NCBI RefSeq assembly: GCF_003852705.1 | Contig: NZ_REFA01000002.1 | Span: forward strand, 1-64,000 | Source of the DNA: Amniculibacterium aquaticum | GTDB lineage: Bacteria; Bacteroidota; Bacteroidia; Flavobacteriales; Weeksellaceae | Length of the DNA stretch: 64,000 nt | Direction of reading: 5' to 3' | In this document: piece after piece, positions 1 to 64,000 of the stretch | Layout: each line of letters begins with the position of its first letter | Position numbering within the stretch: the stretch's first letter is position 1 | Program-made: the position numbers and the translations under genes | Notes under the pieces: generated by a model | Seen by the model: only the letters and a program-made list of their open reading frames with translations | Database searches by the model: none | What the model was told of the DNA's origin: nothing

Positions 1-2
1 CT

Positions 3-524
3 TATAGTGGAAAAGAAAATCTGAAAATTGCCAGCGAACAGGATATAAAAATTGTTGCAAAGTTAAATCCATCCATTACACAAGGATGTAGGAAAGAAAA
101 AGACCAGTTTGATTACAATAAGGATGCTGACAGATTTGTTTGTCCTGCCGGGCATTTAGCCATCAGAAAAGCCCGTCAGAACAGAAAGAATGTCGGCAAA
201 AATCAAGCTGATGTATATTATTTTGATGTTGAAAAATGTAAAGTTTGCCCATTAAGAGAAGGTTGTTACAAAGACGGAGCAAAATCTAAAACCTACTCGG
301 TTTCTATAAAATCAGAATTACACCAAGAACAGATGGCTTTTCAGGAAAGTGATTATTACAAAGAAAAGTCGAAACACCGGTATAAAATTGAAGCCAAAAA
401 CAGTGAACTTAAAAATGTTCATGGTTACAAAAGAGCCACTTCTTATGGAATAGAAAACATGCAAATGCAGGGAGCATTGGCTATTTTCGCAGTCAATTTG
501 AAGAGGATCCTGAAATTAATCTAA
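3..524 (+). CDS. IS1182-like transposase, C-terminal part (5' end outside window)
   Basis: The frame is open from the left edge to a TAA at 522-524, giving about 173 residues. It carries a cysteine cluster (FVCPAGH, then CKVCPLREGCY) followed by a basic region and a tail reading KHRYKIEAKNSELKNVHGY and ending ALAIFAVNLKRI. This arrangement, a zinc-ribbon-like insert ahead of the conserved E of a DDE transposase, is typical of IS1182/DUF4372-type transposases in Bacteroidota. The catalytic D residues would lie upstream of the window. The protein reaches a normal-looking C-terminus, so this end appears intact. I could not define the terminal inverted repeat because the left end of the element is missing. 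Confidence 0.8.
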   Translation, partial: YSGKENLKIASEQDIKIVAKLNPSITQGCRKEKDQFDYNKDADRFVCPAGHLAIRKARQNRKNVGKNQADVYYFDVEKCKVCPLREGCYKDGAKSKTYSVSIKSELHQEQMAFQESDYYKEKSKHRYKIEAKNSELKNVHGYKRATSYGIENMQMQGALAIFAVNLKRILKLI

Positions 525-621
525 GAAAAAGAGAACAAAATCATCATCTTTAAAACTCAGCTCCAATTAAATCAAAACAAGCTTTACAAAACCCATTAAA
601 TTTAGAACTCCAAAAAATGTA

Positions 622-662
622 AAGAGCTTATTACCGATTTTAAAGTCGTGTAATAAGCTCTT
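622..662. terminator. 13-bp perfect hairpin downstream of the transposase
   Basis: AAGAGCTTATTAC at 622-634 is matched exactly by GTAATAAGCTCTT at 650-662, with CGA/TCG able to extend the stem inward past one bulge. It lies between the transposase stop and the convergent ccsBA gene, so it probably ends one or both transcripts. The flanking T runs are weak. It could also belong to the right end of the insertion sequence. Confidence 0.5.
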
Positions 663-755
663 AATTCTTGTCTGAAATTAAATCTTATTCAAAATGAAGA
701 TGGTTTTTCAGTGACCTCCAAATCAGGTGGCTTTTCGTGTATAAGGCATTCACTA

Positions 756-3700
756 TTATTTTGAATTAAGCTTCTTAAATTTCCAGTAGGATACCGCTGA
801 AATCAATACCATAAAGGCTAATCCCAGATATACCCACAACGGAACAGGAACAGGATCTCCTTTGGCGTAAGAATGCAATCCGCTCAGGTAATAGTTCACC
901 CCGAAATAGGTCATCACCATGGAGCAGAAAGCGAATAAAGTTGCCACATGGAAAGCCCAACGGCTTCTAAGTCCCGGTACCAACCTCATGTGAAGTACAA
1001 AAGCATAGACCATGATGGAGATAAAAGCCCAAGTTTCTTTGGGATCCCAGCTCCAATATCTTCCCCAAGATTCATTGGCCCAAACGCCTCCTAAGAAATT
1101 ACCCACGGTTAAAGCAAAAAGTCCTATGGTCAATGACATTTCCGAAACAATACCCAATTCTTTCAAAGTAGTATCGTGGTGTTTGGTGTACAAACCTTTG
1201 GAAGAAACGATGTAGAAGAACAGGGAAATGATCGCTATAATCATGGAGAGGGCAAAGAAACCGTAACTGGAGGTAATGATGGCGACATGAATAATCAACC
1301 AATACGATTTAAGTACCGGAGCCAGCGGAGTAATCTGAGGATCCAAAGCCGAACCTCCGTGTGCAAATCCCATCATGATCACCGCAACCATAAATCCGGC
1401 TGCCGGAATCAAGGCATTGGAGTTGCGGTACAACATCAAACCGGCGGTGATACCTACCCAAGAGATGAAAACAATGGCTTCGTAACCGTTGCTCCAAGGA
1501 GCATGTCCGGAAATGTACCATCGTGCTACCAATCCGGCAAAGTGTGCCAAGTAACCGACTATACCTACTGCGATAAGAACATTCAGTACGGTTTTTAATA
1601 TTTTATTGGATTTAAACAATTCTATAAATCCTAAGATCAACAACAAACCTCCAATTATCGAATAGAAAATAAGAAGTTTTAGATTGATGTTTACTTGGTT
1701 CATGAAAACCTCTACATCGACCTTGGTTTTGGAAGGGACAACATTTTTCCCCCATTTTTGTTGATAGTCGGATAGTTTTTGAAGGGCATCGTCGGCTTGC
1801 TTCCAATTGCCGTCTCTTGTGGCGTCCAAAACGCTCAAGAAATACGGAGCCATGGTGCTTTGTGCCTCGTCATCGGGTTGTAATTCTTCGTTCAGCCACG
1901 AGTTCCAACGGTGGTTAGGGTCGTTTTTCACGGGAATAATTCTCATGAACTGACCGGTGAAAAATTCGTTGAAAACCTGAACTCTGTCGTTCACGGCGAT
2001 CACTTCTTTGTCGTAGTTGGTCTGCTCCGAAGCTTTCTTACGGAACGCCGTGTTGTAATCGTCTTCCAAGACATAATGCAAACCGCCGTTGGCATCGGGA
2101 GGGAAAAGATTCATGAGAGAGGTGTATCCGTCGGCATTGGCTTTTGCTTTTTTCAACAGTTCTTCTCCACCTTTACTTCCAATTTTGATGAGCGGTACCA
2201 TGGACCAACTCGGCGTATCGGTAGATACGGACAAAAACCATTGGTTGGCGGTCAATACCTTTCCGCTTTCGGATTTGAATTCGTCTTTTTTGTATAATTT
2301 TCTAAGAACATCCAAAGCTTGAGTGTTCATAGGGACAATTCTACCGTCGTAGTTTTGCACCAAAAGGTAACTGAATTTATCGGCGTGTTCCTTGGTTATT
2401 TTGTTTCTGGAGATGATCTCATCTGCCGTAATCACTCGAGAGGCTGCCAAAGGTTTTGCCGCTTGTTTTTGCTCTGGCTGTGCTTGGCTTTGTGCCGCAG
2501 GGACATCGTGGTTGTGTCCGGAGTGATCTTGTCCATCGTTTGGATCATGAACTTCTGTCTTAGGATTGGCTTTGCCATCGATGGTACCGTGCATGTCAAT
2601 TTCTTGCGCATTCAACACCAAACTGAACACCAACAACAGTACGGTAAGACCTCTTTTTTTACTTACATCTTTCAGCATTTTATTTAATTTCCAAAAATGA
2701 GTTCCTTTCCAGAAGAAGCTGACAAACATTCCTAAAAATAACAATCCGTAACCGATGTAGGTAATGAGAGTCCCCCAAAAATCGTGGTTTACAGAAAGTC
2801 GAGTACCTTTTCTGTCCGGGTCAAAGCTGGCTTGAAAAAAACGGTATCCGTCGTAGTTTAGGATGTGGTTCATGTAGATTTTATAAGGGGTTTGCTTGCC
2901 TTTGTCCACGATGCTTACATGACTTTCATAGGCACTTGGCGATTGGGATCCCGGATAGGTTTCCATCACAAATTTGTCCAATTTTAGGGAAAATGGTGTG
3001 GTGTACACTTTGGGACCGTATCCCACCATCATGTTCATACCGTCCATGGACACTTGTTTGTATGCATTGGGATTGCCTTTTTCTACAACGAGATCGACCA
3101 TTTTTTTAGACTTAGGGCCTTCAATTTCAATGGTCAGCTGGTCGTTTAGGTTTTCGTCTTTTTTCTTGTCGCCTTCCACAGCGATCAATTTTCCGGTTCT
3201 GATGCCTTCTGGGACAACAATTTTCAGTTCGTTGATGGTGTACAAACTTCTCAACACCAAAGGTTGAAATTCATTGGCCTTGGTGTTTCCCGTTGCTTGG
3301 GTAGCCATGGTCATGAATTGCGATTCAACTGGAGTTTTCAGCAACAATTCGTTGTTTTCTTTTTCAAACTCGATGGCGCCTTCAATATTTCTATTGAAAG
3401 TAACCAAAGTCCCTTGGATGTTTTTGGCTTCACCGGATTTTAGGTAAAAATTCTCACGGCCAGACTGTCCGGCAACCACAAAATGCAGGTATTCTGTTTT
3501 TTCGGCACCGGCAACCAAGCTGTCTTTTTTTCTTTGAATATAATCAACGGCTCTTACTTTAATTTTTTTGCCATGAAAATCATAATTGGCTTTAAAGTTT
3601 TTATGAAGAGGCGTGATCAGGTACGGTATGTCTTGATAGCTGAGGACATCGCCCTTTTCTTCAATTTGAATTTTGAAAAAATCTTTACTCGATACAATTT

Positions 3701-4040
3701 CGTTAGAGGATTCGCCTTCGCGGATGTGCATTTGTCCTTCATAACTGATGTATCGCGTGATGGCTCCACCTATAAAAATAAGAATGAATGCCAAGTGGAA
3801 AGTCAAAACCGCCCATTTTTCCTTTTTCCAAAGTCGGTATCTGGCAATGTTCCCTACAAAATTGATGATCAGTAACAACATGACCAACTCAAACCATTTG
3901 GCTTCATAAATCAAAGCTTTGGCCGAAGGAGTCCCGTAGTCGTTTTCAAGAAATGTAGCATAAGCCATTGCAAAGGCGTAAACCAAGATGAGAACCGCCA
4001 TGGTTCTGGTAGAAACGAGAATCTTGTATATCTTGTCCAT
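756..4040 (-). CDS. ccsA: Cytochrome c biogenesis protein, ResB-CcsA (CcsB-CcsA) fusion
   Basis: This 1094-residue membrane protein combines both halves of the System II heme export and cytochrome c synthetase. The N-terminal ~450 residues have early transmembrane helices and a large extracytoplasmic ResB-type domain, ending in a helix before FFWKGTHFW. A second hydrophobic, signal-like stretch near residues 470-485 (TVLLLVFSLVLNAQ) precedes a His/Asp-rich linker and a periplasmic domain. The C-terminal ~300 residues are the polytopic CcsA part, with the tryptophan-rich WWD heme-handling motif at about 987-1005 (WGRYWSWDPKETWAF) and a conserved His in RSRWAFHVATL. The fused form is usual in Bacteroidota and Epsilonproteobacteria. 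It attaches heme covalently to apocytochromes c on the periplasmic side. It is transcribed alone. Confidence 0.93.
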   Translation of the reverse strand: MDKIYKILVSTRTMAVLILVYAFAMAYATFLENDYGTPSAKALIYEAKWFELVMLLLIINFVGNIARYRLWKKEKWAVLTFHLAFILIFIGGAITRYISYEGQMHIREGESSNEIVSSKDFFKIQIEEKGDVLSYQDIPYLITPLHKNFKANYDFHGKKIKVRAVDYIQRKKDSLVAGAEKTEYLHFVVAGQSGRENFYLKSGEAKNIQGTLVTFNRNIEGAIEFEKENNELLLKTPVESQFMTMATQATGNTKANEFQPLVLRSLYTINELKIVVPEGIRTGKLIAVEGDKKKDENLNDQLTIEIEGPKSKKMVDLVVEKGNPNAYKQVSMDGMNMMVGYGPKVYTTPFSLKLDKFVMETYPGSQSPSAYESHVSIVDKGKQTPYKIYMNHILNYDGYRFFQASFDPDRKGTRLSVNHDFWGTLITYIGYGLLFLGMFVSFFWKGTHFWKLNKMLKDVSKKRGLTVLLLVFSLVLNAQEIDMHGTIDGKANPKTEVHDPNDGQDHSGHNHDVPAAQSQAQPEQKQAAKPLAASRVITADEIISRNKITKEHADKFSYLLVQNYDGRIVPMNTQALDVLRKLYKKDEFKSESGKVLTANQWFLSVSTDTPSWSMVPLIKIGSKGGEELLKKAKANADGYTSLMNLFPPDANGGLHYVLEDDYNTAFRKKASEQTNYDKEVIAVNDRVQVFNEFFTGQFMRIIPVKNDPNHRWNSWLNEELQPDDEAQSTMAPYFLSVLDATRDGNWKQADDALQKLSDYQQKWGKNVVPSKTKVDVEVFMNQVNINLKLLIFYSIIGGLLLILGFIELFKSNKILKTVLNVLIAVGIVGYLAHFAGLVARWYISGHAPWSNGYEAIVFISWVGITAGLMLYRNSNALIPAAGFMVAVIMMGFAHGGSALDPQITPLAPVLKSYWLIIHVAIITSSYGFFALSMIIAIISLFFYIVSSKGLYTKHHDTTLKELGIVSEMSLTIGLFALTVGNFLGGVWANESWGRYWSWDPKETWAFISIMVYAFVLHMRLVPGLRSRWAFHVATLFAFCSMVMTYFGVNYYLSGLHSYAKGDPVPVPLWVYLGLAFMVLISAVSYWKFKKLNSK

Positions 4041-4077
4041 AAGAAAAAAATAAAGATTTGTAAAATTTTTTGATGTG

Positions 4078-4085
4078 CAAAAATA
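4078..4085 (-). promoter_or_regulatory. Putative -7 box (TATTTTTG) for ccsA
   Basis: The minus strand reads TATTTTTG 37 bases upstream of the ATG, fitting the Bacteroidota TAnnTTTG consensus. No convincing -33 TTG was seen. Confidence 0.45.
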
Positions 4086-4241
4086 CAGAAGGAAAAACGA
4101 TTAAAAGAATTTATAAGGTTAATTTATTCTAAATTAAACCGAATTATGTCAATAGTTTTTATCTATAATGAATTTTTAAGAAGTCTTAAAAAAGTAAAAA
4201 AAAGTCTTTTATGCTTTTTTTAATTCAGTAATCGAATGAAA

Positions 4242-5702
4242 TTATTGATACCTTTTGTGCTCTTTATTCTTTGTGAATTTAGAAATAATGGGTTTGAATA
4301 GTGCTCTATATTTCTCAATATCAAAAAGTTGAGAGTCGGTGAGTGCTTTGTAGGTGAGCCAAGACCCGAACGGCAAAAGGATCATGTTGGGCAACCATGC
4401 CGCAAGATAAGGGTTGATGGTACCGTTCCAAGCGATATTCTCAACGGACAGGTTCATGATGTAGAAGATGATAAAAATCACAATGGCAATAATCACCGGA
4501 AGTCCCATCCCTCCTTTTCGGATGATGGATCCCAAACTGGCTCCAATTAAAAAGAAGATAACGCAAGTTACCGAATACGCAATGATGCGCTGTTGGTACA
4601 TGATGACTTTTGAATAGTACTTTAAAATAGGAAGTATTTCGGCTTTCTTGGATTCAGAAGTCATTTTTAGCGTTTCAATTTTTTGATAGGCTGCAAGCAG
4701 AACTTCATTTTTTTTCTGTTGTTCTATTTTTTCTAAATCAAACTGTGGGGAAATTTGATTTTTGTTTTTGGATTTGGTTTTGTCGATGTATTCCACATAA
4801 CTGTTGGTTTGCGCCACCAATTCGGTATTGATGTTTTTAAAATTCTGTCGACTGTCTTTTACCGTTTGTGCAATGGTACCGTTCAGTTCATTGTAGGTCT
4901 GAAAACGATAGTCATCGGTAATTTTTTCGTCATCAATGGCTTTCTTAAGAATTTCACTGATGTCGAAATGAGAAACCAAGGTGTCAAATTTTATGGCTTG
5001 ATCGGGTTGCCTTCTTCTGGAATTTACGGTTTGGTTAGAGACCATATCCTCGAAAACATAACCGTTGTACAATTCCAATTTCAGGTAATTGCTGTTGCTG
5101 GCTGGCACAAATCGTCCTTTTTTAGCCAAAATAGATTGCTGGTTTTCAAAAGCATAGGCTTTTTTATGAATGAAAATTCCTTCCAATTCGGTAGCGTTTT
5201 CACCATAGACTTTGTCAAATTTTACCAAATATCCAGGAATTTGATCGATAAATTGTCCCGGTGTAAAGTTGAGAGCCGGTTTGGTCGATGCAATATTATA
5301 CAACATGTTTTTCGCCTTTCTTTGGAAGTCGGGTATGATGTTGTTAGAAAAGAAAAACAGCAAAATGGACAGCAAGATAGAAACGAAAAACAAAGGCATC
5401 ATCGTCCTGGTGAGCGAGGTCCCTGAGGCTTTTAGTGCGGCCAATTCGTACCTTTCGCCCAGATCACCAAAGGTCATGATGGAGGCCAAAAGTATGGTGA
5501 GCGGCATAACCAAAGAGATGACGCTGACTCCCAGATAAAACAAAAGTTTGATAATTTCCCAATAGCTCAACCCTTTGCCCATGAACTGGCTCAACTGTAT
5601 CCAGATGATGTTCACAATAAATATGAAGAACAAAACACTGAATATGAAAAGAAAGGGACCAAAAAAGGTTTTTATGATGTATCGGTCGATTATTTTTAAC
5701 AT
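4242..5702 (-). CDS. LptF/LptG family permease (LPS export)
   Basis: This 486-residue protein has the YjgP/YjgQ layout: three transmembrane helices in the first ~125 residues, a periplasmic domain of about 240 residues, then three more helices ending in PFGSWLTYKAL. In Gram-negative cells LptF and LptG form the membrane part of the LptB2FG ABC transporter, which extracts lipopolysaccharide from the inner membrane. Bacteroidota carry two such genes at separate loci, and I cannot say which this is. The middle of the protein (residues ~250-340) is rich in Lys, Glu and Gln and longer than in E. coli. It lies after lolA and ftsK on the same strand, fitting an envelope-assembly cluster. A -7 box sits four bases before the ATG. 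Confidence 0.88.
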   Translation of the reverse strand: MLKIIDRYIIKTFFGPFLFIFSVLFFIFIVNIIWIQLSQFMGKGLSYWEIIKLLFYLGVSVISLVMPLTILLASIMTFGDLGERYELAALKASGTSLTRTMMPLFFVSILLSILLFFFSNNIIPDFQRKAKNMLYNIASTKPALNFTPGQFIDQIPGYLVKFDKVYGENATELEGIFIHKKAYAFENQQSILAKKGRFVPASNSNYLKLELYNGYVFEDMVSNQTVNSRRRQPDQAIKFDTLVSHFDISEILKKAIDDEKITDDYRFQTYNELNGTIAQTVKDSRQNFKNINTELVAQTNSYVEYIDKTKSKNKNQISPQFDLEKIEQQKKNEVLLAAYQKIETLKMTSESKKAEILPILKYYSKVIMYQQRIIAYSVTCVIFFLIGASLGSIIRKGGMGLPVIIAIVIFIIFYIMNLSVENIAWNGTINPYLAAWLPNMILLPFGSWLTYKALTDSQLFDIEKYRALFKPIISKFTKNKEHKRYQ

Positions 5703-5706
5703 GGGG

Positions 5707-5714
5707 CAAAATTA
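5707..5714 (-). promoter_or_regulatory. -7 box TAATTTTG four bases before the lptF/G start codon
   Basis: The minus strand reads TAATTTTG, then GGGG, then ATG. With a start site 4-6 bases beyond the box, the transcript would begin at or next to the ATG, so the mRNA would be leaderless. Confidence 0.5.
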
Positions 5715-5768
5715 TAAAAAAAAGCCACAACGACTTGCTTTGTGACTTATACTTTTATGGAAAAAAAT

Positions 5769-6416
5769 CTACAATTCTGTAATGATGTAGTTTTTGAATT
5801 TATTTTTATCAAAGCTGAACATGGCGGGCGACAACTTTTGATTTTCTTTGTAGCCTTGGATCTCTATCACGGCAATGTCCTTGTTTTTCCCGTGTTGTTC
5901 CAATTTTACAATCTGTTTTTTAGCTCCGTTGATGTAGAGATAGACGGCATCCAAACCGTTGGATTTTATGGGATCCAATTTGATGACATCCGTGTTGATG
6001 CCTTTCACCATTTTTTTGCCTTCGTAACTTACATTGTATTCTTTTCTGTAGTTGGAAAGGTAGTTGATGGGGGAGAACATTGCTGCATTGGCATTGGGCT
6101 TGGCAATGGTTACTTCCATGTCTTCTTCGTTGATGTTGTATATTTTTTGGCCATCGAAAATTTGTTCGGTGCCCATGATTTTCAACTTGTACTTGTCGCC
6201 TGAAGCGTAATAAATTCCCGGTTCGACTTTAGAAACCTTACCGTTGGTACCGGATCCAAATGAAAATTTGAAGTACGAATTTTTCTTGGCGTTGTAACTG
6301 GTCGTCACCGCATCGAGGATGGTTTTGGATTTGTCATCGATTTTTTGGGCAAAAGACCAAGTTGTCGCTCCGACTACCGATACCGTAAGGATTATTTTTT
6401 TGAAGAATGCTGTCAT
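5769..6416 (-). CDS. lolA: LolA-family outer membrane lipoprotein carrier
   Basis: This 215-residue secreted protein begins with a signal peptide (MTAFFKKIILTVSVVGATTWSFA, cleaved before QKID). The mature part has the alternating beta-strand pattern of LolA, including YYASGDKYKLKIMGTEQIFDGQKIY, the strand region that in the family lines a hydrophobic cleft for lipoprotein acyl chains. LolA ferries triacylated lipoproteins across the periplasm from LolCDE to the outer membrane. It lies 108 bases after ftsK and 66 bases before lptF/G, an order often seen in flavobacteria. Bacteroidota LolA proteins are divergent from E. coli, so the assignment rests on size, signal peptide and strand pattern as well as context. 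Confidence 0.85.
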   Translation of the reverse strand: MTAFFKKIILTVSVVGATTWSFAQKIDDKSKTILDAVTTSYNAKKNSYFKFSFGSGTNGKVSKVEPGIYYASGDKYKLKIMGTEQIFDGQKIYNINEEDMEVTIAKPNANAAMFSPINYLSNYRKEYNVSYEGKKMVKGINTDVIKLDPIKSNGLDAVYLYINGAKKQIVKLEQHGKNKDIAVIEIQGYKENQKLSPAMFSFDKNKFKNYIITEL

Positions 6417-6524
6417 AATAAATTAAAATATCTGTTGTGGTTTTTCAAAAATCGTTCCACAAAAGGGTGGTGAGGGTAGTGTTTGTGATTATTTTAACAT
6501 TTATTTTGTTTGAAAAAAATGCGA

Positions 6525-9008
6525 TTAACCTTTTAGTTCCTCTAAGAAATTTTCCAAAGAATTCAGATCCGAGATCATCACCTCTCTGGCTTTGGCTCCG
6601 TTGAATCCTCCAACAATTCCAGAGGCTTCCAACTGATCCATGATTCTTCCCGCACGATTGTAGCCCAGTTTCAGCTGTCTTTGCAACATCGAGGTCGATC
6701 CTTGTTGGGTAGAAACCACTATTCTGGCTGCTTCTTCAAAAAGTGCATCTTTCTCGTTCGGGTCAAATCCTACGGTGCTGGCTTGGTTTTCTTCATTCGG
6801 AACTTCTGGCAATACAAATGCAGAGGCATATCCTTTTTGTTCCCCGATAAAGTCAACAATCTTCTCGACCTCCGGAGTGTCCACAAATGCACATTGCAAA
6901 CGAAGGATTTCATTTCCATTAAAATAAAGCATGTCTCCTTTTCCAATCAATTGATCGGCTCCTGGAGAGTCTAAAATCGTTCTGGAATCGACCGAAGAAA
7001 TTACTCTAAACGCAGCTCTTGCCGGGAAGTTGGCTTTGATCATCCCGGTAATTACATTTACCGAAGGTCTTTGTGTAGCCACAATCAGGTGTATGCCTAC
7101 CGCTCTTGCCAGCTGTGCCAATCGGGCGATTGGATGTTCCACCTCTTTCCCTGCCGTCATAATCAGGTCGGCAAACTCGTCCACCACCAAAACAATGTAA
7201 GGCAAGTATCGATGTCCGTTTTCTGGATTGAGTTTTCTTTCGGAGAATTTTTTATTGTATTCTTTTATCGTTCTACAGAACGCATTTTTCAGCAATTCGT
7301 ATCGGGTATCCATCTCGATGCACAAGGAGTTGAGCGTGTTGATTACCTTGTGGGTATCGGTGATGATGGCATCTTCGGCATCGGGCAATTTGGCCAAATA
7401 ATGCCTCTCTATTTTTGAGTAGAGTGTAAGTTCAACTTTTTTAGGATCGACCATCACGAATTTCAATTCGCTAGGGTGTTTTTTGTACAACAACGAAGTA
7501 AGTATGGCATTGATCCCCACGGATTTTCCTTGTCCTGTAGCTCCTGCCATCAATAGGTGAGGCATTTTTGCCAAATCGGCCATGAAAATTTCGTTGGAGA
7601 TGGTTTTTCCAAAAACAACAGGCAAATCCATATCGGTATTTTGGAACTTGTGCGAGTTGAGAACACTGCGCATGGAGACCATGGACGGATTTTTTCTTGG
7701 TACCTCAATTCCAATCGTTCCTTTGCCGGGCATGGGTGCGATGATCCTAATCCCAAGTGCCGAAAGGTTCAGAGCGATGTCGTCTTGTAATTTTTTTATG
7801 GAATTTACTCGGATTCCGTCTTCTGGGACTATTTCGTATAAAGTTACCGTTGGACCAATGGTTGCCTTAATTTGTTTGATGCCTACATTGAAATTCTTGA
7901 GAAGTCCAACAATTTTATTTTTATTTTCTTCTAACTCTTCTTGGTTGATGGAGATTTCCTCATTTCCATAATCTTTCAGTAAATCGGCGGTGGGGAATTG
8001 AAATCCAGCCAAATCCAAACGGTGGTCGTAAAGTCCGTGTTTTTCCACCAAATCGTTGGATTTTTGTTCGGGATCCAAAACCTCATCTTTTACTTCGGCA
8101 ATTTCCACTTCGAAACCAACAGCTTCCGAAATGTTGGCAGCTTGTGGTTTTGGGTTGGTGTTTTGAGGTTCGGTTGTTTTTACAGGCGAAGGTGTCATTT
8201 CTACCACCGTAGAAGTTGGTGCAACAGCTTCTTCAAAAGAGGTGTTGTTGGGTGTTTTAATCTCGAAAGACGATGGACTTTCTTTTGTTTTGTCAAAAGG
8301 ACTGGGTCTTTTTTCAACAATTTGCTGGGTCGTTTCAGATTCTTTTTCTTCAACATCATTTTCTTCATCCACATCAAAATATTCTTCAGTTTCGGATTTT
8401 GGCATCATGGATTTTACCCTTCCAACGGTTTGTTCATTGATATCGTCTAATTTTTGCTTAACGGTACTGGGTCTTAGATTGAATTCTAAAACAAAATACA
8501 AGAGAATGCTGAATACCAAAGCTACCCAAAGCCCTACGGAGCCAATGATGGACTCCAGGTAATCCATTATTTGATAGCCGTACACTCCACTGTAAGCGCC
8601 TTCGCCCTTGGTAATGGCTGCAATGAAAATGGGCAGCCAACAGATGAAAAATAAAGAATGTCCCAGGGTTTTCCAAGGTTTGAAGAAATTTTTCTTCATG
8701 ATGAGGGTTCCCCATACAAACAGTAAGAAGGCAACAACAAAAGCGGCTAAACCAAAGGTGTCGAATACAAAGACATTGCCTAGCCAGTCGCCTAATTTGC
8801 CAAACCAACTGGTCGATCTTACCGTTTTATCCAATAATGCACCTCTCAAGCTTTGGTTGGCTTGCCAATTTTTCAGGAATGAAAAAAAGGAAATAACCAT
8901 TACAACTGAGGTTGTAATTAAGGTTAAACCAAAAAATATTCTGGATTTCGAGAGGTAATTCGATGCCGTTTCGGCTTTGGTTTTTGTGGTAGATGTGTTT
9001 TTTTCCAT
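6525..9008 (-). CDS. ftsK: DNA translocase FtsK/SpoIIIE
   Basis: At 827 residues this is a short FtsK. The N-terminus has about four membrane helices (residues ~20-185) that anchor it at the division septum. A Ser/Thr/Pro/Glu-rich linker (~200-320) leads to the beta domain and then the RecA-like motor. The motor carries Walker A AGATGQGKS near residue 489 and Walker B VLVVDEFADL near 608. The last ~65 residues are the winged-helix gamma domain (MLQRQLKLGYNRAGRIMDQLE), which reads polar KOPS sequences and contacts XerD. The protein pumps chromosome ends through the closing septum and activates dimer resolution at dif. It is the first gene of the ftsK-lolA-lptF/G run. Confidence 0.96.
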   Translation of the reverse strand: MEKNTSTTKTKAETASNYLSKSRIFFGLTLITTSVVMVISFFSFLKNWQANQSLRGALLDKTVRSTSWFGKLGDWLGNVFVFDTFGLAAFVVAFLLFVWGTLIMKKNFFKPWKTLGHSLFFICWLPIFIAAITKGEGAYSGVYGYQIMDYLESIIGSVGLWVALVFSILLYFVLEFNLRPSTVKQKLDDINEQTVGRVKSMMPKSETEEYFDVDEENDVEEKESETTQQIVEKRPSPFDKTKESPSSFEIKTPNNTSFEEAVAPTSTVVEMTPSPVKTTEPQNTNPKPQAANISEAVGFEVEIAEVKDEVLDPEQKSNDLVEKHGLYDHRLDLAGFQFPTADLLKDYGNEEISINQEELEENKNKIVGLLKNFNVGIKQIKATIGPTVTLYEIVPEDGIRVNSIKKLQDDIALNLSALGIRIIAPMPGKGTIGIEVPRKNPSMVSMRSVLNSHKFQNTDMDLPVVFGKTISNEIFMADLAKMPHLLMAGATGQGKSVGINAILTSLLYKKHPSELKFVMVDPKKVELTLYSKIERHYLAKLPDAEDAIITDTHKVINTLNSLCIEMDTRYELLKNAFCRTIKEYNKKFSERKLNPENGHRYLPYIVLVVDEFADLIMTAGKEVEHPIARLAQLARAVGIHLIVATQRPSVNVITGMIKANFPARAAFRVISSVDSRTILDSPGADQLIGKGDMLYFNGNEILRLQCAFVDTPEVEKIVDFIGEQKGYASAFVLPEVPNEENQASTVGFDPNEKDALFEEAARIVVSTQQGSTSMLQRQLKLGYNRAGRIMDQLEASGIVGGFNGAKAREVMISDLNSLENFLEELKG

Positions 9009-9022
9009 AGTATCAATGATGG

Positions 9023-9030
9023 CAAATTTA
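9023..9030 (-). promoter_or_regulatory. -7 box TAAATTTG for ftsK
   Basis: The minus strand reads TAAATTTG ending 14 bases before the ftsK ATG. It matches TAnnTTTG and would give a leader of only about ten bases. Confidence 0.45.
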
Positions 9031-9156
9031 AAGAAAAAATAACATGAAATTGAATTTGGAAATTATATTTTTTTAACTCTACGACTGTTGAAATAAAATA
9101 TTTTTTGTTTTGATTTTTGGATAAAAAAACAAGTTCTTCACTTTCAAACTCATGCA

Positions 9157-9585
9157 TCAAACATCGCGGATAAAATCTTCGTACTCCAAGAAAAACGCTT
9201 CGAAGGCGGACATTTTTTCGTTGAAAAATTCGAAAATTACAGGCCAAGAGTTTTTGTTGAAAACCGAAACCGAATCGATACCAATCCAAATTCTGGAGAT
9301 GATTTTTTGATTGTTTAGGACATAAGTGTCGTCCTTTACAAACTCGCCAAGATAGTCTTGAAGTTGGTCTTCCAAAGACCAAATCTTATTATAATAAGCC
9401 TCCCGGAATAGTTCGTCCTTCATCTCTATGTCCAAAGAGACTTCGGCTTTTTTGTTATCGACATAAAACTTGAAAGCAAAATCTTTTATTTTGGTATCGT
9501 AGAGCATCCATTTTCTCGGAAAACTCTTTCCGAATGCGGTCCAGAACTCTTTTTTTAATTGTGCGGCTTCTTCTTTACTAAACAT
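9157..9585 (-). CDS. DUF4268 domain protein
   Basis: This 142-residue soluble protein is rich in Lys, Glu, Phe and Trp. It begins MFSKEEAAQLKKEFWTAFGK and contains the phrase WMLYDTKIKDFAFKFYVDNKKAEVSL, typical of DUF4268, a family related in fold to nuclease-like domains but here without an obvious catalytic cluster. There is no signal peptide or membrane helix, so it is probably cytoplasmic. It lies 148 bases upstream of ftsK on the same strand and is divergent from the monooxygenase gene, sharing the short region 9586-9642. The function is unknown. Confidence 0.75.
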   Translation of the reverse strand: MFSKEEAAQLKKEFWTAFGKSFPRKWMLYDTKIKDFAFKFYVDNKKAEVSLDIEMKDELFREAYYNKIWSLEDQLQDYLGEFVKDDTYVLNNQKIISRIWIGIDSVSVFNKNSWPVIFEFFNEKMSAFEAFFLEYEDFIRDV

Positions 9586-9620
9586 TTTGCAAATATTTTA
9601 AATAAATTTGAGTTTTCTAT

Positions 9621-9628
9621 TACTTTTG
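9621..9628 (+). promoter_or_regulatory. -7 box TACTTTTG for the small monooxygenase gene
   Basis: TACTTTTG lies 14 bases before the ATG at 9643. It supports that ATG over a longer reading that would start upstream of the promoter. Confidence 0.45.
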
Positions 9629-9642
9629 CAAAAAATTTTCAC

Positions 9643-9936
9643 ATGCAGCATTTACACATTGTCGCTTTATTGCGTTTTAGGGAAAATCATTTAGAAGAAG
9701 CCAAAAAATTATTGACCCAATTGGTTACCGAAACCAGAAAAGAACCGGGTTGTTTGCAATACGATTTGATCGAAGACCGAGAGAAAAAAGCCACTTTTTT
9801 TATAGTTGAACGATGGGAGAGTCACGACCACCATGCCGAACATGGCAACGCTCCGCACCTGAGTTTTTTCCGTACTCAATCCATGCCGATGATCAAAGAA
9901 AGTACAGAAGTCTATCACGGTTACAAAATGTTTTAA
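9643..9936 (+). CDS. Antibiotic biosynthesis monooxygenase (ABM) family protein, putative quinol monooxygenase
   Basis: The 97-residue product begins MQHLHIVALLRFRENHLEEA and contains the family phrase TRKEPGCLQYDL followed by FFIVERWES and a His-rich loop (DHHAEHGNAPHL). ABM proteins are dimeric ferredoxin-like barrels. Members such as YgiN oxidise quinols, others degrade heme or modify polyketides, and the substrate cannot be told here. The frame runs 28 codons further upstream, but that part is AT-rich, overlaps the divergent gene and precedes the -7 box, so I place the start at 9643. A strong hairpin follows. Confidence 0.82.
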   Translation: MQHLHIVALLRFRENHLEEAKKLLTQLVTETRKEPGCLQYDLIEDREKKATFFIVERWESHDHHAEHGNAPHLSFFRTQSMPMIKESTEVYHGYKMF

Positions 9937-9952
9937 TGCAAGGGATATAAAT

Positions 9953-9992
9953 AAGAACCCCTCCAACATCGTGTTAGAGGGGTTCTTTCTTT
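9953..9992. terminator. Terminator between the ABM and yceI genes
   Basis: AAGAACCCCTC at 9953-9963 pairs with GAGGGGTTCTT at 9977-9987, extended inside by AACA/TGTT, and is followed by TTCTTT. The plus-strand T tract fits termination of the monooxygenase gene. The convergent yceI transcript may use it too. Confidence 0.8.
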
Positions 9993-10015
9993 ATAAAAAG
10001 TGTAGTGTGTCGTTC

Positions 10016-10582
10016 TTATTTTGCAGATACAGAGATTTGCATATCGATGTCGTCTTTTAGCAAGACATCTTGCATGGAGATTTTGTAAGAAACATCAAAT
10101 TTTTGTCTGTCCCAAGCAAATTTGTTGGAAGCAATGGTTACAAGTCCTTTGTTGTTGGTAATGGTTGCAGGGAAAGAAACAACATTGGTTTTTCCTTTGA
10201 TGGTCAAGTTACCGGTTACCAAATAATTGTATTTTTTATCGTTGTTTTTCTTTACAGAAGTAATTTTATAAGAAGCTGTAGGGTGCTTGTCAACTTCGAA
10301 GAAATCTCCGTTTTTCAAGTGGTTGTCCAATTTTGTTTTGTACTCACCGCTAAGGTCAGTTGTATTGATGGTATTCATGTCAAACACGAAAGATCCTCCC
10401 ACTACTTGGTTTCCTTTCATCACAATGTTTCCGGATTTTACACCTAAAGTTCCGGTGTGAGAAGAGGCTTCGGTTTTAGCCAATTTGTAACCCCACCACT
10501 GGATGTTGGACGATACTACTTTTTTTGCTTGACCAAATGCCAAAGTTCCTGTAAGAACCGCTAGTAATGCTAACTTTTTCAT
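10016..10582 (-). CDS. YceI-family periplasmic lipid-binding protein
   Basis: This 188-residue protein has a signal peptide (MKKLALLAVLTGTLAFGQA) and a lipocalin-like YceI domain. Family landmarks are WWGYKLAKTEASSHTGTLGVKSG near the mature N-terminus, GSFVFDMNTINTTDL, the DHLKNGDFFEVDKHPTASYKI phrase and the final KDDIDMQISVSAK strand. YceI proteins bind isoprenoid or amide lipids inside a long beta-barrel. In Bacteroidota they are exported and often linked to stress or quinone chemistry, but the ligand is unknown here. It is a single-gene unit with its own -7 box. Confidence 0.9.
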   Translation of the reverse strand: MKKLALLAVLTGTLAFGQAKKVVSSNIQWWGYKLAKTEASSHTGTLGVKSGNIVMKGNQVVGGSFVFDMNTINTTDLSGEYKTKLDNHLKNGDFFEVDKHPTASYKITSVKKNNDKKYNYLVTGNLTIKGKTNVVSFPATITNNKGLVTIASNKFAWDRQKFDVSYKISMQDVLLKDDIDMQISVSAK

Positions 10583-10614
10583 TTTTTAATATTATTTTAA
10601 TTTTTTTGTTGCCG

Positions 10615-10622
10615 CAAATTTA
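10615..10622 (-). promoter_or_regulatory. -7 box TAAATTTG for yceI
   Basis: The minus strand reads GATAAATTTGCGGC 32 bases before the ATG, an exact TAnnTTTG match. Confidence 0.5.
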
Positions 10623-10726
10623 TCAACTATTGTACGAATGCTCTGTTGATCTATGTTAAGAAATGATTTTTTGACATGACAAAAATCAAGTTTGATATGG
10701 ATTTGATATGGCTAAAAGGGGTGGAC

Positions 10727-10758
10727 GAAAAAATCCACCTCATATAAATAAGGTGGAT
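10727..10758 (-). terminator. Terminator of glnS
   Basis: On the minus strand ATCCACCT (10758-10751), a ten-base loop and AGGTGGAT (10740-10733) are followed by TTTTTTCG, a standard intrinsic terminator 32 bases past the glnS stop. A very similar hairpin ends the STM3941 gene at 38.2 kb. Confidence 0.8.
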
Positions 10759-10790
10759 GAATTGTTATCCGAATTGTATTTCAAGAGAAC

Positions 10791-12464
10791 TTATTCCGGT
10801 TTGTAGGAGTCCTTCAAGGTTACCGTTCTGTTGAAAACCAATTTGTTGTCTGTAGAATCTTGGTCTTTGGTGAAATACCCAATTCTTTGAAACTGCAGAG
10901 GTTCTTCGACTTTTACATTTTTCAGTTCAGGCTCGGCATAGGCTGTGGTCAGCACCAAAGATTCTGGATTGATGTAGTCTAAAAAGTCGGTTTCTTTTTC
11001 GGCATCCGGTTGTTCTACCGTAAATAATCGATCGTACAATCTAACATCTACAGGCAAGGCGTGTTCTGCCGAAACCCAATGCAGCGTTCCTTTTACTTTT
11101 CTAAGGCTTTCTTCTGTACCGCTTCCGGATTTGGATTTTTCATCATACGATGCAAATATGGTCGTGATGTTGCCTTCTTGATCTTTTTCTACTCTTTCCG
11201 CTTTGATGATGTAGGCCGATTTCAAACGAACTTCGCCCCCCAACTTTAATCTGAAAAATTTATTGTTGGCTTCTTCCTTAAAGTCTTCTCTCTCGATGTA
11301 CAACACTTTGGAGAAAGGTACTTTTCTTGTTCCTGCGTTAGGATCTTCAGGGTTGTTTTCTGTATCCAACCATTCTTCGTGGTTTTCAGGATAGTTTTCG
11401 ATCACCAATTTCACGGGATCCATAACCACCATCATTCTTTTGGATACTTTGTTCAGGTCTTCTCTTACGCAGAATTCCAAAAGTTGAATGTCGATCAAAT
11501 TTTCTCTTTTTGCTACTCCCACTTTTTCAATAAAATTGCGGATGGCTTTTGGAGTGTACCCTTTTCTTCTCATTCCGGAGATGGTCGGCATTCTTGGGTC
11601 GTCCCAACCGGTTACGGCATTTTCGGCCACCAATCGTTGCAATTTTCTTTTGGAAGTGATCATGTAGGTCACATTCATCCTGGCAAATTCTCTTTGCTTG
11701 TTTTTAACTTTAGATTCGTCATAGACCTGATCCAGATACCAGTTGTACAGAGGTCTGTGGTTTTCGAATTCCAAAGAACAAAGCGAGTGCGAAATTTGCT
11801 CCAGATAATCACTCTCTCCATGAGCCCAGTCGTACATCGGATAGATTTTCCATTCGGTACCCGTTCTGTGGTGCGGTCTTTTCAGGATTCTGTACATCAC
11901 AGGATCTCTCATGTTCATGTTAGGGGAAGTCATATCGATTTTTGCACGAAGCGACATAGAGCCTTCTTCAAATTCTCCGTCTTTCATTTTTTGGAACAAG
12001 TCCAAAGATTCTTCGATCGGTCTATTTCTGTACGGGCTTTCAACTCCAGGTTCGGTAGGATTTTTTCTTTGTTCGGTGATCAATTCAGACGCTTGTTCGT
12101 CCACATAGGCTTTTCCGTCCTTGATCAGTTGTACGGCCCAGTCGTAAAGTTGTGAAAAATAATCTGAGGCATACAATTCTTTATCCCATTGGAAACCCAA
12201 CCATGCGACATCTTTCTTGATGGAATCCACAAATTCTTGTTCTTCTTTCTCGGGGTTGGTGTCATCAAAACGAAGGTTGACCGGTGCATTGTATTTTAGT
12301 CCCAAACCAAAATTAATGCAAATGGCTTTGGTGTGTCCTACATGCAGGTATCCGTTGGGTTCTGGTGGGAAACGAAAACGCAATTGCTCTCTTCCCAAAC
12401 CGTTGGCCAAATCTTCTTCTATAATTTGTTCAATAAAATTTAAAGGTTTTTTTTCTATATCCAT
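10791..12464 (-). CDS. glnS: Glutamine--tRNA ligase
   Basis: This class I synthetase of 557 residues charges tRNA-Gln directly. The ATP-binding HIGH motif is HVGH at 41-44 in PPEPNGYLHVGHTKAI. The second signature reads TSKRKL near residue 267 in place of the more common MSKRKL. The C-terminal half holds the two beta-barrel anticodon-binding domains (WVSAEHALPVDVRLYDRLFTVEQP, then LQFQRIGYFTKD). A longer frame upstream exists, but the added 26 residues are hydrophobic and unlike GlnRS, and MDIEKKPLNFIEQIIEEDL is the usual family start. The presence of GlnRS implies no need for the indirect GatCAB route for Gln-tRNA. Confidence 0.97.
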   Translation of the reverse strand: MDIEKKPLNFIEQIIEEDLANGLGREQLRFRFPPEPNGYLHVGHTKAICINFGLGLKYNAPVNLRFDDTNPEKEEQEFVDSIKKDVAWLGFQWDKELYASDYFSQLYDWAVQLIKDGKAYVDEQASELITEQRKNPTEPGVESPYRNRPIEESLDLFQKMKDGEFEEGSMSLRAKIDMTSPNMNMRDPVMYRILKRPHHRTGTEWKIYPMYDWAHGESDYLEQISHSLCSLEFENHRPLYNWYLDQVYDESKVKNKQREFARMNVTYMITSKRKLQRLVAENAVTGWDDPRMPTISGMRRKGYTPKAIRNFIEKVGVAKRENLIDIQLLEFCVREDLNKVSKRMMVVMDPVKLVIENYPENHEEWLDTENNPEDPNAGTRKVPFSKVLYIEREDFKEEANNKFFRLKLGGEVRLKSAYIIKAERVEKDQEGNITTIFASYDEKSKSGSGTEESLRKVKGTLHWVSAEHALPVDVRLYDRLFTVEQPDAEKETDFLDYINPESLVLTTAYAEPELKNVKVEEPLQFQRIGYFTKDQDSTDNKLVFNRTVTLKDSYKPE

Positions 12465-12483
12465 GGATAAAAATATTGTAGCG

Positions 12484-12491
12484 CAAAGGTA
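12484..12491 (-). promoter_or_regulatory. -7 box TACCTTTG for glnS
   Basis: The minus strand reads TACCTTTGCGC 19 bases before the chosen ATG. It lies inside the longer alternative frame, which supports the shorter start. Confidence 0.5.
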
Positions 12492-12560
12492 ATAAAAACA
12501 AGTTTGAAAGTGAAAAGTAAAATCAGGCTTTTTCCTAGTCAAAAAAACAGGTATAGCCTT

Positions 12561-12568
12561 TATATTTG
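12561..12568 (+). promoter_or_regulatory. -7 box TATATTTG for the DUF900 hydrolase
   Basis: TATATTTG lies 22 bases before the ATG at 12591, an exact TAnnTTTG match. Confidence 0.5.
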
Positions 12569-12590
12569 TTAGAAACTAAAACCCATAACC

Positions 12591-13718
12591 ATGTCTATTT
12601 TTATCCTCAGCAACCGAAAAATTGTTAGAAATAAAGGCGAAAAGCAAGATTCTTTTTCTAACGACGAATATTCTTTACCCAATTTTAGAATTGCACGATG
12701 CAACATTGATCAGATACCGGATTCGAAAAATATTAAAAAGAAGGATTATAAAAACCGAGCCATTTTGGATTATAAAATTCTCTCCGAACCCGAAGATTAT
12801 GGATATTCTAAAGTTTTGGATCTTTTATTGAAAGAAAAAGGGCTCAAGAACAGCCCGATAATTGCCGATAACCTCGGCGGAACGCAAAGGATGTTTTACG
12901 AATTGTACAAATCCATGGTGAACGCAGGCAAGAAATCTCGTGATGTCATGATTTTTATTCATGGATATGCCTATACTTTCGATGATGAGCTAAAAGCAAT
13001 TTTGGATCTCAAGAAAATGTTTATAGACAATAAAAATACACCGATTGAAAATATTATTTTCATTTCATGGCCGGCCTCCAGCACGGTGTTCCCATTGACT
13101 TATTTCGATGATAAAATGATGAGCATCAACAGTGGACATTCTCTAATGCGTTTGTTTTATTTGTACACCCAATTTTTGAAGGAGATTTTTTCCAATAAAG
13201 ACTTGGTGCCGTGCAATCAAAAAATACATTTGGTAGCCCATTCCATGGGGAATAGAGTGCTACAAAGCATGCTGTACAGTCTGAAAACGGAAAACATCAG
13301 TCGTGTCATCGATCAGGTAATCTTGATGAATGCCGATGTTACGGCTCGAGTGTTTGAAGAGTCCGAAGAATCCTTTTGTAAACTACCCAAATTAGCGAAT
13401 AGAATTTCTATCTATATCAACAAGAAAGATTTGGTGCTGAATATTTCGCAATTTTCTAAAAATATCCTCTCACCGAGATTGGGGAAATCCGGACCTAGCA
13501 ATTTTGAAAAACTGAAAGATGTGGTTTCGGTCATCGATTGTACCCATGCCAAAAACGACCTCAATTCATCCCTGAAAATGGAGTTGGGAGAACATTGGGG
13601 ATATCTTTCCAGTTCATCGGTTCAGAAAGATATTTATGAAAACCTGAAAGGCACAGAAAAAACGCTGATTGCGAATCGAAAAAATATTGACGGCTCTACA
13701 TTCGAGTTGTTGGCTTAA
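12591..13718 (+). CDS. Alpha/beta hydrolase, DUF900 family
   Basis: The 375-residue product has no signal peptide. It carries an alpha/beta hydrolase core: the oxyanion-side strand DVMIFIHGYAYTFDDEL, the strand FISWPAS, and the nucleophile elbow HLVAHSMGNRVLQ (Ser in A-H-S-M-G) around residue 215. A catalytic Asp is plausible in VILMNADV and a late His lies in the GEHWGYL region. DUF900 proteins are putative lipases or esterases of unknown substrate. The gene is convergent with menC. The two stop codons share the palindromic TTAA at 13715-13718, so there is no space for a terminator between them. Confidence 0.85.
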   Translation: MSIFILSNRKIVRNKGEKQDSFSNDEYSLPNFRIARCNIDQIPDSKNIKKKDYKNRAILDYKILSEPEDYGYSKVLDLLLKEKGLKNSPIIADNLGGTQRMFYELYKSMVNAGKKSRDVMIFIHGYAYTFDDELKAILDLKKMFIDNKNTPIENIIFISWPASSTVFPLTYFDDKMMSINSGHSLMRLFYLYTQFLKEIFSNKDLVPCNQKIHLVAHSMGNRVLQSMLYSLKTENISRVIDQVILMNADVTARVFEESEESFCKLPKLANRISIYINKKDLVLNISQFSKNILSPRLGKSGPSNFEKLKDVVSVIDCTHAKNDLNSSLKMELGEHWGYLSSSSVQKDIYENLKGTEKTLIANRKNIDGSTFELLA

Positions 13719-14725
13719 ATTATTTTTTTGAAATACAATTGATCGCCTTCCAAATCGAGTTTGGAATCAAAATTATTGGTGTACAATGCTCCTGTCCCTA
13801 AACCTTGTGGCATGGGATTGTTTTTGGTGAATGTGTACTGGGCAATGGCATTCAGTCCGATGTTGCTTTCCAAAGCCGAAGTGATCCACCAGCCGATGTT
13901 TCGTTTTTCTGCAAGACCAATCCACTCGTCACAACTGGAGAAACCTCCTACCAATGCGGGTTTTAGGATGATGTATTGGGGTCTGATTTCCTCTAAAAGT
14001 TTAATTTTCTGTTCAAAATTTACTATGCCAATCAATTCTTCATCCAATGCGATTGAGGTGGGAGTGGTCGCGCAAAGCTTCTGCATATCCTCGATCTGAC
14101 CGGCTTTTATGGGTTGTTCTATGGAATGGATTTTCAATTCTGCTAAGTCGTTAAGTACTTCTTTGGCTTGTTCAACTGAAAATCCACCGTTGGCATCCAC
14201 ACGGATTTCTAAAATGTTTTTGTTGTAACGGTTGCGCAATTCCTTTAGAATTTTCTTTTCTGCAGGCCAATCGACCCCGATCTTTAGCTTGATGCAATCA
14301 AAACCTTTGGATAATTTATCTTCAATTTGTTCGGTCATAAAATCAACCGACCCCATCCAGATCAATCCATTAATTTTTATGGCCTTATTTTGGGTGGTGA
14401 ATGCTGAAGGGAAATACAAATCTCCTCCGTGTTTTAGGTTGAGGAAGGCTTGTTCCCATCCGAAAATAATGGAAGGATATTGGATCAGCTCTTTTTGTAT
14501 GAACGCCTTATTTTGATTGATGTTTTCGCAAAGCCACTGCAGTTTTTCTTCATAATCGGGTAGGTCATCGCAGCTCAATCCTCGGAAAAGAGCACATTCT
14601 CCAATTCCTCTTTTGCCTTCGTGTTCTATGGTCAGAATGAAGGTTTCTTTGGTGTGCAGGATGCCTCTGGAGGTGCCGCTGGCTTGTTTGAATTGTAAAC
14701 TATAAGGTTGAAAACGGGCTTTCAT
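13715..14725 (-). CDS. menC: o-Succinylbenzoate synthase (enolase superfamily)
   Basis: This 336-residue protein has the muconate-lactonizing-enzyme fold. Active-site features appear in order: K-x-K in CIKLKIG (~147), a metal-ligand Asp in RVDANGGF (~177), Glu in IEQPIKAG (~203), Asp-Glu in ALDEEL (~226) and Lys in LKPALVGG (~253). The ITSALESNIGLNAIAQ segment is characteristic of OSBS proteins. OSBS dehydrates SHCHC to o-succinylbenzoate in menaquinone synthesis, and menaquinone is the respiratory quinone of Bacteroidota. The superfamily also contains dipeptide epimerases, but the motif spacing and length favour MenC. It follows fbp on the same strand, separated by a terminator. Confidence 0.85.
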   Translation of the reverse strand: MKARFQPYSLQFKQASGTSRGILHTKETFILTIEHEGKRGIGECALFRGLSCDDLPDYEEKLQWLCENINQNKAFIQKELIQYPSIIFGWEQAFLNLKHGGDLYFPSAFTTQNKAIKINGLIWMGSVDFMTEQIEDKLSKGFDCIKLKIGVDWPAEKKILKELRNRYNKNILEIRVDANGGFSVEQAKEVLNDLAELKIHSIEQPIKAGQIEDMQKLCATTPTSIALDEELIGIVNFEQKIKLLEEIRPQYIILKPALVGGFSSCDEWIGLAEKRNIGWWITSALESNIGLNAIAQYTFTKNNPMPQGLGTGALYTNNFDSKLDLEGDQLYFKKII

Positions 14726-14737
14726 TTGGATAAAATT

Positions 14738-14771
14738 TAAAAAGAATTTCCAAAGCCAAGCTTTGGAAATT
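14738..14771 (-). terminator. Terminator of fbp
   Basis: AATTTCCAAAGC at 14745-14756 pairs with GCTTTGGAAATT at 14760-14771 around a three-base loop. On the minus strand it is followed by CTTTTTAAATTTT. It separates fbp from menC. Confidence 0.75.
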
Positions 14772-14793
14772 TTGTATTGTAATGAGCAAATTA

Positions 14794-15810
14794 TTAATCT
14801 TTTACGGCATCCATTCTCATGAACTCTTCTGCTTTTTCTACCATTTTTTTAGATCCACAGAAGAAAGGAACTCTTTGGTGCAATTCGCTAGGTTCAATTT
14901 CCATAATTCTGTTAAACCCATCGCTGGCAATTCCGCCGGCTTGTTCTGTGATGAAGGCCATAGGATTGCATTCGTACAACAATCGTAATTTTCCGTTTGG
15001 TGCATTGGCGTAAGAAGGGTAGATGTATATCCCACCTTTGATCATGTTTCTATGGAAATCCGACACTAAAGAACCGATGTATCTTGAGGTGTAAGGCCTG
15101 TCACCTTCCATCATTTGGCAGTATTTCAAATAGTTTTTCACCCCTTGTGGGAATTTTATGTAATTTCCCTCGTTGATGGAGTATATTTTACCTTCTTCTG
15201 GGAATTTCATATTCGGGTGAGAGAGGTAATAGGTTCCCAAGCCTGGATCCAGTGTAAAACCGTTCACCCCGTTTCCTGTTGTAAAAACAATCATGGTCGA
15301 TGATCCGTACACCACATAACCTGCAGCTACTTGCTGGGTTCCTTTTTGTAAGAAATCTTTCAGTTCAACAGGAGTTCCGGGTTCAGTAACTCTTCTGTAA
15401 ATGGAGAAAATGGTACCCACAGAAACATTTACATCGATGTTTGAAGATCCGTCCAAAGGATCGATAAGAACAACATATTTGCTCATATCACCGTTGGCAG
15501 TGCTTTTTATTTCAATAAAATCATCGTTTTCTTCGGAGGCAATTCCACAAACGACTTCTCTTTGAGAAAGGGCTGCGATAAAAATTTCGTTGGCAATGAC
15601 ATCCAGTTTTTGTTGTTGCTCACCTTGTATGTTGGTGTTTCCTGCAACTCCTATGATGTTGGCAATCCCGGCTTTATTTACTTCTCTGTTTACAACTTTC
15701 GAGGCCAATCGTATGGCTGAAAGCAATCGAGAAAGTTCACCTGTAGAGTATTGAAAATCCTCTTGTTTGTCAATAATAAATTCGCCCAGCGTTTGTAAAG
15801 AATCGTCCAT
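14794..15810 (-). CDS. fbp: Fructose-1,6-bisphosphatase class I
   Basis: The 338-residue enzyme hydrolyses fructose 1,6-bisphosphate to fructose 6-phosphate in gluconeogenesis. The metal and substrate loop [22 protein letters not shown], the following strand and the substrate phosphate region ([20 protein letters not shown]) are all present. The late motif [19 protein letters not shown], with the metal-binding Glu, is intact. I chose [16 protein letters not shown] as the start because the extra 19 residues upstream are Lys/Phe-rich and unlike the family. The gene is divergent from the aspartate kinase gene, with about 330 bases between them. Confidence 0.97.
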
Positions 15811-16140
15811 GAATCGTTTTTTTTTCAGAATTTTCCAAAATTCGTAAAATTTCACAATACAAAACAACTTATTTTCTAACTAATGATACATTTCATGTCC
15901 TTAGACAAAATGAATGTCGGAGTAGCAGAGTCTAATTTGTTTTCGGAGTGCTGATTACTATGATCGATAAGAGTTGTTTGGGATTTAAACTTATTCGTAA
16001 TTATTCGTTTTTTTTATAAATGTTTTTGCATTAATTGGTAATTTTTAGCTTAATTTTAAATCTAAATTTTTATTTTTGAAGATTAAATTAAAAATTTCAA
16101 ATCCAGAAAGTCGCAAACAGGTGATTTGCAAACAACTACA
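15811..16140. other. Divergent intergenic region between fbp and lysC
   Basis: About 330 AT-rich bases hold no credible gene. The right end carries a -7 box (TATTTTTG, 16071-16078) for the aspartate kinase. I saw no riboswitch motif for lysine or any attenuator-like hairpin. Confidence 0.5.
16071..16078 (+). promoter_or_regulatory. -7 box TATTTTTG for the aspartate kinase
   Basis: It is an exact TAnnTTTG match 62 bases before the ATG at 16141. A -33 TTG at the right spacing is not obvious. Confidence 0.4.
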
Positions 16141-17382
16141 ATGAAAGTATTCAAATTTGGTGGTGCATCGGTTAAAGATGCAGAAAGTATTAAAAATGTA
16201 TCCTTGGTTTTGGAAAATCAAGGATTTGAAAATTGTCTGTTGGTGGTTTCCGCAATGGGGAAGACGACCAACGCTTTAGAATCGGTTGTCGAACTTTATT
16301 TTGATAAGAAGGACTATCACGATGCAATACAAACCATCAAAGTCAAACACATTGAAATTGCCGAGGGCCTTTTCCCAAAGGAACATCCTGTTTTCTCGGA
16401 AATAGCCTTGTTTTTTGACGATGTCGAATCTTTTTTAAGAAGAAACAAATCCCCAAATTTCAACTTTGTTTATGACCAAGTGGTGAGTTGTGGAGAAATG
16501 ATTTCTTCTAAAATATTAAGCGAATACCTGAACGATATTCAGTTTTCTAACCAATGGTTGGATGCTAGAGATTTTATAAAAACCGATAACAATTACCGTG
16601 AAGGAACCATTGATTGGGAACTGACCACGGAAAATATTGAAGCATTGAATCCCAATTTGTGCTATGTAACACAAGGGTTTATCGGATCCGAGGAGAATAG
16701 CTTTTCCGTAACCTTGGGAAGGGAAGGATCCGACTATTCGGCAGCTGTTTTTGCATATTGTATGAATGCCGATTCCATGACGATTTGGAAAGATGTGCCC
16801 GGTGTGATGACAGGAGATCCCAGAAAGTTTGATCGTGTGTCTTTGCTTTCAAACATTTCGTATGAAGAAGCCATTGAAATGGCATATTACGGTGCATCGG
16901 TTATTCACCCCAAAACCTTGCAGCCGCTGCAACAAAAAAACATTCCTTTTTATGTGAAATCTTTTCTGAATCCAACAGAAGCAGGGACTAAAATTGGAAA
17001 TTCTGAAAACAACCAAAAAGAAGAGTCGTACATATTGAAAGAAAATCAGCTTTTATTTCATATCGATACCAGAGATTTTTCTTTTATCGCAGAAGAGCAC
17101 ATGAGTGAGATTTTCTCCTATTTGGCACAATACAAAATCAAGGTGTCACTGATGCAGAATTCGGCGATTTCTCTTGCACTTTGTTTGGAAGATAAATTTG
17201 GGAATTATGAGCTGTTTTCCAAGAATTTAGAAAATAATTTCAATATAAAAGTGTATAAAAATGTTTCATTATTCACGGTAAGAAATGTAAGAATGGAAAC
17301 CATAGACCAATTTTACAAAGGAAAAACCATCTTATTGGAGCAGATTTCTAGACAGACCTTACAAATGATCATTCAATCTTAA
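16141..17382 (+). CDS. lysC: Aspartate kinase (monofunctional)
   Basis: The 413-residue enzyme phosphorylates L-aspartate, the entry step to Lys, Met, Thr and diaminopimelate. The N-terminal KFGGASVKDAESI is the nucleotide-binding signature. SCGEMISSKILSEYL, FIGSEENSFSVTLGREGSDYSA and IWKDVPGVMTGDPR mark the catalytic kinase domain up to ~residue 275. The last ~120 residues are a divergent ACT-like regulatory region. Feedback inhibition by lysine or threonine is therefore possible but not readable from sequence. I start at MKVFKFGG, five codons inside the longest frame. The OlsF-like gene follows after eight bases, so the two are probably co-transcribed. Confidence 0.95.
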   Translation: MKVFKFGGASVKDAESIKNVSLVLENQGFENCLLVVSAMGKTTNALESVVELYFDKKDYHDAIQTIKVKHIEIAEGLFPKEHPVFSEIALFFDDVESFLRRNKSPNFNFVYDQVVSCGEMISSKILSEYLNDIQFSNQWLDARDFIKTDNNYREGTIDWELTTENIEALNPNLCYVTQGFIGSEENSFSVTLGREGSDYSAAVFAYCMNADSMTIWKDVPGVMTGDPRKFDRVSLLSNISYEEAIEMAYYGASVIHPKTLQPLQQKNIPFYVKSFLNPTEAGTKIGNSENNQKEESYILKENQLLFHIDTRDFSFIAEEHMSEIFSYLAQYKIKVSLMQNSAISLALCLEDKFGNYELFSKNLENNFNIKVYKNVSLFTVRNVRMETIDQFYKGKTILLEQISRQTLQMIIQS

Positions 17383-17390
17383 ACACAACG

Positions 17391-19232
17391 ATGAGCCTAG
17401 TTACCAAACAAGACTTGATAAAAGCAGCCGGACTAAATAAAATAGGATTTTTAAAAAATCCTGTGGCTTCGGCATTGATGAAGTTATCCAAGATTAATGA
17501 AGTCAACACGCTTTACGACAAATTAAAAGACAAAAAAGGTAAAGATTTCTTTGAGTCTTTTGTAAAAGAAAGAGATTTACAATACATCGTTTTTGAGGAA
17601 GATTTGGCTAAAATCCCAAAAACAGGCCCTTTTATTCTGGTCTCTAACCATCCGTTGGGTGCGATTGATGGGATATTGATGTGTAAAATATTGAGCGAAA
17701 TTCGACCTGACTTCAAAGTGATGGGGAATTTTTTATTGTCCAAAATAAAACCTATGGAGCCGTATGTTATTGCGGTAAATCCTTTTGAAGGAAGAAAAGA
17801 ATTGCACAGCTCTGCCAACGGGATGCGCGAAACGCTAAAACACCTTCAGGACGGAGGTTGTATCGGGATATTCCCGGCCGGTGAGGTATCTAACAAAAAC
17901 AATCCTTACGGTGAGGTTTTAGATAAAGACTGGGAAAAGCCAGCGCTGAAGCTGATAAAAATGGCGAAAGTGCCTGTGGTTCCTATGTATTTTCATGCTG
18001 TAAACTCTCCGTTGTTCTATAATATGGCCAAGTTGCATCCGGATTTGCAAACCCTACTTTTACCATCGGAAATGATGAATAAAAGAGAAGAACCGATCCG
18101 AGTTAGAATCGGTAAATCGGTTTCTGTAAAAGTGATGGAAGAGCAAGAAAGCATTGATGAACTGGGACAATTCCTGAAAGGAAAGGTCTATATGCTTCAA
18201 TCTTATTTTGACCGTAGAAAGTCGGTTTCTGAAATATTAAAATTACCCAATTTGAAACTGAACTTTTCTCTAAATAAATCTGAAAATATCGTTCAGAACA
18301 TCATTGACGAAACTCCTAAAGAAGATATTGTAAAAGAAGTCAATCGGTTGAAAAATACCGATAAAATGCTGTTTAGCAACGGAAATTACGATGTCTATTT
18401 TACCCGTTATGACGAAATTCCGTCCGTCATGAGGGAGATCGGAAGGCAGAGGGAACTTACATTTCGTGATGTAGGCGAAGGAAGCAATATGCCGTTTGAT
18501 TTGGACGAATATGATAAACACTACCACCACATGTTTCTTTGGGACAATAACGAAGAAAAAATTGCGGGTGCTTACCGCATGGGATTGGGTTGTGAGATCA
18601 TGAAAAAAATGGGTATTGATGGGTTTTATACCGCTTCTTTATTCGAATTTGATCAGGAATTGCAGCCGTTTTTCCGTAAGGTGATCGAGATGGGAAGAGC
18701 ATATATTTCCAAGGAGTATCAGCAAAAGCCATTGCCTTTATTCTTGTTGTGGAGGGGGATTATTCATGTTTGTCTTAGAAATCCCGAACACAAATTCCTA
18801 ATGGGTGGTGTGAGTATTTCCAATAAATTTTCAGAATTTTCAAAATCCTTGATTATTGAATTTATGCGATCGCATTATTACGATTCGGCAGTGGCTCAAT
18901 ATGTGCACCCAAAAAATGAATTCAAAGTAAAGTTAAGGGAAAGAGATCGTAATTTGTTTTTTGACGAATTGGAGGCCGATCTGAATAAATTGGATAGGAT
19001 GATCGATGATCTGGAACCGGAAATGAGACTGCCGGTTCTTATTAAAAAGTATATCAAACAGAACGCAAAGGTCATTTCCTTTAATGTAGATCCCAGCTTC
19101 AACGATGCTATTGATGGATTGATGTACATTCGCATCAGTGAAATCCCTGAAAGTACTTTGAAACCGGTTTTGGAAGAGATAAGCGAACAGATTTCTAGAG
19201 AACAAGAAAATAATTCTGTTGATAATCAGTAG
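17391..19232 (+). CDS. olsF: OlsF-like bifunctional acyltransferase: PlsC-type domain plus OlsB/hemolysin-type GNAT domain
   Basis: The 613-residue protein joins two acyltransferases. The N-terminal half has PlsC/OlsA-type motifs NHPLGAIDG (~residue 87) and IGIFPAGEVSNK (~160), followed by VPVVPMYFH. The C-terminal half (from ~330) matches the hemolysin/OlsB N-acyltransferase family: REIGRQRELTFRDVGEG, HHMFLWDNNEEKIAGAYRMGLG and FLLWRGIIHV. In Serratia and Flavobacterium johnsoniae the fused protein OlsF makes ornithine lipids, with the C-terminal half doing N-acylation and the N-terminal half O-acylation. Bacteroides make related glycine lipids with separate GlsA and GlsB. The amino acid acylated here (ornithine, glycine, serine-glycine) is not determinable. 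The chain ends Glu/Gln/Asn-rich. It follows lysC by eight bases. Confidence 0.82.
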   Translation: MSLVTKQDLIKAAGLNKIGFLKNPVASALMKLSKINEVNTLYDKLKDKKGKDFFESFVKERDLQYIVFEEDLAKIPKTGPFILVSNHPLGAIDGILMCKILSEIRPDFKVMGNFLLSKIKPMEPYVIAVNPFEGRKELHSSANGMRETLKHLQDGGCIGIFPAGEVSNKNNPYGEVLDKDWEKPALKLIKMAKVPVVPMYFHAVNSPLFYNMAKLHPDLQTLLLPSEMMNKREEPIRVRIGKSVSVKVMEEQESIDELGQFLKGKVYMLQSYFDRRKSVSEILKLPNLKLNFSLNKSENIVQNIIDETPKEDIVKEVNRLKNTDKMLFSNGNYDVYFTRYDEIPSVMREIGRQRELTFRDVGEGSNMPFDLDEYDKHYHHMFLWDNNEEKIAGAYRMGLGCEIMKKMGIDGFYTASLFEFDQELQPFFRKVIEMGRAYISKEYQQKPLPLFLLWRGIIHVCLRNPEHKFLMGGVSISNKFSEFSKSLIIEFMRSHYYDSAVAQYVHPKNEFKVKLRERDRNLFFDELEADLNKLDRMIDDLEPEMRLPVLIKKYIKQNAKVISFNVDPSFNDAIDGLMYIRISEIPESTLKPVLEEISEQISREQENNSVDNQ

Positions 19233-19257
19233 TTTTTATAAAATTTACAGAAAACAG

Positions 19258-19290
19258 TTGCAAGTTAGGGCAAAAGGTAATACTTTTGCC
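19258..19290 (+). promoter_or_regulatory. Promoter of tRNA-Phe with an overlapping palindrome
   Basis: A -33 TTG (19258-19260) and a -7 TACTTTTG (19281-19288) are 20 bases apart, 36 bases before the mature tRNA. The -7 box is the right arm of a perfect inverted repeat, GGCAAAAG (19269-19276) and CTTTTGCC (19283-19290). That repeat could also fold as a hairpin at the end of the olsF transcript. Confidence 0.55.
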
Positions 19291-19324
19291 GCACGATAAA
19301 TCAGAACAGGCTGTTTGTCTTAAT

Positions 19325-19397
19325 GGTTTCTTAGCTCAGTTGGTAGAGCAACGGATTGAAAATCCGTGTGTCCCTGGTTCGATTCCTGGAGAAACCA
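19325..19397 (+). tRNA. tRNA-Phe (anticodon GAA)
   Basis: This is a standard 73-base cloverleaf. The acceptor arms are GGTTTCT (19325-19331) and AGAAACC (19390-19396) with discriminator A. The D arm is TAGCTCAGTTGGTAGAGCA, the anticodon arm is CGGAT-TGAAAAT-CCG with GAA in the loop, and the T arm is CTGGTTCGATTCCTGG. CCA is not encoded and must be added by the CCA-adding enzyme, whose gene is at 27.8 kb. It stands alone between the olsF and thioredoxin genes. Confidence 0.98.
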
Positions 19398-19477
19398 CAA
19401 ACCACTCTTTTTTAAGGGTGGTTTTTTGTATTTTAATATATTCTAAAATTTGTAAATTCGCTCCTCGTAATAATAGT

Positions 19478-20641
19478 ATGAAAACAGCAATAAGTGCATT
19501 AATGCTCATGGCTTCCGTCTGGAATTTCGCGCAAGGAATTAAATTTGAAGAAAATGCAAGCTTCAAATCCGTTTTAGAAAAAGCCAAGAAAGAGAAGAAA
19601 ATCATTTTTATAGATGCTTACGCCTCATGGTGCGGTCCGTGTAAAATGATGACCAAAAATATTTTTCCACTAAAAACCGTGGGCGATTATTACAATAAAA
19701 ACTTCATCAATTTGGCGATGGATATGGAAAAAGGAGAGGGAATGGGTATAGCACAAAAATACGGAGTAACCTCCTATCCGACTTATCTTTTTGTAAATGG
19801 AAATGGAGATCTCGTGCACAAGGATTTGGGCTATATGGAGGCCGATGCATTTGTAAAAGCCGGGGAAGAAGCGCAAAATACCCTAAAGCTTGGCAGTTTG
19901 AAAGAACGGTTCGAAAAAGGGGAATCGTCGCCGGATTTCTTAAAAAAAATAATCAAACAATATTACCAATCGGATTACGATTTGGCAAAAAAAGCATCCG
20001 AAAAATATTTTGCTCAAAAGTCGGGTGCACTCGATCAAGAGGAATTGGGATTGCTTTTTGGATTTATAAAAAATGAAGACGATCCGAATTTTATGTATGT
20101 TGAAAAACATTATTCTGAAATTGTAAAACTGGTTCCTGAACAATCACTGAAAAATTTTTTAACTCCATTGAGGTTAAAGGCGATCATTTCTAAGTCACTC
20201 AACGATAATAAAGAGGTGAATGAAGCGTATTTTTTAGAAAAAACCATCCCACTTCTTGGTAAGATAGAAGCAGAAAATTATCTGAACCAATTAAAACTGA
20301 ATCTTTTTCTGGAAAAAAAGCAGTACGATCGATATGAAAAACTAGCCCTGAACTTGTACCAAGATCCAGAAGCTAAAAATGTAAATGATTTGGCAGCAGC
20401 AGCAAAGGTTTTTGCCCTTCATATCAAAAATCCCGTTTCATTAAAAATGGCGCAAGTTTGGGCAGAAAAATCGGTGATGGTCAACGAAACAGCTGAAAAC
20501 ACCTATGCGTTAGCGAAACTTCTTTTTTTGAATGGAAAAAAACAAGAGGCTCGAGATTATGCAAAATTATCTAAAATTATCGCCGAAAAACAACAACAAA
20601 ACGCAGACGAGATTGATCTCTTGATAAAAGAATTGCAATAA
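19478..20641 (+). CDS. Exported thioredoxin-family protein with a long helical C-terminal region
   Basis: The 387-residue protein has a signal peptide (MKTAISALMLMASVWNFAQG) and a thioredoxin domain with active site WCGPC near residue 50 and the cis-proline loop SYPTYLF. About 240 residues follow, rich in Lys, Leu, Ala and Glu and with TPR-like helix pairs (AAAKVFALHIKNPVSLKMAQVWAEKSV, then TYALAKLLFLNGKKQEARDYAKLSK). Such proteins probably reduce disulfides in the periplasm, with the helical part choosing partners. The longer frame reading back through the tRNA gene is spurious. The start at 19478 is the first ATG with a signal peptide after it. The next gene begins one base after the stop. 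Confidence 0.9.
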   Translation: MKTAISALMLMASVWNFAQGIKFEENASFKSVLEKAKKEKKIIFIDAYASWCGPCKMMTKNIFPLKTVGDYYNKNFINLAMDMEKGEGMGIAQKYGVTSYPTYLFVNGNGDLVHKDLGYMEADAFVKAGEEAQNTLKLGSLKERFEKGESSPDFLKKIIKQYYQSDYDLAKKASEKYFAQKSGALDQEELGLLFGFIKNEDDPNFMYVEKHYSEIVKLVPEQSLKNFLTPLRLKAIISKSLNDNKEVNEAYFLEKTIPLLGKIEAENYLNQLKLNLFLEKKQYDRYEKLALNLYQDPEAKNVNDLAAAAKVFALHIKNPVSLKMAQVWAEKSVMVNETAENTYALAKLLFLNGKKQEARDYAKLSKIIAEKQQQNADEIDLLIKELQ

Positions 20642-20642
20642 A

Positions 20643-21254
20643 ATGAAAAAAATATTTTTTTTAACTTTTTTACTTTCAGTACTATCTGTTGAAGCCCAAA
20701 ATAAACTTTATGCTAAAGGCAATGCTCTTTTTGCACCATTTGGGATCATCAATATTGGATTAGAAAAGCAGGTGGCTCCAAAATATACCCTACAGGCAGA
20801 AGTTTTTGTCTCTCCTTGGAAATCTTTTGCGGGAAAAGACGCTCAGATTTTTATGTTCGGATTGGACGGAAGGTACTATTTTAACGAGGCTTTCAAGTCT
20901 TGGTATGTCGGGGCAAATGCAAGTCTAACTTATTTTAAAATTCAAAAATGGAATTATTGGAACGATAATGTTTTCCAGTTGGATGCTACAACAAAACCGT
21001 ATATTAATTCCAACCTCTACCAAGAAGGTTTTGGCTTTATGTTGGGCGCTGTTGTAGGGTATCAGTTTCAATTGTCAGAAAAATGGCTTATGGATTTTTA
21101 TGCAGGTTTTGGATCGGTTCAGGAGTTTTACAAAGGATACGATAAGATTTCAGGCGAACGATACGACGATCCTTACCATACAAGAGTGTGGAATAGAAGT
21201 GGAGAATTCTTACCCTACAAAGGTGGTGTGATGATCTCTTATCAACTAAAATAA
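20643..21254 (+). CDS. DUF3575-like outer membrane beta-barrel protein
   Basis: The 203-residue product has a signal peptide (MKKIFFLTFLLSVLSVEAQ) and then alternating aromatic and polar strands (NALFAPFGIINIGLEKQVAPKYTLQAEVFVSPW, FGLDGRYYFNEAFKSWYVGANASL), ending GGVMISYQLK. This is the pattern of a small eight-stranded barrel, and the opening strands resemble DUF3575 proteins of Bacteroidota. No ligand or function can be read. It starts one base after the thioredoxin stop, so the two are almost certainly co-expressed and the barrel may be a thioredoxin-assisted envelope protein. Confidence 0.72.
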   Translation: MKKIFFLTFLLSVLSVEAQNKLYAKGNALFAPFGIINIGLEKQVAPKYTLQAEVFVSPWKSFAGKDAQIFMFGLDGRYYFNEAFKSWYVGANASLTYFKIQKWNYWNDNVFQLDATTKPYINSNLYQEGFGFMLGAVVGYQFQLSEKWLMDFYAGFGSVQEFYKGYDKISGERYDDPYHTRVWNRSGEFLPYKGGVMISYQLK

Positions 21255-21278
21255 ATTTAAATAAAATTGTAAATCAAT

Positions 21279-21479
21279 ATGAATTTTAAAGGTGTAAAAC
21301 TGTATCTCTCTATGCTAATCGCCTTTGTGGTGGTCTTTTTGATGAACTACTTGGGATCCGATGCCGACGATCGATTGTACAGAGCGTTGCTCAACGGATT
21401 GGCCGGTGGTATCGGTTTGGGTATTAGTTTGTGGTACATGAGCAGGAAGAATAACGATGACCATCATCAGATGGATTAA
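21279..21479 (+). CDS. Small two-helix membrane protein, unknown function
   Basis: The 66-residue product has one N-terminal hydrophobic helix (LYLSMLIAFVVVFLMNYL), a short acidic turn (GSDADDRLYR), a Gly-rich second helix (ALLNGLAGGIGLGISLWYM) and a polar tail RKNNDDHHQMD. I do not recognise the family. It lies 24 bases after the barrel gene and ends just before a strong terminator, so it is likely the last gene of this transcript. Confidence 0.65.
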   Translation: MNFKGVKLYLSMLIAFVVVFLMNYLGSDADDRLYRALLNGLAGGIGLGISLWYMSRKNNDDHHQMD

Positions 21480-21486
21480 AAAAAAG

Positions 21487-21523
21487 AAAAATCCTTTTTC
21501 AGAAATTTGAAAAAGGATTTTTT
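21487..21523 (+). terminator. Terminator after the small membrane protein gene
   Basis: AAAAATCCTTTTTC (21487-21500) pairs perfectly with GAAAAAGGATTTTT (21509-21522) around AGAAATTT, and the right arm supplies the T run. Confidence 0.88.
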
Positions 21524-21640
21524 ATTAGCGATCGTTTTAGTTTATTTCAATCGTTCTGCAGTCGATTTTGAGAATTCCAGAAATTAGGCAAGTACCAAAG
21601 TGCAAACGATCTGTGGCGAAGGAAAATTTTATTTTCTCTT

Positions 21641-21698
21641 AGAGCCTGTTTAGAAACAATCGAATTATTATTTCGGTGAAATTTTAAACGGGTTCTTA
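21641..21698. mobile_element. Short MITE-like element, copy A (GAGCC ends, TTA duplication)
   Basis: GAGCC...GGTTC spans 21642-21695 and is flanked on both sides by TTA. Its right half, read on the minus strand, begins AACCCGTTTAAAATTTCACC and continues for about 35 bases that match copy B at 32.6 kb with two differences. The terminal inverted repeats (GAGCCTGTTTAGAAA and GAACCCGTTTAAAAT) are imperfect. The right TTA is the stop codon of the reductase gene read on the minus strand. Short inverted ends with a 3-bp TNA duplication resemble the IS1031 group of the IS5 family, which could be the mobiliser. Confidence 0.6.
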
Positions 21699-22754
21699 AT
21701 TTTTGTGGATTCTGGCTCTTTCATATTGCACAGGAAAATAGCAGTTTTCTCCGTTTTGTTGAGCGTTTTGACTGGCGAGGTACGGATTTCGAAGTAATTC
21801 TCGTGCTACGAATACCAAATCGGCTTCTTGTTTTTGTAAAATTTCTTCTGCTTGTTCGGCATTTTTTATCAAACCAACAGCGCCGGTCTTCATTCCTGTT
21901 TTCTCACGGATTTCCGCAGCAAAAGGAACTTGGTAACCATCAAACAAAGTAATTCTTGCTCCGTGGACATTGCCACCACTGGAAACATCGATCAAATCTA
22001 CATTTTTAAATTTCAATACTTCGGATAATTTTACACTGTCGTCTAAGCTCCATCCGTTTTCGGTATATTCTGTTGCCGAAATCCGAACGAAAAGGGGGTG
22101 GTTTTCATCCAAAATGGCATTCACTTCATCCACCACTTCTATTAAAAAACGAATTCTATTTTCAAAACTACCTCCGTATTCATCGGCTCTGGAGTTGGAA
22201 AGTGGCGAGAGAAATTGGTGTAAAAGATACCCGTGTGCAGCATGAATTTCAATCACATCAAATCCGGCATTTACCGATCGTATAGCCGCATTTTTAAAGT
22301 CAATTGTTATTTGTGCAATTTCCTCTTTTGTTAGTTCGTGAGGGGGTCTTTCTCCTTCCAGATAAGGGGTTTTACTGGGAGCTACCGTTTCCCAACCTTC
22401 TTCCAAAGACAATTGTACCCCATTCCAAGTGGATGCTTTTCTCCCCGCATGCGCAAGCTGAATTCCGGTTTTAGATGAGGTGTTTTCGTGGATGTATTTG
22501 TTTATTCTTTTTAACGATTCGGCTTGTTCGTCGTTCCAAATTCCAAGACATTTGTGCGTGATTCTTCCTTCGGGAACAATGCCGCTGGCTTCTACCATGA
22601 CCAATCCTATTCCGCCATGAGCTCTACTGATATAATGAACGAAATGAAAATCGTTGGCCACTCCATTTTCAGCAGAATACATGCACATGGGCGACATTAC
22701 CCAACGGTTTTCCAGTGTTAAATTTCTAAGCGTTAGTGTTTCGTAGAGTTTCAT
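21696..22754 (-). CDS. NADH:flavin oxidoreductase / old yellow enzyme family (YqjM-like)
   Basis: The 352-residue FMN enzyme has the TIM-barrel of the OYE family. It starts MKLYETLTLRNLTLENRWVMSPMCMYSA, where the Cys is the redox-tuning residue of the YqjM class. It carries GIQLAHAGRKAS (flavin contacts), the substrate-binding HAAHGYLLHQFLSP with its HxxH pair, and NRADEYGGSFENR. Late phosphate-binding motifs are GAVGLIKNAEQAEEILQ and VFVARELLRNPY. Such enzymes reduce activated alkenes with NADPH, often in stress or detoxification. The physiological substrate is unknown. The stop codon coincides with the target duplication of a MITE, so the insertion lies exactly at the gene end. Confidence 0.92.
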   Translation of the reverse strand: MKLYETLTLRNLTLENRWVMSPMCMYSAENGVANDFHFVHYISRAHGGIGLVMVEASGIVPEGRITHKCLGIWNDEQAESLKRINKYIHENTSSKTGIQLAHAGRKASTWNGVQLSLEEGWETVAPSKTPYLEGERPPHELTKEEIAQITIDFKNAAIRSVNAGFDVIEIHAAHGYLLHQFLSPLSNSRADEYGGSFENRIRFLIEVVDEVNAILDENHPLFVRISATEYTENGWSLDDSVKLSEVLKFKNVDLIDVSSGGNVHGARITLFDGYQVPFAAEIREKTGMKTGAVGLIKNAEQAEEILQKQEADLVFVARELLRNPYLASQNAQQNGENCYFPVQYERARIHKN

Positions 22755-22902
22755 AATGATTATTTTGGGTAAATATAACCAATATTGAGAGAGTTTTTTG
22801 TCGAAATTAAAGGAATTTTGGAAGAAAACATGCTGATTTTCTTAAAAGTGTTTTAAAATTTCAAATTAAATACAGTATTTTTACCCTCCGATTTTATTTA
22901 AG

Positions 22903-23382
22903 ATGGAAAAAGAACTGAAAATCAATTTCGAGATTATTGAAGATAAAAATAGTTTGAATGCTATTGAAAATAAACTGTACAATGCCGCTATGGAAGCCCG
23001 AACCAAGGCATATGCCGTTTACTCCAATTTTTGGGTAGGTTGTGCCATTTTGTTGGAAAATGGCGAAGTGGTAACAGGAAGCAATCAAGAAAATGCTGCA
23101 TATCCTACCGGTTCTTGTGCCGAAAGGACGGCTATTTTTTGGGCTTCGGCCAATTATCCAAATATGAAAATTGAGAAATTATTCGTTATTGGAGCTCCCA
23201 AAGATGCTTTGAAATCGGTTCCTATTCCGCCTTGTGGCAATTGCCGACAAACCATTTTGGAGTATGAGGTGAAGCAAGATGAAAATATTGAAATTTATTT
23301 TGCCTCCTTGGATGGGGAGATCTACAAAACCAAATCCATCCGAAGTCTTTTACCGTTTTCTTTTGACGCTTCGTATTTGTAA
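22903..23382 (+). CDS. cdd: Cytidine deaminase
   Basis: The 159-residue enzyme deaminates cytidine and deoxycytidine to uridines in pyrimidine salvage. Zinc ligands and the catalytic Glu are in GSCAERTAIFWASANYP and PPCGNCRQTILEYE. The substrate loop VGCAILLENGEVVTGSNQENAAYPTG precedes them. The length fits the homotetrameric class. The TAA stop at 23380-23382 lies within the left direct repeat of the element that follows, so the element inserted at the very end of the gene. Confidence 0.96.
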   Translation: MEKELKINFEIIEDKNSLNAIENKLYNAAMEARTKAYAVYSNFWVGCAILLENGEVVTGSNQENAAYPTGSCAERTAIFWASANYPNMKIEKLFVIGAPKDALKSVPIPPCGNCRQTILEYEVKQDENIEIYFASLDGEIYKTKSIRSLLPFSFDASYL

Positions 23383-23384
23383 GA

Positions 23385-23588
23385 GCCACGGTATTCGCTT
23401 TTTAATAACTATGTGAAAAATTTATTTTCTATGATATCTTTTATTCATTATTTTACTTAAAAAGTCTATGAATCTATGGGGTTTAATATTTTCACCACAT
23501 AGTCACATAGGTTTTTGGTATGTAATAGAGGATTCTCATAGAAGCATTGCTTTCACAATAGCATAAAATTTATATGCGAACGCCGTTG
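23385..23588. repeat. 205-bp dispersed repeat, copy 1 (MITE-like)
   Basis: The element runs from GCCACGGTATTCGC to GCGAACGCCGTTG. Its ends are an imperfect inverted repeat. The same sequence occurs in inverse orientation at 37218-37423, with long identical blocks such as ATTATTTTACTTAAAAAGTC and GAAGCATTGCTTTCACAATA. The flanks TTGTAAGAGC and TTGTAAAGAGC form a near-perfect direct repeat, as expected of a target duplication. The interior carries CACATAG-type words common in Chryseobacterium-group intergenic repeats and has no open frame. Confidence 0.75.
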
Positions 23589-23627
23589 TAAAGAGCAAAA
23601 TATTTTTTAGCATTCAATAATATAATC

Positions 23628-23635
23628 TATCTTTG
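23628..23635 (+). promoter_or_regulatory. -7 box TATCTTTG ahead of the cobalamin riboswitch
   Basis: It is an exact TAnnTTTG match ending five bases before the aptamer begins. It would start the transcript at about 23640. Confidence 0.55.
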
Positions 23636-23640
23636 CACAA

Positions 23641-23781
23641 GTTTTGGAAAAGGGAATGGTGTGCAATTCACCAACTGTCCCCGCAACTGTAAAAGCTGCT
23701 GCCATTTTTTGGTAAAGAACGACAAATAATCCACTGATTTTTTCGGGAAGGAGTCGTTTAGCTAAGTCAGGAAACCTTGCC
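23641..23781 (+). promoter_or_regulatory. Cobalamin riboswitch
   Basis: Core elements are present in order: GGTGTGCAATTCACC (a stem-loop), CTGTCCCCGCAACTGTAA (the highly conserved junction, ~23676-23693) and the B12 box AAGTCAGGAAACCTTGCC (23764-23781). The variable middle hairpin region lies between. In the family, cobalamin binding docks loop L5 with L13 and shuts expression. The receptor gene starts 45 bases after the B12 box. In that interval GGAGGA (23807-23812) is an unusual Shine-Dalgarno-like sequence for this phylum, partly enclosed by ACTTT/AAAGT, which suggests translational control. It has its own promoter. Confidence 0.93.
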
Positions 23782-23825
23782 ATAACCTTTGATTATTACA
23801 ACTTTCGGAGGAAAAGTAGATTTTT

Positions 23826-25652
23826 ATGAAGACAAAATTAGCATTTGCAGCACTGCTCTGCGCACATTTTTTTTACTCCCAGGAGAAGGAAGTGAAAATT
23901 GATACGGTCGTTATTTTCGATAAAAAATTATCCGGACAAGATCGTTTTCACTCTATTCAAAAAATCTCTCCGGATCAAGTTCTAAAAAACGCCACCAACC
24001 TATCAGAAGTTTTACGATTCCAAACGCCAATTTATATCAAAGAGAACGGTAGAGGCTCTGTATCTTCGCCTTCATTTCGTGGGACCACAGCTCAGCAAAC
24101 GGCTTTTTTGTGGAACGGGCTTAACATTAATTCGGTTTTTTTAGGTCAAGGAGATATCAACAACATTGGTTTTTTATTGGCCGATGAGCTCAGCGTGAAG
24201 TCCGGTGGAGGATCGGTGATGTACGGATCTGCAGCGATTGGTGGAAGCATTCACCTGAACAATACTTTGACTTTTAACAAAGGATTTAGAAATCAACTCT
24301 ATTCGGAAGCCGCTTCATACGGTACTTTTCAAAATATTTTAAAAACTTCGTACAGCAACGATCAGTTCAGCGTTCAGCTCTCGGCTCATCATGGTGTTAG
24401 CGAAAACGATTACCATGTTGATGAAGTAAACTATACCAACTGGAACGGAAAATTCAGCAACGGAGCGGTTAATTTGGGTTTGGCGTATAAAATAAATCCT
24501 CAGCATCAAATTTCGTGGATCTCCGAATATTACAAGGGAAATCAACACTTTCCGATTTTTGATCCAGGACAAACGAAATCCAAATACCTGAGTACTAATT
24601 TTAGAACACTCGGGTTGTGGGATTGGACTTCTGAAAAATTCAACAATCATCTGCGATTGGCATTTACCGAAGACGAGTTTCAGTATTTTCAGGATAAAAA
24701 TGGATTGCAAAGTTCCGGCGGTACCGCCAAGAATTTCATCCTGAAAAACGATTTTGATTTTGATTTTTCCAAACAAGTATCTTTAAATGTTGTGGCCGAA
24801 CTTCAGCAAAATAAAGCCCAAGGTTATCTTTCCGGAATCGATGAGGTAAGCCGTTCGGTGTTTTCAGGAGCTGCGCTTTTGAGGTATCAACCCACAGCTG
24901 ATTTTCAGTTTGAAGCAGGAACAAAAAAAGAATCTGTACAAAAAATAAAATCGCCGTGGTTGTTTTCATTTGCCGGAAAATGGTCGGCATTGCCGAATTT
25001 CCAAACAGCCATTTCGGTTTCTAAAAATTTTAGATATCCCTCGTTCAACGATTTGTATTTTCAACCCGGAGGAAATCTCGATTTGCAACCGGAAACTTCC
25101 ATGCAATACGAATGGAAAAACGAATGGAAGAATAGAAATTTTTCCTTTAGCCTAACTCCATATTTTATGGATATTTCCGATATGATCCGTTGGTTGCCCA
25201 CTTCTGAGGGATATTGGAAGGCGTTCAATACCAATAAAGTACAATCTTACGGTGTAGAAACTCTGTTTACTTTTCAAAAAAAATGGAACGATCATTCGGT
25301 GAAAGCTTCTTTGGGCTATGCGTACACAAAATCCATCAACCAAGAAACCCGTATGCAATTGATGTATGTGCCGTATCACAAAGGCAACGGAATGGTTGAA
25401 TATCAGTACAAGAAAAATAAAATTTATTTGCAGGCTTTGGCCAACGGAAAAACCTATACCGATAGTATGCAAAAGGAGATGGATGCATTGCAACCCTATT
25501 TTATCCTGAATTCCGGAATCGAATTTCCTTGGACTGCGCATGTTGTTGTGGGTGCGAAAGTGAATAACATCTTCAGTGAGGTATATGCAACAACAGCGTA
25601 TTATTATATGCCAACCAGAAATTTTTCAGCAACCTTGAAACTTAACTTTTAA
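23826..25652 (+). CDS. btuB: TonB-dependent vitamin B12 receptor (BtuB-like)
   Basis: The 608-residue outer membrane protein has a signal peptide (MKTKLAFAALLCAHFFYSQ) and a TonB-box-like segment (KIDTVVIFD). A plug domain contains NATNLSEVLRFQTPIYIKENGRGS and GGGSVMYGSAAIGGSIHL. A 22-stranded barrel follows, with a terminal aromatic (NFSATLKLNF). The size and the riboswitch directly upstream identify corrinoid uptake. The TonB-ExbBD complex supplies energy from the inner membrane. The gene begins 45 bases after the B12 box and is followed after 13 bases by a beta-propeller lipoprotein. No BtuCDF genes are in the window. Cobalamin should repress it. Confidence 0.92.
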   Translation: MKTKLAFAALLCAHFFYSQEKEVKIDTVVIFDKKLSGQDRFHSIQKISPDQVLKNATNLSEVLRFQTPIYIKENGRGSVSSPSFRGTTAQQTAFLWNGLNINSVFLGQGDINNIGFLLADELSVKSGGGSVMYGSAAIGGSIHLNNTLTFNKGFRNQLYSEAASYGTFQNILKTSYSNDQFSVQLSAHHGVSENDYHVDEVNYTNWNGKFSNGAVNLGLAYKINPQHQISWISEYYKGNQHFPIFDPGQTKSKYLSTNFRTLGLWDWTSEKFNNHLRLAFTEDEFQYFQDKNGLQSSGGTAKNFILKNDFDFDFSKQVSLNVVAELQQNKAQGYLSGIDEVSRSVFSGAALLRYQPTADFQFEAGTKKESVQKIKSPWLFSFAGKWSALPNFQTAISVSKNFRYPSFNDLYFQPGGNLDLQPETSMQYEWKNEWKNRNFSFSLTPYFMDISDMIRWLPTSEGYWKAFNTNKVQSYGVETLFTFQKKWNDHSVKASLGYAYTKSINQETRMQLMYVPYHKGNGMVEYQYKKNKIYLQALANGKTYTDSMQKEMDALQPYFILNSGIEFPWTAHVVVGAKVNNIFSEVYATTAYYYMPTRNFSATLKLNF

Positions 25653-25665
25653 AAAAATAATTATA

Positions 25666-26706
25666 ATGAATTTCAAAAAAATTGTATCGATTGCCTTTGC
25701 ATCGGCTTTGCTTTTTACGACTTCTTGTCGCAACGAATCTACATTTACCGAAGAGTATCCTAAAGGTAAATATGAAGACGGGATCTTAATGGCCAACGAA
25801 GGGAATTTCGGAACTCCAAACGCTGATGTAACCTTTGCCAGCAATGATTTGTCCTCTGTAGCTCAGCAAATCTTCAAAACCAATAACAACAATGAGAATT
25901 TGGGTGATGTTTTGCAACACATTGGTTTTTATTCTAAGTATGCATTTTTGGTACTAAACAATACCGATAAGGTAAAAGTAGTGGATCGTTTTGGATTCAA
26001 CAAAGTTGCCGAGATTACCGAGCAATTGAACAACCCAAGATACATTGCTTTCAACAACAACAAAATTTACATTACCAACGATACGAAGTATGTAAACATC
26101 TACGATGCTAATAATTTGGCTTTCATTAGCCGTTTGAACATCAACGATACCGCAGAAAGAATTGTATCTGCGGGTAATAATATTTTTGTACAAAATGCAG
26201 CTTGGGGGTACGGTAACAAAATTACCTACATCAACGGATCCGATAGCACTGTCAACTCTCAGATCACCGTTCCTAACGGACAAATCCAAAAAATTATAGC
26301 CGATAACGGTTTCGTGTACGCTATAGCTTCCGACGCTGCTGCAGATTCGTACATTTATCAAATTTCTTCTACAGGTGCCATTACCAAAACCATCAATTTG
26401 ACGGGTATTAGCAAAGCTGCCAACTTGACCATTGACGGTGGAAAGTTCTACTTTACATCTGGAATGAAAATTTATGGAATGAATGTGAATGCATCCACCA
26501 TACCAACCTCACCAATCGTTACGGCTACCGAAAGTGCACCGTATTCCGGATTGTACGGATTTGATGTTATCGGAGGTCGTATCTATACTTCCGATGCTCA
26601 AGGATTTACCGCAGACAGCAAAGTAACTGTTTACGATGCCAACAACGGATCGATCATCAAGGTTATCGATGCGGGTAGAGGTACCAACGGTTTCTACAAA
26701 AACTAA
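25666..26706 (+). CDS. Surface lipoprotein with YncE/DUF5074-like beta-propeller, probable BtuG-type B12-binding partner
   Basis: The 346-residue protein has a lipoprotein signal (FASALLFTTSC, Cys ~22). Repeated blade-like units follow: GDVLQHIGFYSKYAFLVLNNTDKVKVVD, NNPRYIAFNNNKIYITND, KFYFTSGMKIYGMNV, and RIYTSDAQGFTADSKVTVYDANNG. This is the pattern of seven-bladed DUF5074/YncE proteins. In Bacteroides the B12 lipoprotein BtuG is a beta-propeller that caps BtuB and captures cobalamin with very high affinity. Position 13 bases after a riboswitch-controlled btuB makes the same job likely here. Homology to BtuG at sequence level is inferred, not proven. Confidence 0.8.
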   Translation: MNFKKIVSIAFASALLFTTSCRNESTFTEEYPKGKYEDGILMANEGNFGTPNADVTFASNDLSSVAQQIFKTNNNNENLGDVLQHIGFYSKYAFLVLNNTDKVKVVDRFGFNKVAEITEQLNNPRYIAFNNNKIYITNDTKYVNIYDANNLAFISRLNINDTAERIVSAGNNIFVQNAAWGYGNKITYINGSDSTVNSQITVPNGQIQKIIADNGFVYAIASDAAADSYIYQISSTGAITKTINLTGISKAANLTIDGGKFYFTSGMKIYGMNVNASTIPTSPIVTATESAPYSGLYGFDVIGGRIYTSDAQGFTADSKVTVYDANNGSIIKVIDAGRGTNGFYKN

Positions 26707-26732
26707 AAACCCAATATTTTATTAAACTGAGA

Positions 26733-26765
26733 GGGAGTCGGATTTATTTCGATTCCCTTTTTTAT
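26733..26765 (+). terminator. Terminator of the btuB operon
   Basis: GGGAGTCG (26733-26740) pairs with CGATTCCC (26750-26757) with one G-T pair, followed by TTTTTT. Confidence 0.82.
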
Positions 26766-26915
26766 TCAATTAAATTGGTCGTTTTTCCAGCTATCCCAAT
26801 CCATACTTTTAGGATCTTCAAGTTCAGAGATTTTTAGAGCAACCCGTCCTGCTGTCCGCTGTATCTTTTGTGCCCAGGCTTTATCCCAAGGCATACAAAA
26901 GGATGCCGCTCCCAT
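26766..26915 (-). CDS. Possible 49-residue ORF, unknown
   Basis: On the minus strand a frame starts MGAASFCMPWDKAWAQKIQR, continues with VALKISELEDPKSMDWDSWKN and ends at TGA (26766-26768). The composition looks protein-like (Trp, Asp, Glu, Lys, no low complexity) and unlike the AT-rich surroundings. An in-frame stop lies a short way upstream, so it is either a genuine small protein or the tail of a decayed gene cut by the REP/RAYT element. A second start, MPWDKAW, would give 42 residues. I do not recognise it. Confidence 0.35.
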   Translation of the reverse strand: MGAASFCMPWDKAWAQKIQRTAGRVALKISELEDPKSMDWDSWKNDQFN

Positions 26916-26973
26916 CAGGGATAGGACAAAGGGTTGGTTTTGTTTTCAAATTTTTTGCGATTCGTCGTTTTGA

Positions 26974-27014
26974 GGGCTCGCCGAAGGCGAGTCCCCATTT
27001 TATTGTTTCATCAA
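26974..27014. repeat. REP-like hairpin plus 22-bp direct repeat, left outer copy
   Basis: GGGCTCGCC-GAA-GGCGAGTCC (26974-26994) forms a nine-pair GC-rich stem. It runs into CCCCATTTTATTGTTTCATCAA (26993-27014), which recurs exactly in the same orientation at 27734-27755 on the other side of the transposase gene. Confidence 0.8.
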
Positions 27015-27090
27015 TATTATTAACGGTTTGCGGTTATGTGAAGTGAGGACTTTGATTATCAAATATTTATACAATCTCAACCCCCTCGCT

Positions 27091-27113
27091 GGCGCGAGCA
27101 TCATGCTCGTGCC
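27091..27113. repeat. REP-like hairpin, left inner copy
   Basis: GGCGCGAGCA-TCA-TGCTCGTGCC is a ten-pair stem with one G-T pair. It lies five bases beyond the transposase stop codon and mirrors the hairpin at 27685-27707. Confidence 0.8.
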
Positions 27114-27117
27114 CACA

Positions 27118-27669
27118 TTAATTATTAACATCAATTTGTAAAATTTCATCATAATCATCACAATAATTCCTCGCACTGCTGTACTTCCATTCCCAAGGTT
27201 CCATGACAAAACCACTTTCTACAGGATTTTGGTGGATATAATTTAGCTTTTGTTCGAATACTTTTAAAGACCATATTTCAATTGGCTTATTATTTTGTTG
27301 CCATAATTGATAGTTTTTAACATTTGAAGTTCTTTCCCCTGCTTTTTTTAGCATCCACAGCAACCATTCTTTCCGACTTTCTTGATTGTTTTCTTGTATC
27401 GCTTCTATCAATTTTCGAGAAGTAAACCCTTTGAAATCTCGAATCAATTCTGATGGTTTTCCATCTGATGAACGGAATATCAAATGAATATGGCTGGGCA
27501 TGATACAATATCCAAAAATTGCCATTCCTTTATTTTTTCTACAATAATCCAAAGAAGCAATTACAATATCAAAATACTCCATCCTCGTAAAAAGGTCTAT
27601 CCAAAATACGGTAGCAAAGCTTATAAAATAAGCTCCATCTTTTTCTTTGAATTTATACTTTCTACTCAT
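27118..27669 (-). CDS. REP-associated tyrosine transposase (RAYT, IS200-like Y1 family)
   Basis: The 183-residue protein has the HxH metal site in CIMPSHIHLIF (His 60 and 62) and the Y1 nucleophile in KLNYIHQNPVESGFV (Tyr ~144), followed by the RAYT-typical WEWKYSSARNY. It begins MSRKYKFKEKDGAYFISFATVFW, also family-typical. RAYTs are single-copy relatives of IS200/IS605 TnpA that cut and rejoin REP hairpins. Here the gene is flanked on each side by an inner and an outer hairpin. No TnpB is present. It seems intact. Confidence 0.92.
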   Translation of the reverse strand: MSRKYKFKEKDGAYFISFATVFWIDLFTRMEYFDIVIASLDYCRKNKGMAIFGYCIMPSHIHLIFRSSDGKPSELIRDFKGFTSRKLIEAIQENNQESRKEWLLWMLKKAGERTSNVKNYQLWQQNNKPIEIWSLKVFEQKLNYIHQNPVESGFVMEPWEWKYSSARNYCDDYDEILQIDVNN

Positions 27670-27684
27670 TTCTTATTGTTTATG

Positions 27685-27707
27685 GGTACGAGCGGGACGC
27701 TCGCACC
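27685..27707. repeat. REP-like hairpin, right inner copy
   Basis: GGTACGAGCG-GGA-CGCTCGCACC is a ten-base stem with one A-C mismatch, 16 bases upstream of the transposase start. Its sequence (GCGAGC/GCTCG core) is related to the hairpin at 27091-27113. Confidence 0.8.
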
Positions 27708-27713
27708 AGCGTA

Positions 27714-27755
27714 GGGGCTCGCCTTCGGCGAGCCCCCATTTTATTGTTTCATCAA
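27714..27755. repeat. REP-like hairpin plus 22-bp direct repeat, right outer copy
   Basis: GGGGCTCGCC-TTC-GGCGAGCCCC (27714-27736) is a perfect ten-pair stem. It is followed by CCCCATTTTATTGTTTCATCAA (27734-27755), identical to the left copy. The unit ends 27 bases from the stop of the CCA-adding enzyme gene. Confidence 0.82.
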
Positions 27756-27781
27756 GAAAACCGACAATTAAACTTTCGAAA

Positions 27782-29203
27782 CTACAACGGTTTCAACCCA
27801 AGAAGTTCCGCTTCTTTAATCACGAAAACTTTAGCTTGTTCAGCATTATTTTCGATATCACCTTCTAGGATGGCTTCCTTTACTTTTTCTTTCAGGATAC
27901 CAATTTCTTTGCCCGGTTTCAGACCAAAAAGTTGCATGATCTCTTCCCCGGAAATGGGAGGCTGAAAGTTTCTAACCTGATCTTTTTCTTCCACCTCTTT
28001 TATTTTTTCCGCAACATAGACAAAATTGGTGATGAATTTCTTTTGCTTCGCAGCATTTTTTGTCGTGATGTCCGCTTTGCACAAGGTGAATAGATCTTCC
28101 ATATCCTCACCGGCATCAAAAAGCATTCGTCTAAGCGCCGAGTCCGATGCGTCGTCGGTTACCAGTGCAATAGGTCTGGACGACAGCGTTACCATTTTTT
28201 GGACATACTTGAGGTCGGCTCCCAAAGGAAGTTTTAGGCGTTGGAATATCTTTTTAACCATTTTTCCACCCAAAAATTCGTGACCACGAAAAGTCCAACC
28301 CGTTCCTTCGATAAATTTTTTTGTAGGAGCCTTGCCAACATCGTGCATCAGAGCAGCCCAACGAAGCCAAAGGTTGTCGGTATTTTGCGAAATGTTATCC
28401 ACCACCTCTAGGGTGTGGTAAAAATTGTCTTTGTGCTTTTGACCTTCAATTTCTTCAATCCCTTTCAGAGCCGTCAGTTCCGGGATAACCAATTTCATGA
28501 TTCCTGTTTTTTCCATCAGAGCCAATCCTTTGGAAGGCTTTTCGGACATCATAATTTTGTTGAACTCCACCATGATTCTTTCCACCGAAACTATTTTTAT
28601 TCGTTCGGCTTCACCAGAAATGGCAGCTAGGGAATTTTCCTCAATCATAAAATCCAAAGTCGAGGCAAAGCGTAGGGCACGCATCATTCTCAGTGGGTCG
28701 TCAGAATAGGTTTGTACAGGCTCTAGCGGTGTTTTTAGGATTTTGTTTTGCAAATCTTCTCTTCCGTTAAAAGGATCGATAAGCTCGCCAAAATTGTGTG
28801 CATTTAGTGAAATCGCCATCGCGTTGATGGTGAAATCTCTTCTTTTTTGGTCGTCTTCCAAGGTGCCGGATTCCACTTCTGGATTTCTGGAGTTTTCGGA
28901 GTAGCTTTCTTTTCTCGCCCCCACAAATTCCAAATCCAAGTCGTTGTATTTGAAAGCTGCCGTACCGTAGTTTTTAAAGACCGCTACTTTTAGTTTCGGG
29001 TTCAGGGTTTCGGCAACTTTTTGAGCCAGGTTAATGCCACTTTGTTCCGTGACAAAATCAATATCGGTAGGCATTTTTCTGTCCATCAACAAATCCCGAA
29101 CATATCCACCAACAATATAGACCGATTGGTTTTGTTGTTGGGCAACTTCCGAAATGATTTTAAAAAGTTTTAGATTTTTATTCTGCTTGAGATTGATGAA
29201 CAT
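27782..29203 (-). CDS. cca: CCA tRNA nucleotidyltransferase (with HD domain)
   Basis: The 473-residue enzyme adds or repairs the 3' CCA of tRNAs, which the tRNA-Phe gene here lacks. The nucleotidyltransferase signature is GGYVRDLLMDRKMPTDIDFV, with its D-x-D metal pair. The RRDFTINAMAI and DPLRMMRALRFAS motifs of the class II head and neck follow. The C-terminal half has an HD hydrolase domain (RWAALMHDVGKAPTK), which may give phosphatase or phosphodiesterase activity as in some bacterial Cca. The start at MFINLKQNKNL is preferred over a longer frame whose extra 34 residues overlap recR. A 37-base gap to recR suggests co-transcription. Confidence 0.95.
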   Translation of the reverse strand: MFINLKQNKNLKLFKIISEVAQQQNQSVYIVGGYVRDLLMDRKMPTDIDFVTEQSGINLAQKVAETLNPKLKVAVFKNYGTAAFKYNDLDLEFVGARKESYSENSRNPEVESGTLEDDQKRRDFTINAMAISLNAHNFGELIDPFNGREDLQNKILKTPLEPVQTYSDDPLRMMRALRFASTLDFMIEENSLAAISGEAERIKIVSVERIMVEFNKIMMSEKPSKGLALMEKTGIMKLVIPELTALKGIEEIEGQKHKDNFYHTLEVVDNISQNTDNLWLRWAALMHDVGKAPTKKFIEGTGWTFRGHEFLGGKMVKKIFQRLKLPLGADLKYVQKMVTLSSRPIALVTDDASDSALRRMLFDAGEDMEDLFTLCKADITTKNAAKQKKFITNFVYVAEKIKEVEEKDQVRNFQPPISGEEIMQLFGLKPGKEIGILKEKVKEAILEGDIENNAEQAKVFVIKEAELLGLKPL

Positions 29204-29240
29204 ATCGTGGATATAAATTTGAACTTTAATTTTTTGTGAA

Positions 29241-29852
29241 TTATGCTTTTTCGTTGTACGGCAAACGGTGAACAATGGATCGGCCCAGTGAGATTTCGTC
29301 GGCATATTCCAGTTCGTCGCCTACGGCAATACCTCTGGCAATGCTGGAGAAAACCAAATCGTAGGATTTTAATTTTTTGTAGATGTAGTATGCTGTGGTA
29401 TCGCCTTCCATGGTAGCCGAAAGGGCAAATATCAACTCACGAACTTCACCGTGTTGGATTTTATTTTCCAAACCAGAAATGTTCAGTTGGTTGGGACCAA
29501 TGCCTTCCATGGGCGAGATTCTACCGCCCAAAACCAGATACTTTCCGGTGTATTTTCCTGTATTTTCTATGGCCATAACATCTCGGACATCTTCCACAAT
29601 GCATAAGATTTCGGGATTCCTTTTGGGGTTGTCACAAATGTCACAAATGTCAAAATCTGAAAAATTTCGACATTCTTTACAATATTTTATTTCGGTAACC
29701 AAGTGTTTTAGGGCTTCGCTAAGGGATAAAGCCTGACTCTCGGATTGCTTCAGCAGGTGCAAAGCCAATCGTAGTGCCGACTTCTTACCAATCCCCGGAA
29801 GTCCGGAGATTTCTTCAACTGCTTTTGCCAATACTTTACTAGGATAATCCAT
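29241..29852 (-). CDS. recR: Recombination protein RecR
   Basis: The 203-residue protein acts with RecF and RecO to load RecA at gapped DNA. It has the helix-hairpin-helix [20 protein letters not shown], a four-Cys zinc finger ([20 protein letters not shown]) and a Toprim domain ([18 protein letters not shown]). The C-terminal Walker-B-like region [26 protein letters not shown] is intact. The -7 box is only four bases before the ATG. cca follows on the same strand. Confidence 0.97.
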
Positions 29853-29856
29853 GGGG

Positions 29857-29864
29857 CAAAGATA
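29857..29864 (-). promoter_or_regulatory. -7 box TATCTTTG four bases before the recR start codon
   Basis: The minus strand reads TATCTTTG, GCCCC-like spacer of four bases, then ATG. The spacing predicts a leaderless recR message, as at lptF/G and the LtaS-like gene. Confidence 0.5.
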
Positions 29865-29958
29865 ATGGATTTAGGAGCATCATAAAAATTATAGAAAAAC
29901 TAATTCACCTTCGATTACTCTTCTTTATTTTGTTATTTTTACATTCTAAATTTCACAA

Positions 29959-30564
29959 ATGCTAACACAACAACTTCGCTATCCGTTGGATTTTAAATTC
30001 AATATTTTTACCATTTCCAATGATTTTTCTGTAACCGACGCTTTAGGAAATCCGGTATTTTATGTCAGATCCAAAATATTTAAACTAAAAGACGATGTGA
30101 TTGTCTATTCAGATGCCTCTAAAACCAAGGAATTGTTCAGGATGAAAGCCAATCAGTGGATTGATTTCAATTCAGTTTTTAACATCACTTGTAAACAAAA
30201 TGGTCAGCTTTTAGGAAGAGTTGGGAGAAGAGGTTTCCGTTCGATTTGGAAGGCTTCTTACCAAATTTTTGATCCTAACGGTCAACGAGAATTTCACATG
30301 GAAGAGACCAATCCGTTGATTAAGGTTTTGGACGGAATCTTTGGCGAGTTACCCATTATTGGAGGGTTGACTGGATATTTTTTCAATCCAAATTACTCGA
30401 TAAAAGATAAAAATGGAATAGAAGTTTTTAAAATGCGAAAAATGCCCTCACTTTTTGGGAGAAGATTTCAAGTGGTAAAAACCGCTGAACTCTCGGAAGA
30501 ACAAGAATCTTTGATATTGTTGTCACTAATGATGATGGTGTTGTTGGAAAGAAAAAGAGGGTAA
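29959..30564 (+). CDS. LURP-one-related family protein
   Basis: The 201-residue protein has the tubby/scramblase-like LOR fold pattern: short beta-hairpins such as FNIFTISNDFSVTDALGNPVFYVRSKIFKLKDD, IFDPNGQREFHMEE and YSIKDKNGIEVFKMRKMPSLFGRRF, with a hydrophobic segment FGELPIIGGLTGYFF. Related bacterial proteins have been linked to membrane lipids, but no enzymatic residues are evident. The last helix (SLILLSLMMMVLLERKRG) may touch the membrane. A lipoprotein gene follows after 14 bases. Confidence 0.78.
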   Translation: MLTQQLRYPLDFKFNIFTISNDFSVTDALGNPVFYVRSKIFKLKDDVIVYSDASKTKELFRMKANQWIDFNSVFNITCKQNGQLLGRVGRRGFRSIWKASYQIFDPNGQREFHMEETNPLIKVLDGIFGELPIIGGLTGYFFNPNYSIKDKNGIEVFKMRKMPSLFGRRFQVVKTAELSEEQESLILLSLMMMVLLERKRG

Positions 30565-30578
30565 TATATTTTAGTTTT

Positions 30579-31064
30579 ATGAAGAAAATAAGTGTTGTCA
30601 TCCTCTGTGGATGGATGGTTTTATCATGCAAAAAAGAAGAAAAATTAAGCTCCGAAAACCAAAACGATAGCATTGCGGTGGTGCAGGACTCGGTGAGAAC
30701 GACAGGTGAAGAAATGGTACATTTTGAAACTTTTTCTTTTCCAGAAAATATACAGGGTTGCTCATGTTCTTTTGCCAAAGACAAAACGGCTTTTGAAAAA
30801 GGCGAACTGCTCTTTGCAGACGATTATGGCAATGAAGCTACGATAAAAGTTGGTGGCGATTTTTTGAAATTCCCGATGGAAGAAGGCGACTTTGACCCGT
30901 CCAATTTCAATAGAATTCTGAAACATAACGGTTATACTTTGGAAATGAAAGCCAAAAAACTGAACTCGGATCCCGAAGCCATGATCTTTGAAGGAAGCAT
31001 GACGCTGACCGCACCCCAAGGAAAGAGCATCCACAGTACCATCTATGGCGAATGTGGATGCTAA
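30579..31064 (+). CDS. Lipoprotein of unknown function
   Basis: The 161-residue protein starts MKKISVVILCGWMVLSC, a clear lipobox with Cys 17 followed by KKEEK and an acidic spacer. The mature part has a CSC motif (IQGCSCSFAKDKTAFEKGELLFADDYG) and ends GECGC, so one or two disulfides are likely. I do not recognise a named family with certainty. It is probably co-expressed with the LURP-one gene. Confidence 0.72.
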   Translation: MKKISVVILCGWMVLSCKKEEKLSSENQNDSIAVVQDSVRTTGEEMVHFETFSFPENIQGCSCSFAKDKTAFEKGELLFADDYGNEATIKVGGDFLKFPMEEGDFDPSNFNRILKHNGYTLEMKAKKLNSDPEAMIFEGSMTLTAPQGKSIHSTIYGECGC

Positions 31065-31085
31065 GTCTTTTTTAGTTTTACTTTT

Positions 31086-31112
31086 TTGGGCTTAAAAATA
31101 GTTGTAATTTTG
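31086..31112 (+). promoter_or_regulatory. Promoter of pepD
   Basis: TTG (31086-31088) and TAATTTTG (31105-31112) are separated by 16 bases, and the ATG follows 17 bases later. This is somewhat short for the -33/-7 spacing but otherwise canonical. Confidence 0.5.
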
Positions 31113-31129
31113 AGAAAATTTAAATAATA

Positions 31130-32572
31130 ATGGAAATTAATCAGTTAGAACCGCAACAGATTTGGAAGAATTTTTCCTTACTGAATGCCGTTCCAAGACC
31201 ATCGAAAAAAGAAGAAAAGGTCATCGCTTTTATTAAAAAATTTGGTGAAAATTTAGGTTTGGATACCAAAGTAGATGAGGTGGGTAATGTCATCATCAGA
31301 AAACCGGCAACAGCTGGTATGGAAAATAGACAAACCATCGTTCTGCAATCGCACTTGGACATGGTTTGCCAAAAAAATAACGATGTCGATTTTGATTTTG
31401 AAACCCAAGGAATCATCATGGAAACCGATGGTGAATGGGTGAGAGCAAAAGGTACAACTTTGGGTGCCGATAACGGTTTGGGTGTTGCCACCATCATGTC
31501 CATTTTGGAAAGCGCAGATGTAGCACATCCGGCATTGGAAGCTCTATTTACCATTGACGAAGAAACAGGAATGACCGGAGCAATTGGTCTGAAACCGGGA
31601 GAGTTGCAAGGCAAAATTTTATTGAATTTGGATACCGAAGAAGACGATGAAATCGATATCGGTTGTGCCGGAGGTATAGATGTTACGGCTTCAGCAAACT
31701 TCGATGTTATTGGTAACAAAGGCGAAGTGGTAAAAATTTCGGTTAGCGGTTTGCAAGGCGGGCACTCTGGAATGGACATCCACAAAGGTTTTGGCAATGC
31801 GAATATCATCCTCGGAAGAGTATTGTTTACAGGAGTGGATGTACACGATTTGCAATTGATTTCCATTGATGGTGGCGGACTTAGAAATGCCATTCCAAGA
31901 GAAGCAGTAGCCTATATTTCTGTTCGAAATGCAAATGATTTCATAGAAGATGCTCAAAAATTAAGCAAAGATATTTTAGACGAATTTGCTTCTGTTGAAA
32001 AAGATTTGAAAATTATAATTGAAAAATCTGAAGCTGGGGATGATGCCGTATCAATTTCGGATTCTAAGAAGATTGTTTTGGCTCTGAAATCGGCTCATAA
32101 CGGAGTGTACAGAATGTCACCTGATGTAGAAGGATTGGTAGAATCGTCCAATAATGTGGCGAGAGTAGAGCTAAAAGAAGGTGCTTTGAAGATTCTCAAC
32201 CTCTCCAGATCTTCTGTAGAATCTACAAAGTATGCAGTAGCAGAACAACTAAAAGCGGTGTTTGAATTGGCCGATATGAATGTGGTGTTCAGCGGATCTT
32301 ATCCAGGTTGGAAACCAAAACCGGATGCAGCCATTATAAAAACCATGGTAGAAATTTACGAGAAAGAATTTTCGGAAAAACCAATGGTGGTGGCTTGTCA
32401 TGCCGGATTGGAATGTGGGATCATTGGAGCCAACTATCCTGAGATGGAAATGGTCAGCTTTGGTCCAACCATTCGTGGGGCACACTCACCGGACGAGAGA
32501 GCCCAAGTTGCTTCTGTACAGAAATTTTGGAAATATGTACAAGAAATTCTTAAAAATATACCGTTGAAATAA
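31130..32572 (+). CDS. pepD: Aminoacyl-histidine dipeptidase (Xaa-His dipeptidase, M20)
   Basis: The 480-residue metallopeptidase cleaves dipeptides such as beta-Ala-His. M20 metal-site motifs are VLQSHLDMVCQ (His, then Asp-x-Val), TLGADNGLGVATIM (bridging Asp), TIDEETGMTGA (catalytic Glu pair) and the late CHAGLECGIIG and GPTIRGAHSPDER (His). The lid domain includes GLQGGHSGMDIHKG. The length matches PepD of enterobacteria. No signal peptide is present, so it is cytosolic. It is followed by a 26-base palindromic terminator. Confidence 0.96.
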   Translation: MEINQLEPQQIWKNFSLLNAVPRPSKKEEKVIAFIKKFGENLGLDTKVDEVGNVIIRKPATAGMENRQTIVLQSHLDMVCQKNNDVDFDFETQGIIMETDGEWVRAKGTTLGADNGLGVATIMSILESADVAHPALEALFTIDEETGMTGAIGLKPGELQGKILLNLDTEEDDEIDIGCAGGIDVTASANFDVIGNKGEVVKISVSGLQGGHSGMDIHKGFGNANIILGRVLFTGVDVHDLQLISIDGGGLRNAIPREAVAYISVRNANDFIEDAQKLSKDILDEFASVEKDLKIIIEKSEAGDDAVSISDSKKIVLALKSAHNGVYRMSPDVEGLVESSNNVARVELKEGALKILNLSRSSVESTKYAVAEQLKAVFELADMNVVFSGSYPGWKPKPDAAIIKTMVEIYEKEFSEKPMVVACHAGLECGIIGANYPEMEMVSFGPTIRGAHSPDERAQVASVQKFWKYVQEILKNIPLK

Positions 32573-32580
32573 ACCAAGAA

Positions 32581-32614
32581 AAAACTCCCAAAATTTTGGG
32601 AGTTTTAATTTTTT
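32581..32614 (+). terminator. Terminator of pepD
   Basis: AAAACTCCCAAAA and TTTTGGGAGTTTT (32581-32606) form a perfect palindrome, followed by AATTTTTTTT. Confidence 0.88.
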
Positions 32615-32619
32615 TTAGG

Positions 32620-32727
32620 CTAAGAGCCCGTTTAAAATTTTACCGAAATAATAATTCGGCTATTTCTTATCTTTCTTATCTGCTTTTTTGTATTCTATTT
32701 AGATATAAAATTTAAAAAGGCTCTAAA
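32620..32727. mobile_element. MITE-like element, copy B (GAGCC ends, TAA duplication)
   Basis: GAGCCCGTTTAAAATTTTA (from 32624) and its partner at the right end, reading GAGCCTTTTTAAATTTTAT on the minus strand (to 32723), are imperfect 19-base inverted repeats. TAA flanks both ends. The first ~36 bases match copy A in inverted orientation. The 60-base interior is T-rich on the plus strand and non-coding. The element sits eight bases beyond the ferredoxin stop and may contribute to ending that transcript. Confidence 0.62.
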
Positions 32728-32735
32728 AATTGATC

Positions 32736-33068
32736 TTAAGGATACGCTGCCATTTGAACTTCCAAACCGTCCAATTCTTCGGTGATGAAGATTTGGCAAC
32801 CCAATCTAGAATTGTCTTTTACATGGAAAGCTTCCCCCAACATGGCGTCTTCTTCGTCGCCCATTTCGTGTAGTTTTTCGCTTCCATCTACGATGTAAAC
32901 TTGGCAAGATGCACACATGCACATCCCTCCACAAACGCCTATGGTACCTTCGTCTGCCAATTCATAAGACCTCATAACTTCCATCAAATTCATGGACATA
33001 TCCGTAGGAGCAACCAAATCGTGTGTTACTCCGTTTCTATCGGTGATTTTTATATTAATATCAGACAT
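32736..33068 (-). CDS. fdx: 2Fe-2S ferredoxin, adrenodoxin type
   Basis: The 110-residue ferredoxin carries the cluster ligands in GVCGGMCMCASCQVYI (C-x5-C-x2-C, with extra Cys residues between) and the distal Cys in RLGCQIFITEELDGLEV. The beta-grasp N-terminus INIKITDRNGVTHDLVAP is typical. It probably passes electrons from the flavoprotein reductase encoded 16 bases upstream to partners such as Fe-S assembly, P450 or desaturase systems. The pairing of reductase and ferredoxin in one operon supports a complete small electron-transfer chain. Two non-ligand cysteines near the cluster are notable but not unusual. Confidence 0.92.
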   Translation of the reverse strand: MSDINIKITDRNGVTHDLVAPTDMSMNLMEVMRSYELADEGTIGVCGGMCMCASCQVYIVDGSEKLHEMGDEEDAMLGEAFHVKDNSRLGCQIFITEELDGLEVQMAAYP

Positions 33069-33084
33069 GGTATTTTTTTAGAGA

Positions 33085-34137
33085 TTAATCAATCTTTTTA
33101 ACAACGGCTTTTTCTGCTTCTTTTCTACTTCCGTCAAAACCATCAACACCGCTTACAGTAGTATATTTCAAAACATATTTTTTACCAGGATTCAGTCGGT
33201 TGTACACCGATTGGCACATCATCGTTCCTTCGTGGAATCCGCATAAAATTAATTTTAATTTTCCCGGATATGTATTGATGTCTCCAATAGCGTAGATGCC
33301 TTCGATGTTGGTTTGGTAGTCCAAGGCATTGTTTACTTTGATGGCATTTTTTTCAATTTCCAATCCCCAGTTTCCAATGGCTCCCAATTTTGGAGTTAGT
33401 CCGAATAAAGGAATGAAATAATCGGTTTCTACATCAAATTTTTCTCCGTCTTTTTCAACGGTAATGGCATTAACAACGCCGTTTCCATGGATGGCGGTAA
33501 CTTCTGCAGGAGTGATCAGATTGATCTTTCCTTGGTTCTTCAGTTCTTGAACTTTTTCTACAGAGTCCAAAGCACCACGGAACTCGTTTCTTCTGTGGAT
33601 GAGGGTTACCTCGCTGGCTACATTCGATAAGAAAATAGACCAATCCAGTGCAGAGTCTCCACCTCCGGCAATCACAATTTTTTTACCACGGAAATGTTCA
33701 GGATCTTTTACAAAATATTCTACTCCTTTTTCTTCATAATCAAAAAGGTTTTCAATCTCCGGTTTTCTAGGTTCAAAAGTCCCTAAACCTCCAGCAATGG
33801 CAATGGCTTTAGCTCTGTGGACAGTTCCTTTGTTGGTGATTACTTCAAACCATTCATTATCGATTTTTGTTAAAGTTTCTGCCGTTTCACCTAGGGTAAA
33901 TCCAGGTTGGAATTGTTTGATCTGTTCCATCAGATTATCCACCAATTCTCCAGCGTTTACCGATGGGTATCCCGGAATATCGAAAATTGGTTTTTTAGGA
34001 TACAATTCTGCCAATTGTCCACCCGGTTGAGGCAATGCATCAATGATGTGGCATTTTATTTTAAGCAGTCCGGCTTCGAATACGGAAAATAGACCTGTTG
34101 GTCCGGCTCCTATGATCAGTAAATCAGTTGTTATCAT
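33085..34137 (-). CDS. Ferredoxin--NADP(+) reductase, thioredoxin-reductase-like type
   Basis: The 350-residue flavoprotein has the FAD-binding LLIIGAGPTGLFSVFEAG at the N-terminus, a central NAD(P)-binding KIVIAGGGDSALDWSIFLS with HRRNEFRGA downstream (basic residues favouring NADPH), and GIYAIGDINTYPGKLKLILCGFHEG near the end. It lacks the CxxC of thioredoxin reductase, and that, with the extended C-terminal tail, fits the YumC/plant-unlike FNR class. The ferredoxin gene 16 bases downstream is its likely partner. Confidence 0.92.
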   Translation of the reverse strand: MITTDLLIIGAGPTGLFSVFEAGLLKIKCHIIDALPQPGGQLAELYPKKPIFDIPGYPSVNAGELVDNLMEQIKQFQPGFTLGETAETLTKIDNEWFEVITNKGTVHRAKAIAIAGGLGTFEPRKPEIENLFDYEEKGVEYFVKDPEHFRGKKIVIAGGGDSALDWSIFLSNVASEVTLIHRRNEFRGALDSVEKVQELKNQGKINLITPAEVTAIHGNGVVNAITVEKDGEKFDVETDYFIPLFGLTPKLGAIGNWGLEIEKNAIKVNNALDYQTNIEGIYAIGDINTYPGKLKLILCGFHEGTMMCQSVYNRLNPGKKYVLKYTTVSGVDGFDGSRKEAEKAVVKKID

Positions 34138-34219
34138 GAATTGTTGTATGGATAAATTGATTATTAAAAATATTAAACACCGTTTTTGACATTCGTAAAG
34201 CTCGATGTAAAAAACGGTG

Positions 34220-34227
34220 CAAATTTA
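34220..34227 (-). promoter_or_regulatory. -7 box TAAATTTG for the reductase-ferredoxin operon
   Basis: The minus strand reads CATTAAATTTGCACCG, an exact consensus match 82 bases before the reductase ATG. The resulting leader of about 75 bases is AT-rich with no structure I recognise. Confidence 0.45.
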
Positions 34228-34313
34228 ATGAAAATTAAAAGAATGACTCTGTAATTTTGATTACAATTGTTATAAATCATCATGTGAATTGGTCTATGAT
34301 GAAAATTGCAATG

Positions 34314-34952
34314 TTATTTTTCCAAAAATGCCATCAGATCCATGTAGTTTTTTTGGTTGATGCCGTGCCCATTCATGTATTCTCGGAAAGAGAAATAACA
34401 ACTCAAATCGTACAACAAGTCTGCCCCTTTTTTGCCCCAATCCATCGGGATAATGGCATCGTCTGAACCGTGAGAAACAAAGAAACGAAGTCGTTCTAAT
34501 TTTTTTTTATCTTTTACCTTGTTTTTAAGGATTTTCTCTTCGGGATAGGCACTTAGAATAGCAATTTTATTGAACATTTCGGGTGCACTTAATGCCAATG
34601 CATAAGACAAAACACCGCCCTGAGAAAAACCACAAAGATGGGTCGGGTTGTCTGAAAGTCCGTAATGGTTAGAAATTTTCAGCATGCTTTCCAACAAGGC
34701 GTTCAGTGCTTGATTGGCTTGGGGCACATCAATAAATTTTTCGGGATCGTTCAAATCGATATCGTACCAGCTGTAGCCCTCAAAAGGCGTTTCTTTCGGC
34801 GCTCTATAACTTACGATGATCCAATCTTTGGGAAGTGTTGGGACAAAGGAGAATAGGTCTTGCTCGTTGCTGCCGTAGCCGTGCAACATGAATAGGATAG
34901 GGGTTTTCGAGGTGATGGTTTCCGGCTCTCGAACGATATATTTTAATTCCAT
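34314..34952 (-). CDS. Alpha/beta hydrolase, phospholipase/carboxylesterase type
   Basis: The 212-residue enzyme resembles the carboxylesterase/acyl-protein thioesterase group. It has the oxyanion strand LFMLHGYGSNEQDLFSFVP, the nucleophile elbow LCGFSQGGVLSYALA (Ser in G-F-S-Q-G), an acid residue in SHGSDDAIIP and a C-terminal His in MNGHGINQKN. There is no signal peptide. Substrates could be short-chain esters or lysophospholipids. Confidence 0.88.
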   Translation of the reverse strand: MELKYIVREPETITSKTPILFMLHGYGSNEQDLFSFVPTLPKDWIIVSYRAPKETPFEGYSWYDIDLNDPEKFIDVPQANQALNALLESMLKISNHYGLSDNPTHLCGFSQGGVLSYALALSAPEMFNKIAILSAYPEEKILKNKVKDKKKLERLRFFVSHGSDDAIIPMDWGKKGADLLYDLSCYFSFREYMNGHGINQKNYMDLMAFLEK

Positions 34953-34990
34953 TGGACAGGGATGGTATTTTGTTAAATTTTTTTTAGAAT

Positions 34991-35040
34991 AACAAACCGC
35001 AACAATGGATTTGGTGCGGTTTGTTTATTTTTATCTTTTT
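34991..35040. terminator. Hairpin between the hydrolase and M13 peptidase genes
   Basis: AACAAACCGC (34991-35000) pairs with GCGGTTTGTT (35016-35025) around a 15-base loop. The T-rich side (TATTTTTATCTTTTTT) is on the plus strand, although the nearest gene ends (M13) run on the minus strand, so the orientation is not clear. Confidence 0.5.
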
Positions 35041-35044
35041 TGAA

Positions 35045-37141
35045 TTACCAAATTTTTACTCTTTGTTCAGGAGCTTTATAATGCTTATCTCCCGCTTGGA
35101 TGTTGAAGGCTTTGTACCAGGCATCGGTGTTTTCTAACGGCCCGAAACTTCTAAAATATCCTGGAGAGTGCGGATCGGTTTTTACTTGGTTCAACATGTA
35201 TTTTTCTGAAGAAAGCGTTCTCCAAACGGTTGCCCAACTTAGGAAAAATCTTTGGTCTTGGCTGTAACCGCTGATGTTTCCGGGGTTTCCATGATCTTTA
35301 AGATACATTTGAAGAGCATCAAAGGCAATGTTTACACCACCAAGATCGGCGATGTTTTCTCCGTTGGTAAATGTTCCGTTTACTTTTGTTCCTTTCACCG
35401 GTTCGTACTGATCGTATTGGGCAGCCAAGGCTTTTGTTGCTTTTTCAAAGTTGGCTTTATCTTCTGGAGTCCACCAATCGACCAAATTTCCATCAGCATC
35501 AAACTGTGCTCCGGAATCGTCGAATCCATGGGTAATTTCGTGACCGATAACCGCACCAATTCCACCGAAATTAATTGCAGCATCTGCATTGGGGTTGAAG
35601 AAAGGCGGTTGTAGGATGGCAGCTGGGAAAACGATTTCATTGTTCAAAGGGTTGTAGTATGCATTAACCGTTTGCGGGGTCATTCCCCATTCAGCTTTAT
35701 CAACTGCTTTGCCCACTTTGTCCAGATCTTTTTGGTATTGCCATTCGGTAATGTTTTGTAGGTTTTTATACAAAGATCCACCGTCTTTTTCTGAAAGGAT
35801 TACCAATTTAGAATAGTCTTTCCACTTGTCGGGATAAGCGACTTTTACTGTGAATTTGTTTAGTTTTTCAATGGCTTTTTTCTTGGTGGTGTCGGACATC
35901 CAGCTTAGGTTTTTGATGTGCTGGTCGAAGCTTTTTAGTAGATAATCGACCAAGACCACCATTTTTTGTTTGTCGGCTTCCGAGAAATATTTTTGAACAT
36001 ACAATTTACCAAAAGCCTCACCCAAACTTCCGTTGATTAATTGGTAAGCTCTCTTGTTTAGGGCTCTTTGTTCTTGTTGTCCGTTGAGGTATTTGCCATA
36101 AAAATCAAATTTTTTATTATCCAAATCTTGGGTCAGATAGCTGGCAGAACTGGATAATAAATGAAATTTCATGTAATCCTTGATGGTTGCAAGATTTTTC
36201 TCGTTGATGAGGGTGTCAAAATTTTCAAAGAATTTTTTCTCGCCAACAATTACCTTATCGGTTTTTACTCCTACTTTAGCCAGATAATCTTGAAGGTTGA
36301 TGGTTTTAACCGTTTTTTTCAACTCGGCCATGGTCATTGGGTTGTATTGCAATGTCGCATCTCGAATTTGTTCGTTGTTCAGGTAGGTATTGGCAATTTT
36401 CTTCTCCAAATCCACAATGTTTTTTGCTACAATTTTAGGATTTTTGTATCCCAAAACTTCCAACATAGAACTTACGAATTCTGTATATTTTGCAAGAGTT
36501 TCTGTATTTTTAGCATTTACTTTTTGGTAATAATCTCTACCCAATCCCAATTCGGGATTTCCAAGATAGACGGCATTCATCTTGCTGTCTTTCATGTCGG
36601 CATCTACACCCCAAGCGTACAAAGTATTTTCACCATTTTTTGTGGCTTCTATCATGTATTTTTGCAAGTCGCTGATGTTTTTTATGGCATCAATTTTTGC
36701 TAAATCGTTTTTAATTGGGTTAATGCCATCGGCATTTCTCTTGTCCATGTCCATGTAAGATGCATAAAGATCTTGAATTTTTTTGCCTTCGCTTCCTGCA
36801 TCAAAATGTTCTTTTAACAAGTTATTTAGGATGGTCATGGAGTTGTTGTCCGTGTCTTCGCCCAATTTGTTGAAGCTTCCCCAAGTGGATTTGTCTGCCG
36901 GGATTTTGGCGGTTTTCATCCAAGTTCCGTTTACGAAATTGTAAAAATCGTCTTGTGGTCGTACGGATTTATCCATTGCCGTAAGGTCCAAACCGTTTTC
37001 TTTGGGTTCTTCTTTTTTAGTTTCTGGAAGGGTGTTTTCCATGGCTTTTGTGTTTTGTGTTGTATTTTTTGGTGTCGTGTTGCACGAGGTAAATGATAAT
37101 AAACCTGCAAAAGCAAGAATGCCGATATTTAATTTTTTCAT
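35045..37141 (-). CDS. M13-family (neprilysin/PepO-like) metallopeptidase, lipoprotein
   Basis: The 698-residue protein begins MKKLNIGILAFAGLLSFTSC, a lipoprotein signal with Cys ~20, then a Thr/Lys/Asn-rich tether. The zinc site is VIGHEITHGFDDSGAQFD with the third ligand in ENIADLGGVNIAFDAL, and the NAYYNPLNNEIVFPAAILQPP substrate-binding segment is complete. The chain ends PEQRVKIW, the usual M13 C-terminus. Such enzymes trim oligopeptides in the periplasm or at the cell surface. The longer frame adds 24 residues ahead of a good signal peptide and is rejected. A -7 box lies 30 bases upstream. Confidence 0.95.
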   Translation of the reverse strand: MKKLNIGILAFAGLLSFTSCNTTPKNTTQNTKAMENTLPETKKEEPKENGLDLTAMDKSVRPQDDFYNFVNGTWMKTAKIPADKSTWGSFNKLGEDTDNNSMTILNNLLKEHFDAGSEGKKIQDLYASYMDMDKRNADGINPIKNDLAKIDAIKNISDLQKYMIEATKNGENTLYAWGVDADMKDSKMNAVYLGNPELGLGRDYYQKVNAKNTETLAKYTEFVSSMLEVLGYKNPKIVAKNIVDLEKKIANTYLNNEQIRDATLQYNPMTMAELKKTVKTINLQDYLAKVGVKTDKVIVGEKKFFENFDTLINEKNLATIKDYMKFHLLSSSASYLTQDLDNKKFDFYGKYLNGQQEQRALNKRAYQLINGSLGEAFGKLYVQKYFSEADKQKMVVLVDYLLKSFDQHIKNLSWMSDTTKKKAIEKLNKFTVKVAYPDKWKDYSKLVILSEKDGGSLYKNLQNITEWQYQKDLDKVGKAVDKAEWGMTPQTVNAYYNPLNNEIVFPAAILQPPFFNPNADAAINFGGIGAVIGHEITHGFDDSGAQFDADGNLVDWWTPEDKANFEKATKALAAQYDQYEPVKGTKVNGTFTNGENIADLGGVNIAFDALQMYLKDHGNPGNISGYSQDQRFFLSWATVWRTLSSEKYMLNQVKTDPHSPGYFRSFGPLENTDAWYKAFNIQAGDKHYKAPEQRVKIW

Positions 37142-37170
37142 GTAAATGATTTTACTATAATTTTGAAGAG

Positions 37171-37178
37171 CAAATTTA
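37171..37178 (-). promoter_or_regulatory. -7 box TAAATTTG for the M13 peptidase
   Basis: The minus strand reads CCGTAAATTTGCTC 30 bases before the ATG, an exact TAnnTTTG match. Confidence 0.5.
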
Positions 37179-37209
37179 CGGTAAAATAGTTTTCCAACAT
37201 ATTTTCTGT

Positions 37210-37431
37210 GCAAATCTCCACGGCGTTCGCATTTAAATTTTATGCTATTGTGAAAGCAATGCTTCTATGAAAAGAACTCTCTATTACAAACCAAAACCTA
37301 TGTGGCTGTGTGGTGAAAATATAAAACCACACAGATTCATAGACTTTTTAAGTAAAATAATGGATAAAAGATATTATAGAAAATACATTTTTCACATGGT
37401 TTTTTAAAAGAGAATGCTGTGGCAAATCTCC
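37210..37431. repeat. 205-bp dispersed repeat, copy 2 (MITE-like)
   Basis: The element (37218-37423) is the reverse-orientation copy of the one at 23385-23588, about 85% identical by eye. Its ends read CCACGGCGTTCGC and, on the other strand, CCACAGCATTCTC. It is flanked by the exact 10-base direct repeat GCAAATCTCC at 37210-37219 and 37422-37431, as expected of a target duplication. It fills nearly all of the space between the M13 promoter and the end of the DUF2807 gene. No coding potential was seen. Confidence 0.8.
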
Positions 37432-37448
37432 AAATGCAAGAAGCGGGC

Positions 37449-38117
37449 TTATTTTATAAAATTGATTTTCCCACCCAAAACGGTTTTGGTATTTCTGTCT
37501 TTGGGATTCCCCAAAATGTCCACAACACCGCCGGCTCTGGTTTTTACGATAACGGATTCTTTGGCATAGATGCTGGCGTGTCCTCCTGCATTTGCAGTCG
37601 CTTCGGTTTCTTGTGAAATTAATTCTTTTCCGAAATATTTTGCTCCGGAATTGATGATAAGGTCTTGTTTTTCTGCGGTTCCCTTCAAGTGGATTTGGCC
37701 GCCGGAATTGGCTTTAATGCTCAGATTTTTAACATCCAAATCGAGCTTGATTACCGATCCTTCGTTGGCAGTAAGTTGTAGTCGATTGCCATTAACCGTT
37801 GCATTGGAACTGATGCTGGCACCTTGACTGCCTTGTATTTCTTGTAATTTGGTGTAATATACTTTTATTTTTGTATCGGCTCCTTGCATCAATAGCGTTG
37901 GGATCATTCGTATTTTTAGTTCTCCGTTTTTGTTGACCAATTCTACATCCTGGTCGTTGTTGCTGATGATTTCTACCTTAGAATCCTTTGAGGGTACGAG
38001 TTCTACTGAAATTTTATCGTAGGCTTTAACTGCTGAAAAATCACCTAGATTCTTTGTGCTTTGAGCGGTGAAAAATTGTACAAAACAAAGGGTGGAAACG
38101 GTTATAAGTTGTCGCAT
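37449..38117 (-). CDS. Head-GIN (DUF2807) domain protein, exported
   Basis: The 222-residue protein has a signal peptide (MRQLITVSTLCFVQFFTAQS) and then repeating beta-solenoid-like strands: NLGDFSAVKAYDKISVELVPS, IKVYYTKLQEIQGSQGASISSNATVNG, LSIKANSGGQIHLKGTAEKQDLIINSGAKY and AGGHASIYAKESVIVKTRAGGVVDILGNP. This Gly/Ser/Asn pattern is the DUF2807 signature in Bacteroidota. Its role is unknown. An auto-transporter adhesin-like surface role has been proposed for relatives. Confidence 0.87.
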   Translation of the reverse strand: MRQLITVSTLCFVQFFTAQSTKNLGDFSAVKAYDKISVELVPSKDSKVEIISNNDQDVELVNKNGELKIRMIPTLLMQGADTKIKVYYTKLQEIQGSQGASISSNATVNGNRLQLTANEGSVIKLDLDVKNLSIKANSGGQIHLKGTAEKQDLIINSGAKYFGKELISQETEATANAGGHASIYAKESVIVKTRAGGVVDILGNPKDRNTKTVLGGKINFIK

Positions 38118-38196
38118 ATTTTTATATTTTTTTAGTTAAACGATTTTTCCTGATTTTAAGTGTGAGGATTTGTATTTGTTTAACAAAATTCAAACC

Positions 38197-38229
38197 AAAA
38201 AAATATCCACCTCTGTTGAAAAGGTGGAT
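38197..38229 (-). terminator. Terminator of the M3 peptidase-STM3941 operon
   Basis: On the minus strand ATCCACCT (38229-38222), TTTCAACAG and AGGTGGAT (38212-38205) are followed by ATTTTTTTGG. The stem matches that of the glnS terminator. Confidence 0.82.
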
Positions 38230-38240
38230 GTAGTATTAAT

Positions 38241-38699
38241 TTATAAGGGTTGCTTAGACCAATGTTCATTCAAGATTTCGTTGAGTTCTTCAGCGCTTTT
38301 TCCGTAATTGTCAGGGAGCATACTCTCGTTGTTGGTCAGCATTTTGGAAGCGTCGTAACCCAAGTATTTGCCTTTGAAATGGTCTGCAAATCGAATCATG
38401 ACAAAGGTTTTTAAAAAGACTTTTTTGGTGTAAAATCCTTTAATGTCCGTCCATTTTAATTCTGAAGAACTGAATAGGGTTTTTACAAAAATTCCTCGAT
38501 CCGAAATCTTTAAATAGGTGGAATTGGGAATCAATTGCAACATCGCCAATAAGGTAGATAGACCAAATAATGCTATGGTAAACCAACCGTAGTTGATGCC
38601 TTTGTTAACGAGGTTAATGCCTAAAATGACAAATCCAATGCTTAAAAAAGCTCCCAAAATGGGTTTCCATAATTTGGGTTTCAAAACAATTTCTTTCAT
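38241..38699 (-). CDS. STM3941-family membrane protein
   Basis: The 152-residue protein has two N-terminal transmembrane helices (AFLSIGFVILGINLVNKG and WFTIALFGLSTLLAMLQL), then a cytoplasmic PH-like part (YLKISDRGIFVKTLFSSSELKWTDIKGFYTKKV) and the family-typical LPDNYGKSAEELNEILN near the end. I use the ATG at 38697-38699. A TTG two codons upstream is possible. The gene begins six bases after the M3 peptidase stop, so the two are translationally close. The function is unknown. Confidence 0.78.
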   Translation of the reverse strand: MKEIVLKPKLWKPILGAFLSIGFVILGINLVNKGINYGWFTIALFGLSTLLAMLQLIPNSTYLKISDRGIFVKTLFSSSELKWTDIKGFYTKKVFLKTFVMIRFADHFKGKYLGYDASKMLTNNESMLPDNYGKSAEELNEILNEHWSKQPL

Positions 38700-38705
38700 A
38701 AACAA

Positions 38706-40865
38706 TTATTTTACCAAACCTCTGGCTTTCAGTAAGGGTTGTATGTCCGGATCTTTTCCTGTAAGGTTTCTAAATGCGTGGTTCAGATCCAAAGAATTTC
38801 CAACGGAAAGAATTTCTTTTCGGAATTTGTCTCCGTTTTTTCTGGTCATTCCTCCATTTTTTTCAAACCATTCCAAGGCAGAGAAATCCAACATTTCGCT
38901 CCACAGATACGCATAATATCCAGCGGAATATCCGCCACCCCAAATGTGTGCAAAGTACGGAGAATGGTATCTTGTTGGGACTTCCTTCATCAGCAAGCCG
39001 TATTTTTTCAGTGCGTTGTTTTCAAATTCCAAAGCCGGGAGTATTTGTTTTTCATCGGTTACGGTGTGCCACGCCATATCCAAGGTTGCTGCAGCGACCA
39101 ATTCGGTTACATTGTAGCCTTCGTTAAAGGTTTTGGAGTTTTTAATTTTTTGTACCAAATCGTTCGGGATGGGTTGTCCCGTTTGGAAATGCACGGCATA
39201 ATTTTTCAAAACGCTAGGTTCCAAGGCCCAATATTCATTAATTTGTGATGGAAACTCAACAAAATCTCTCGGGGTGTTGGTACCGGAAAGCGAAGTGTAT
39301 TTCTGATTGGCAAATATCCCATGGATGGAGTGTCCAAATTCGTGAAAAAGTGTGGTAACATCGTCAAATGAAATGAGTGAGGGTTTTCCGGCTGCCGGTT
39401 TTTGGTAGTTGTACACATTCACAATCACCGGTTTCTGACCAAGAGAGTAGGATTGCTCCACAAAATTACTCATCCAGGCACCACCGTTTTTGTTGTCTCT
39501 GGTGTAGAAATCCAAATAATATATCGCCAAAGATTTTCCATCGTGGTCAAAAACTTCGTACGCCACCACATCCGGATGGTAAACCGGAAGGTCTGGTCTT
39601 TTTTTGAAGCTTAAACCGTAAAGTTTTTCGGCAGCAAAGAAAACGCCTTTTTCCAAAACAGTAACCACCTCAAAATAGGGCTTTATTTGAGATTCGTCCA
39701 GGTCGTATTTGGCTTTTCGTACTTGCTCGGCATAGAAATTCCAGTCCCAAGGTTCAACCTTGAATCCGCCTTTTTGTTGGTCGATAATTTGCTGAATTTC
39801 TTGCGTTTCTTGTTTGGCTCTTTCGGTTGCTGGAGCTGCCAATTTTGCCAAAAGATCCATGGCTTTTTCAGGTGTTTTGGCCATTTGATCTTGAATTTTC
39901 CATTCGGCAAAATTTTTCTTACCCAAAAGTTGAGCCTTCTTCAGTCTGAGTGCAGCCAATTGTTGCAGGGTTTCTCGGGTGTCGTTGGCGTCACCTTTTT
40001 CGGCTCTTGTCCAAGACGCTCGGAAAAGTTTTTCTCGTGTTGTTCTGTTCTTCAGGTTTTGTAGAAGAGGTTGTTGCGTGGTATTTTGCAGGGCCAAAAG
40101 ATAGGCTCCAGGCTTTCCTGCAAGTTTGGCATCTTCTGCTGCGGCAGCGATTTCGTCGGCAGAAAGTCCGTCCAGTTCTTTTGCATCGTTCACCAAAAGT
40201 CCACCGGCTTTTCTGGCGGCCAATAATTTGTTGGAAAATTGGGATTGCAAAGAAGCCATTTGCTCATTTACCTTTTTAAGTTCGGCTTTTTTGTCGGCAC
40301 TTAGGTTGGCACCGGCAATTTCGAATTGTTGTTCGTAATGTTCAACCAATCTTAGGCTCTCTGCATCTAAATTCAGTTGATTTCTTTGGTTGTAAACGGT
40401 TTTTACTTTTTGGTAAAGAGCGTCATTCAAATAAATTTTATCGGAATGTGAGGCAAAAATAGGTGCAAACTCTTCGTCCAGTTTTTGCAAATAATCGTTG
40501 GTATTTGCAGAATTCAAATTAGAAAAAATGGTGGTGGCCCTTCTCAGGTTTTGTCCACTATTTTCTAAAGCAACTATGGTATTTTCAAAAGTGGGCTTCG
40601 CTTGGTTTTTTACAATCGCATCTATTTCTTGCAATTGCTCATTTAGACCAAATTCAAAAGCAGGTTTGAAATGTTCGTCTTTTATTTTATCAAATTCGGG
40701 TGCTTGGTATTGCAATGTGCTTTTTCTAAGTAAAGGATTGGAAGTCATTGTGTGATTCTCTTTTTGGGTGGTAGTACTTTCGGATTTATTGATATTTACA
40801 GTAATGCAACTGTTCAGGCTAAAACCAATAGCCGATAAAAAGAACGCCGTGGCAATATTTTTCAT
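38706..40865 (-). CDS. dcp: M3-family oligopeptidase (peptidyl-dipeptidase Dcp-like), lipoprotein
   Basis: The 719-residue zinc peptidase has a lipoprotein signal (MKNIATAFFLSAIGFSLNSC). The M3 site TTLFHEFGHSIHGIF is near residue 500, with downstream VEFPSQINEYWALEPSVL carrying the third ligand Glu. The substrate-binding YHSPYFAHIWGGGYSAGYYAYLWSEMLD follows. Dcp removes C-terminal dipeptides. Lipidation suggests it works at the membrane on imported peptides, like the M13 enzyme encoded 1.6 kb away. The start is set at the lipoprotein signal rather than 13 codons upstream. Confidence 0.94.
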   Translation of the reverse strand: MKNIATAFFLSAIGFSLNSCITVNINKSESTTTQKENHTMTSNPLLRKSTLQYQAPEFDKIKDEHFKPAFEFGLNEQLQEIDAIVKNQAKPTFENTIVALENSGQNLRRATTIFSNLNSANTNDYLQKLDEEFAPIFASHSDKIYLNDALYQKVKTVYNQRNQLNLDAESLRLVEHYEQQFEIAGANLSADKKAELKKVNEQMASLQSQFSNKLLAARKAGGLLVNDAKELDGLSADEIAAAAEDAKLAGKPGAYLLALQNTTQQPLLQNLKNRTTREKLFRASWTRAEKGDANDTRETLQQLAALRLKKAQLLGKKNFAEWKIQDQMAKTPEKAMDLLAKLAAPATERAKQETQEIQQIIDQQKGGFKVEPWDWNFYAEQVRKAKYDLDESQIKPYFEVVTVLEKGVFFAAEKLYGLSFKKRPDLPVYHPDVVAYEVFDHDGKSLAIYYLDFYTRDNKNGGAWMSNFVEQSYSLGQKPVIVNVYNYQKPAAGKPSLISFDDVTTLFHEFGHSIHGIFANQKYTSLSGTNTPRDFVEFPSQINEYWALEPSVLKNYAVHFQTGQPIPNDLVQKIKNSKTFNEGYNVTELVAAATLDMAWHTVTDEKQILPALEFENNALKKYGLLMKEVPTRYHSPYFAHIWGGGYSAGYYAYLWSEMLDFSALEWFEKNGGMTRKNGDKFRKEILSVGNSLDLNHAFRNLTGKDPDIQPLLKARGLVK

Positions 40866-40911
40866 AAGATCGTAATGGAATTTTATTTTTTGTTGTTTTA
40901 ACATTGATTTT

Positions 40912-40919
40912 CAAAGTTA
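40912..40919 (-). promoter_or_regulatory. -7 box TAACTTTG for the M3 peptidase operon
   Basis: The minus strand reads TTAACTTTGAAAA 46 bases before the lipoprotein start, and outside the coding region as called. Confidence 0.45.
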
Positions 40920-40938
40920 ATGGATTTATTTGAAAAGG

Positions 40939-40980
40939 ATAAAAAAAAGCAGTTCAAACTTTTTTGCTTGAACTGCTTTT
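40939..40980 (-). terminator. Terminator of the lemA-TPM operon
   Basis: AAAAGCAGTTCAA (40945-40957) pairs with TTGAACTGCTTTT (40968-40980). The minus-strand side continues with a run of T. Confidence 0.87.
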
Positions 40981-41004
40981 GGTCTATACAATATTTTAAG
41001 TACC

Positions 41005-41814
41005 CTACCAGCTTCCTGAAGCGCCACCACCGCCAAAACCTCCTGAGCCACCGCCACCGAAACCGCCAAAGCCACCGCCGGAGCTTCCTCCGAAACCTCC
41101 ACCGCCAAAACTTCCCGGGAATGGGAAGACGCCGCCGGGATAACTTCTACGACCTCTTCTGGAGATGATTACATCTTCGTCATCATAATAGTTTCCGCCT
41201 TTTCCACCGTTATTTTTTGAAATGATGATGAGCAAGAAAATGATAAAGGCAACCACCAAGATAAAAGTAAAAGCATCAAAAGAACCCGCATCGGTATTTT
41301 CTTTTTTTATGGGTTGATATTTTCCTCGAACGGCGTCCATTATGGCATTGGTCCCTTGGTCTATTCCGGTGTAGAAATCTCCATCTTTGAAATGTGGAGT
41401 TACCAAATAATCCAAAATCTGTCCTGCAATGGATGCTGTTATGTATTGCTCGGCATCTCGTCCTTGTTGTATGGACATGGTTCTATCGTCTTTGGCAATA
41501 AGAAAAACGATGCCGTTTTTTTGATCTTTGTTTCGGATGCCCCATTTTTCTCCAATTTCCCAAGCAGCAAAATTAACATCTTCGCCATTGGTCGTTGGCA
41601 GTATGACCACCTCAATCTGTACGGATGTCGAATCGTTAAAACGAATGAGCTTTTCATTAAGTGTTGCTTTCTCGCGTTCATCCAAAGTACCGGTTTCGTC
41701 ATAAACGGGATAAAGTGTTTCCGGTTTTTGCGGAACTTGAAATTGTGCATGCAAAATTGCCCCACAAAATAGGATGAATGCAAAAAATAAAAGTTTAGGA
41801 GAAAGTAATCTCAT
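41005..41814 (-). CDS. TPM-domain membrane protein with Gly-rich tail (YgcG-like)
   Basis: The 269-residue protein has a signal peptide (MRLLSPKLLFFAFILFCGAILHAQ) and a TPM domain: VPQKPETLYPVYDETGTLDEREKATLNEKL, SVQIEVVILPTT, WGIRNKDQKNGIVFLIAKDDRTMSIQQG. One transmembrane helix (FTFILVVAFIIFLLIII, ~residues 180-200) follows. The chain ends in a Gly/Ser/Phe-rich tail of about 50 residues built from GGFGG-like repeats and finishing GASGSW. TPM proteins include a plant photosystem II repair factor with phosphatase activity. The bacterial role is unknown but linked to LemA. It overlaps the next TPM gene by 20 bases. Confidence 0.9.
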   Translation of the reverse strand: MRLLSPKLLFFAFILFCGAILHAQFQVPQKPETLYPVYDETGTLDEREKATLNEKLIRFNDSTSVQIEVVILPTTNGEDVNFAAWEIGEKWGIRNKDQKNGIVFLIAKDDRTMSIQQGRDAEQYITASIAGQILDYLVTPHFKDGDFYTGIDQGTNAIMDAVRGKYQPIKKENTDAGSFDAFTFILVVAFIIFLLIIISKNNGGKGGNYYDDEDVIISRRGRRSYPGGVFPFPGSFGGGGFGGSSGGGFGGFGGGGSGGFGGGGASGSW

Positions 41815-42241
41815 CGGAAAGTTCGTTAGGGTTTTCTCCCAAGATGGGGAAATGTTTTTTTAATTCGATGCCGGTTTCAAGAATGGCTTGTCTTAGGCCT
41901 TCTAAATAATTTCCTTTGGCAAATTCGCTCGTTGTTTTATCGTGCAACTGATCCCAAAAGTGTTGGGTTACTTTTTCATGAATACCGGTATCACCAATGA
42001 TGGTGAGGTAATGCTGATGAAAATTGATGTGGAATAAAACTGCATTTTTTTCTTTGGTTTTTCCCATGCACAAAGACTTGAAAACATTAAAAGCCACAGT
42101 CGCATTGTCTGTGGCATTGGTACTTTGGTTGTCCGTGGTTTGGTCGATATGCACACGAATCTCACCGGTAGATTTGTTTTCAGCGATACGAACGGCTTCT
42201 ACAAGAGTCGCCAATTGTTGGTCTGTAAATATCGTGTTCAT
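41795..42241 (-). CDS. Second TPM-domain protein, soluble
   Basis: The 148-residue protein is a TPM domain alone, with no signal peptide or helix: FTDQQLATLVEAVRIAENKSTGEIRVHID, AFNVFKSLCMGKTKEKNAVLFHINFHQHYLTIIGDTGI. It lies between lemA and the membrane TPM gene, overlapping both (one base with lemA, 20 with the downstream gene), so all three are translated together. The tandem of a membrane and a soluble TPM protein after LemA is common in Bacteroidota. Confidence 0.9.
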   Translation of the reverse strand: MNTIFTDQQLATLVEAVRIAENKSTGEIRVHIDQTTDNQSTNATDNATVAFNVFKSLCMGKTKEKNAVLFHINFHQHYLTIIGDTGIHEKVTQHFWDQLHDKTTSEFAKGNYLEGLRQAILETGIELKKHFPILGENPNELSDEITFS

Positions 42242-42849
42242 TATTCACTAAATACTTCTGGAGCTTTTTCGGCTCCGGCTTCAGCCTTGAATAGTGGCTT
42301 TTCTTTGAAATTGGTGAAATTGGCCAAGATGTTGTTTGGGAAAGTTTTTATGCTGACATTGTAGTCTTTAACGGATTCGTTATAGTTCACAGTTTCGGCA
42401 CGAATGCTGTTCTCAATCGCTACATATTCTCTTTGGAAGTTGATGTACTGTTGGTCTGCTTTTAGGTTAGGATAGCTCTCTACCACAGCCATTAATTTAC
42501 TAAGTGCTCCACTCAATTCTCCTTGTGCAGCTTGGAATTTGGCCAAATCGGCTTCGGTCAAATTGGTAGGGTCAATGGTTACAGATGTCGCTTTGGATCG
42601 TGCATTGATCACATCGGTAAGTGTGGTTTTTTCGAAAGTAGCATAAGATTTCACCGTTCTTTCCAAGTTAGGAATTAGGTTGGCCCTTTTTTGATAAACG
42701 GTTTCTACATTGGCCCATTTGGTGTTCACATTTTGTTCTTTTCCTACAAAAGAATTGTATCCGTTTTTACCCCAGAAAAAGAGAATTCCTAAAATAATGA
42801 TCAGAGCGATACCCAAAGTACCTGCGCTTAGACAGCCCTTATTGTTCAT
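42241..42849 (-). CDS. lemA: LemA family protein
   Basis: The 202-residue protein has an N-terminal membrane helix (AGTLGIALIIILGILFFW) after a short Cys-containing tail, then the LemA helical bundle: YNSFVGKEQNVNTKWANVETVYQKRANLIPNLERTVK, QGELSGALSKLMAVVESYPNLKADQQYINFQREYVAIENSI and YNESVKDYNVSIKTFPNNILANF. LemA proteins sit in the inner membrane with the bundle outside. Their function is unclear. I start at MNNKGCLSAG, since the longer frame overlaps the divergent folA gene and precedes the -7 box. Confidence 0.93.
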   Translation of the reverse strand: MNNKGCLSAGTLGIALIIILGILFFWGKNGYNSFVGKEQNVNTKWANVETVYQKRANLIPNLERTVKSYATFEKTTLTDVINARSKATSVTIDPTNLTEADLAKFQAAQGELSGALSKLMAVVESYPNLKADQQYINFQREYVAIENSIRAETVNYNESVKDYNVSIKTFPNNILANFTNFKEKPLFKAEAGAEKAPEVFSE

Positions 42850-42881
42850 AGTTTGATTTTTTTTAATTAATGTTTTGAAAT

Positions 42882-42910
42882 CAAATATACAAATAATCTT
42901 ATTAAATTTG
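42882..42910. promoter_or_regulatory. Divergent -7 boxes for lemA (minus) and folA (plus)
   Basis: TATATTTG on the minus strand (42882-42889) faces lemA, and TAAATTTG on the plus strand (42903-42910) faces folA. The two face apart with 13 bases between. Confidence 0.5.
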
Positions 42911-42938
42911 TAAAATTGCAAAAAATAATAGAAAACGG

Positions 42939-43433
42939 ATGATAACATTGGTCGTAGCCATGGGCAAAAAAGGTGAAATAGGTTTGGATAACCAGTTGTT
43001 GTGGCATATGCCTAAAGACTTGAAACATTTTAAAGAAATCACTTCAGGACATCCTATTGTCATGGGACGAAAAACCTTCGAAAGCATCGGAAAAGCGTTG
43101 CCCAATCGTACCAACATCGTGGTTTCGAGAAAAGAAAATTGGTTTGAAGAAGGAATTTTGATTGTTGGCAGTCTAAAAGAAGCCTTGAAATTTGCTCAAA
43201 AAATTGATGAAAATACAATGGTCATCGGTGGAGCTGAAATTTTTAAACAAACCATAGAATTGGCAGACCGATTGGAAGTTACTTTTGTCGATTCCGAATT
43301 TGAAGCCGACACCTTCTTTCCTAAAATTCAACCCAAAATTTGGAAAATGATTGCAGAAGAAAAGCACGAAAAGGATGAGAAAAATCCTTATGATTTTTCT
43401 TTCAGAACTTACGAGAGAATTAAAACAAAGTAA
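42939..43433 (+). CDS. folA: Dihydrofolate reductase
   Basis: The 164-residue enzyme reduces dihydrofolate with NADPH. Motifs are the N-terminal MITLVVAMGKKGEIGLDNQLLWHMPKDLKHFKE with the acidic active-site Asp, the nucleotide-binding GHPIVMGRKTFESIGKALPNRTNIVVSR and the GGAEIFKQTIELADRLEVTFVD strand. The length and motifs match chromosomal trimethoprim-sensitive forms. Resistance cannot be judged. Confidence 0.97.
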   Translation: MITLVVAMGKKGEIGLDNQLLWHMPKDLKHFKEITSGHPIVMGRKTFESIGKALPNRTNIVVSRKENWFEEGILIVGSLKEALKFAQKIDENTMVIGGAEIFKQTIELADRLEVTFVDSEFEADTFFPKIQPKIWKMIAEEKHEKDEKNPYDFSFRTYERIKTK

Positions 43434-43470
43434 TAGTGCTCAATAGTCCAGAATTACAAGATATTGACTT

Positions 43471-43499
43471 TTGGTATCCGAGCGAAATTAATATCTTTG
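43471..43499 (+). promoter_or_regulatory. Promoter of the TPR membrane protein gene
   Basis: TTG (43471-43473) and TATCTTTG (43492-43499) are separated by 18 bases, and the ATG is 19 bases further on. This is one of the cleanest Bacteroidota-type promoters in the window. Confidence 0.65.
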
Positions 43500-43518
43500 C
43501 ACTTCAAAAAAATAAAGA

Positions 43519-44088
43519 ATGAATAAATACATAAAACTCGTATTTGCAGGTTTATTAATGGTATTGGGAATTTACATGATGTTTTTTACCCGTAACTTAG
43601 GATGGGGGATTGTCGTATTCCTTTTATCCGCTCTTCCCATTGCCTTGTTTTTTAAAAACGAATACATCTTATTGGCTTTTTGGCAACTGAGAAAACAAAA
43701 TATGCCTAAAGCTGCCGTATGGTTGTCTTCTATCAAAAATTACAAATCCCAATTGCACCGCTCTCAGTACGGGTATTTCCATTATTTGCAAGGACTTACA
43801 CTGGCTCAGGATCATCCGAAAAAAGTTGAACCTTTGATGAGAAAAGCCTTGGAGTATGGATTGAACATGAAGCAAGATCGTGCTATGGCTACTTTAAATT
43901 TAGCCGCAACGGCAATTTCATCCGGAAGAAAACAAGAAGGACAAAAATTGTTGGAAGAAGCTAGAAAATTGGACAGTGCCGGTATGATGACCGATCAGAT
44001 AAAAATGATGAAAGACCAGTTGAAAATGCCATCCATGCAAAAACACATGCACAATCCCAACATGAGACAAAGAGGAAAGTTTTTCTAA
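43519..44088 (+). CDS. Membrane-anchored TPR-like protein
   Basis: The 189-residue protein has two N-terminal helices (LVFAGLLMVLGIYMMFF and WGIVVFLLSALPIALFF). A cytoplasmic or periplasmic region follows with helix pairs like TPR repeats (YFHYLQGLTLAQDHPKKVEPLMRKALEYG, then DRAMATLNLAATAISSGRKQEGQKLLEEARKLD). The tail is Met-rich (MMTDQIKMMKDQLKMPSMQKHMHN). I do not recognise a specific role. It stands alone with its own promoter and terminator. Confidence 0.75.
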   Translation: MNKYIKLVFAGLLMVLGIYMMFFTRNLGWGIVVFLLSALPIALFFKNEYILLAFWQLRKQNMPKAAVWLSSIKNYKSQLHRSQYGYFHYLQGLTLAQDHPKKVEPLMRKALEYGLNMKQDRAMATLNLAATAISSGRKQEGQKLLEEARKLDSAGMMTDQIKMMKDQLKMPSMQKHMHNPNMRQRGKFF

Positions 44089-44102
44089 AAAATTAGACAA
44101 AT

Positions 44103-44138
44103 AAAAATCCTGAGAAAATAAATTCTCAGGATTTTTTT
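44103..44138. terminator. Terminator between the TPR protein and TRIC genes
   Basis: AAAAATCCTGAGAA (44103-44116) pairs with TTCTCAGGATTTTT (44123-44136). T runs flank the stem on both strands, so it can serve the two convergent transcripts. Confidence 0.87.
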
Positions 44139-44772
44139 ATGCTTCAATATTTTCAGAACCCCTGTCGTAGAATTTTGGCATTTGCCATTGCAATCGTACT
44201 GCTAAAGTTCGGATAACGACAATCAGTAAAATGGTAAAAATCTGAATAAAAGTGTACGAGAAAACAGAGAGTTTTGCTAAAAGCAAAAATGTAGATCCAC
44301 CCAAAATACACGCCGTTGCATAGATTTCTCTCCTGAAAATGAGTGGAATTCTGTTCAAAAGAATATCTCGGATAATACCACCAAAACAACCGGTTATGGT
44401 ACCCAATGTAATGCAAATCAAAGGGTGCAATTCGGCATTCAATCCTTTTTGTAAACCGATGATGGTGAAAAGCCCCAAACCAAAACTATCGAAAATAAAT
44501 AAGGTAACCCGGAATTTTTTCTCTAAAGATTTAAAAATCATGGCAAGAATTGAAGTAGAAAAAATCAAAACACACATCCAAAAATCGTGCATCCAAAAAA
44601 CAGGAACATCCAATAGCAAGTCTCTTACAGTACCACCACCAACCGAGGTAACGAAGGCAATGATGAGAACGCCAAATGGATCCAACCTTTTTTGCATGGC
44701 TGCAAAACTTCCGGACATCGCAAAGGAAATGGTGCCCAAAATTTCGATAATCTGATTGAGTTGTTCGTGCAT
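44137..44772 (-). CDS. Trimeric intracellular cation (TRIC) channel family protein, UPF0126
   Basis: The 211-residue polytopic protein has seven predicted helices arranged as two repeats, with the repeated glycine motif (GSFAAMQKRLDPFGVLIIAFVTSVGGGTVRDLLL, then TLGTITGCFGGIIRDILLNRIPLIF). Bacterial TRIC proteins form trimers conducting monovalent cations. It starts nine bases after coaD on the same strand, in a ddl-coaD-TRIC operon whose members are not obviously related in function. Confidence 0.92.
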   Translation of the reverse strand: MHEQLNQIIEILGTISFAMSGSFAAMQKRLDPFGVLIIAFVTSVGGGTVRDLLLDVPVFWMHDFWMCVLIFSTSILAMIFKSLEKKFRVTLFIFDSFGLGLFTIIGLQKGLNAELHPLICITLGTITGCFGGIIRDILLNRIPLIFRREIYATACILGGSTFLLLAKLSVFSYTFIQIFTILLIVVIRTLAVRLQWQMPKFYDRGSENIEA

Positions 44773-44781
44773 TATATTCTA

Positions 44782-45246
44782 TTACTTTTTGACCCTCACG
44801 GCATCCGGAACCAGAAGTTCGTATTCGCCACCGTGAGTAATGATTTCTCGAACAATACTGCTGCTGATAAACGATTTTCCGGATGAAGTTAAAAGGAATA
44901 CGGTTTCCAATTTTTTGTGTGCCAATGTTCTGTTGGTGTGTGCAATGGCTTTTTCAAATTCGAAATCGGCGGGGTTTCTTAATCCTCTCAATATAAATTG
45001 AGCATCTTTTTTTAAACAGTAATCAACGGTTAGACCTTCGAAAAAATCCACTTCGATATTCCCGAAATGTTCGGTAGATTTTCGGATGAACTCCATTCGT
45101 TCTTCCAACGGGAACATGTATTTTTTCTGAGAATTTTGCCCAATAGCGATGATCAATTTGTCAAACAAAGGAGCTGCTCTTTCAATAATATCGTAATGTC
45201 CTAGAGTGATCGGGTCAAAAGAACCCGGAAACACGGCTATTTTCAT
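44782..45246 (-). CDS. coaD: Phosphopantetheine adenylyltransferase
   Basis: The 154-residue enzyme makes dephospho-CoA from 4'-phosphopantetheine and ATP. The nucleotidyl-transferase motifs are AVFPGSFDPITLGHYDII (T-x-G-H) and FISSSIVREIITHGG. The loop FILRGLRNPADFEFEKAIAHTNRTL is family-specific. It is 15 bases after ddl and 9 before the TRIC gene. Confidence 0.97.
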   Translation of the reverse strand: MKIAVFPGSFDPITLGHYDIIERAAPLFDKLIIAIGQNSQKKYMFPLEERMEFIRKSTEHFGNIEVDFFEGLTVDYCLKKDAQFILRGLRNPADFEFEKAIAHTNRTLAHKKLETVFLLTSSGKSFISSSIVREIITHGGEYELLVPDAVRVKK

Positions 45247-45261
45247 AATCTGTTGGTTGGA

Positions 45262-46245
45262 TTATTTGGTTAATGCTTTTTCGACTTCATTTCCACAAAG
45301 ATCTTTTATGGAGATGCCGTATATTTTTGCTTGCTGAGGAAGGATGCTTGCCGGGGAAAATCCAGGATTGGTGTTCATTTCCAACATGTACGGCGTTCCG
45401 TTCATGATGATGTATTCGCTTCTGGAAAATCCGCTCATGCCCAAAGATTCATACGCACGAATAGCGATTTCTTCTACTTTTTTTCGGGTTTCATCATCCA
45501 ATCGTGCTGGGGTTATTTCCTCGGATTCGCCTTCGTATTTGGCTTTATAATCGAAAAATTCATTTTTAGGTACAATTTCAGTAATTCCCAAAACGATGGT
45601 TTTTCCACCAAAATCGACCACGCCCACAGAAACTTCGGTTCCGTTAAGGAAGCTTTCGATCAGGATTTCATCGTCTTCGGCAAAGGCAAAATCAAAAGCG
45701 GCTTTTAGATCTTCAGCATTTTTAACTTTAGAAATTCCCAAAGAAGAGCCACTTTGGTTGGGTTTTACAAAAAGTGGAAGTCCCAATTCTTCAATAATCT
45801 TTTGTTCATCAATAGGATTTCCTTTTTTCAGGTATATGCTTTTTGCTGCAGGAACGCCGTATTTTGAAAGTACCGCTAAAGTATCTTTTTTGTTAAAGGT
45901 TAATGCACTTTGATAGAAGTTGCAGCCGGTATATTTCTGTCCGATGGTGTCCCAATAGGCTTGTAATTCGCCATTTTCTCCAGGTTTCCCGTGGATGATG
46001 TTAAAGCATACATCAAATTTCAACGCTTCTCCATTTTCTAAGTTTACGGAAAAATCTCCTTTATTGATGGGATGTTTCTTTTCGTTTTCATCAAGAAAAT
46101 ACCATTCGTCTTTTAGGATAACCACTTTGTAAACCTGGTACAAGTCACGATCCAATGAGTCGTAAATCAATTGTCCACTTTTTAGCGAAACTTTATACTC
46201 GTCGGAGTAGCCACCCATGACTACTGCTACATTCTTCTTGTTCAT
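45262..46245 (-). CDS. ddl: D-alanine--D-alanine ligase
   Basis: The 327-residue ATP-grasp enzyme makes the D-Ala-D-Ala dipeptide for peptidoglycan. It has the N-terminal VAVVMGGYSDEYKVSLKSG, the NIIHGKPGENGELQAYWDTIG loop, ATP-grasp residues around LPLFVKPNQSGSSLGISKV and the metal site MLEMNTNPGFSPASILPQQAKIYGIS. It is divergent from the PASTA gene and heads the ddl-coaD-TRIC operon. The substrate loop ends in residues consistent with D-Ala rather than D-Lac specificity, but I would not rely on that. Confidence 0.96.
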   Translation of the reverse strand: MNKKNVAVVMGGYSDEYKVSLKSGQLIYDSLDRDLYQVYKVVILKDEWYFLDENEKKHPINKGDFSVNLENGEALKFDVCFNIIHGKPGENGELQAYWDTIGQKYTGCNFYQSALTFNKKDTLAVLSKYGVPAAKSIYLKKGNPIDEQKIIEELGLPLFVKPNQSGSSLGISKVKNAEDLKAAFDFAFAEDDEILIESFLNGTEVSVGVVDFGGKTIVLGITEIVPKNEFFDYKAKYEGESEEITPARLDDETRKKVEEIAIRAYESLGMSGFSRSEYIIMNGTPYMLEMNTNPGFSPASILPQQAKIYGISIKDLCGNEVEKALTK

Positions 46246-46275
46246 GATGGGAAAAATATTTTTTCGTTATATTCA

Positions 46276-46283
46276 CAAAAGTA
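46276..46283 (-). promoter_or_regulatory. -7 box TACTTTTG for the ddl operon
   Basis: The minus strand reads GATTACTTTTGTGA 31 bases before the ddl ATG, an exact TAnnTTTG match. Confidence 0.5.
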
Positions 46284-46374
46284 ATCATTTTATACTTTGT
46301 ACTTAAAATTTTTAAATAAAAATAGATTCATTAAATTCCAAACAAAAGAAAGAATAAAAATTCATAATTTTCTA

Positions 46375-46382
46375 TATATTTG
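46375..46382 (+). promoter_or_regulatory. -7 box TATATTTG for the PASTA gene
   Basis: TATATTTG followed by CC lies 25 bases before the ATG at 46408. Confidence 0.5.
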
Positions 46383-46407
46383 CCTATTGTTTTAAAGACA
46401 AAAAAAT

Positions 46408-47436
46408 ATGCTTAAATCACTTTTCCACTGGAAAGTTTTCCTTAATATCATTATTGCAACTCTGGTTTTTTTAGGTTTGGTTTGGCTTACCTTTCGCTGG
46501 TTAGAGATCCATACCAATCACGGAAAAGAAGTGGAGGTGCCCAATGTTATGAATAAATCCGTGCACGAAGCCATTAAAATTTTAGACGACTCTGGCTTGG
46601 AATATGAGGTGGACAGCTTGCAGTATGATCCAAAATTCAAACCGTATCAGGTGCTTAAAATTTGGCCTTATCCGGGCTCTCATGTGAAAAATGGAAGAAC
46701 CATAGAAATTCGTGTAAACCCAAAAACTTGGGCTCCTGTCGCAGTTCCGGATATTTTGGATCGATACAAAGGTTTGGCATTTAGACAATTGGATCGTGTG
46801 GGGCTGAAGGTTGGAGATACGCTTTTTGAACCAAGCATACAAAGAGATGCCGTCATTAGAATGACTTACAACGGTCAGGATTTGAAACCGGGAACTTTAT
46901 TGCCTCGTTTTGCATCCATCAATTTGGTGATCGGAGCAGGACCCAAAAGAAACATTCCCGTTCCGAATTTGGTTGGCCTAACGGTAGCAGAAGCCAAGGC
47001 GGTCATCAAACAAAATTTATTCGAATTGGGATTGGTAGAGCATGAAGACGGTGGCAAAGACGATGGTGATATTGTCTATTACCAAGATCCTGGAGCAATG
47101 AGTACCAGGGATCAAGGAATGCAAATCGACTTGTGGGCCAGTAAAAAGACACCTGCTGAAATGCACAATAAAATTAAAGAACTGAATTCTATCTATAGAA
47201 TGAAAATAGATACGACATTGCCTCCGATTCGGTATGATGAGGTGATCGTAGCTCCAGAACCTAAGTCTGAGCCAACGCCAGAACCAAAGCCTGAGCCATC
47301 GGTTGCTAAACAAGAAACCAAAATAGAGCCTGCAAAACCGGTGTCAGCAAGTGCGCCATCAAAAGAAAAAACGCAAACTAAGGTGGAGGAGAAAAAGGTA
47401 GAAAAGCCAAAAGCTAAAAAGATTATCGTAGAGTAA
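46408..47436 (+). CDS. Membrane-anchored PASTA-domain protein without a kinase
   Basis: The 342-residue protein has one N-terminal transmembrane helix (VFLNIIIATLVFLGLVWLTF). Three PASTA-like units follow: EVPNVMNKSVHEAIKILDDSGLEYEV (~45-110), VPDILDRYKGLAFRQLDRVGLKVGD (~115-180) and IPVPNLVGLTVAEAKAVIKQNLFELGL (~190-250). The last ~75 residues are Pro/Glu/Lys-rich low complexity. PASTA domains bind peptidoglycan or muropeptides, usually on PBP2x or Ser/Thr kinases. Here there is no catalytic domain, so it may be a cell-wall sensor or scaffold. It is divergent from ddl and upstream of rluD. Confidence 0.88.
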   Translation: MLKSLFHWKVFLNIIIATLVFLGLVWLTFRWLEIHTNHGKEVEVPNVMNKSVHEAIKILDDSGLEYEVDSLQYDPKFKPYQVLKIWPYPGSHVKNGRTIEIRVNPKTWAPVAVPDILDRYKGLAFRQLDRVGLKVGDTLFEPSIQRDAVIRMTYNGQDLKPGTLLPRFASINLVIGAGPKRNIPVPNLVGLTVAEAKAVIKQNLFELGLVEHEDGGKDDGDIVYYQDPGAMSTRDQGMQIDLWASKKTPAEMHNKIKELNSIYRMKIDTTLPPIRYDEVIVAPEPKSEPTPEPKPEPSVAKQETKIEPAKPVSASAPSKEKTQTKVEEKKVEKPKAKKIIVE

Positions 47437-47449
47437 ATAATATAAAGCT

Positions 47450-47479
47450 ACGGCTTCAATGTTAAGTTGAAGCCGTTTT
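47450..47479 (+). terminator. Terminator of the PASTA gene
   Basis: ACGGCTTCAA (47450-47459) pairs with TTGAAGCCGT (47467-47476) and is followed by TTTAATTTT. The final bases belong to the -7 box of the next gene. Confidence 0.82.
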
Positions 47480-47486
47480 AATTTTG
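47479..47486 (+). promoter_or_regulatory. -7 box TAATTTTG for rluD, abutting the upstream terminator
   Basis: It ends 11 bases before the ATG at 47498. The preceding terminator supplies its first bases, so the two signals are fused. Confidence 0.5.
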
Positions 47487-47497
47487 AATAGAAAAAG

Positions 47498-48556
47498 ATG
47501 GAAGAAAATGAAGATTTTTTAGAAGAGAATTTTTCATTGGAAAATGCTGCTTTGGAAGACGAAAATACCGGACTCTTTGAGCATCTGAATATTGTTGTTG
47601 ATAAAAATACGGAACCCCAAAGGATTGATAAATTTTTATTAATTTACCGACAAAATTCGTCTAGAAATAAGATTTCACAAACCTGCAGAGCAGGAAATGT
47701 TGTGGTGAATGGCAATCCGGTAAAACAAAATTACCGTGTGAAACCTGGCGATCAAATTTCGGTTTTACTGGCACATCCACCACGAGAAAATGTCATCGTA
47801 CCTCAGGATATCCCTGTGAATATCGTTTATGAAGATGAGGACTTGGTAGTCGTCGATAAAGAACCGGGAATGGTAGTCCATCCTGGATTTGGAAATTGGG
47901 ACGGAACTTTGGTGAATGCATTGGCATTTCATTTTGAAAAAAATGGCGAAAAATCGGATCTGGATAGGGTAGGCTTGGTGCATCGAATTGATAAAGATAC
48001 CTCCGGACTTTTGGTAATTGCCAAAAACGAATATGCCTTGAGTTTTTTGGCCAAACAATTTTTTGATCGTACCACCAAAAGGCTCTATTGGGCTTTTGTT
48101 TGGGGCAATTTACAAGATGATGAAGGAGTCATTCGTGGACATATTGGGAGGCATCCCAAAAATAGAATGCAAATGTCGGTTTATGAAGACGGCAGCCAAG
48201 GAAAACATGCCGTTACCCATTTCAAAGTCTTAGAACGATTTCGGTACATGACTTGGGTGGAATGCAAATTGGAAACCGGTAGAACGCATCAGATTCGAGC
48301 GCATTTTCGTCACATTGGTCATACCTTGTTCAACGACGAGCGTTATGAAGGTCATGTGGCACTCCGTGGTGTGAATTTGCCTAAGTATAAGCAGTTTATA
48401 CAAAATATGTTCGAGGTATTGCCGAGACATGCCTTGCATGCTCATACTTTGGGTTTTGTACATCCAACCACCAAAAAAGAAATGTATTTTGAAAGCAAAA
48501 TGCCGGAGGATATGGAGAATGCCGTAAAAAAATGGAGAAAATATTTAGAAAATTAA
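47498..48556 (+). CDS. rluD: RluA-family pseudouridine synthase (RluD type)
   Basis: The 352-residue enzyme has an acidic N-terminal lead (~40 residues), an S4 RNA-binding domain (QRIDKFLLIYRQNSSRNKISQTCRAGNVVVNG...RVKPGDQISVLL) and the catalytic domain. The Asp nucleophile is in RVGLVHRIDKDTSGLLVIAKN near residue 170. The RTHQIRAHFRHIGH motif contacts RNA. The family modifies U1911, U1915 and U1917 in 23S rRNA helix 69. RluA, RluC and RluD subfamilies are hard to separate by eye. Confidence 0.93.
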   Translation: MEENEDFLEENFSLENAALEDENTGLFEHLNIVVDKNTEPQRIDKFLLIYRQNSSRNKISQTCRAGNVVVNGNPVKQNYRVKPGDQISVLLAHPPRENVIVPQDIPVNIVYEDEDLVVVDKEPGMVVHPGFGNWDGTLVNALAFHFEKNGEKSDLDRVGLVHRIDKDTSGLLVIAKNEYALSFLAKQFFDRTTKRLYWAFVWGNLQDDEGVIRGHIGRHPKNRMQMSVYEDGSQGKHAVTHFKVLERFRYMTWVECKLETGRTHQIRAHFRHIGHTLFNDERYEGHVALRGVNLPKYKQFIQNMFEVLPRHALHAHTLGFVHPTTKKEMYFESKMPEDMENAVKKWRKYLEN

Positions 48557-48576
48557 ATTTATATCAAGTTTTTGTT

Positions 48577-48584
48577 TATATTTG
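48577..48584 (+). promoter_or_regulatory. -7 box TATATTTG for sprF
   Basis: It is an exact match 23 bases before the ATG at 48608. It would start a separate transcript after rluD. Confidence 0.45.
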
Positions 48585-48607
48585 TTGAATTGAAATTCAG
48601 ATTTGTT

Positions 48608-49558
48608 ATGAAAAAACTATATGCTATCGTATGTTTAGCCTTCATGTCGGGGGCCTATCAAGCTCAAGAAACATTGCCCTACTATCAACAATATCTTTTG
48701 GACGGTGATTTCTTGTTCAACCCCGCACAATACGGTAAGACAGATGACATTCATGTAAACTTAAATTACCAAAAACAATTCTCAAAGTTTGATGACTCCC
48801 CAAATGTGCAATCCGTGGGGGTTCATGCAAATATCTATGATAGATTAGGTGCCGGTATTTCCATTTTTAGAGATGCGAATGGACCTATTTCTTCGGGTGG
48901 ACTGACAGCAGGTTTGTCTTATTTTATTCCGATTTCAGATGAAGGAGAAAGAAAAGATCAATTCTCATTCGGTACAAGTGTTTCTGCATATAATATGAAT
49001 TTTGATTACACAAAAATCAATGTAGAAAACCAAAACGACCAATTGTTGCAAGGAGATGGCAGCAACATCTTCATGGTTTATGCCAATTTAGGTTTAGCAG
49101 CTTCTTATAGAAATTTATTCGGAGGTGTTTCCGTGAATGACATTGCTCTTTCCAACGATCAATCCATCGTTAATGGTATTGAACCTTCACCAATCAAGAT
49201 TTTCTTAAACTTAGGATACGATTGGCATTTTGCGGATAACATGTATGTGACTCCACAAGCGATGATTAACCTGAATACCAACTCTTCCAGAACAATGGAT
49301 GCCAGCTTGTTGGGTACATTCTATAACGACAATACTTCATTTTCTGCAGGTGCAAGTTTTAGATATGTTCAAAACAGATACGACAACCAATCTCTTGAGA
49401 TTTCACCGGTTATTAAAGCAAAATTCAACAAGTTTGTTTTCGGTGCTACTTACAACATCGGATTGTCAGATATTCAAAAATACGGTGGCAACAGCTTTAT
49501 GTTAGGCGTTGGTTACAACTTCGAGAATGTTTTGAACAGAAGAGGTTTCAGATACTAA
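48608..49558 (+). CDS. PorP/SprF-family type IX secretion system membrane protein
   Basis: The 316-residue protein has a signal peptide (MKKLYAIVCLAFMSGAYQAQ) and the defining start ETLPYYQQYLLDGDFLFNPAQYGKTD. The barrel pattern then runs through YNMNFDYTKINVENQNDQLL to a terminal LNRRGFRY. SprF/PorP proteins attach secreted adhesins such as SprB to the gliding or T9SS machinery. Flavobacteria carry several copies, each usually paired with a large surface protein. No such partner lies in this window. The first 12 codons of the longer frame precede the signal peptide and are discounted. Confidence 0.92.
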   Translation: MKKLYAIVCLAFMSGAYQAQETLPYYQQYLLDGDFLFNPAQYGKTDDIHVNLNYQKQFSKFDDSPNVQSVGVHANIYDRLGAGISIFRDANGPISSGGLTAGLSYFIPISDEGERKDQFSFGTSVSAYNMNFDYTKINVENQNDQLLQGDGSNIFMVYANLGLAASYRNLFGGVSVNDIALSNDQSIVNGIEPSPIKIFLNLGYDWHFADNMYVTPQAMINLNTNSSRTMDASLLGTFYNDNTSFSAGASFRYVQNRYDNQSLEISPVIKAKFNKFVFGATYNIGLSDIQKYGGNSFMLGVGYNFENVLNRRGFRY

Positions 49559-49570
49559 GAAAAAAATCAA

Positions 49571-49604
49571 TAATTTTGAGCTCCGAAATATTCGGAGCTT
49601 TTTT
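49571..49604 (+). terminator. Terminator of sprF fused to the promoter and leader of hemW
   Basis: AGCTCCGAA (49579-49587) and TTCGGAGCT (49591-49599) with TTTTTT form a terminator whose T tract ends directly at the hemW ATG (49605). A -7 box TAATTTTG (49571-49578) abuts the left arm. A transcript from it would begin inside the left arm, so hemW mRNA could not form the full hairpin. Confidence 0.75.
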
Positions 49605-50732
49605 ATGATATACATTCACATTCCTTATTGCAAACAGAAATGCAGTTATTGCAATTTCCATTTTTCAACCTCAATTCACTCCAAGGACGATTTTCTATTG
49701 GCGCTCCATAAAGAAATCGATCTTCGCGAGAAAGAGTTGGAGAGTAAACGGTTAAAGACTTTGTATTTTGGTGGCGGTACACCTTCTCTTTTGTCGGTGG
49801 ATGAAATAAAAAGAATCTTGGAAAAAATTCAAAAATATTTTGATTTTGACTCCAATATCGAGATTACTTTAGAAGCCAATCCGGATGATCTAACAGCAAA
49901 ATATGTGAAAGAACTTAGTACTTCAGGAATTAACCGATTGTCGGTTGGTGTGCAAAGTTTTTTTGATGAAGATTTGAAACTGATGAATCGTGCTCATAAT
50001 GCTTCAGAAGCCGATTCGGCCATCAAAAGAGCTCAGGATATTGGGTTGGAAAACATCAGCATCGACCTTATTTATGGCAGTCCAACTTCCAATTTAGAAA
50101 TGTGGAAGGAAAATCTTAATAAAACCATTGTACTTCAGGTGCCTCATGTTTCGTCCTATGCACTGACCGTTGAACCTAAAACCGCTTTGAACCAATGGAT
50201 AAAAAGTGGAAAAATATCGTCTCCCAACGAGTCGCATCAAAATGAAGAATTTTATTGGATGGTCGATTTTTTGAAAAATCAAGGTTTTGAACATTATGAA
50301 ATTTCTAATTTTGCCAAACCTGGATTCCATTCCAAGCACAATGCGGCGTATTGGAAGTACCAACCCTATTTAGGACTCGGACCGTCTGCGCATTCTTACG
50401 ATGGCCGTAATACCAGAAGTTGGAATGTATCCAATAACATCCATTACATCCGAGATCTGAACCAAGAAAAATTACCGAAAGAAGAAGAAACGCTTTCGGA
50501 CTACGACCGATACAACGAAGCCTTGATGATAGGTCTAAGAACGAGTTGGGGACTCAGCTTGAATTGGATGAAATCCAATTTTTCCGATAAGTTTATGGAG
50601 CATTTGGAGCAATCCATTCAACCCAAAATGGATCAAGGAATTTTGGAAATAGAAAATGGATATCTAAAAATCCCAGAAAAGCATTGGTTCATGGCCGATG
50701 GTATTGCTTCGGATCTGTTTTTGTTGGAATAA
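49605..50732 (+). CDS. hemW: Radical SAM heme chaperone HemW
   Basis: The 375-residue protein has the SAM-cluster motif C-x3-C-x2-C in MIYIHIPYCKQKCSYCNF at the N-terminus. Other landmarks are GGGTPSLLSVDEI, ITLEANPDDLTAKYVKEL, NRLSVGVQSFFDEDLKLMNRAHN and SIDLIYGSPTSNLEMWKENL, with LGLGPSAHSYDGRNTRSWN later. HemW, once confused with oxygen-independent coproporphyrinogen oxidase, delivers heme to membrane proteins. Length and motif fit HemW rather than HemN. The start codon abuts the upstream hairpin. Confidence 0.93.
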   Translation: MIYIHIPYCKQKCSYCNFHFSTSIHSKDDFLLALHKEIDLREKELESKRLKTLYFGGGTPSLLSVDEIKRILEKIQKYFDFDSNIEITLEANPDDLTAKYVKELSTSGINRLSVGVQSFFDEDLKLMNRAHNASEADSAIKRAQDIGLENISIDLIYGSPTSNLEMWKENLNKTIVLQVPHVSSYALTVEPKTALNQWIKSGKISSPNESHQNEEFYWMVDFLKNQGFEHYEISNFAKPGFHSKHNAAYWKYQPYLGLGPSAHSYDGRNTRSWNVSNNIHYIRDLNQEKLPKEEETLSDYDRYNEALMIGLRTSWGLSLNWMKSNFSDKFMEHLEQSIQPKMDQGILEIENGYLKIPEKHWFMADGIASDLFLLE

Positions 50733-50749
50733 TTTTCTACACTTTTGAA

Positions 50750-50778
50750 TTTGAATCGACCTTAATTCATTAATTTTG
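50750..50778 (+). promoter_or_regulatory. Promoter of murI
   Basis: A TTTG at 50750-50753 and TAATTTTG at 50771-50778 are 17 bases apart. The -7 box overlaps the first possible TTG start at 50776, which rules that start out and favours the TTG at 50794. Confidence 0.6.
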
Positions 50779-50793
50779 CACAAAATTTTCATT

Positions 50794-51624
50794 TTGAAAA
50801 AAAATACCAAAGATTACAGCCATCTTTCCGCACAGCAACCCATCGGGATTTTTGATTCCGGTGTTGGTGGACTTACCGTAGCCAAAGAAATAAAACGATT
50901 ATTACCGAACGAAAACTTTATTTACTACGGCGATACCAAGCATTTGCCGTATGGAGAGAAATCCAAAGAAGCCATTGTGGGGTATGTAACCAAGATCACC
51001 AATTTCTTACTCGAAAATAATTGTAAGGCCATTGTGATTGCTTGTAATTCGGCAACGGCAAATGCTTTGAAAGAGGTTTTGGATTTGGTAGTCGATAAAG
51101 TACCTGTTATTGATGTCATCAATCCTGTTGCTGAAAAAGTAGCTTTCGAGTTGCATAACAATATTGGAGTTATTGCCACCAAAGCAACCGTAAATACGGG
51201 CTTGTACAAGAAAACCATTCGTAAACACAACAAGTTTATAAAAGTGGACGAGCTTGCAACTCCGCTTCTTGTCCCTGCGATCGAAGAAGGATTCAGAAAT
51301 CATCCGATAACTCATGCTATTATTTATAATTATCTTAGTAGCAGTAAGTTGAAAGATATTGAGACGCTAATTTTGGGTTGCACCCACTATCCGTTGTTGT
51401 TGGATGAAATAAAACAATTCTACGGAAATAGAGTTCGTGTTATTGATTCTCCAAATATTGTTGCTAACGAATTAAAGCAGATTTTAGAGAAAAACAATCT
51501 TCTAAATTCTAGAAATAACCAACCGGAATATCAGTTTTATCTGTCGGATCTGACCAAGAATTTTGAAAAAATTTCTAAGAAAATATTTGGAAATTCCATA
51601 CAGTTGGTTCATAAATTATTGTAG
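50794..51624 (+). CDS. murI: Glutamate racemase, TTG start
   Basis: The 276-residue enzyme interconverts L- and D-glutamate for peptidoglycan. Both catalytic Cys contexts are present: VIACNSATANALKEV and LGCTHYPLLLDEI. The start region is QPIGIFDSGVGGLTVAKEI. No ATG exists before the conserved part. The homologous start in flavobacteria is usually a short Lys-rich lead before DYSHL, matched here by a TTG at 50794 (MKKNTKDYSHL). A longer reading from TTG at 50776 would begin inside the promoter. Confidence 0.94.
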   Translation: MKKNTKDYSHLSAQQPIGIFDSGVGGLTVAKEIKRLLPNENFIYYGDTKHLPYGEKSKEAIVGYVTKITNFLLENNCKAIVIACNSATANALKEVLDLVVDKVPVIDVINPVAEKVAFELHNNIGVIATKATVNTGLYKKTIRKHNKFIKVDELATPLLVPAIEEGFRNHPITHAIIYNYLSSSKLKDIETLILGCTHYPLLLDEIKQFYGNRVRVIDSPNIVANELKQILEKNNLLNSRNNQPEYQFYLSDLTKNFEKISKKIFGNSIQLVHKLL

Positions 51625-51643
51625 TAACAAACTGTAATTCAAT

Positions 51644-51681
51644 AAAATACTCCTCAGATTTTCTCTAAGGAGTATTTTTTA
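51644..51681. terminator. Terminator between murI and the DUF5606 gene
   Basis: AAAATACTCCT (51644-51654) pairs with AGGAGTATTTT (51668-51678), with further partial pairing inside, and is followed by TT. It lies between convergent genes. Confidence 0.85.
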
Positions 51682-51700
51682 TACGGTAATCTATTGGAGA

Positions 51701-52249
51701 TTAATTTTCTTTTTTTACAGCTTTTTTAGCTTTAGCTTTAGGAGCTGCTTCTTCTTTTTCAGCTTTAGGTGCAGCTGCTTTTTTAGTTGTTTTCTTAGCC
51801 GGTTCTTCAGCAACAACCTCAGCTTCAGTAACGGTTTCTTTTACTTCTTCCGCTTTTACAAAGCTTTCCGGAGTGATGTATCCTGCTTTTTGAAGTAGGT
51901 TGTACCATTGTGCCAATTTTTTGATATCCGAAATGTACACTCTTTCTGTATCGTAGTTAGGCAACGCTTTTTCCATGAAATCCTTTAAATCAGCATCTTT
52001 CGATTTGTGGGGAATGGTTTCTTTGAAATCTGTTACTTTTGCAATGTTTTCGAATACTTCGAACAAAGGAACTTCTTTCTCGAAAGTGAACATGGCGATA
52101 TTATCCAACAAACTCACTTGTGAAGAGTTTCCGATACTTACTTTTTTTCTAGTTGTAATGTCTTCAATAATGAATCCGTTTCTTACTTGAGAAACAAGTT
52201 TGAAAAGCCCTGGTTTACCAGAAATTGAAATGATTTTCTCTAACTGCAT
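51701..52249 (-). CDS. DUF5606 protein with a Lys/Ala-rich, histone-H1-like tail
   Basis: The 182-residue protein has a conserved domain of about 130 residues (LEKIISISGKPGLFKLVSQVRNGFIIEDITTRKK, then SLLDNIAMFTFEKEVPLFEVFENIAKV and ERVYISDIKKLAQWYNLLQKAGYITPE) matching DUF5606 of Bacteroidota. The last ~45 residues are built from Lys, Ala, Glu and Pro (EEPAKKTTKKAAAPKAEKEE and onward), reminiscent of H1-like DNA- or RNA-binding tails. The function is unknown. It lies 36 bases after the peptide deformylase gene on the same strand. Confidence 0.85.
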   Translation of the reverse strand: MQLEKIISISGKPGLFKLVSQVRNGFIIEDITTRKKVSIGNSSQVSLLDNIAMFTFEKEVPLFEVFENIAKVTDFKETIPHKSKDADLKDFMEKALPNYDTERVYISDIKKLAQWYNLLQKAGYITPESFVKAEEVKETVTEAEVVAEEPAKKTTKKAAAPKAEKEEAAPKAKAKKAVKKEN

Positions 52250-52285
52250 AATGCTTTATTTTTTGTAATATTTTATTAATTATAA

Positions 52286-52858
52286 TTATTTGGGGAATCT
52301 CATTTTGTACGATACTCCAACTTCCCCTTGTGTTATTTTGCTAAGTTTTCCTTTTACCAATTTCTTTTTCAGAGGAGAAAGATGATCGGTAAAAAGCACT
52401 CCTTCGATGTGGTCGTATTCATGTTGAATAACACGGGCACGAATATCCGAATAAGTTTCGGTTTTTTTAACGAAATTTTCGTCATAATATTCTATCACGA
52501 TGGTTTCTTTTCTCTTGACATCTTCACGAACATCAGGAATAGAAAGACAACCTTCATTAAACTTCCATTCTTCGCCGCTTTCTTCTAAGATTTGAGCATT
52601 GATGAAAACCTTTCTAAAAGATTTCAACTCTTCGGCAATATCGGCATAATCTTCATCTTCCGCCAATGGAGAGACATCTACGATAAACAAACGAATGTCT
52701 AAGCCAACTTGTGGCGCTGCCAATCCAATGCCGTTGGCACCGTACATGGTCTCGTACATGCTGTCTATCAAAGCGTTCAGTTCGGGATAGTCGGCGTCTA
52801 TGTTGTGGCATATTTTTCTTAAAACCGGATCCCCAAAGGCTCTTACTGGTAATATCAT
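52286..52858 (-). CDS. def: Peptide deformylase
   Basis: The 190-residue metalloenzyme removes the formyl group from nascent chains. All three motifs are present: GIGLAAPQVG (motif I), EGCLSIPDV (II, metal Cys) and QHEYDHIEGVLF (III, metal His and Glu). The N-terminus MILPVRAFGDPVLRKI is typical. It overlaps ruvX by four bases (ATGA type), so the pair is translationally coupled. Confidence 0.97.
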   Translation of the reverse strand: MILPVRAFGDPVLRKICHNIDADYPELNALIDSMYETMYGANGIGLAAPQVGLDIRLFIVDVSPLAEDEDYADIAEELKSFRKVFINAQILEESGEEWKFNEGCLSIPDVREDVKRKETIVIEYYDENFVKKTETYSDIRARVIQHEYDHIEGVLFTDHLSPLKKKLVKGKLSKITQGEVGVSYKMRFPK

Positions 52859-53271
52859 CTTGTTCTAACTTCTAAAAAATTTTGTAAAATTATTGTAGCA
52901 CTCATTTTATCAATCAGTCCTTTATCTTGTCTGGCTTTCTTATTCTTTCCGCTCTGGCTTATGAAAAATGAAGCCATCTTAGAGGTGAATCTTTCGTCCA
53001 TCCTTTCTATTTTTATTTCTGGAAATTCCATCGAGAATTTATTAATGAATTCTAAAATGTCATTTTCTACCTCCGACATATTTCCTTTTAAATCTACTGG
53101 TTGGCCAACCACCAAAATATCGATCGTATTTTGGCTGTAGTACTTTTTAAAAAAGTCCATCAAGCCTTGTGTGGCAACGGTTTCTAATCCGCTGGCAATC
53201 ATTTGCAAATCATCCGTTGCTGCAAGACCACATCTCGCTTTTCCGTAGTCCAGTGCTAATATTTGTCCCAT
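52855..53271 (-). CDS. ruvX: Holliday junction resolvase-like protein RuvX (YqgF)
   Basis: The 138-residue RNase H-fold protein starts MGQILALDYGKARCGLAATD (catalytic Asp in the first strand). It has ILVVGQPVDLKGNMSEVENDI and ends with the acidic helix RFTSKMASFFISQ...DKGLIDKMSATIILQNFL. YqgF processes pre-16S rRNA and has been proposed as a resolvase. The def gene follows with a four-base overlap. Confidence 0.95.
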   Translation of the reverse strand: MGQILALDYGKARCGLAATDDLQMIASGLETVATQGLMDFFKKYYSQNTIDILVVGQPVDLKGNMSEVENDILEFINKFSMEFPEIKIERMDERFTSKMASFFISQSGKNKKARQDKGLIDKMSATIILQNFLEVRTR

Positions 53272-53278
53272 AGATTTG

Positions 53279-53286
53279 CAAATGTA
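53279..53286 (-). promoter_or_regulatory. -7 box TACATTTG seven bases before the ruvX start
   Basis: The minus strand reads TACATTTGCAAATCTATG, with the ATG last, so the transcript leader would be at most a few bases. Confidence 0.45.
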
Positions 53287-53376
53287 CTAAATTTTAAAAA
53301 ATATGGAGTGCATGATTTATTTTAGTCCGCATTTCGAAAATTATTTTTAATTTAGTTTATTCTAAAATACCATGAT

Positions 53377-53853
53377 ATGAAAAAGCTAATTCTCGTTCGG
53401 CATGCAAAAAGCGATTGGCCCGAAAATACTGAAGATATCGATAGACCTTTAGCTGAATCCGGAGTAGATGAGGCTCAAAAAATGTCGGAATTTTTAAAAA
53501 CTCGAGGATTAGAATTTGATAAATTAATATCCAGCCCCGCAAAAAGGGCTCTGAAGACTTGTGAAATTTTCAACGAAATTTTCGAAACAGACTCAACAAT
53601 TAATTCAAAACTTTACAATCCTTCAGAAAATAATTTCCTGTCTGTGATCTACGATTTGGACGATAGCGATACTTCCATCGCCATGTTTTCGCATAACAAC
53701 GGGATTTCTAATTTTGCCAATTACCTTACCGAAGGACTCTTTCATTTCCCAACCTGTGGTGTTGCAGGCTTCGAAATCAATTGCAACAAGTGGTCGGATT
53801 TTGATGCAGCAGACAAAAAAATGATCTTCTTCTACGAACCTCAAAATATTTAA
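53377..53853 (+). CDS. SixA-type histidine phosphatase
   Basis: The 158-residue protein has the phosphohistidine motif LILVRHAKSDWPENT at the start, KLISSPAKRALKTCEIF with the second Arg, and the late MFSHNNGISNFANYL with the catalytic His. SixA dephosphorylates His in phosphotransfer proteins in E. coli. The target here is unknown. The thioredoxin gene follows after 10 bases. Confidence 0.9.
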   Translation: MKKLILVRHAKSDWPENTEDIDRPLAESGVDEAQKMSEFLKTRGLEFDKLISSPAKRALKTCEIFNEIFETDSTINSKLYNPSENNFLSVIYDLDDSDTSIAMFSHNNGISNFANYLTEGLFHFPTCGVAGFEINCNKWSDFDAADKKMIFFYEPQNI

Positions 53854-53863
53854 TTTTTTTGGG

Positions 53864-54154
53864 ATGATGCATTCCTCTTCTTTACCGGCACTTGTCAAGT
53901 TCCATTCCAAAACCTGTGGTTCTTGCCAAACCATGGAAAATATCATCAAAGAATTAAAGTTAAAATTCGGTAACAGCATCAACTTTATTTCCATTGATGT
54001 AGATGAGCATCTTCCCATTGCCGAATATTTTGATGTGAAGTCGGTACCCACTTTTATTCTTATAAATAATGAAGTTCAGATTTGGCGAAAATCCGGACTG
54101 ATTTCTAAAAAAGAATTTTCAGATCTGCTAAAGCAGCAACTCGATTTGTTGTAA
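53864..54154 (+). CDS. Small cytoplasmic thioredoxin-like protein (CGSC)
   Basis: The 96-residue product is a minimal thioredoxin fold: LVKFHSKTCGSCQTMENIIKELK with active site C-G-S-C, FISIDVDEHLPIAEYFDVKSVPTFILINN with the cis-proline, and a C-terminal helix. The absent Trp before the CxxC (T in its place) and Gly-Ser between the Cys differ from classical Trx, so its redox potential and partners probably differ. Two adjacent ATGs (53864 and 53867) are possible starts. It is in an operon with sixA. Confidence 0.88.
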   Translation: MMHSSSLPALVKFHSKTCGSCQTMENIIKELKLKFGNSINFISIDVDEHLPIAEYFDVKSVPTFILINNEVQIWRKSGLISKKEFSDLLKQQLDLL

Positions 54155-54179
54155 AAATATTTTGAACTTGTATTTTGTA

Positions 54180-54187
54180 TAATTTTG
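54180..54187 (+). promoter_or_regulatory. -7 box TAATTTTG for yfcE
   Basis: It lies 18 bases before the chosen ATG at 54206 and overlaps the longer alternative start, supporting the shorter one. Confidence 0.45.
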
Positions 54188-54205
54188 GTTAATTTTACCC
54201 CCATC

Positions 54206-54697
54206 ATGACCAAAGTTTTACTTCTTTCAGATACCCACTCGTATATCGATTCTAGGATTTTAGAATATGCCAAACAAGCAGATGAAATCTGGCATTGCGG
54301 AGATTTTGGCTCCGGAGTTATCGATGAACTGAAGAATATAAAACCTCTGAGAGGAGTTTATGGCAATATTGATGATGCTGGCGTGAGAGCTGAATTTCCT
54401 GAAGTATTGAGTTTTTTCTGCGAAAATGTTAAAGTTTTGATGATTCACATTGGTGGATATCCCGGGAAATACACCGCGCTTGCAAAATCTGAACTGAAAA
54501 AACACCAACCTAAGATGTTTATTTCTGGACATTCTCATATTCTAAAAGTGATGTACGATCAGAATAATTCGTTGTTGCACCTTAATCCTGGGGCTTGTGG
54601 TAATGTTGGTTGGCATAAGATGAGAACCCTGTTGCGGTTTGTAATCGATGGTGATGAAATTAAAGATTTGGAAGTGATCGAATTGGGAACAAGATAA
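54206..54697 (+). CDS. YfcE-family metallophosphoesterase
   Basis: The 163-residue enzyme carries all five calcineurin-like motifs: LLLSDTHSYID, IWHCGDFGSG, VYGNIDDAGVR, MIHIGGYPG (H) and ISGHSHILK, with NPGACG near the end. YfcE of E. coli is a Mn-dependent phosphodiesterase with unknown natural substrate. The Smr gene follows after seven bases. Confidence 0.92.
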   Translation: MTKVLLLSDTHSYIDSRILEYAKQADEIWHCGDFGSGVIDELKNIKPLRGVYGNIDDAGVRAEFPEVLSFFCENVKVLMIHIGGYPGKYTALAKSELKKHQPKMFISGHSHILKVMYDQNNSLLHLNPGACGNVGWHKMRTLLRFVIDGDEIKDLEVIELGTR

Positions 54698-54704
54698 TTT
54701 TAAG

Positions 54705-55202
54705 ATGAAAATTGGAGATGTAGTTTCGGTATTGGATGAAGATCTGGAGGGGATGGTCACCTCTTGTCAGGGAGATGTAGTCTGTTTTAAAGACGAATTT
54801 GGCTTTATTCATCGCTATCCCAAAAAAGAAGTGGTACTAAAAGACAAATCGTTGTATGCGGATATGACGGTTAATAAAAAAAACGAAACGGCAAAAAAGA
54901 TAGTATCCAAAAAGCACAACAAAAATCATTTGGTTTTGGATCTTCATTTTGAAAAACTGGTGGATAATCCCATAGAATTTAGCAGTTTTGAGAGGTTGTT
55001 TATCCAAAAAAAGAAACTGATGGACACTTTGGATTTCTGCAGAGAAAATCGTTTGAAAAAATTGGAAATTGTCCACGGTATCGGAGATGGTACACTGCAA
55101 CAAATGGTCGTTCGTGTACTGGAAAATCAGGTCGGACTAGAAATACATCACATGGAAGTCCTGAAGCAACAATCGGGAAATATTATGGTGTTTTTTCAAT
55201 AA
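54705..55202 (+). CDS. Smr-domain protein with N-terminal DUF2027-like beta domain
   Basis: The 165-residue protein starts with a beta-barrel-like segment (MKIGDVVSVLDEDLEGMVTSCQGDVVCFKDEFGFIHRYPKKEVV), then a basic linker (NKKNETAKKIVSKKHNKNH) and an Smr domain. The Smr signatures LDLHFEKL (L-D-L-H) and KLEIVHGIGDGTLQQMVVRVL (H-G-x-G-x-G) are present. Smr domains nick DNA or RNA and include MutS2-associated nucleases. The stand-alone form with a barrel in front is characteristic of Bacteroidota. It is co-transcribed with yfcE. Confidence 0.88.
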   Translation: MKIGDVVSVLDEDLEGMVTSCQGDVVCFKDEFGFIHRYPKKEVVLKDKSLYADMTVNKKNETAKKIVSKKHNKNHLVLDLHFEKLVDNPIEFSSFERLFIQKKKLMDTLDFCRENRLKKLEIVHGIGDGTLQQMVVRVLENQVGLEIHHMEVLKQQSGNIMVFFQ

Positions 55203-55242
55203 AAAAAACTTCGATAAAAGTACATTTACCTTCATCGAAGTT
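55201..55242 (-). terminator. Terminator of the DUF6370 gene
   Basis: AACTTCGAT (55207-55215) pairs with ATCGAAGTT (55234-55242). On the minus strand the stem is followed by eight T. It lies right after the smr stop and could also slow that transcript. Confidence 0.75.
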
Positions 55243-55264
55243 CTATTTAACAATATAATTTGGT

Positions 55265-55588
55265 TTACTTTTTCTTTGGCTCTTCGGCAACAAAGCTGAA
55301 GCTGGTGGCGTAGAACTTGTTGTTTTTCAACTCTCCACTCACCAATGCTTTTTTAGTGATATTGCAATATCCATCATCTGCATGAGCATCGCCAAGGGAT
55401 TTTTTGCTTACTCCTTCAACATAATAAGGTTTACCGTCAATTTTCACAGCTATGGCGCAACCTTTATCGCTTTTCATGTTGTAGATGCACATTCCGCATC
55501 CGGATTCAACCACTTGTTTGTCCAATTTTTTTTGAGCGAAAAGCATTACGGAAAACAACATTAAAAATAATCCTACTAATTTTTTCAT
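55265..55588 (-). CDS. Exported DUF6370-like protein with conserved cysteines
   Basis: The 107-residue protein has a signal peptide (MKKLVGLFLMLFSVMLFAQ) and a domain opening VVESGCGMCIYNMKSDKGCAIAVKIDGKPYYVEGV, followed by LGDAHADDGYCNITKKALVSGEL. The four cysteines and His/Asp cluster (GDAHADDGYC) suggest a metal or disulfide site. Relatives in Bacteroidota are annotated DUF6370 with unknown role. The start is the signal peptide ATG at 55588 rather than 22 codons earlier. Confidence 0.8.
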   Translation of the reverse strand: MKKLVGLFLMLFSVMLFAQKKLDKQVVESGCGMCIYNMKSDKGCAIAVKIDGKPYYVEGVSKKSLGDAHADDGYCNITKKALVSGELKNNKFYATSFSFVAEEPKKK

Positions 55589-55693
55589 TGTACTTAATTT
55601 TGTTGGGTTAAAGGTACTTATATTTCTTGTCATGCAACAAATGATATTGCTCACTTATTTTTATCATGAATTTTATAAGACGGATTATTTTAA

Positions 55694-55701
55694 TAAATTT
55701 G
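55694..55701 (+). promoter_or_regulatory. -7 box TAAATTTG for the DUF3822 gene
   Basis: It ends 12 bases before the ATG at 55714 and lies inside the longer alternative frame, which therefore is unlikely to be translated. Confidence 0.45.
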
Positions 55702-55713
55702 CGTTTTCAACCT

Positions 55714-56430
55714 ATGGAGAAATTAAAATTGTTATTTACAAAAGACGGACTTCAGTACCAAATTTTAAAAAATAAAAGCGTATTGGAAGAGCAATCGTTT
55801 TTGCCAGCACCAGATCAGGAAATATTTTCTGTTTCTGAAAAATTAGATGAGGTTTTAGCTAAAAAGGATTTCAAAGAAATCTCTGTAGTTTCTGCGCTCA
55901 ATCACTTTTCGATAACACCGGATCACTTTAATCAGCACGATTTGGGTTACGATTTGTTGGCTCTAAACGCTCCTGTAGATCAAGAAAATGAAGAGTTGAT
56001 GCTATCCATCAATAAAAAATTCAGAGTTCAATTTTATTATTCCTTTCCACAGAATTTATATCAAAAACTAAAAAGACAATCTGCAGAAGTCGCTTTTAAT
56101 TTTTCCGGCGAAAAGTTTCTCAATACCCTTGTGCACAAGCATAAGAAAGAAATACACATCAACTTATACCACCAACAATGCGAGTTTTTTGCCCTTAGCG
56201 AAAAGCAAGTGGTTTTGTACAACAATTTGGATGTCAATTCAGAGGTCGATTTCTTGTATTTCATCATGTTTACCCTTAGTAAAATTGGTTTTGGTACCCA
56301 AGATACTTACTTTTATGTCTATGGAGAAACTACAGAAAACGATACTTTTATTTCTGAACTTCGAAAGTTTGTGAAACACCTGAAAATTATCTTTGATAAT
56401 CTTCCGGGAAAAAATTTCATTTTAAATTAA
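55714..56430 (+). CDS. DUF3822 family protein
   Basis: The 238-residue cytoplasmic protein resembles an actin/FtsA-like or pilus-assembly ATPase fold without obvious catalytic residues. Typical DUF3822 phrases are SVVSALNHFSITPDHFNQ, LGYDLLALNAPVDQENEELMLSINKKFRVQFYYSFPQ, INLYHQQCEFFALSEKQVVLYNNLDVNSEVDFLYFI. In many flavobacteria this gene immediately precedes rsmD, as here (35 bases). The function is unknown. Confidence 0.86.
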   Translation: MEKLKLLFTKDGLQYQILKNKSVLEEQSFLPAPDQEIFSVSEKLDEVLAKKDFKEISVVSALNHFSITPDHFNQHDLGYDLLALNAPVDQENEELMLSINKKFRVQFYYSFPQNLYQKLKRQSAEVAFNFSGEKFLNTLVHKHKKEIHINLYHQQCEFFALSEKQVVLYNNLDVNSEVDFLYFIMFTLSKIGFGTQDTYFYVYGETTENDTFISELRKFVKHLKIIFDNLPGKNFILN

Positions 56431-56465
56431 GCTTTATCTAAAGCCTAATAAATACAATTATTTTT

Positions 56466-57041
56466 ATGTACAGAATCATTAGTGGTCAATGGAAGGCCAA
56501 AAAAATAGCTGCACCAAAACATTTTGAAGTAAGACCCACTACGGATTTTGCCAAAGAAGCCTTGTTCAGTATTTTAGATAACCGATACGATGTCGAGTTT
56601 TGCTCGGTGTTGGATCTCTTTGCCGGGATTGGATCTATTTCCTTAGAATTTGCCTCCAGATATTGTCAGGATGTAACCTCTGTTGAAATGAATACCAAAC
56701 ATGCGGGTTTCATCCATTCAACTGCAGCAGATCTAGGACTGTCTTTAGCTTTGAACATCCAAAGAGCCGATGTTTTTGAATGGCTAAAAAAACAAAGAGG
56801 TAAAAAGCAATACGACATAGTATTTGCAGATCCTCCGTACGATATGGAAGTCGAAAAATACCATGAATTGGTTGCAACGGTGATGAACAATCCTTTTCTT
56901 AAAGAAAACGGAGTGTTTATCTTGGAGCATCAAAGTCGTATGAAATGGGATCATCCTTTGTTGATGGAAACCAGAAAGTACGGCAATGTGAGTTTTTCTT
57001 TTTTTAAAAATGAACAACAAGAAGAGCAATCTGAGGGCTAA
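56466..57041 (+). CDS. rsmD: 16S rRNA (guanine(966)-N(2))-methyltransferase RsmD family
   Basis: The 191-residue enzyme begins MYRIISGQWKAKKIAAPK and has the SAM-binding VLDLFAGIGSISLEFASR, the acidic SVEMNTKHAGFI loop and the N6/N2-methylase motif IVFADPPYDMEVEKYHE. It methylates G966 of 16S rRNA. E. coli rsmD neighbours coaD, but here coaD is 11 kb away. It is followed by mazG after 12 bases. Confidence 0.94.
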   Translation: MYRIISGQWKAKKIAAPKHFEVRPTTDFAKEALFSILDNRYDVEFCSVLDLFAGIGSISLEFASRYCQDVTSVEMNTKHAGFIHSTAADLGLSLALNIQRADVFEWLKKQRGKKQYDIVFADPPYDMEVEKYHELVATVMNNPFLKENGVFILEHQSRMKWDHPLLMETRKYGNVSFSFFKNEQQEEQSEG

Positions 57042-57053
57042 TTTTTTTTGATG

Positions 57054-57824
57054 ATGAATACCAAAGAACAAAAATTAGAAGCATTCGGTAAATTGCTGGA
57101 TATTATGGACGACTTGCGAGAGAAATGTCCTTGGGACAAAAAGCAAGATTGGCAATCGCTCCGACATCTGACTTTGGAAGAGGTCTATGAACTCTCAGAT
57201 TCTATCCTGAAAGAAGATTTACCCGAAATAAAAAAAGAGTTGGGAGATGTGCTTTTGCATTTGGTATTTTATGCCAAATTGGGTTCAGAGACTCGCTCTT
57301 TCGATATTGCCGATGTCATCAATGCGCTGAATGAAAAACTTATCTTTAGACATCCGCATATTTATGGAGATGTCGAAGTTGCTGATGAGGAAGAGGTGAA
57401 ACAAAATTGGGAAAAATTAAAACTGAAAGAAGGAAATAAGTCCATTTTGTCGGGAGTTCCAAAAGGTTTGCCCAGTTTGGTAAAAGCGTACAGAATACAA
57501 GATAAAGTGAAAGGTGTGGGCTTTGATTTTCCAAACAAAGATCAATCTTGGAAAAAAATTGAAGAAGAATTTGCCGAATTCATGTACGAAGACGATCCTG
57601 TGAAAAAGGAAATGGAATTGGGCGATGTTTTATTTTCCATCATCAACCACGCCAGGATCATCGGCATCAATCCGGATACGGCGCTGGAAAAAACCAATCA
57701 GAAATTCATCAACCGCTTTCAGAAAATGGAAAAAATGGCGGAAAAAAACCAATACCAGTTGGATCAATTGTCGATTGACGAGTTGGATCATCTCTGGGAA
57801 TTGGCGAAAAGAGAGGAGAAATAA
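57054..57824 (+). CDS. mazG: Nucleoside triphosphate pyrophosphohydrolase MazG
   Basis: The 256-residue protein has two tandem MazG domains. The first contains CPWDKKQDWQSLRHLTLEEVYELSDSILKEDLPEIKKELGDVLLHLVF. The second contains WKKIEEEFAEFMYEDDPVKKEMELGDVLFSIINHARIIG. The Glu-rich metal-binding helices are intact in both. MazG removes pyrophosphate from abnormal dNTPs and can lower ppGpp. ATGs at 57051 and 57054 and a TTG at 57048 are close together. The ATG at 57054 matches the usual MNTKEQKLE start. Confidence 0.95.
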   Translation: MNTKEQKLEAFGKLLDIMDDLREKCPWDKKQDWQSLRHLTLEEVYELSDSILKEDLPEIKKELGDVLLHLVFYAKLGSETRSFDIADVINALNEKLIFRHPHIYGDVEVADEEEVKQNWEKLKLKEGNKSILSGVPKGLPSLVKAYRIQDKVKGVGFDFPNKDQSWKKIEEEFAEFMYEDDPVKKEMELGDVLFSIINHARIIGINPDTALEKTNQKFINRFQKMEKMAEKNQYQLDQLSIDELDHLWELAKREEK

Positions 57825-57853
57825 TCTGTAAAGTTACTCTCATTAAAAACAAA

Positions 57854-57887
57854 TAAGGCTACCTGTTTCGGTAGCCTTACTTTTTTA
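57854..57887. terminator. Terminator between mazG and kup
   Basis: TAAGGCTACC (57854-57863) pairs with GGTAGCCTTA (57870-57879), followed by CTTTTTT. The T run reaches into the stop of the convergent kup gene, so it serves mazG and possibly kup. Confidence 0.87.
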
Positions 57888-59873
57888 TCTGTGGTTGGTC
57901 TTCAACTGTTCTATTTTTCGAGTTACAATCTCTTGATCCATAATTGGTGCCGACTCTACCACCACATTGTGTGGAGATACTCCCCAAGCTTTGAAATCGT
58001 CACTGCCTATGTATTTTACAAAATTATAAATATTGAGTGTGATTTTTTCTTTCACCGTAAGTAAAGTTTCATTGATGTAAGTGTTGTCAATGATTACATA
58101 TTTCAAATCCGGTGGGATGTTGTGATCTCTGAGCGATGGATGCGAGCTTCTTCCGGAAATAACCTCATCCTCAATCATGTCCTTCAGTACCTGATCAAAA
58201 TAGTCGTTAATTCTACGATCTACTTTAAAACCGAGTAAGAAATTTATTCTGTAGATGGTTCCCGGCATAATTTCATCCACAAAATATTTGAAGGTATATG
58301 GGTCTTCTTGGTTAATGATGTTGAGAATGAAGTAATGATCGGCTCTTTTCGGTTGTTTTCTTATGATGGAGTAGATGATCTTGGATTCAATTTCATCTTC
58401 TCTTTTGGCACGGCTCAAAAAGGCCAGGTTGGTTGCATATTTAGGGATGGTCTCGTCCAATTTCATGTCCTTGATGATGGGTACATACTTGTCCAATTTT
58501 ACAAAAGTGATGAATTTGGTTTTGATGCGTCTCCCGTTGAACCAAGCATACATGCATATCCCGATAAAACCACCAAGTACAACGGTAATCCAACCGCCTT
58601 CAAAAAACTTAATGATGTTGGCCGAGAAAAACCCTATTTCTATGGATAAATAAACAATGATAAATGCCAAAATCAATAATTTATTGGCTCTTTTCTTCAG
58701 CAACCAATATACCAAAAGTATGGAGGTCATCAACATGGTTACCGTAATGGAAAGTCCGTAGGCAGCCTCCATTTTGCCGGACTCTTCGAAGTGTAGAACG
58801 ACAATTAAACAAAATAGCAGCAATCCCCAATTGATTCTAGGGATGTACATCTGACCTTTTACTCCGGATGGATAATCGATTTTTTGGTTGGGCCAAAAAT
58901 TAAGAGACATCGCTTCAGAAAAAATGGTAAATGATCCGGAGATCAAGGCTTGACTGGCAATAATAGCGGCGGCAGTAGCCAAAATAACCCCGGGAATAAC
59001 AAACCATTCGGGCATGATGCCAAAAAATGGATTGATGCTTACGGTTTTTCCTGCATTATGTTCATTCAATAACCATGCGCCTTGTCCCAAATAATTTAGG
59101 ATCAGCATGATTTTTACAAAAGCCCAACTGACACGAATATTGATTTTACCACAATGTCCAAGATCCGAATAAAGTGCTTCTGCACCCGTTGTACATAAGA
59201 ATACTGCACCTAAAATAATAATGGCACTAGGAGATTCTACAATCAAATTGTACGCATAATAGGGGTTGAAAGCTTTTAGAATTTCAAAATTGGTTAGCAA
59301 ATGCATGGTGCCAATACCTCCCAAAACCAAAAACCAAATGACCATAACAGGTCCAAAATATTTTCCAATAAAACTGGTACCAAATTGTTGGATGATGAAA
59401 ATAACCAAAAGTATCACACAAGTGATCAGCACAACAGGTGTATGCGGGTTGTAGATTTGTAAACCTTCAATAGCCGACATCACGGTTAATGAAGGGGTGA
59501 TGACTCCGTCTGCCACCAAAGCCGCTGCGCCGACAATGGCAATCAGGTAAAGCCATCCTTTTTTTAAATTTTTCACCAAAGAAAAGAGAGCCAAAATACC
59601 GCCTTCGCCTTTGTTATCAGCGCGAAGTGCGATGATGACATATTTGATGGTCGTTTGTAAGGTGAGTGTCCAGATAACACAAGATAGCGCTCCTTCGATG
59701 TATTCATCAAAAGGCAGGGCTGATCCGGATTTAAAAGCCGAAACGATGGCTTTCATTACATAGAGAGGAGAGGTTCCGATGTCTCCAAAGACGATGCCTA
59801 AAGAAACAAGTACTCCAATAAAAGTTAATTTTTTGGTGTCAAAATGATGACCCCCTTCAGTGCTTTTTGCCAT
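57885..59873 (-). CDS. kup: Potassium transporter Kup
   Basis: The 662-residue protein has 12 predicted transmembrane helices followed by a ~200-residue cytoplasmic tail. Family motifs are LTFIGVLVSLGIVFGDIGTSPLYVMKAI, ALRADNKGEGGILALFSLV, GAAALVADGVITPSLTVMSAIEGL and SDLGHCGKINIRVSWAFVK. It imports K+ by proton symport. The tail begins around KFITFVKLDKYVPIIKDMKLDETIP and may be regulatory. The gene is single, with a -7 box 18 bases upstream. Confidence 0.96.
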   Translation of the reverse strand: MAKSTEGGHHFDTKKLTFIGVLVSLGIVFGDIGTSPLYVMKAIVSAFKSGSALPFDEYIEGALSCVIWTLTLQTTIKYVIIALRADNKGEGGILALFSLVKNLKKGWLYLIAIVGAAALVADGVITPSLTVMSAIEGLQIYNPHTPVVLITCVILLVIFIIQQFGTSFIGKYFGPVMVIWFLVLGGIGTMHLLTNFEILKAFNPYYAYNLIVESPSAIIILGAVFLCTTGAEALYSDLGHCGKINIRVSWAFVKIMLILNYLGQGAWLLNEHNAGKTVSINPFFGIMPEWFVIPGVILATAAAIIASQALISGSFTIFSEAMSLNFWPNQKIDYPSGVKGQMYIPRINWGLLLFCLIVVLHFEESGKMEAAYGLSITVTMLMTSILLVYWLLKKRANKLLILAFIIVYLSIEIGFFSANIIKFFEGGWITVVLGGFIGICMYAWFNGRRIKTKFITFVKLDKYVPIIKDMKLDETIPKYATNLAFLSRAKREDEIESKIIYSIIRKQPKRADHYFILNIINQEDPYTFKYFVDEIMPGTIYRINFLLGFKVDRRINDYFDQVLKDMIEDEVISGRSSHPSLRDHNIPPDLKYVIIDNTYINETLLTVKEKITLNIYNFVKYIGSDDFKAWGVSPHNVVVESAPIMDQEIVTRKIEQLKTNHR

Positions 59874-59890
59874 TTTCTGAAAATAATTTG

Positions 59891-59898
59891 CAAATATA
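59891..59898 (-). promoter_or_regulatory. -7 box TATATTTG for kup
   Basis: The minus strand reads TTTATATTTGCAAA 18 bases before the ATG. Confidence 0.45.
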
Positions 59899-59978
59899 AA
59901 TTTATTTTTAAATCGAGCGGTTTTTTATCATTGCTTAAATGAAAGTATTGTAAATAAATTACTGTGCTTGTTGTCTAA

Positions 59979-60007
59979 TTGTTTGATTGTTAATATATTT
60001 ACTTTTG
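59979..60007 (+). promoter_or_regulatory. Orphan plus-strand promoter between kup and pdhB
   Basis: TTG (59979-59981) and TACTTTTG (60000-60007) are 18 bases apart, a good -33/-7 pair, but both neighbouring genes are on the minus strand. Transcription would start near 60013 and reach the hairpin at 60064-60085 about 70 bases later. No plausible gene lies within, apart from an eight-codon MKKSIMKI frame. Confidence 0.4.
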
Positions 60008-60053
60008 CTGTTAAATGAAAAAAAGCATAATGAAAATATAAAAAAACCGTGTT

Positions 60054-60085
60054 TAAACAAAAAAAGACGCAAATAAATGCGTCTT
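60054..60085 (-). terminator. Terminator of pdhB
   Basis: AAGACGCA (60064-60071) pairs with TGCGTCTT (60078-60085). On the minus strand the stem is followed by TTTTTGTTT. Confidence 0.8.
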
Positions 60086-60102
60086 AATTGGTGTGTTTTG
60101 AT

Positions 60103-61086
60103 TTATGCTTTTACATACATCGCTTTTTTGATTTCTTCTTTTACCTTTTCCAATTTTGGAAACCATTCTGCAAATAAAGCAGCAGAATAAGGTGCAGGTG
60201 CATCTGGAGTGGTGATTCTTTTGATTGGGGCATCCAAATAATCGAAAGCTTTTTGCTGAACCATGTAAGTAATTTCCGAAGCAACACTTGCAAATGGCCA
60301 AGCCTCTTCCAATATAACCAAACGGTTGGTTTTTCTTACAGAAGTTAATACGGTTTCGTAATCCAAAGGTCGTACCGTTCTTAGGTCGATAACCTCCACA
60401 GAAATTCCTTCTTTTTCCATGTCTTCAGCTGCTTGAAGAGCCAATTTCATAATTTTACCAAAAGATACCAAAGTAACATCTTTACCTTCTTTTTTGATAT
60501 CGGCTTTTCCAATTGGGATGTAATATTCTTCTTCTGGAATTTCCATTTTGTCACCGTACATTTGTTCGGATTCCATGAAAATTACAGGGTCATTATCTTG
60601 AATGGCTGTTTTCAACAATCCTTTTGCATCGTAAGGGTTAGACGGTACTACCACTTTCAGTCCCGGACAGTTGGCGTACCAGCTTTCCAACGCTTGTGAG
60701 TGTGTGGCTCCCAATTGTCCCGCAGATGCCGTTGGACCACGGAAAACGATAGGGCAGTTCCATTGTCCACCGCTCATTTGTCTAATTTTTGCAGCATTGT
60801 TGATGATTTGGTCAATCCCTACCAACGAGAAGTTAAAGGTCATGAACTCAACAATCGGTCGGTTGCCGTTCATGGCAGCACCTACAGAAATACCGGCAAA
60901 ACCAAGTTCGGCAATGGGGGTGTCTATCACTCTTTTGGGACCAAACTCGTCCAACATTCCTTTAGAAGCTTTGTAAGCACCGTTGTACTCTGCTACTTCT
61001 TCACCCATCAAATAAATCGACTCGTCTTTGCGCATTTCTTCGCTCATTGCTTGTGCAATTACTTCACGAAAAGTATATTCTGCCAT
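60103..61086 (-). CDS. pdhB: Pyruvate dehydrogenase E1 component, beta subunit
   Basis: The 327-residue protein is the transketolase-like beta chain of the alpha2beta2 E1. It starts MAEYTFREVIAQAMSEEMRKDESIYLMGEEVAEYNGAYKAS, with RVIDTPIAELGFAGISVGAAMNGNRPIVEFMTFNFSLVG, GPTASAGQLGATHSQ and the C-terminal domain RTVRPLDYETVLTSVRKTNRLVILEEAWPFASVASEI. It binds TPP with the alpha subunit and decarboxylates pyruvate (a 2-oxo acid variant is possible). No alpha subunit or E2 gene is adjacent, consistent with the split arrangement of flavobacteria. Confidence 0.94.
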   Translation of the reverse strand: MAEYTFREVIAQAMSEEMRKDESIYLMGEEVAEYNGAYKASKGMLDEFGPKRVIDTPIAELGFAGISVGAAMNGNRPIVEFMTFNFSLVGIDQIINNAAKIRQMSGGQWNCPIVFRGPTASAGQLGATHSQALESWYANCPGLKVVVPSNPYDAKGLLKTAIQDNDPVIFMESEQMYGDKMEIPEEEYYIPIGKADIKKEGKDVTLVSFGKIMKLALQAAEDMEKEGISVEVIDLRTVRPLDYETVLTSVRKTNRLVILEEAWPFASVASEITYMVQQKAFDYLDAPIKRITTPDAPAPYSAALFAEWFPKLEKVKEEIKKAMYVKA

Positions 61087-61109
61087 AGTTTAATTTTAAA
61101 TTTGAACTG

Positions 61110-61117
61110 CAAAATTA
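61110..61117 (-). promoter_or_regulatory. -7 box TAATTTTG for pdhB
   Basis: The minus strand reads CGTTAATTTTGCAG 24 bases before the ATG, an exact TAnnTTTG match. Confidence 0.5.
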
Positions 61118-61189
61118 ACGATTTTCTTATTATGTTGTGAATTCATTTTTAATTTTAGAAAATTTTCTACTTTCAATACAGTTTAAATG

Positions 61190-61221
61190 CCAAGACCATC
61201 CTTTTTTTTGGATGGTCTTGG
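61190..61221 (-). terminator. Hairpin after the DUF2147 gene
   Basis: CCAAGACCATCC (61190-61201) pairs with GGATGGTCTTGG (61210-61221), a perfect 12-pair stem around a loop of eight T. The downstream T run on the minus strand is weak. It is probably the end of the DUF2147 transcript. Confidence 0.65.
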
Positions 61222-61243
61222 TGGGTGTTATTTTATGTTAAAT

Positions 61244-61663
61244 TTAATTCGCTTTATGCCAAATTTGACTTCTTCCGATTAATGAGAATCCGATGTAGCC
61301 TCTTACATTCAGGTTGTTGCCGTCTTTTTTAATAATGCATTTATAGACTTTTCCATTTTTAGGATCTGTGATGGTGCCGCCAGAAAATTCATCTCCATCT
61401 TTACTAAGATCTCTTACGATTTCCAAACCAATCAATGGTTTATTTTTTCTGTCGTCCTTGCATTTTACACAAGTGTCGTGTTCTGGCTTTGTTAGGAGTT
61501 GGGATATTTTTCCATAATATTTGCCGTCCGATTTTTTATAAATTTCGATGATGGATTTTGCTTTTCCTGTTTCATCGTCTATCGTTTTCCATTTTCCTTC
61601 TATTTGTGCATAAGAAAGCGTACCCATCAGCAAGGCTCCAAATGCAAAAAATAATTTTTTCAT
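61244..61663 (-). CDS. DUF2147 domain protein, exported
   Basis: The 139-residue protein has a signal peptide (MKKLFFAFGALLMGTLSYAQ), then IEGKWKTIDDETGKAKSIIEIYKKSDGKYYGKISQLLTKP and the CVKCKDDRKNKPLIGLEIVRDLSKDGDEFSGGTITDPKNGKVYKC region, ending RGYIGFSLIGRSQIWHK. This is the DUF2147 layout, a lipocalin-like small beta-barrel of unknown ligand. A CxxC pair is included. It is a single-gene unit. Confidence 0.9.
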   Translation of the reverse strand: MKKLFFAFGALLMGTLSYAQIEGKWKTIDDETGKAKSIIEIYKKSDGKYYGKISQLLTKPEHDTCVKCKDDRKNKPLIGLEIVRDLSKDGDEFSGGTITDPKNGKVYKCIIKKDGNNLNVRGYIGFSLIGRSQIWHKAN

Positions 61664-61775
61664 ATCGTTTAATATTTATTTGGTTAAAATTAAATAATTT
61701 TTTCAAATAATAAACATTTTTATTATTTGTTGTCTGATTTTCAATAAATATGCCAAAGGTTTTAAAAGATTGTTG

Positions 61776-63713
61776 TTAGTTTAGCTTTCTATTGATCACC
61801 CTATTCATGTAGTCTTGGTACCAAGCCTTGGATAGTGTAATTCCTTTGTCTATTTCAGGATTTTTTATTTTTCCCAAAATGTTGTTTTCCATATTCAGGT
61901 CATCTTTTTTATACACTGCGACTACATTTTTTCCATCAAAACGATAAATGAAATTCCCGATAATGAAGTTTTCCATCACCGAATCGGAGTTTACAACAAT
62001 TGGTGTACCTTGGTTTTCCGAAAGTACACTTTGTCCCCAAGATCTAATTTTTTTAGGATAACCAATCAGATCTGCTAAAGTTGGGTAAATGTCCATTTGT
62101 TGCGTGGTCTTTGTGATGTTTCCCGTCAAGTTGTATTTGGGATTGGGCGAGTAAAATAAAACCGGAATGGCAAAACGATTCATTGCTTTTTCGTATTCTG
62201 GATAGCCAATTTGGTTGGTGTGGTCGGCAACCAAAACAAAAATGGTGTTGTGGTACCAAGGCATTTTTTTGGCGGTTTCAAAGAATTTCTTCAAGGCAAA
62301 ATCGGTATATCCAATCGGTTCGTGGATTTCTAACGGTCCTTTTTTGAATTTGCCTTTATATTTTTCCGGTACCTTAAAAGGATGATGAGAGGATACGCTG
62401 AAAAGTGTGGACATGAAAGGTTGTTTGGTTTTATCCAAATTTTTAGCGAAATATTGGAAGAACGGCTCGTCCCAAATCCCCCAAATCCCATCAAAATCCT
62501 GATCGTTGTTGTATTCTGTTTTCCCAAAATAATGTTTGAAACCCAAGATGTTCCCAAAGCCTAAAAATCCCATACTGCCGTTGGAAGCACCGTGGTAAAA
62601 CGAGGTGTCGTAGCCCATTTCGTTGGTGATGGAAACTATGGATTGTATTTTTTGATTGGAAAATGGTGAGCTGGTAAATGCATCCGTCAGGCTGGGGATT
62701 CCGGCCAGGATAGAACTCATCCCATGGATGGATTGTCTGCCGTTGGCAAAGGCATTGGTCCAGATCATACTGTGTTGTGCAAGGCTATCTACAAAAGGAG
62801 TGTAAGAAACAAAATTTTTGATTTTTGTGTCCTTGTTGAAGGCACCGGAATATTCTTTGCCAAAACTTTCTAATATAAAAATGACGATGTTGGGTTTGGA
62901 TTCTACATTGCGGGTGGGATAGCTTTTGTACGGGACAATGTTTTGGTCGATGTATTTTTCATCAACAAAATTTACCAATTCAAAATTATTGGTATTCATG
63001 GTTCTGAAAAATGAAAAAACAGAATTAAGAACCAGGTTGGCCTGCACCGGATTTTTGACATAACGGTTGGCATCCACCAGGTTTACAGGTCGTGTGCTGT
63101 GCTTGAAATCGCCCCGGATACCACCTATGGCTAAAGTGACAATGACGCAAAGGGAAACGATGGAGCTGATGAAGTAAGGGATGAGTTTTGTAGGTTTTTG
63201 TTCGTCAACACTTAATTTTTTATAGAGAAATACCCAAATTGACATGCAAAGTACAAAAGCAACAGCAACCGATGGATTTTGAATTAATGAAATCCCAAAA
63301 ACCTTAGAAATATTGGTTTCGTTTTGTGCAACATGAAGGGCAGTGGTGGTCAGTCGTGCTTGTGAAAATTTGAAATAAATAAAATCCCCAAAATTCATGA
63401 TGAAAGCGATTCCGTTGGTGATGAAATACAGCCAAAACAAAAATTTCTGATAGACTTTTTTAGTGTTTATGGTCAACGGCAGGATGCTGAGCAGAATAAA
63501 AAGTCCATTGACATACAGTATGGCGGTGGTATCGAACTGGGTGCCGTGATAGGCCAAACTGAGGTAGTCGGAAACCGAATCGACCTTGATGAGCTCTTTG
63601 TTGTACCACCAAAACAGCAATCTGGCGATTTGATAAAAAACAAAAACTAAAAATATTCTATAAAATAAAAGGACAATTTCCTGTATTCGGACTTCTTTCG
63701 TAGAGATTTTCAT
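61776..63713 (-). CDS. LtaS-like sulfatase-fold membrane transferase
   Basis: The 645-residue protein has five transmembrane helices in the first ~215 residues, then an extracytoplasmic alkaline phosphatase/sulfatase domain. The metal site opens with NIVIFILESFGKEYSG. The nucleophile region is FANGRQSIHGMSSILAGIPSL. FYHGASNGSMGFLGF and VLVADHTNQIGY supply later metal ligands. The domain order is that of lipoteichoic acid synthase or phosphoglycerol transferase. A diderm flavobacterium makes no classic LTA, so it more likely transfers a phosphoglycerol or phosphoethanolamine-type group to an envelope glycolipid. The -7 box lies four bases before the ATG. Confidence 0.9.
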   Translation of the reverse strand: MKISTKEVRIQEIVLLFYRIFLVFVFYQIARLLFWWYNKELIKVDSVSDYLSLAYHGTQFDTTAILYVNGLFILLSILPLTINTKKVYQKFLFWLYFITNGIAFIMNFGDFIYFKFSQARLTTTALHVAQNETNISKVFGISLIQNPSVAVAFVLCMSIWVFLYKKLSVDEQKPTKLIPYFISSIVSLCVIVTLAIGGIRGDFKHSTRPVNLVDANRYVKNPVQANLVLNSVFSFFRTMNTNNFELVNFVDEKYIDQNIVPYKSYPTRNVESKPNIVIFILESFGKEYSGAFNKDTKIKNFVSYTPFVDSLAQHSMIWTNAFANGRQSIHGMSSILAGIPSLTDAFTSSPFSNQKIQSIVSITNEMGYDTSFYHGASNGSMGFLGFGNILGFKHYFGKTEYNNDQDFDGIWGIWDEPFFQYFAKNLDKTKQPFMSTLFSVSSHHPFKVPEKYKGKFKKGPLEIHEPIGYTDFALKKFFETAKKMPWYHNTIFVLVADHTNQIGYPEYEKAMNRFAIPVLFYSPNPKYNLTGNITKTTQQMDIYPTLADLIGYPKKIRSWGQSVLSENQGTPIVVNSDSVMENFIIGNFIYRFDGKNVVAVYKKDDLNMENNILGKIKNPEIDKGITLSKAWYQDYMNRVINRKLN

Positions 63714-63717
63714 GCTG

Positions 63718-63725
63718 CAAATTTA
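63718..63725 (-). promoter_or_regulatory. -7 box TAAATTTG four bases before the LtaS-like start codon
   Basis: The minus strand reads TAAATTTG, CAGC, ATG. As with recR and lptF/G, the predicted start site is at or beside the ATG. Confidence 0.5.
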
Positions 63726-63886
63726 GGATTTTACATTGTATTTGAAATTGATTTATGGGTAATAATCTATTTTAGTAATATAAATAATTATAACAATTTC
63801 TGTTTATGTTTTTATGTGTAAGTTCTTGAATATTAATAGGATTGTCTTAAATCTAAATTCAACCTTCTAACTGTCCACTTCTTTTG

Positions 63887-63894
63887 TATTTTTG
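63887..63894 (+). promoter_or_regulatory. -7 box TATTTTTG for the nitroreductase-like gene
   Basis: It is an exact consensus match 18 bases before the ATG at 63913. Confidence 0.45.
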
Positions 63895-63912
63895 TAAAAA
63901 TTTATTTGAATC

Positions 63913-64000
63913 ATGAACGAAGCAACGATTTTAAAACAAATTATAGAAAATAGAAGAAGCATCTATCCTAAAAATTATAGTTCGAAACCCATTGAGGATG
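63913..64000 (+). CDS. Nitroreductase-family protein, N-terminal part (runs off the window)
   Basis: The frame starts MNEATILKQIIENRRSIYPK and continues NYSSKPIED up to the right edge. The IIENRRSIYPKNY phrase is the usual N-terminus of nitroreductase-family FMN proteins, where Arg residues of the RRS motif bind the FMN phosphate. Only 29 residues are visible, so the call is tentative. Confidence 0.6.
   Translation, partial: MNEATILKQIIENRRSIYPKNYSSKPIED

Follow-up and report, generated by a model that had tools for sequence, protein, structure and literature searches.

A non-coding element of about 204 bp in Amniculibacterium aquaticum: a MITE probably moved by an ISAs1-family transposase

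The presence of two inverted copies of a non-coding sequence within the 64,000-nucleotide window analysed here (positions 1 to 64,000 of Amniculibacterium aquaticum contig NZ_REFA01000002.1) raises the question of whether such a sequence is a transposed non-autonomous element, as the original prediction proposed, or a repeat that is kept for its structure, and, if it is mobile, which transposase moved it. The predicted pair of reverse-complement copies about 85% identical is real and slightly more alike than first thought; i.e. 181 of 204 aligned positions (89%) agree between the two, which are inverted relative to each other. The copies and the genes adjoining them are arranged as follows:

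37219..37421, + strand: copy 2 of the element, 203 bp (from the sequence and the own-genome search)
23387..~23585/23587, - strand: copy 1 of the element, one end seemingly about two terminal bases short
22903..23382, + strand: cdd, cytidine deaminase, left of copy 1
23606..23798, + strand: cobalamin riboswitch (RF00174, by Rfam), right of copy 1
23826-25652: TonB-dependent receptor gene, downstream of the cobalamin riboswitch
35045..37142, - strand: M13-family peptidase gene (PepO-like) adjoining copy 2, its ATG inferred at 37142
37449-38117, - strand: DUF2807 gene, its 3' end facing copy 2

Neither window copy is overlapped by an ORF of 80 aa or more, and the element has no room for a transposase. 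A sequence search of the own genome (G000, 2.55 Mb in 74 contigs) yields four full copies of 201-204 bp that share 181-192 of 204 aligned positions in pairwise comparison. Copy 2 used as query retrieves copy 1 at E 4.8e-72, and the two full copies outside the window lie on contigs C5 (51784-51987) and C10 (76718-76921); weaker partial similarities are found elsewhere in this genome, e.g. C15:47855-47956. Copy 1 had been thought to begin at the last codon of cdd, but it is the left duplication that spans this codon together with the stop; the element itself begins four bases further on. Copy 2 had been assigned to a gene-end gap, which is correct for the side occupied by the DUF2807 gene 3' end but not for the other side, which is the upstream region of the M13 peptidase gene. 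A promoter motif of the TAnnTTTG type used in this phylum can be seen in the interval from each copy to the gene that follows, and from their position the copies appear to be situated outside the promoters of those genes. The window contains other repeats and RNAs as well: a pair of 41-base direct repeats (26974-27014 and 27715-27755, 90% identical, a GC-rich hairpin in either one) around an ORF at 27118-27669, a 47-base inverted repeat pair (21652-21698 and 32621-32667, 89% complementary), both members of which adjoin a long ORF at its 3' end, and a Flavo-1 RNA (RF01705) at 26841-26926 on the minus strand.

The boundaries of the element are set by inverted ends that are bordered in turn by direct repeats, located in the window as follows:

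37219..37236, + strand: left terminal inverted repeat of copy 2, CACGGCGTTCGCATTTAA
37404..37421, - strand: right terminal inverted repeat of copy 2, inward reading CACAGCATTCTCTTTTAA
37210..37218, unstranded: left target-site duplication of copy 2, GCAAATCTC
37422..37430, unstranded: right target-site duplication of copy 2, GCAAATCTC
23377..23386, unstranded: target-site duplication of copy 1, TTGTAAGAGC, over the cdd last codon and stop
23586..23596, unstranded: target-site duplication of copy 1, TTGTAAAGAGC, with one base more than the other

When all copies are oriented as copy 2, the left ends read CACGGCGTTCGC, CAAGGCGTTCGC and CAGGGTATTCGC, with AACGGCGTTCGC for copy 1, and the right ends read inward as CACAGCATTCTC, CACGGCATTCAC, CACGGCATTCGC and CACGGTATTCGC. 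The left-end consensus of the four copies is CANGG-Y-R-TTCGC, the C10 left end starting CAGGG. The imperfection of the inverted ends that had been noted is borne out by the match between the left and right ends of the same copy, 14 of 18 bases in copy 2 and 12 of 18 in copy 1, and 12-14 of 18 across the four copies. Direct repeats of ~8-10 bp border all four full copies. The exact 10-base repeat reported for copy 2 is confirmed as GCAAATCTC plus a tenth matching base (C); the copy 1 repeats differ by one inserted A; the C5 copy has GCTTGTTAAT at its junctions, and the C10 copy CTTCCGTT, with 8 exact bases followed by a mismatch. Inconsistent ends or flanks, which had been named as evidence against mobility, are thus not seen: the four full copies have common ends and flanking duplications.

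The likelihood of such junction repeats arising at random was estimated from 200,000 pairs of sites drawn at random from the window at a spacing of 204 bp and scored for the exact word shared: words of at least 11 bases are found in 7 pairs, of at least 10 in 49, and of at least 8 in 614. Copy 2 has a shared word of 11, two of these being the element's own bases (random frequency 3.5e-5), the C5 copy one of 10 (2.5e-4), the C10 copy one of 8 (0.003), and copy 1 one of just 6 (0.05), the exact word being short because of the indel in this copy. Taken together the four junction repeats are far beyond chance; that of copy 1 alone is not.

Comparison with two relatives of the genus (G001 and G002) allows several insertion sites to be viewed without the element. 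The most direct case is the copy 1 locus in G001, where the cdd-side and riboswitch-side matches are 14 bases apart, as compared to 251 in the window; the G001 spacer has diverged, so that the pre-insertion target is unreadable, and an exact single-copy target was not seen at any of the loci compared. For copy 2 and the C10 copy the comparison pertains to one conserved flank, a weaker test than that of copy 1: the element is absent upstream of the pepO and folE homologues in both G001 and G002. No counterpart of the C5 region was found in G001 or G002. Conservation at orthologous sites, the other result that had been considered adverse to a mobile element, is consequently not observed at the three loci that can be viewed (that of copy 1 just in G001, those upstream of pepO and folE in both relatives), although a diverged interior lacking the ends lies at seemingly the same place in G000 and G001. 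This interior relative is located downstream of an hsdS-like gene and before a Fic-type gene, as read by eye (loci L005 in G000 and L053 in G001), and is apparently an older shared insertion, an old fixed copy of the interior. In G000 (contig C15, L005 ~1391-1772) it is bordered on both sides by a near-identical ~57-bp direct repeat, and the equivalent place in G001 (L053) has a similar repeat to the right. Upstream of pepO both G001 (L053) and G002 (L096) contain the stretch ATGAAGAT.AGCGATTG...TTGACCATTAAAAA.AATAA.TATCTAC, possibly another repeat of the genus.

The four copies with common ends, the direct repeats at their junctions and the absence of the element at matching places in relatives uphold the original reading of a transposed non-autonomous element, and it is very highly probable that the element is a MITE of one parent or another. 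Its distribution is narrow. A search of 40 relatives (E 0.01) gave matches in 16 genomes, G000 counted, the matches outside G000 and G001 being short pieces of 22-67 bases in the contig; when 296 genomes of the bacterial family were searched at E 1e-6, with two candidates per genome scored, three matched including G000, and the plasmid and phage collections gave no match to the element. In G001 there is one complete diverged cousin (L054 1366-1581, 216 bp, ends CAGGGCAAACGGGTTTAA and AAGGGCAAACGGGTTAAA), flanked by the direct repeat GTTCTTTGTCT, together with four further cousins that are cut off at contig ends (L031, L046, L051, L052); by BLAST the G001 cousins are 69-85% identical to copy 2 over parts of 38-95 bases only. 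The L054 cousin resembles the four copies in its end-to-end MAFFT alignment, core, palindromic interior and flanking direct repeat, but differs in having CAGGGCAAACGGG ends.

Pattern searches give a similar picture when read against their reversed controls. The 20-base core GTGAAAGCAAWGCTTCTATG, allowing up to two mismatches, is found in 9 of 296 genomes, with multiple matches in G000 and G001 only, where it is exact in four of six matches each; the reversed control pattern matches in 5 genomes, G001 included, and the single core matches in the seven other genomes are therefore at chance level. The exact core occurs in four GTDB contigs, all of the MAG SZAS-81, in a set from which records near the own genome may be left out. 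A pattern for the ends gave 9 matches in G000, G001 and G002, five of them from the four known copies, and its reversed control 3, 1 and 1 matches in these genomes, so that end-pattern matches alone mean little. Among the remaining four, L084 and L087 of G000 do not continue as the element and were rejected, and the other two are in G001. At L080 (1501-1582) there is an 82-bp sequence with CACGG-type ends resembling those of the element, a different interior and a weak flanking repeat in an A-rich stretch, and at L082 (1501-1563) a doubtful CAAGGTGTTCGC end with a possible partner nearby and no flanking duplication.

The duplication of ~9-10 bp and the CAGGG-like ends together bring the ISAs1 family under suspicion as the source of the transposase. 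The original prediction knew of no named family with a duplication of this length; ISAs1 is one, being described in PMC11946415 as having 14-22-bp ends that begin CAGGG and a 10-bp direct repeat, and similar ends exist in the same bacterial family. PF13808 has matches in 10 of the 296 family genomes, above cut-off in 9. There are 18 PF13808 matches, of which eight loci were scanned by script for ends with duplications: a clear end pair was found in three (L104, L111, L112) and none in five (L101, L102, L103, L105, L107), L105 having both ends in the absence of a matching duplication. A script demanding CANGG at the ends found no convincing pair because most ISAs1 ends here start TAGG. With a fourth element read by eye (L108), the delimited elements (two in G205, one each in G041 and G244) have TAGGGCAAACGCATGAAA ends or close variants and direct repeats of 8-11 bp. 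The ISAs1 elements of the bacterial family are ~1150 bp with transposases of 363-368 aa, those of L112 and L111 matching NCBIfam NF033564. The element is like these insertion sequences (NF033564; G205, G041) in the length of its duplication, ~8-10 bp as compared to 8-11 bp, and to a moderate degree in its ends, of the form (T/C)AGG...CGCA..; it is unlike them in that they are ~1150 bp and encode a transposase, and in that the ends of the own-genome copies differ at 5-8 of 18 bases.

When six elements are compared at both ends with four end strings of ISAs1, the resulting 12 ends match at 12, 10, 11, 11, 12, 11, 13, 12, 14, 13, 11 and 8 of 18 bases; in a control drawn from the window, with both copies inside, 0.09% of positions score at least 12, 0.39% at least 11 and 11% at least 8. 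The fit is strong for the G001 cousin and moderate for the own-genome copies, which reach 10-13 of 18 against the best ISAs1 string (10-12 for the two window copies) and have TT at end bases 8-9 instead of the AA of ISAs1. Both ends of the G001 cousin contain AGGGCAAACG, ten consecutive bases that are identical to ISAs1 ends and stand at the same position next to the terminal base. On this end similarity and the duplication length, the mover is probably ISAs1, and we consider the element to be, quite probably, a non-coding MITE of ~204 bp that an ISAs1-family transposase has moved. An ISAs1-family DDE transposase acting in trans would bind the CANGG... ends of the MITE and move it, leaving a 9-10-bp target duplication, and would since have been lost or be missing from the draft assembly.

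Searches with PF13808 and an ISAs1 transposase query found no ISAs1 transposase in G002 or in G000, whose assembly is a draft in 74 contigs. In G001 a transposase remnant is present, a 135-aa ORF that matches PF13808 above cut-off and NF033564 positions 1-51 of 314 below cut-off. A second weak PF13808 match in G001 (C354), itself below cut-off, was taken as false, since it lies in frame in an ORF resembling an ABC ATPase by eye. A MITE may persist after its parent has gone, and need not have its cognate transposase beside it in the genome. Given that none was found, the MITE family would now be immobile in its own genome unless a transposase arrives.

The leading alternative, and an unlikely one, is that the MITE was moved by some other family of DDE insertion sequences with duplications of 9-10 bp. 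Duplications of about this size are produced by several families besides ISAs1, the own-genome ends match the ISAs1 strings at the modest level given above, and no full-length partner with the exact CACGGCGTTCGC ends was found in the own genome or the two genus relatives. Against this stand the ISAs1-identical bases at both ends of the G001 cousin and the CAGGG start of the C10 left end. A possible, quite tentative extension of ISAs1-driven movement is that of a genus-specific MITE lineage whose ends drifted away from those of ISAs1 together with an ISAs1 subgroup, now lost or not sampled, that bore CACGGCGTTCGC ends; its interior would be a captured palindrome of a type found also in another genus of the family, its conserved 20-base core may serve transposition or transcription, and the 82-bp L080 sequence may belong to the same set.

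The interior of the element, as seen by eye and by folding, is a nested palindrome in which the outer ends enclose a subterminal pair (GTGAAA...TTCTATG), with a CTATGTG hairpin innermost. The RNA fold of copy 2 reaches -55.3 kcal/mol (z -5.96) and its DNA fold z -3.63, in each case with 0 of 200 shuffles as good. This RNA fold, the exactness of the core in most of its matches in G000 and G001 and the diverged interior copy seemingly at the same place in these two genomes would favor a structural RNA or a regulatory repeat, such as a terminator or attenuator, that is kept for its fold and is not mobile. A strong fold is however expected of any long inverted-repeat element, and is normal here and no proof of RNA function; Rfam places no family at gathering thresholds over either copy; direct repeats occur at every full copy; the neighboring genes are unrelated between copies; and the element is absent at matching places in relatives, all of which makes such an RNA very improbable. 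An ordinary dispersed palindrome of the REP-like kind that happens to be flanked by direct repeats might be supposed from the resemblance of the CTATGTG-type hairpin to a palindrome of G289 in another genus of the family (80%, query positions 85-157). This can be practically dismissed since junction repeats so long are rare at random and are found at all four full copies, just where the inverted ends place the boundary.

The ISAs1-moved MITE thus favored is of a fairly ordinary mobile kind and leaves the general picture unchanged; its value is that a transposable element family is named in a small genus, in which three genomes were compared, along with its likely driver, and that it can help in the annotation of intergenic sequence and serve to mark past transposition. 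MITEs are reported in numbers in other work, fifteen and more in PMC3542288 and three in PMC5756416, where a 206-bp MITEAeca1 is also mentioned. No description of an ISAs1-derived MITE was found in the literature searched, a weak negative with ISfinder outside its scope and some MITE parents unseen. The closest systems, bacterial MITEs at large, with MITEPye1 of Paracoccus yeei and MITECca01 of Cardinium as examples, differ in belonging to other parent families (IS1182 and IS982, respectively), and here the parent insertion sequence is not found in the genome. MITECca01 is nevertheless like the element in being small, without transposase and with inverted ends (PMC9769881), and MITEPye1 shares with it a small transposase-free form, inverted ends, direct repeats, a few intergenic copies and a long stem-loop (PMC11578231).
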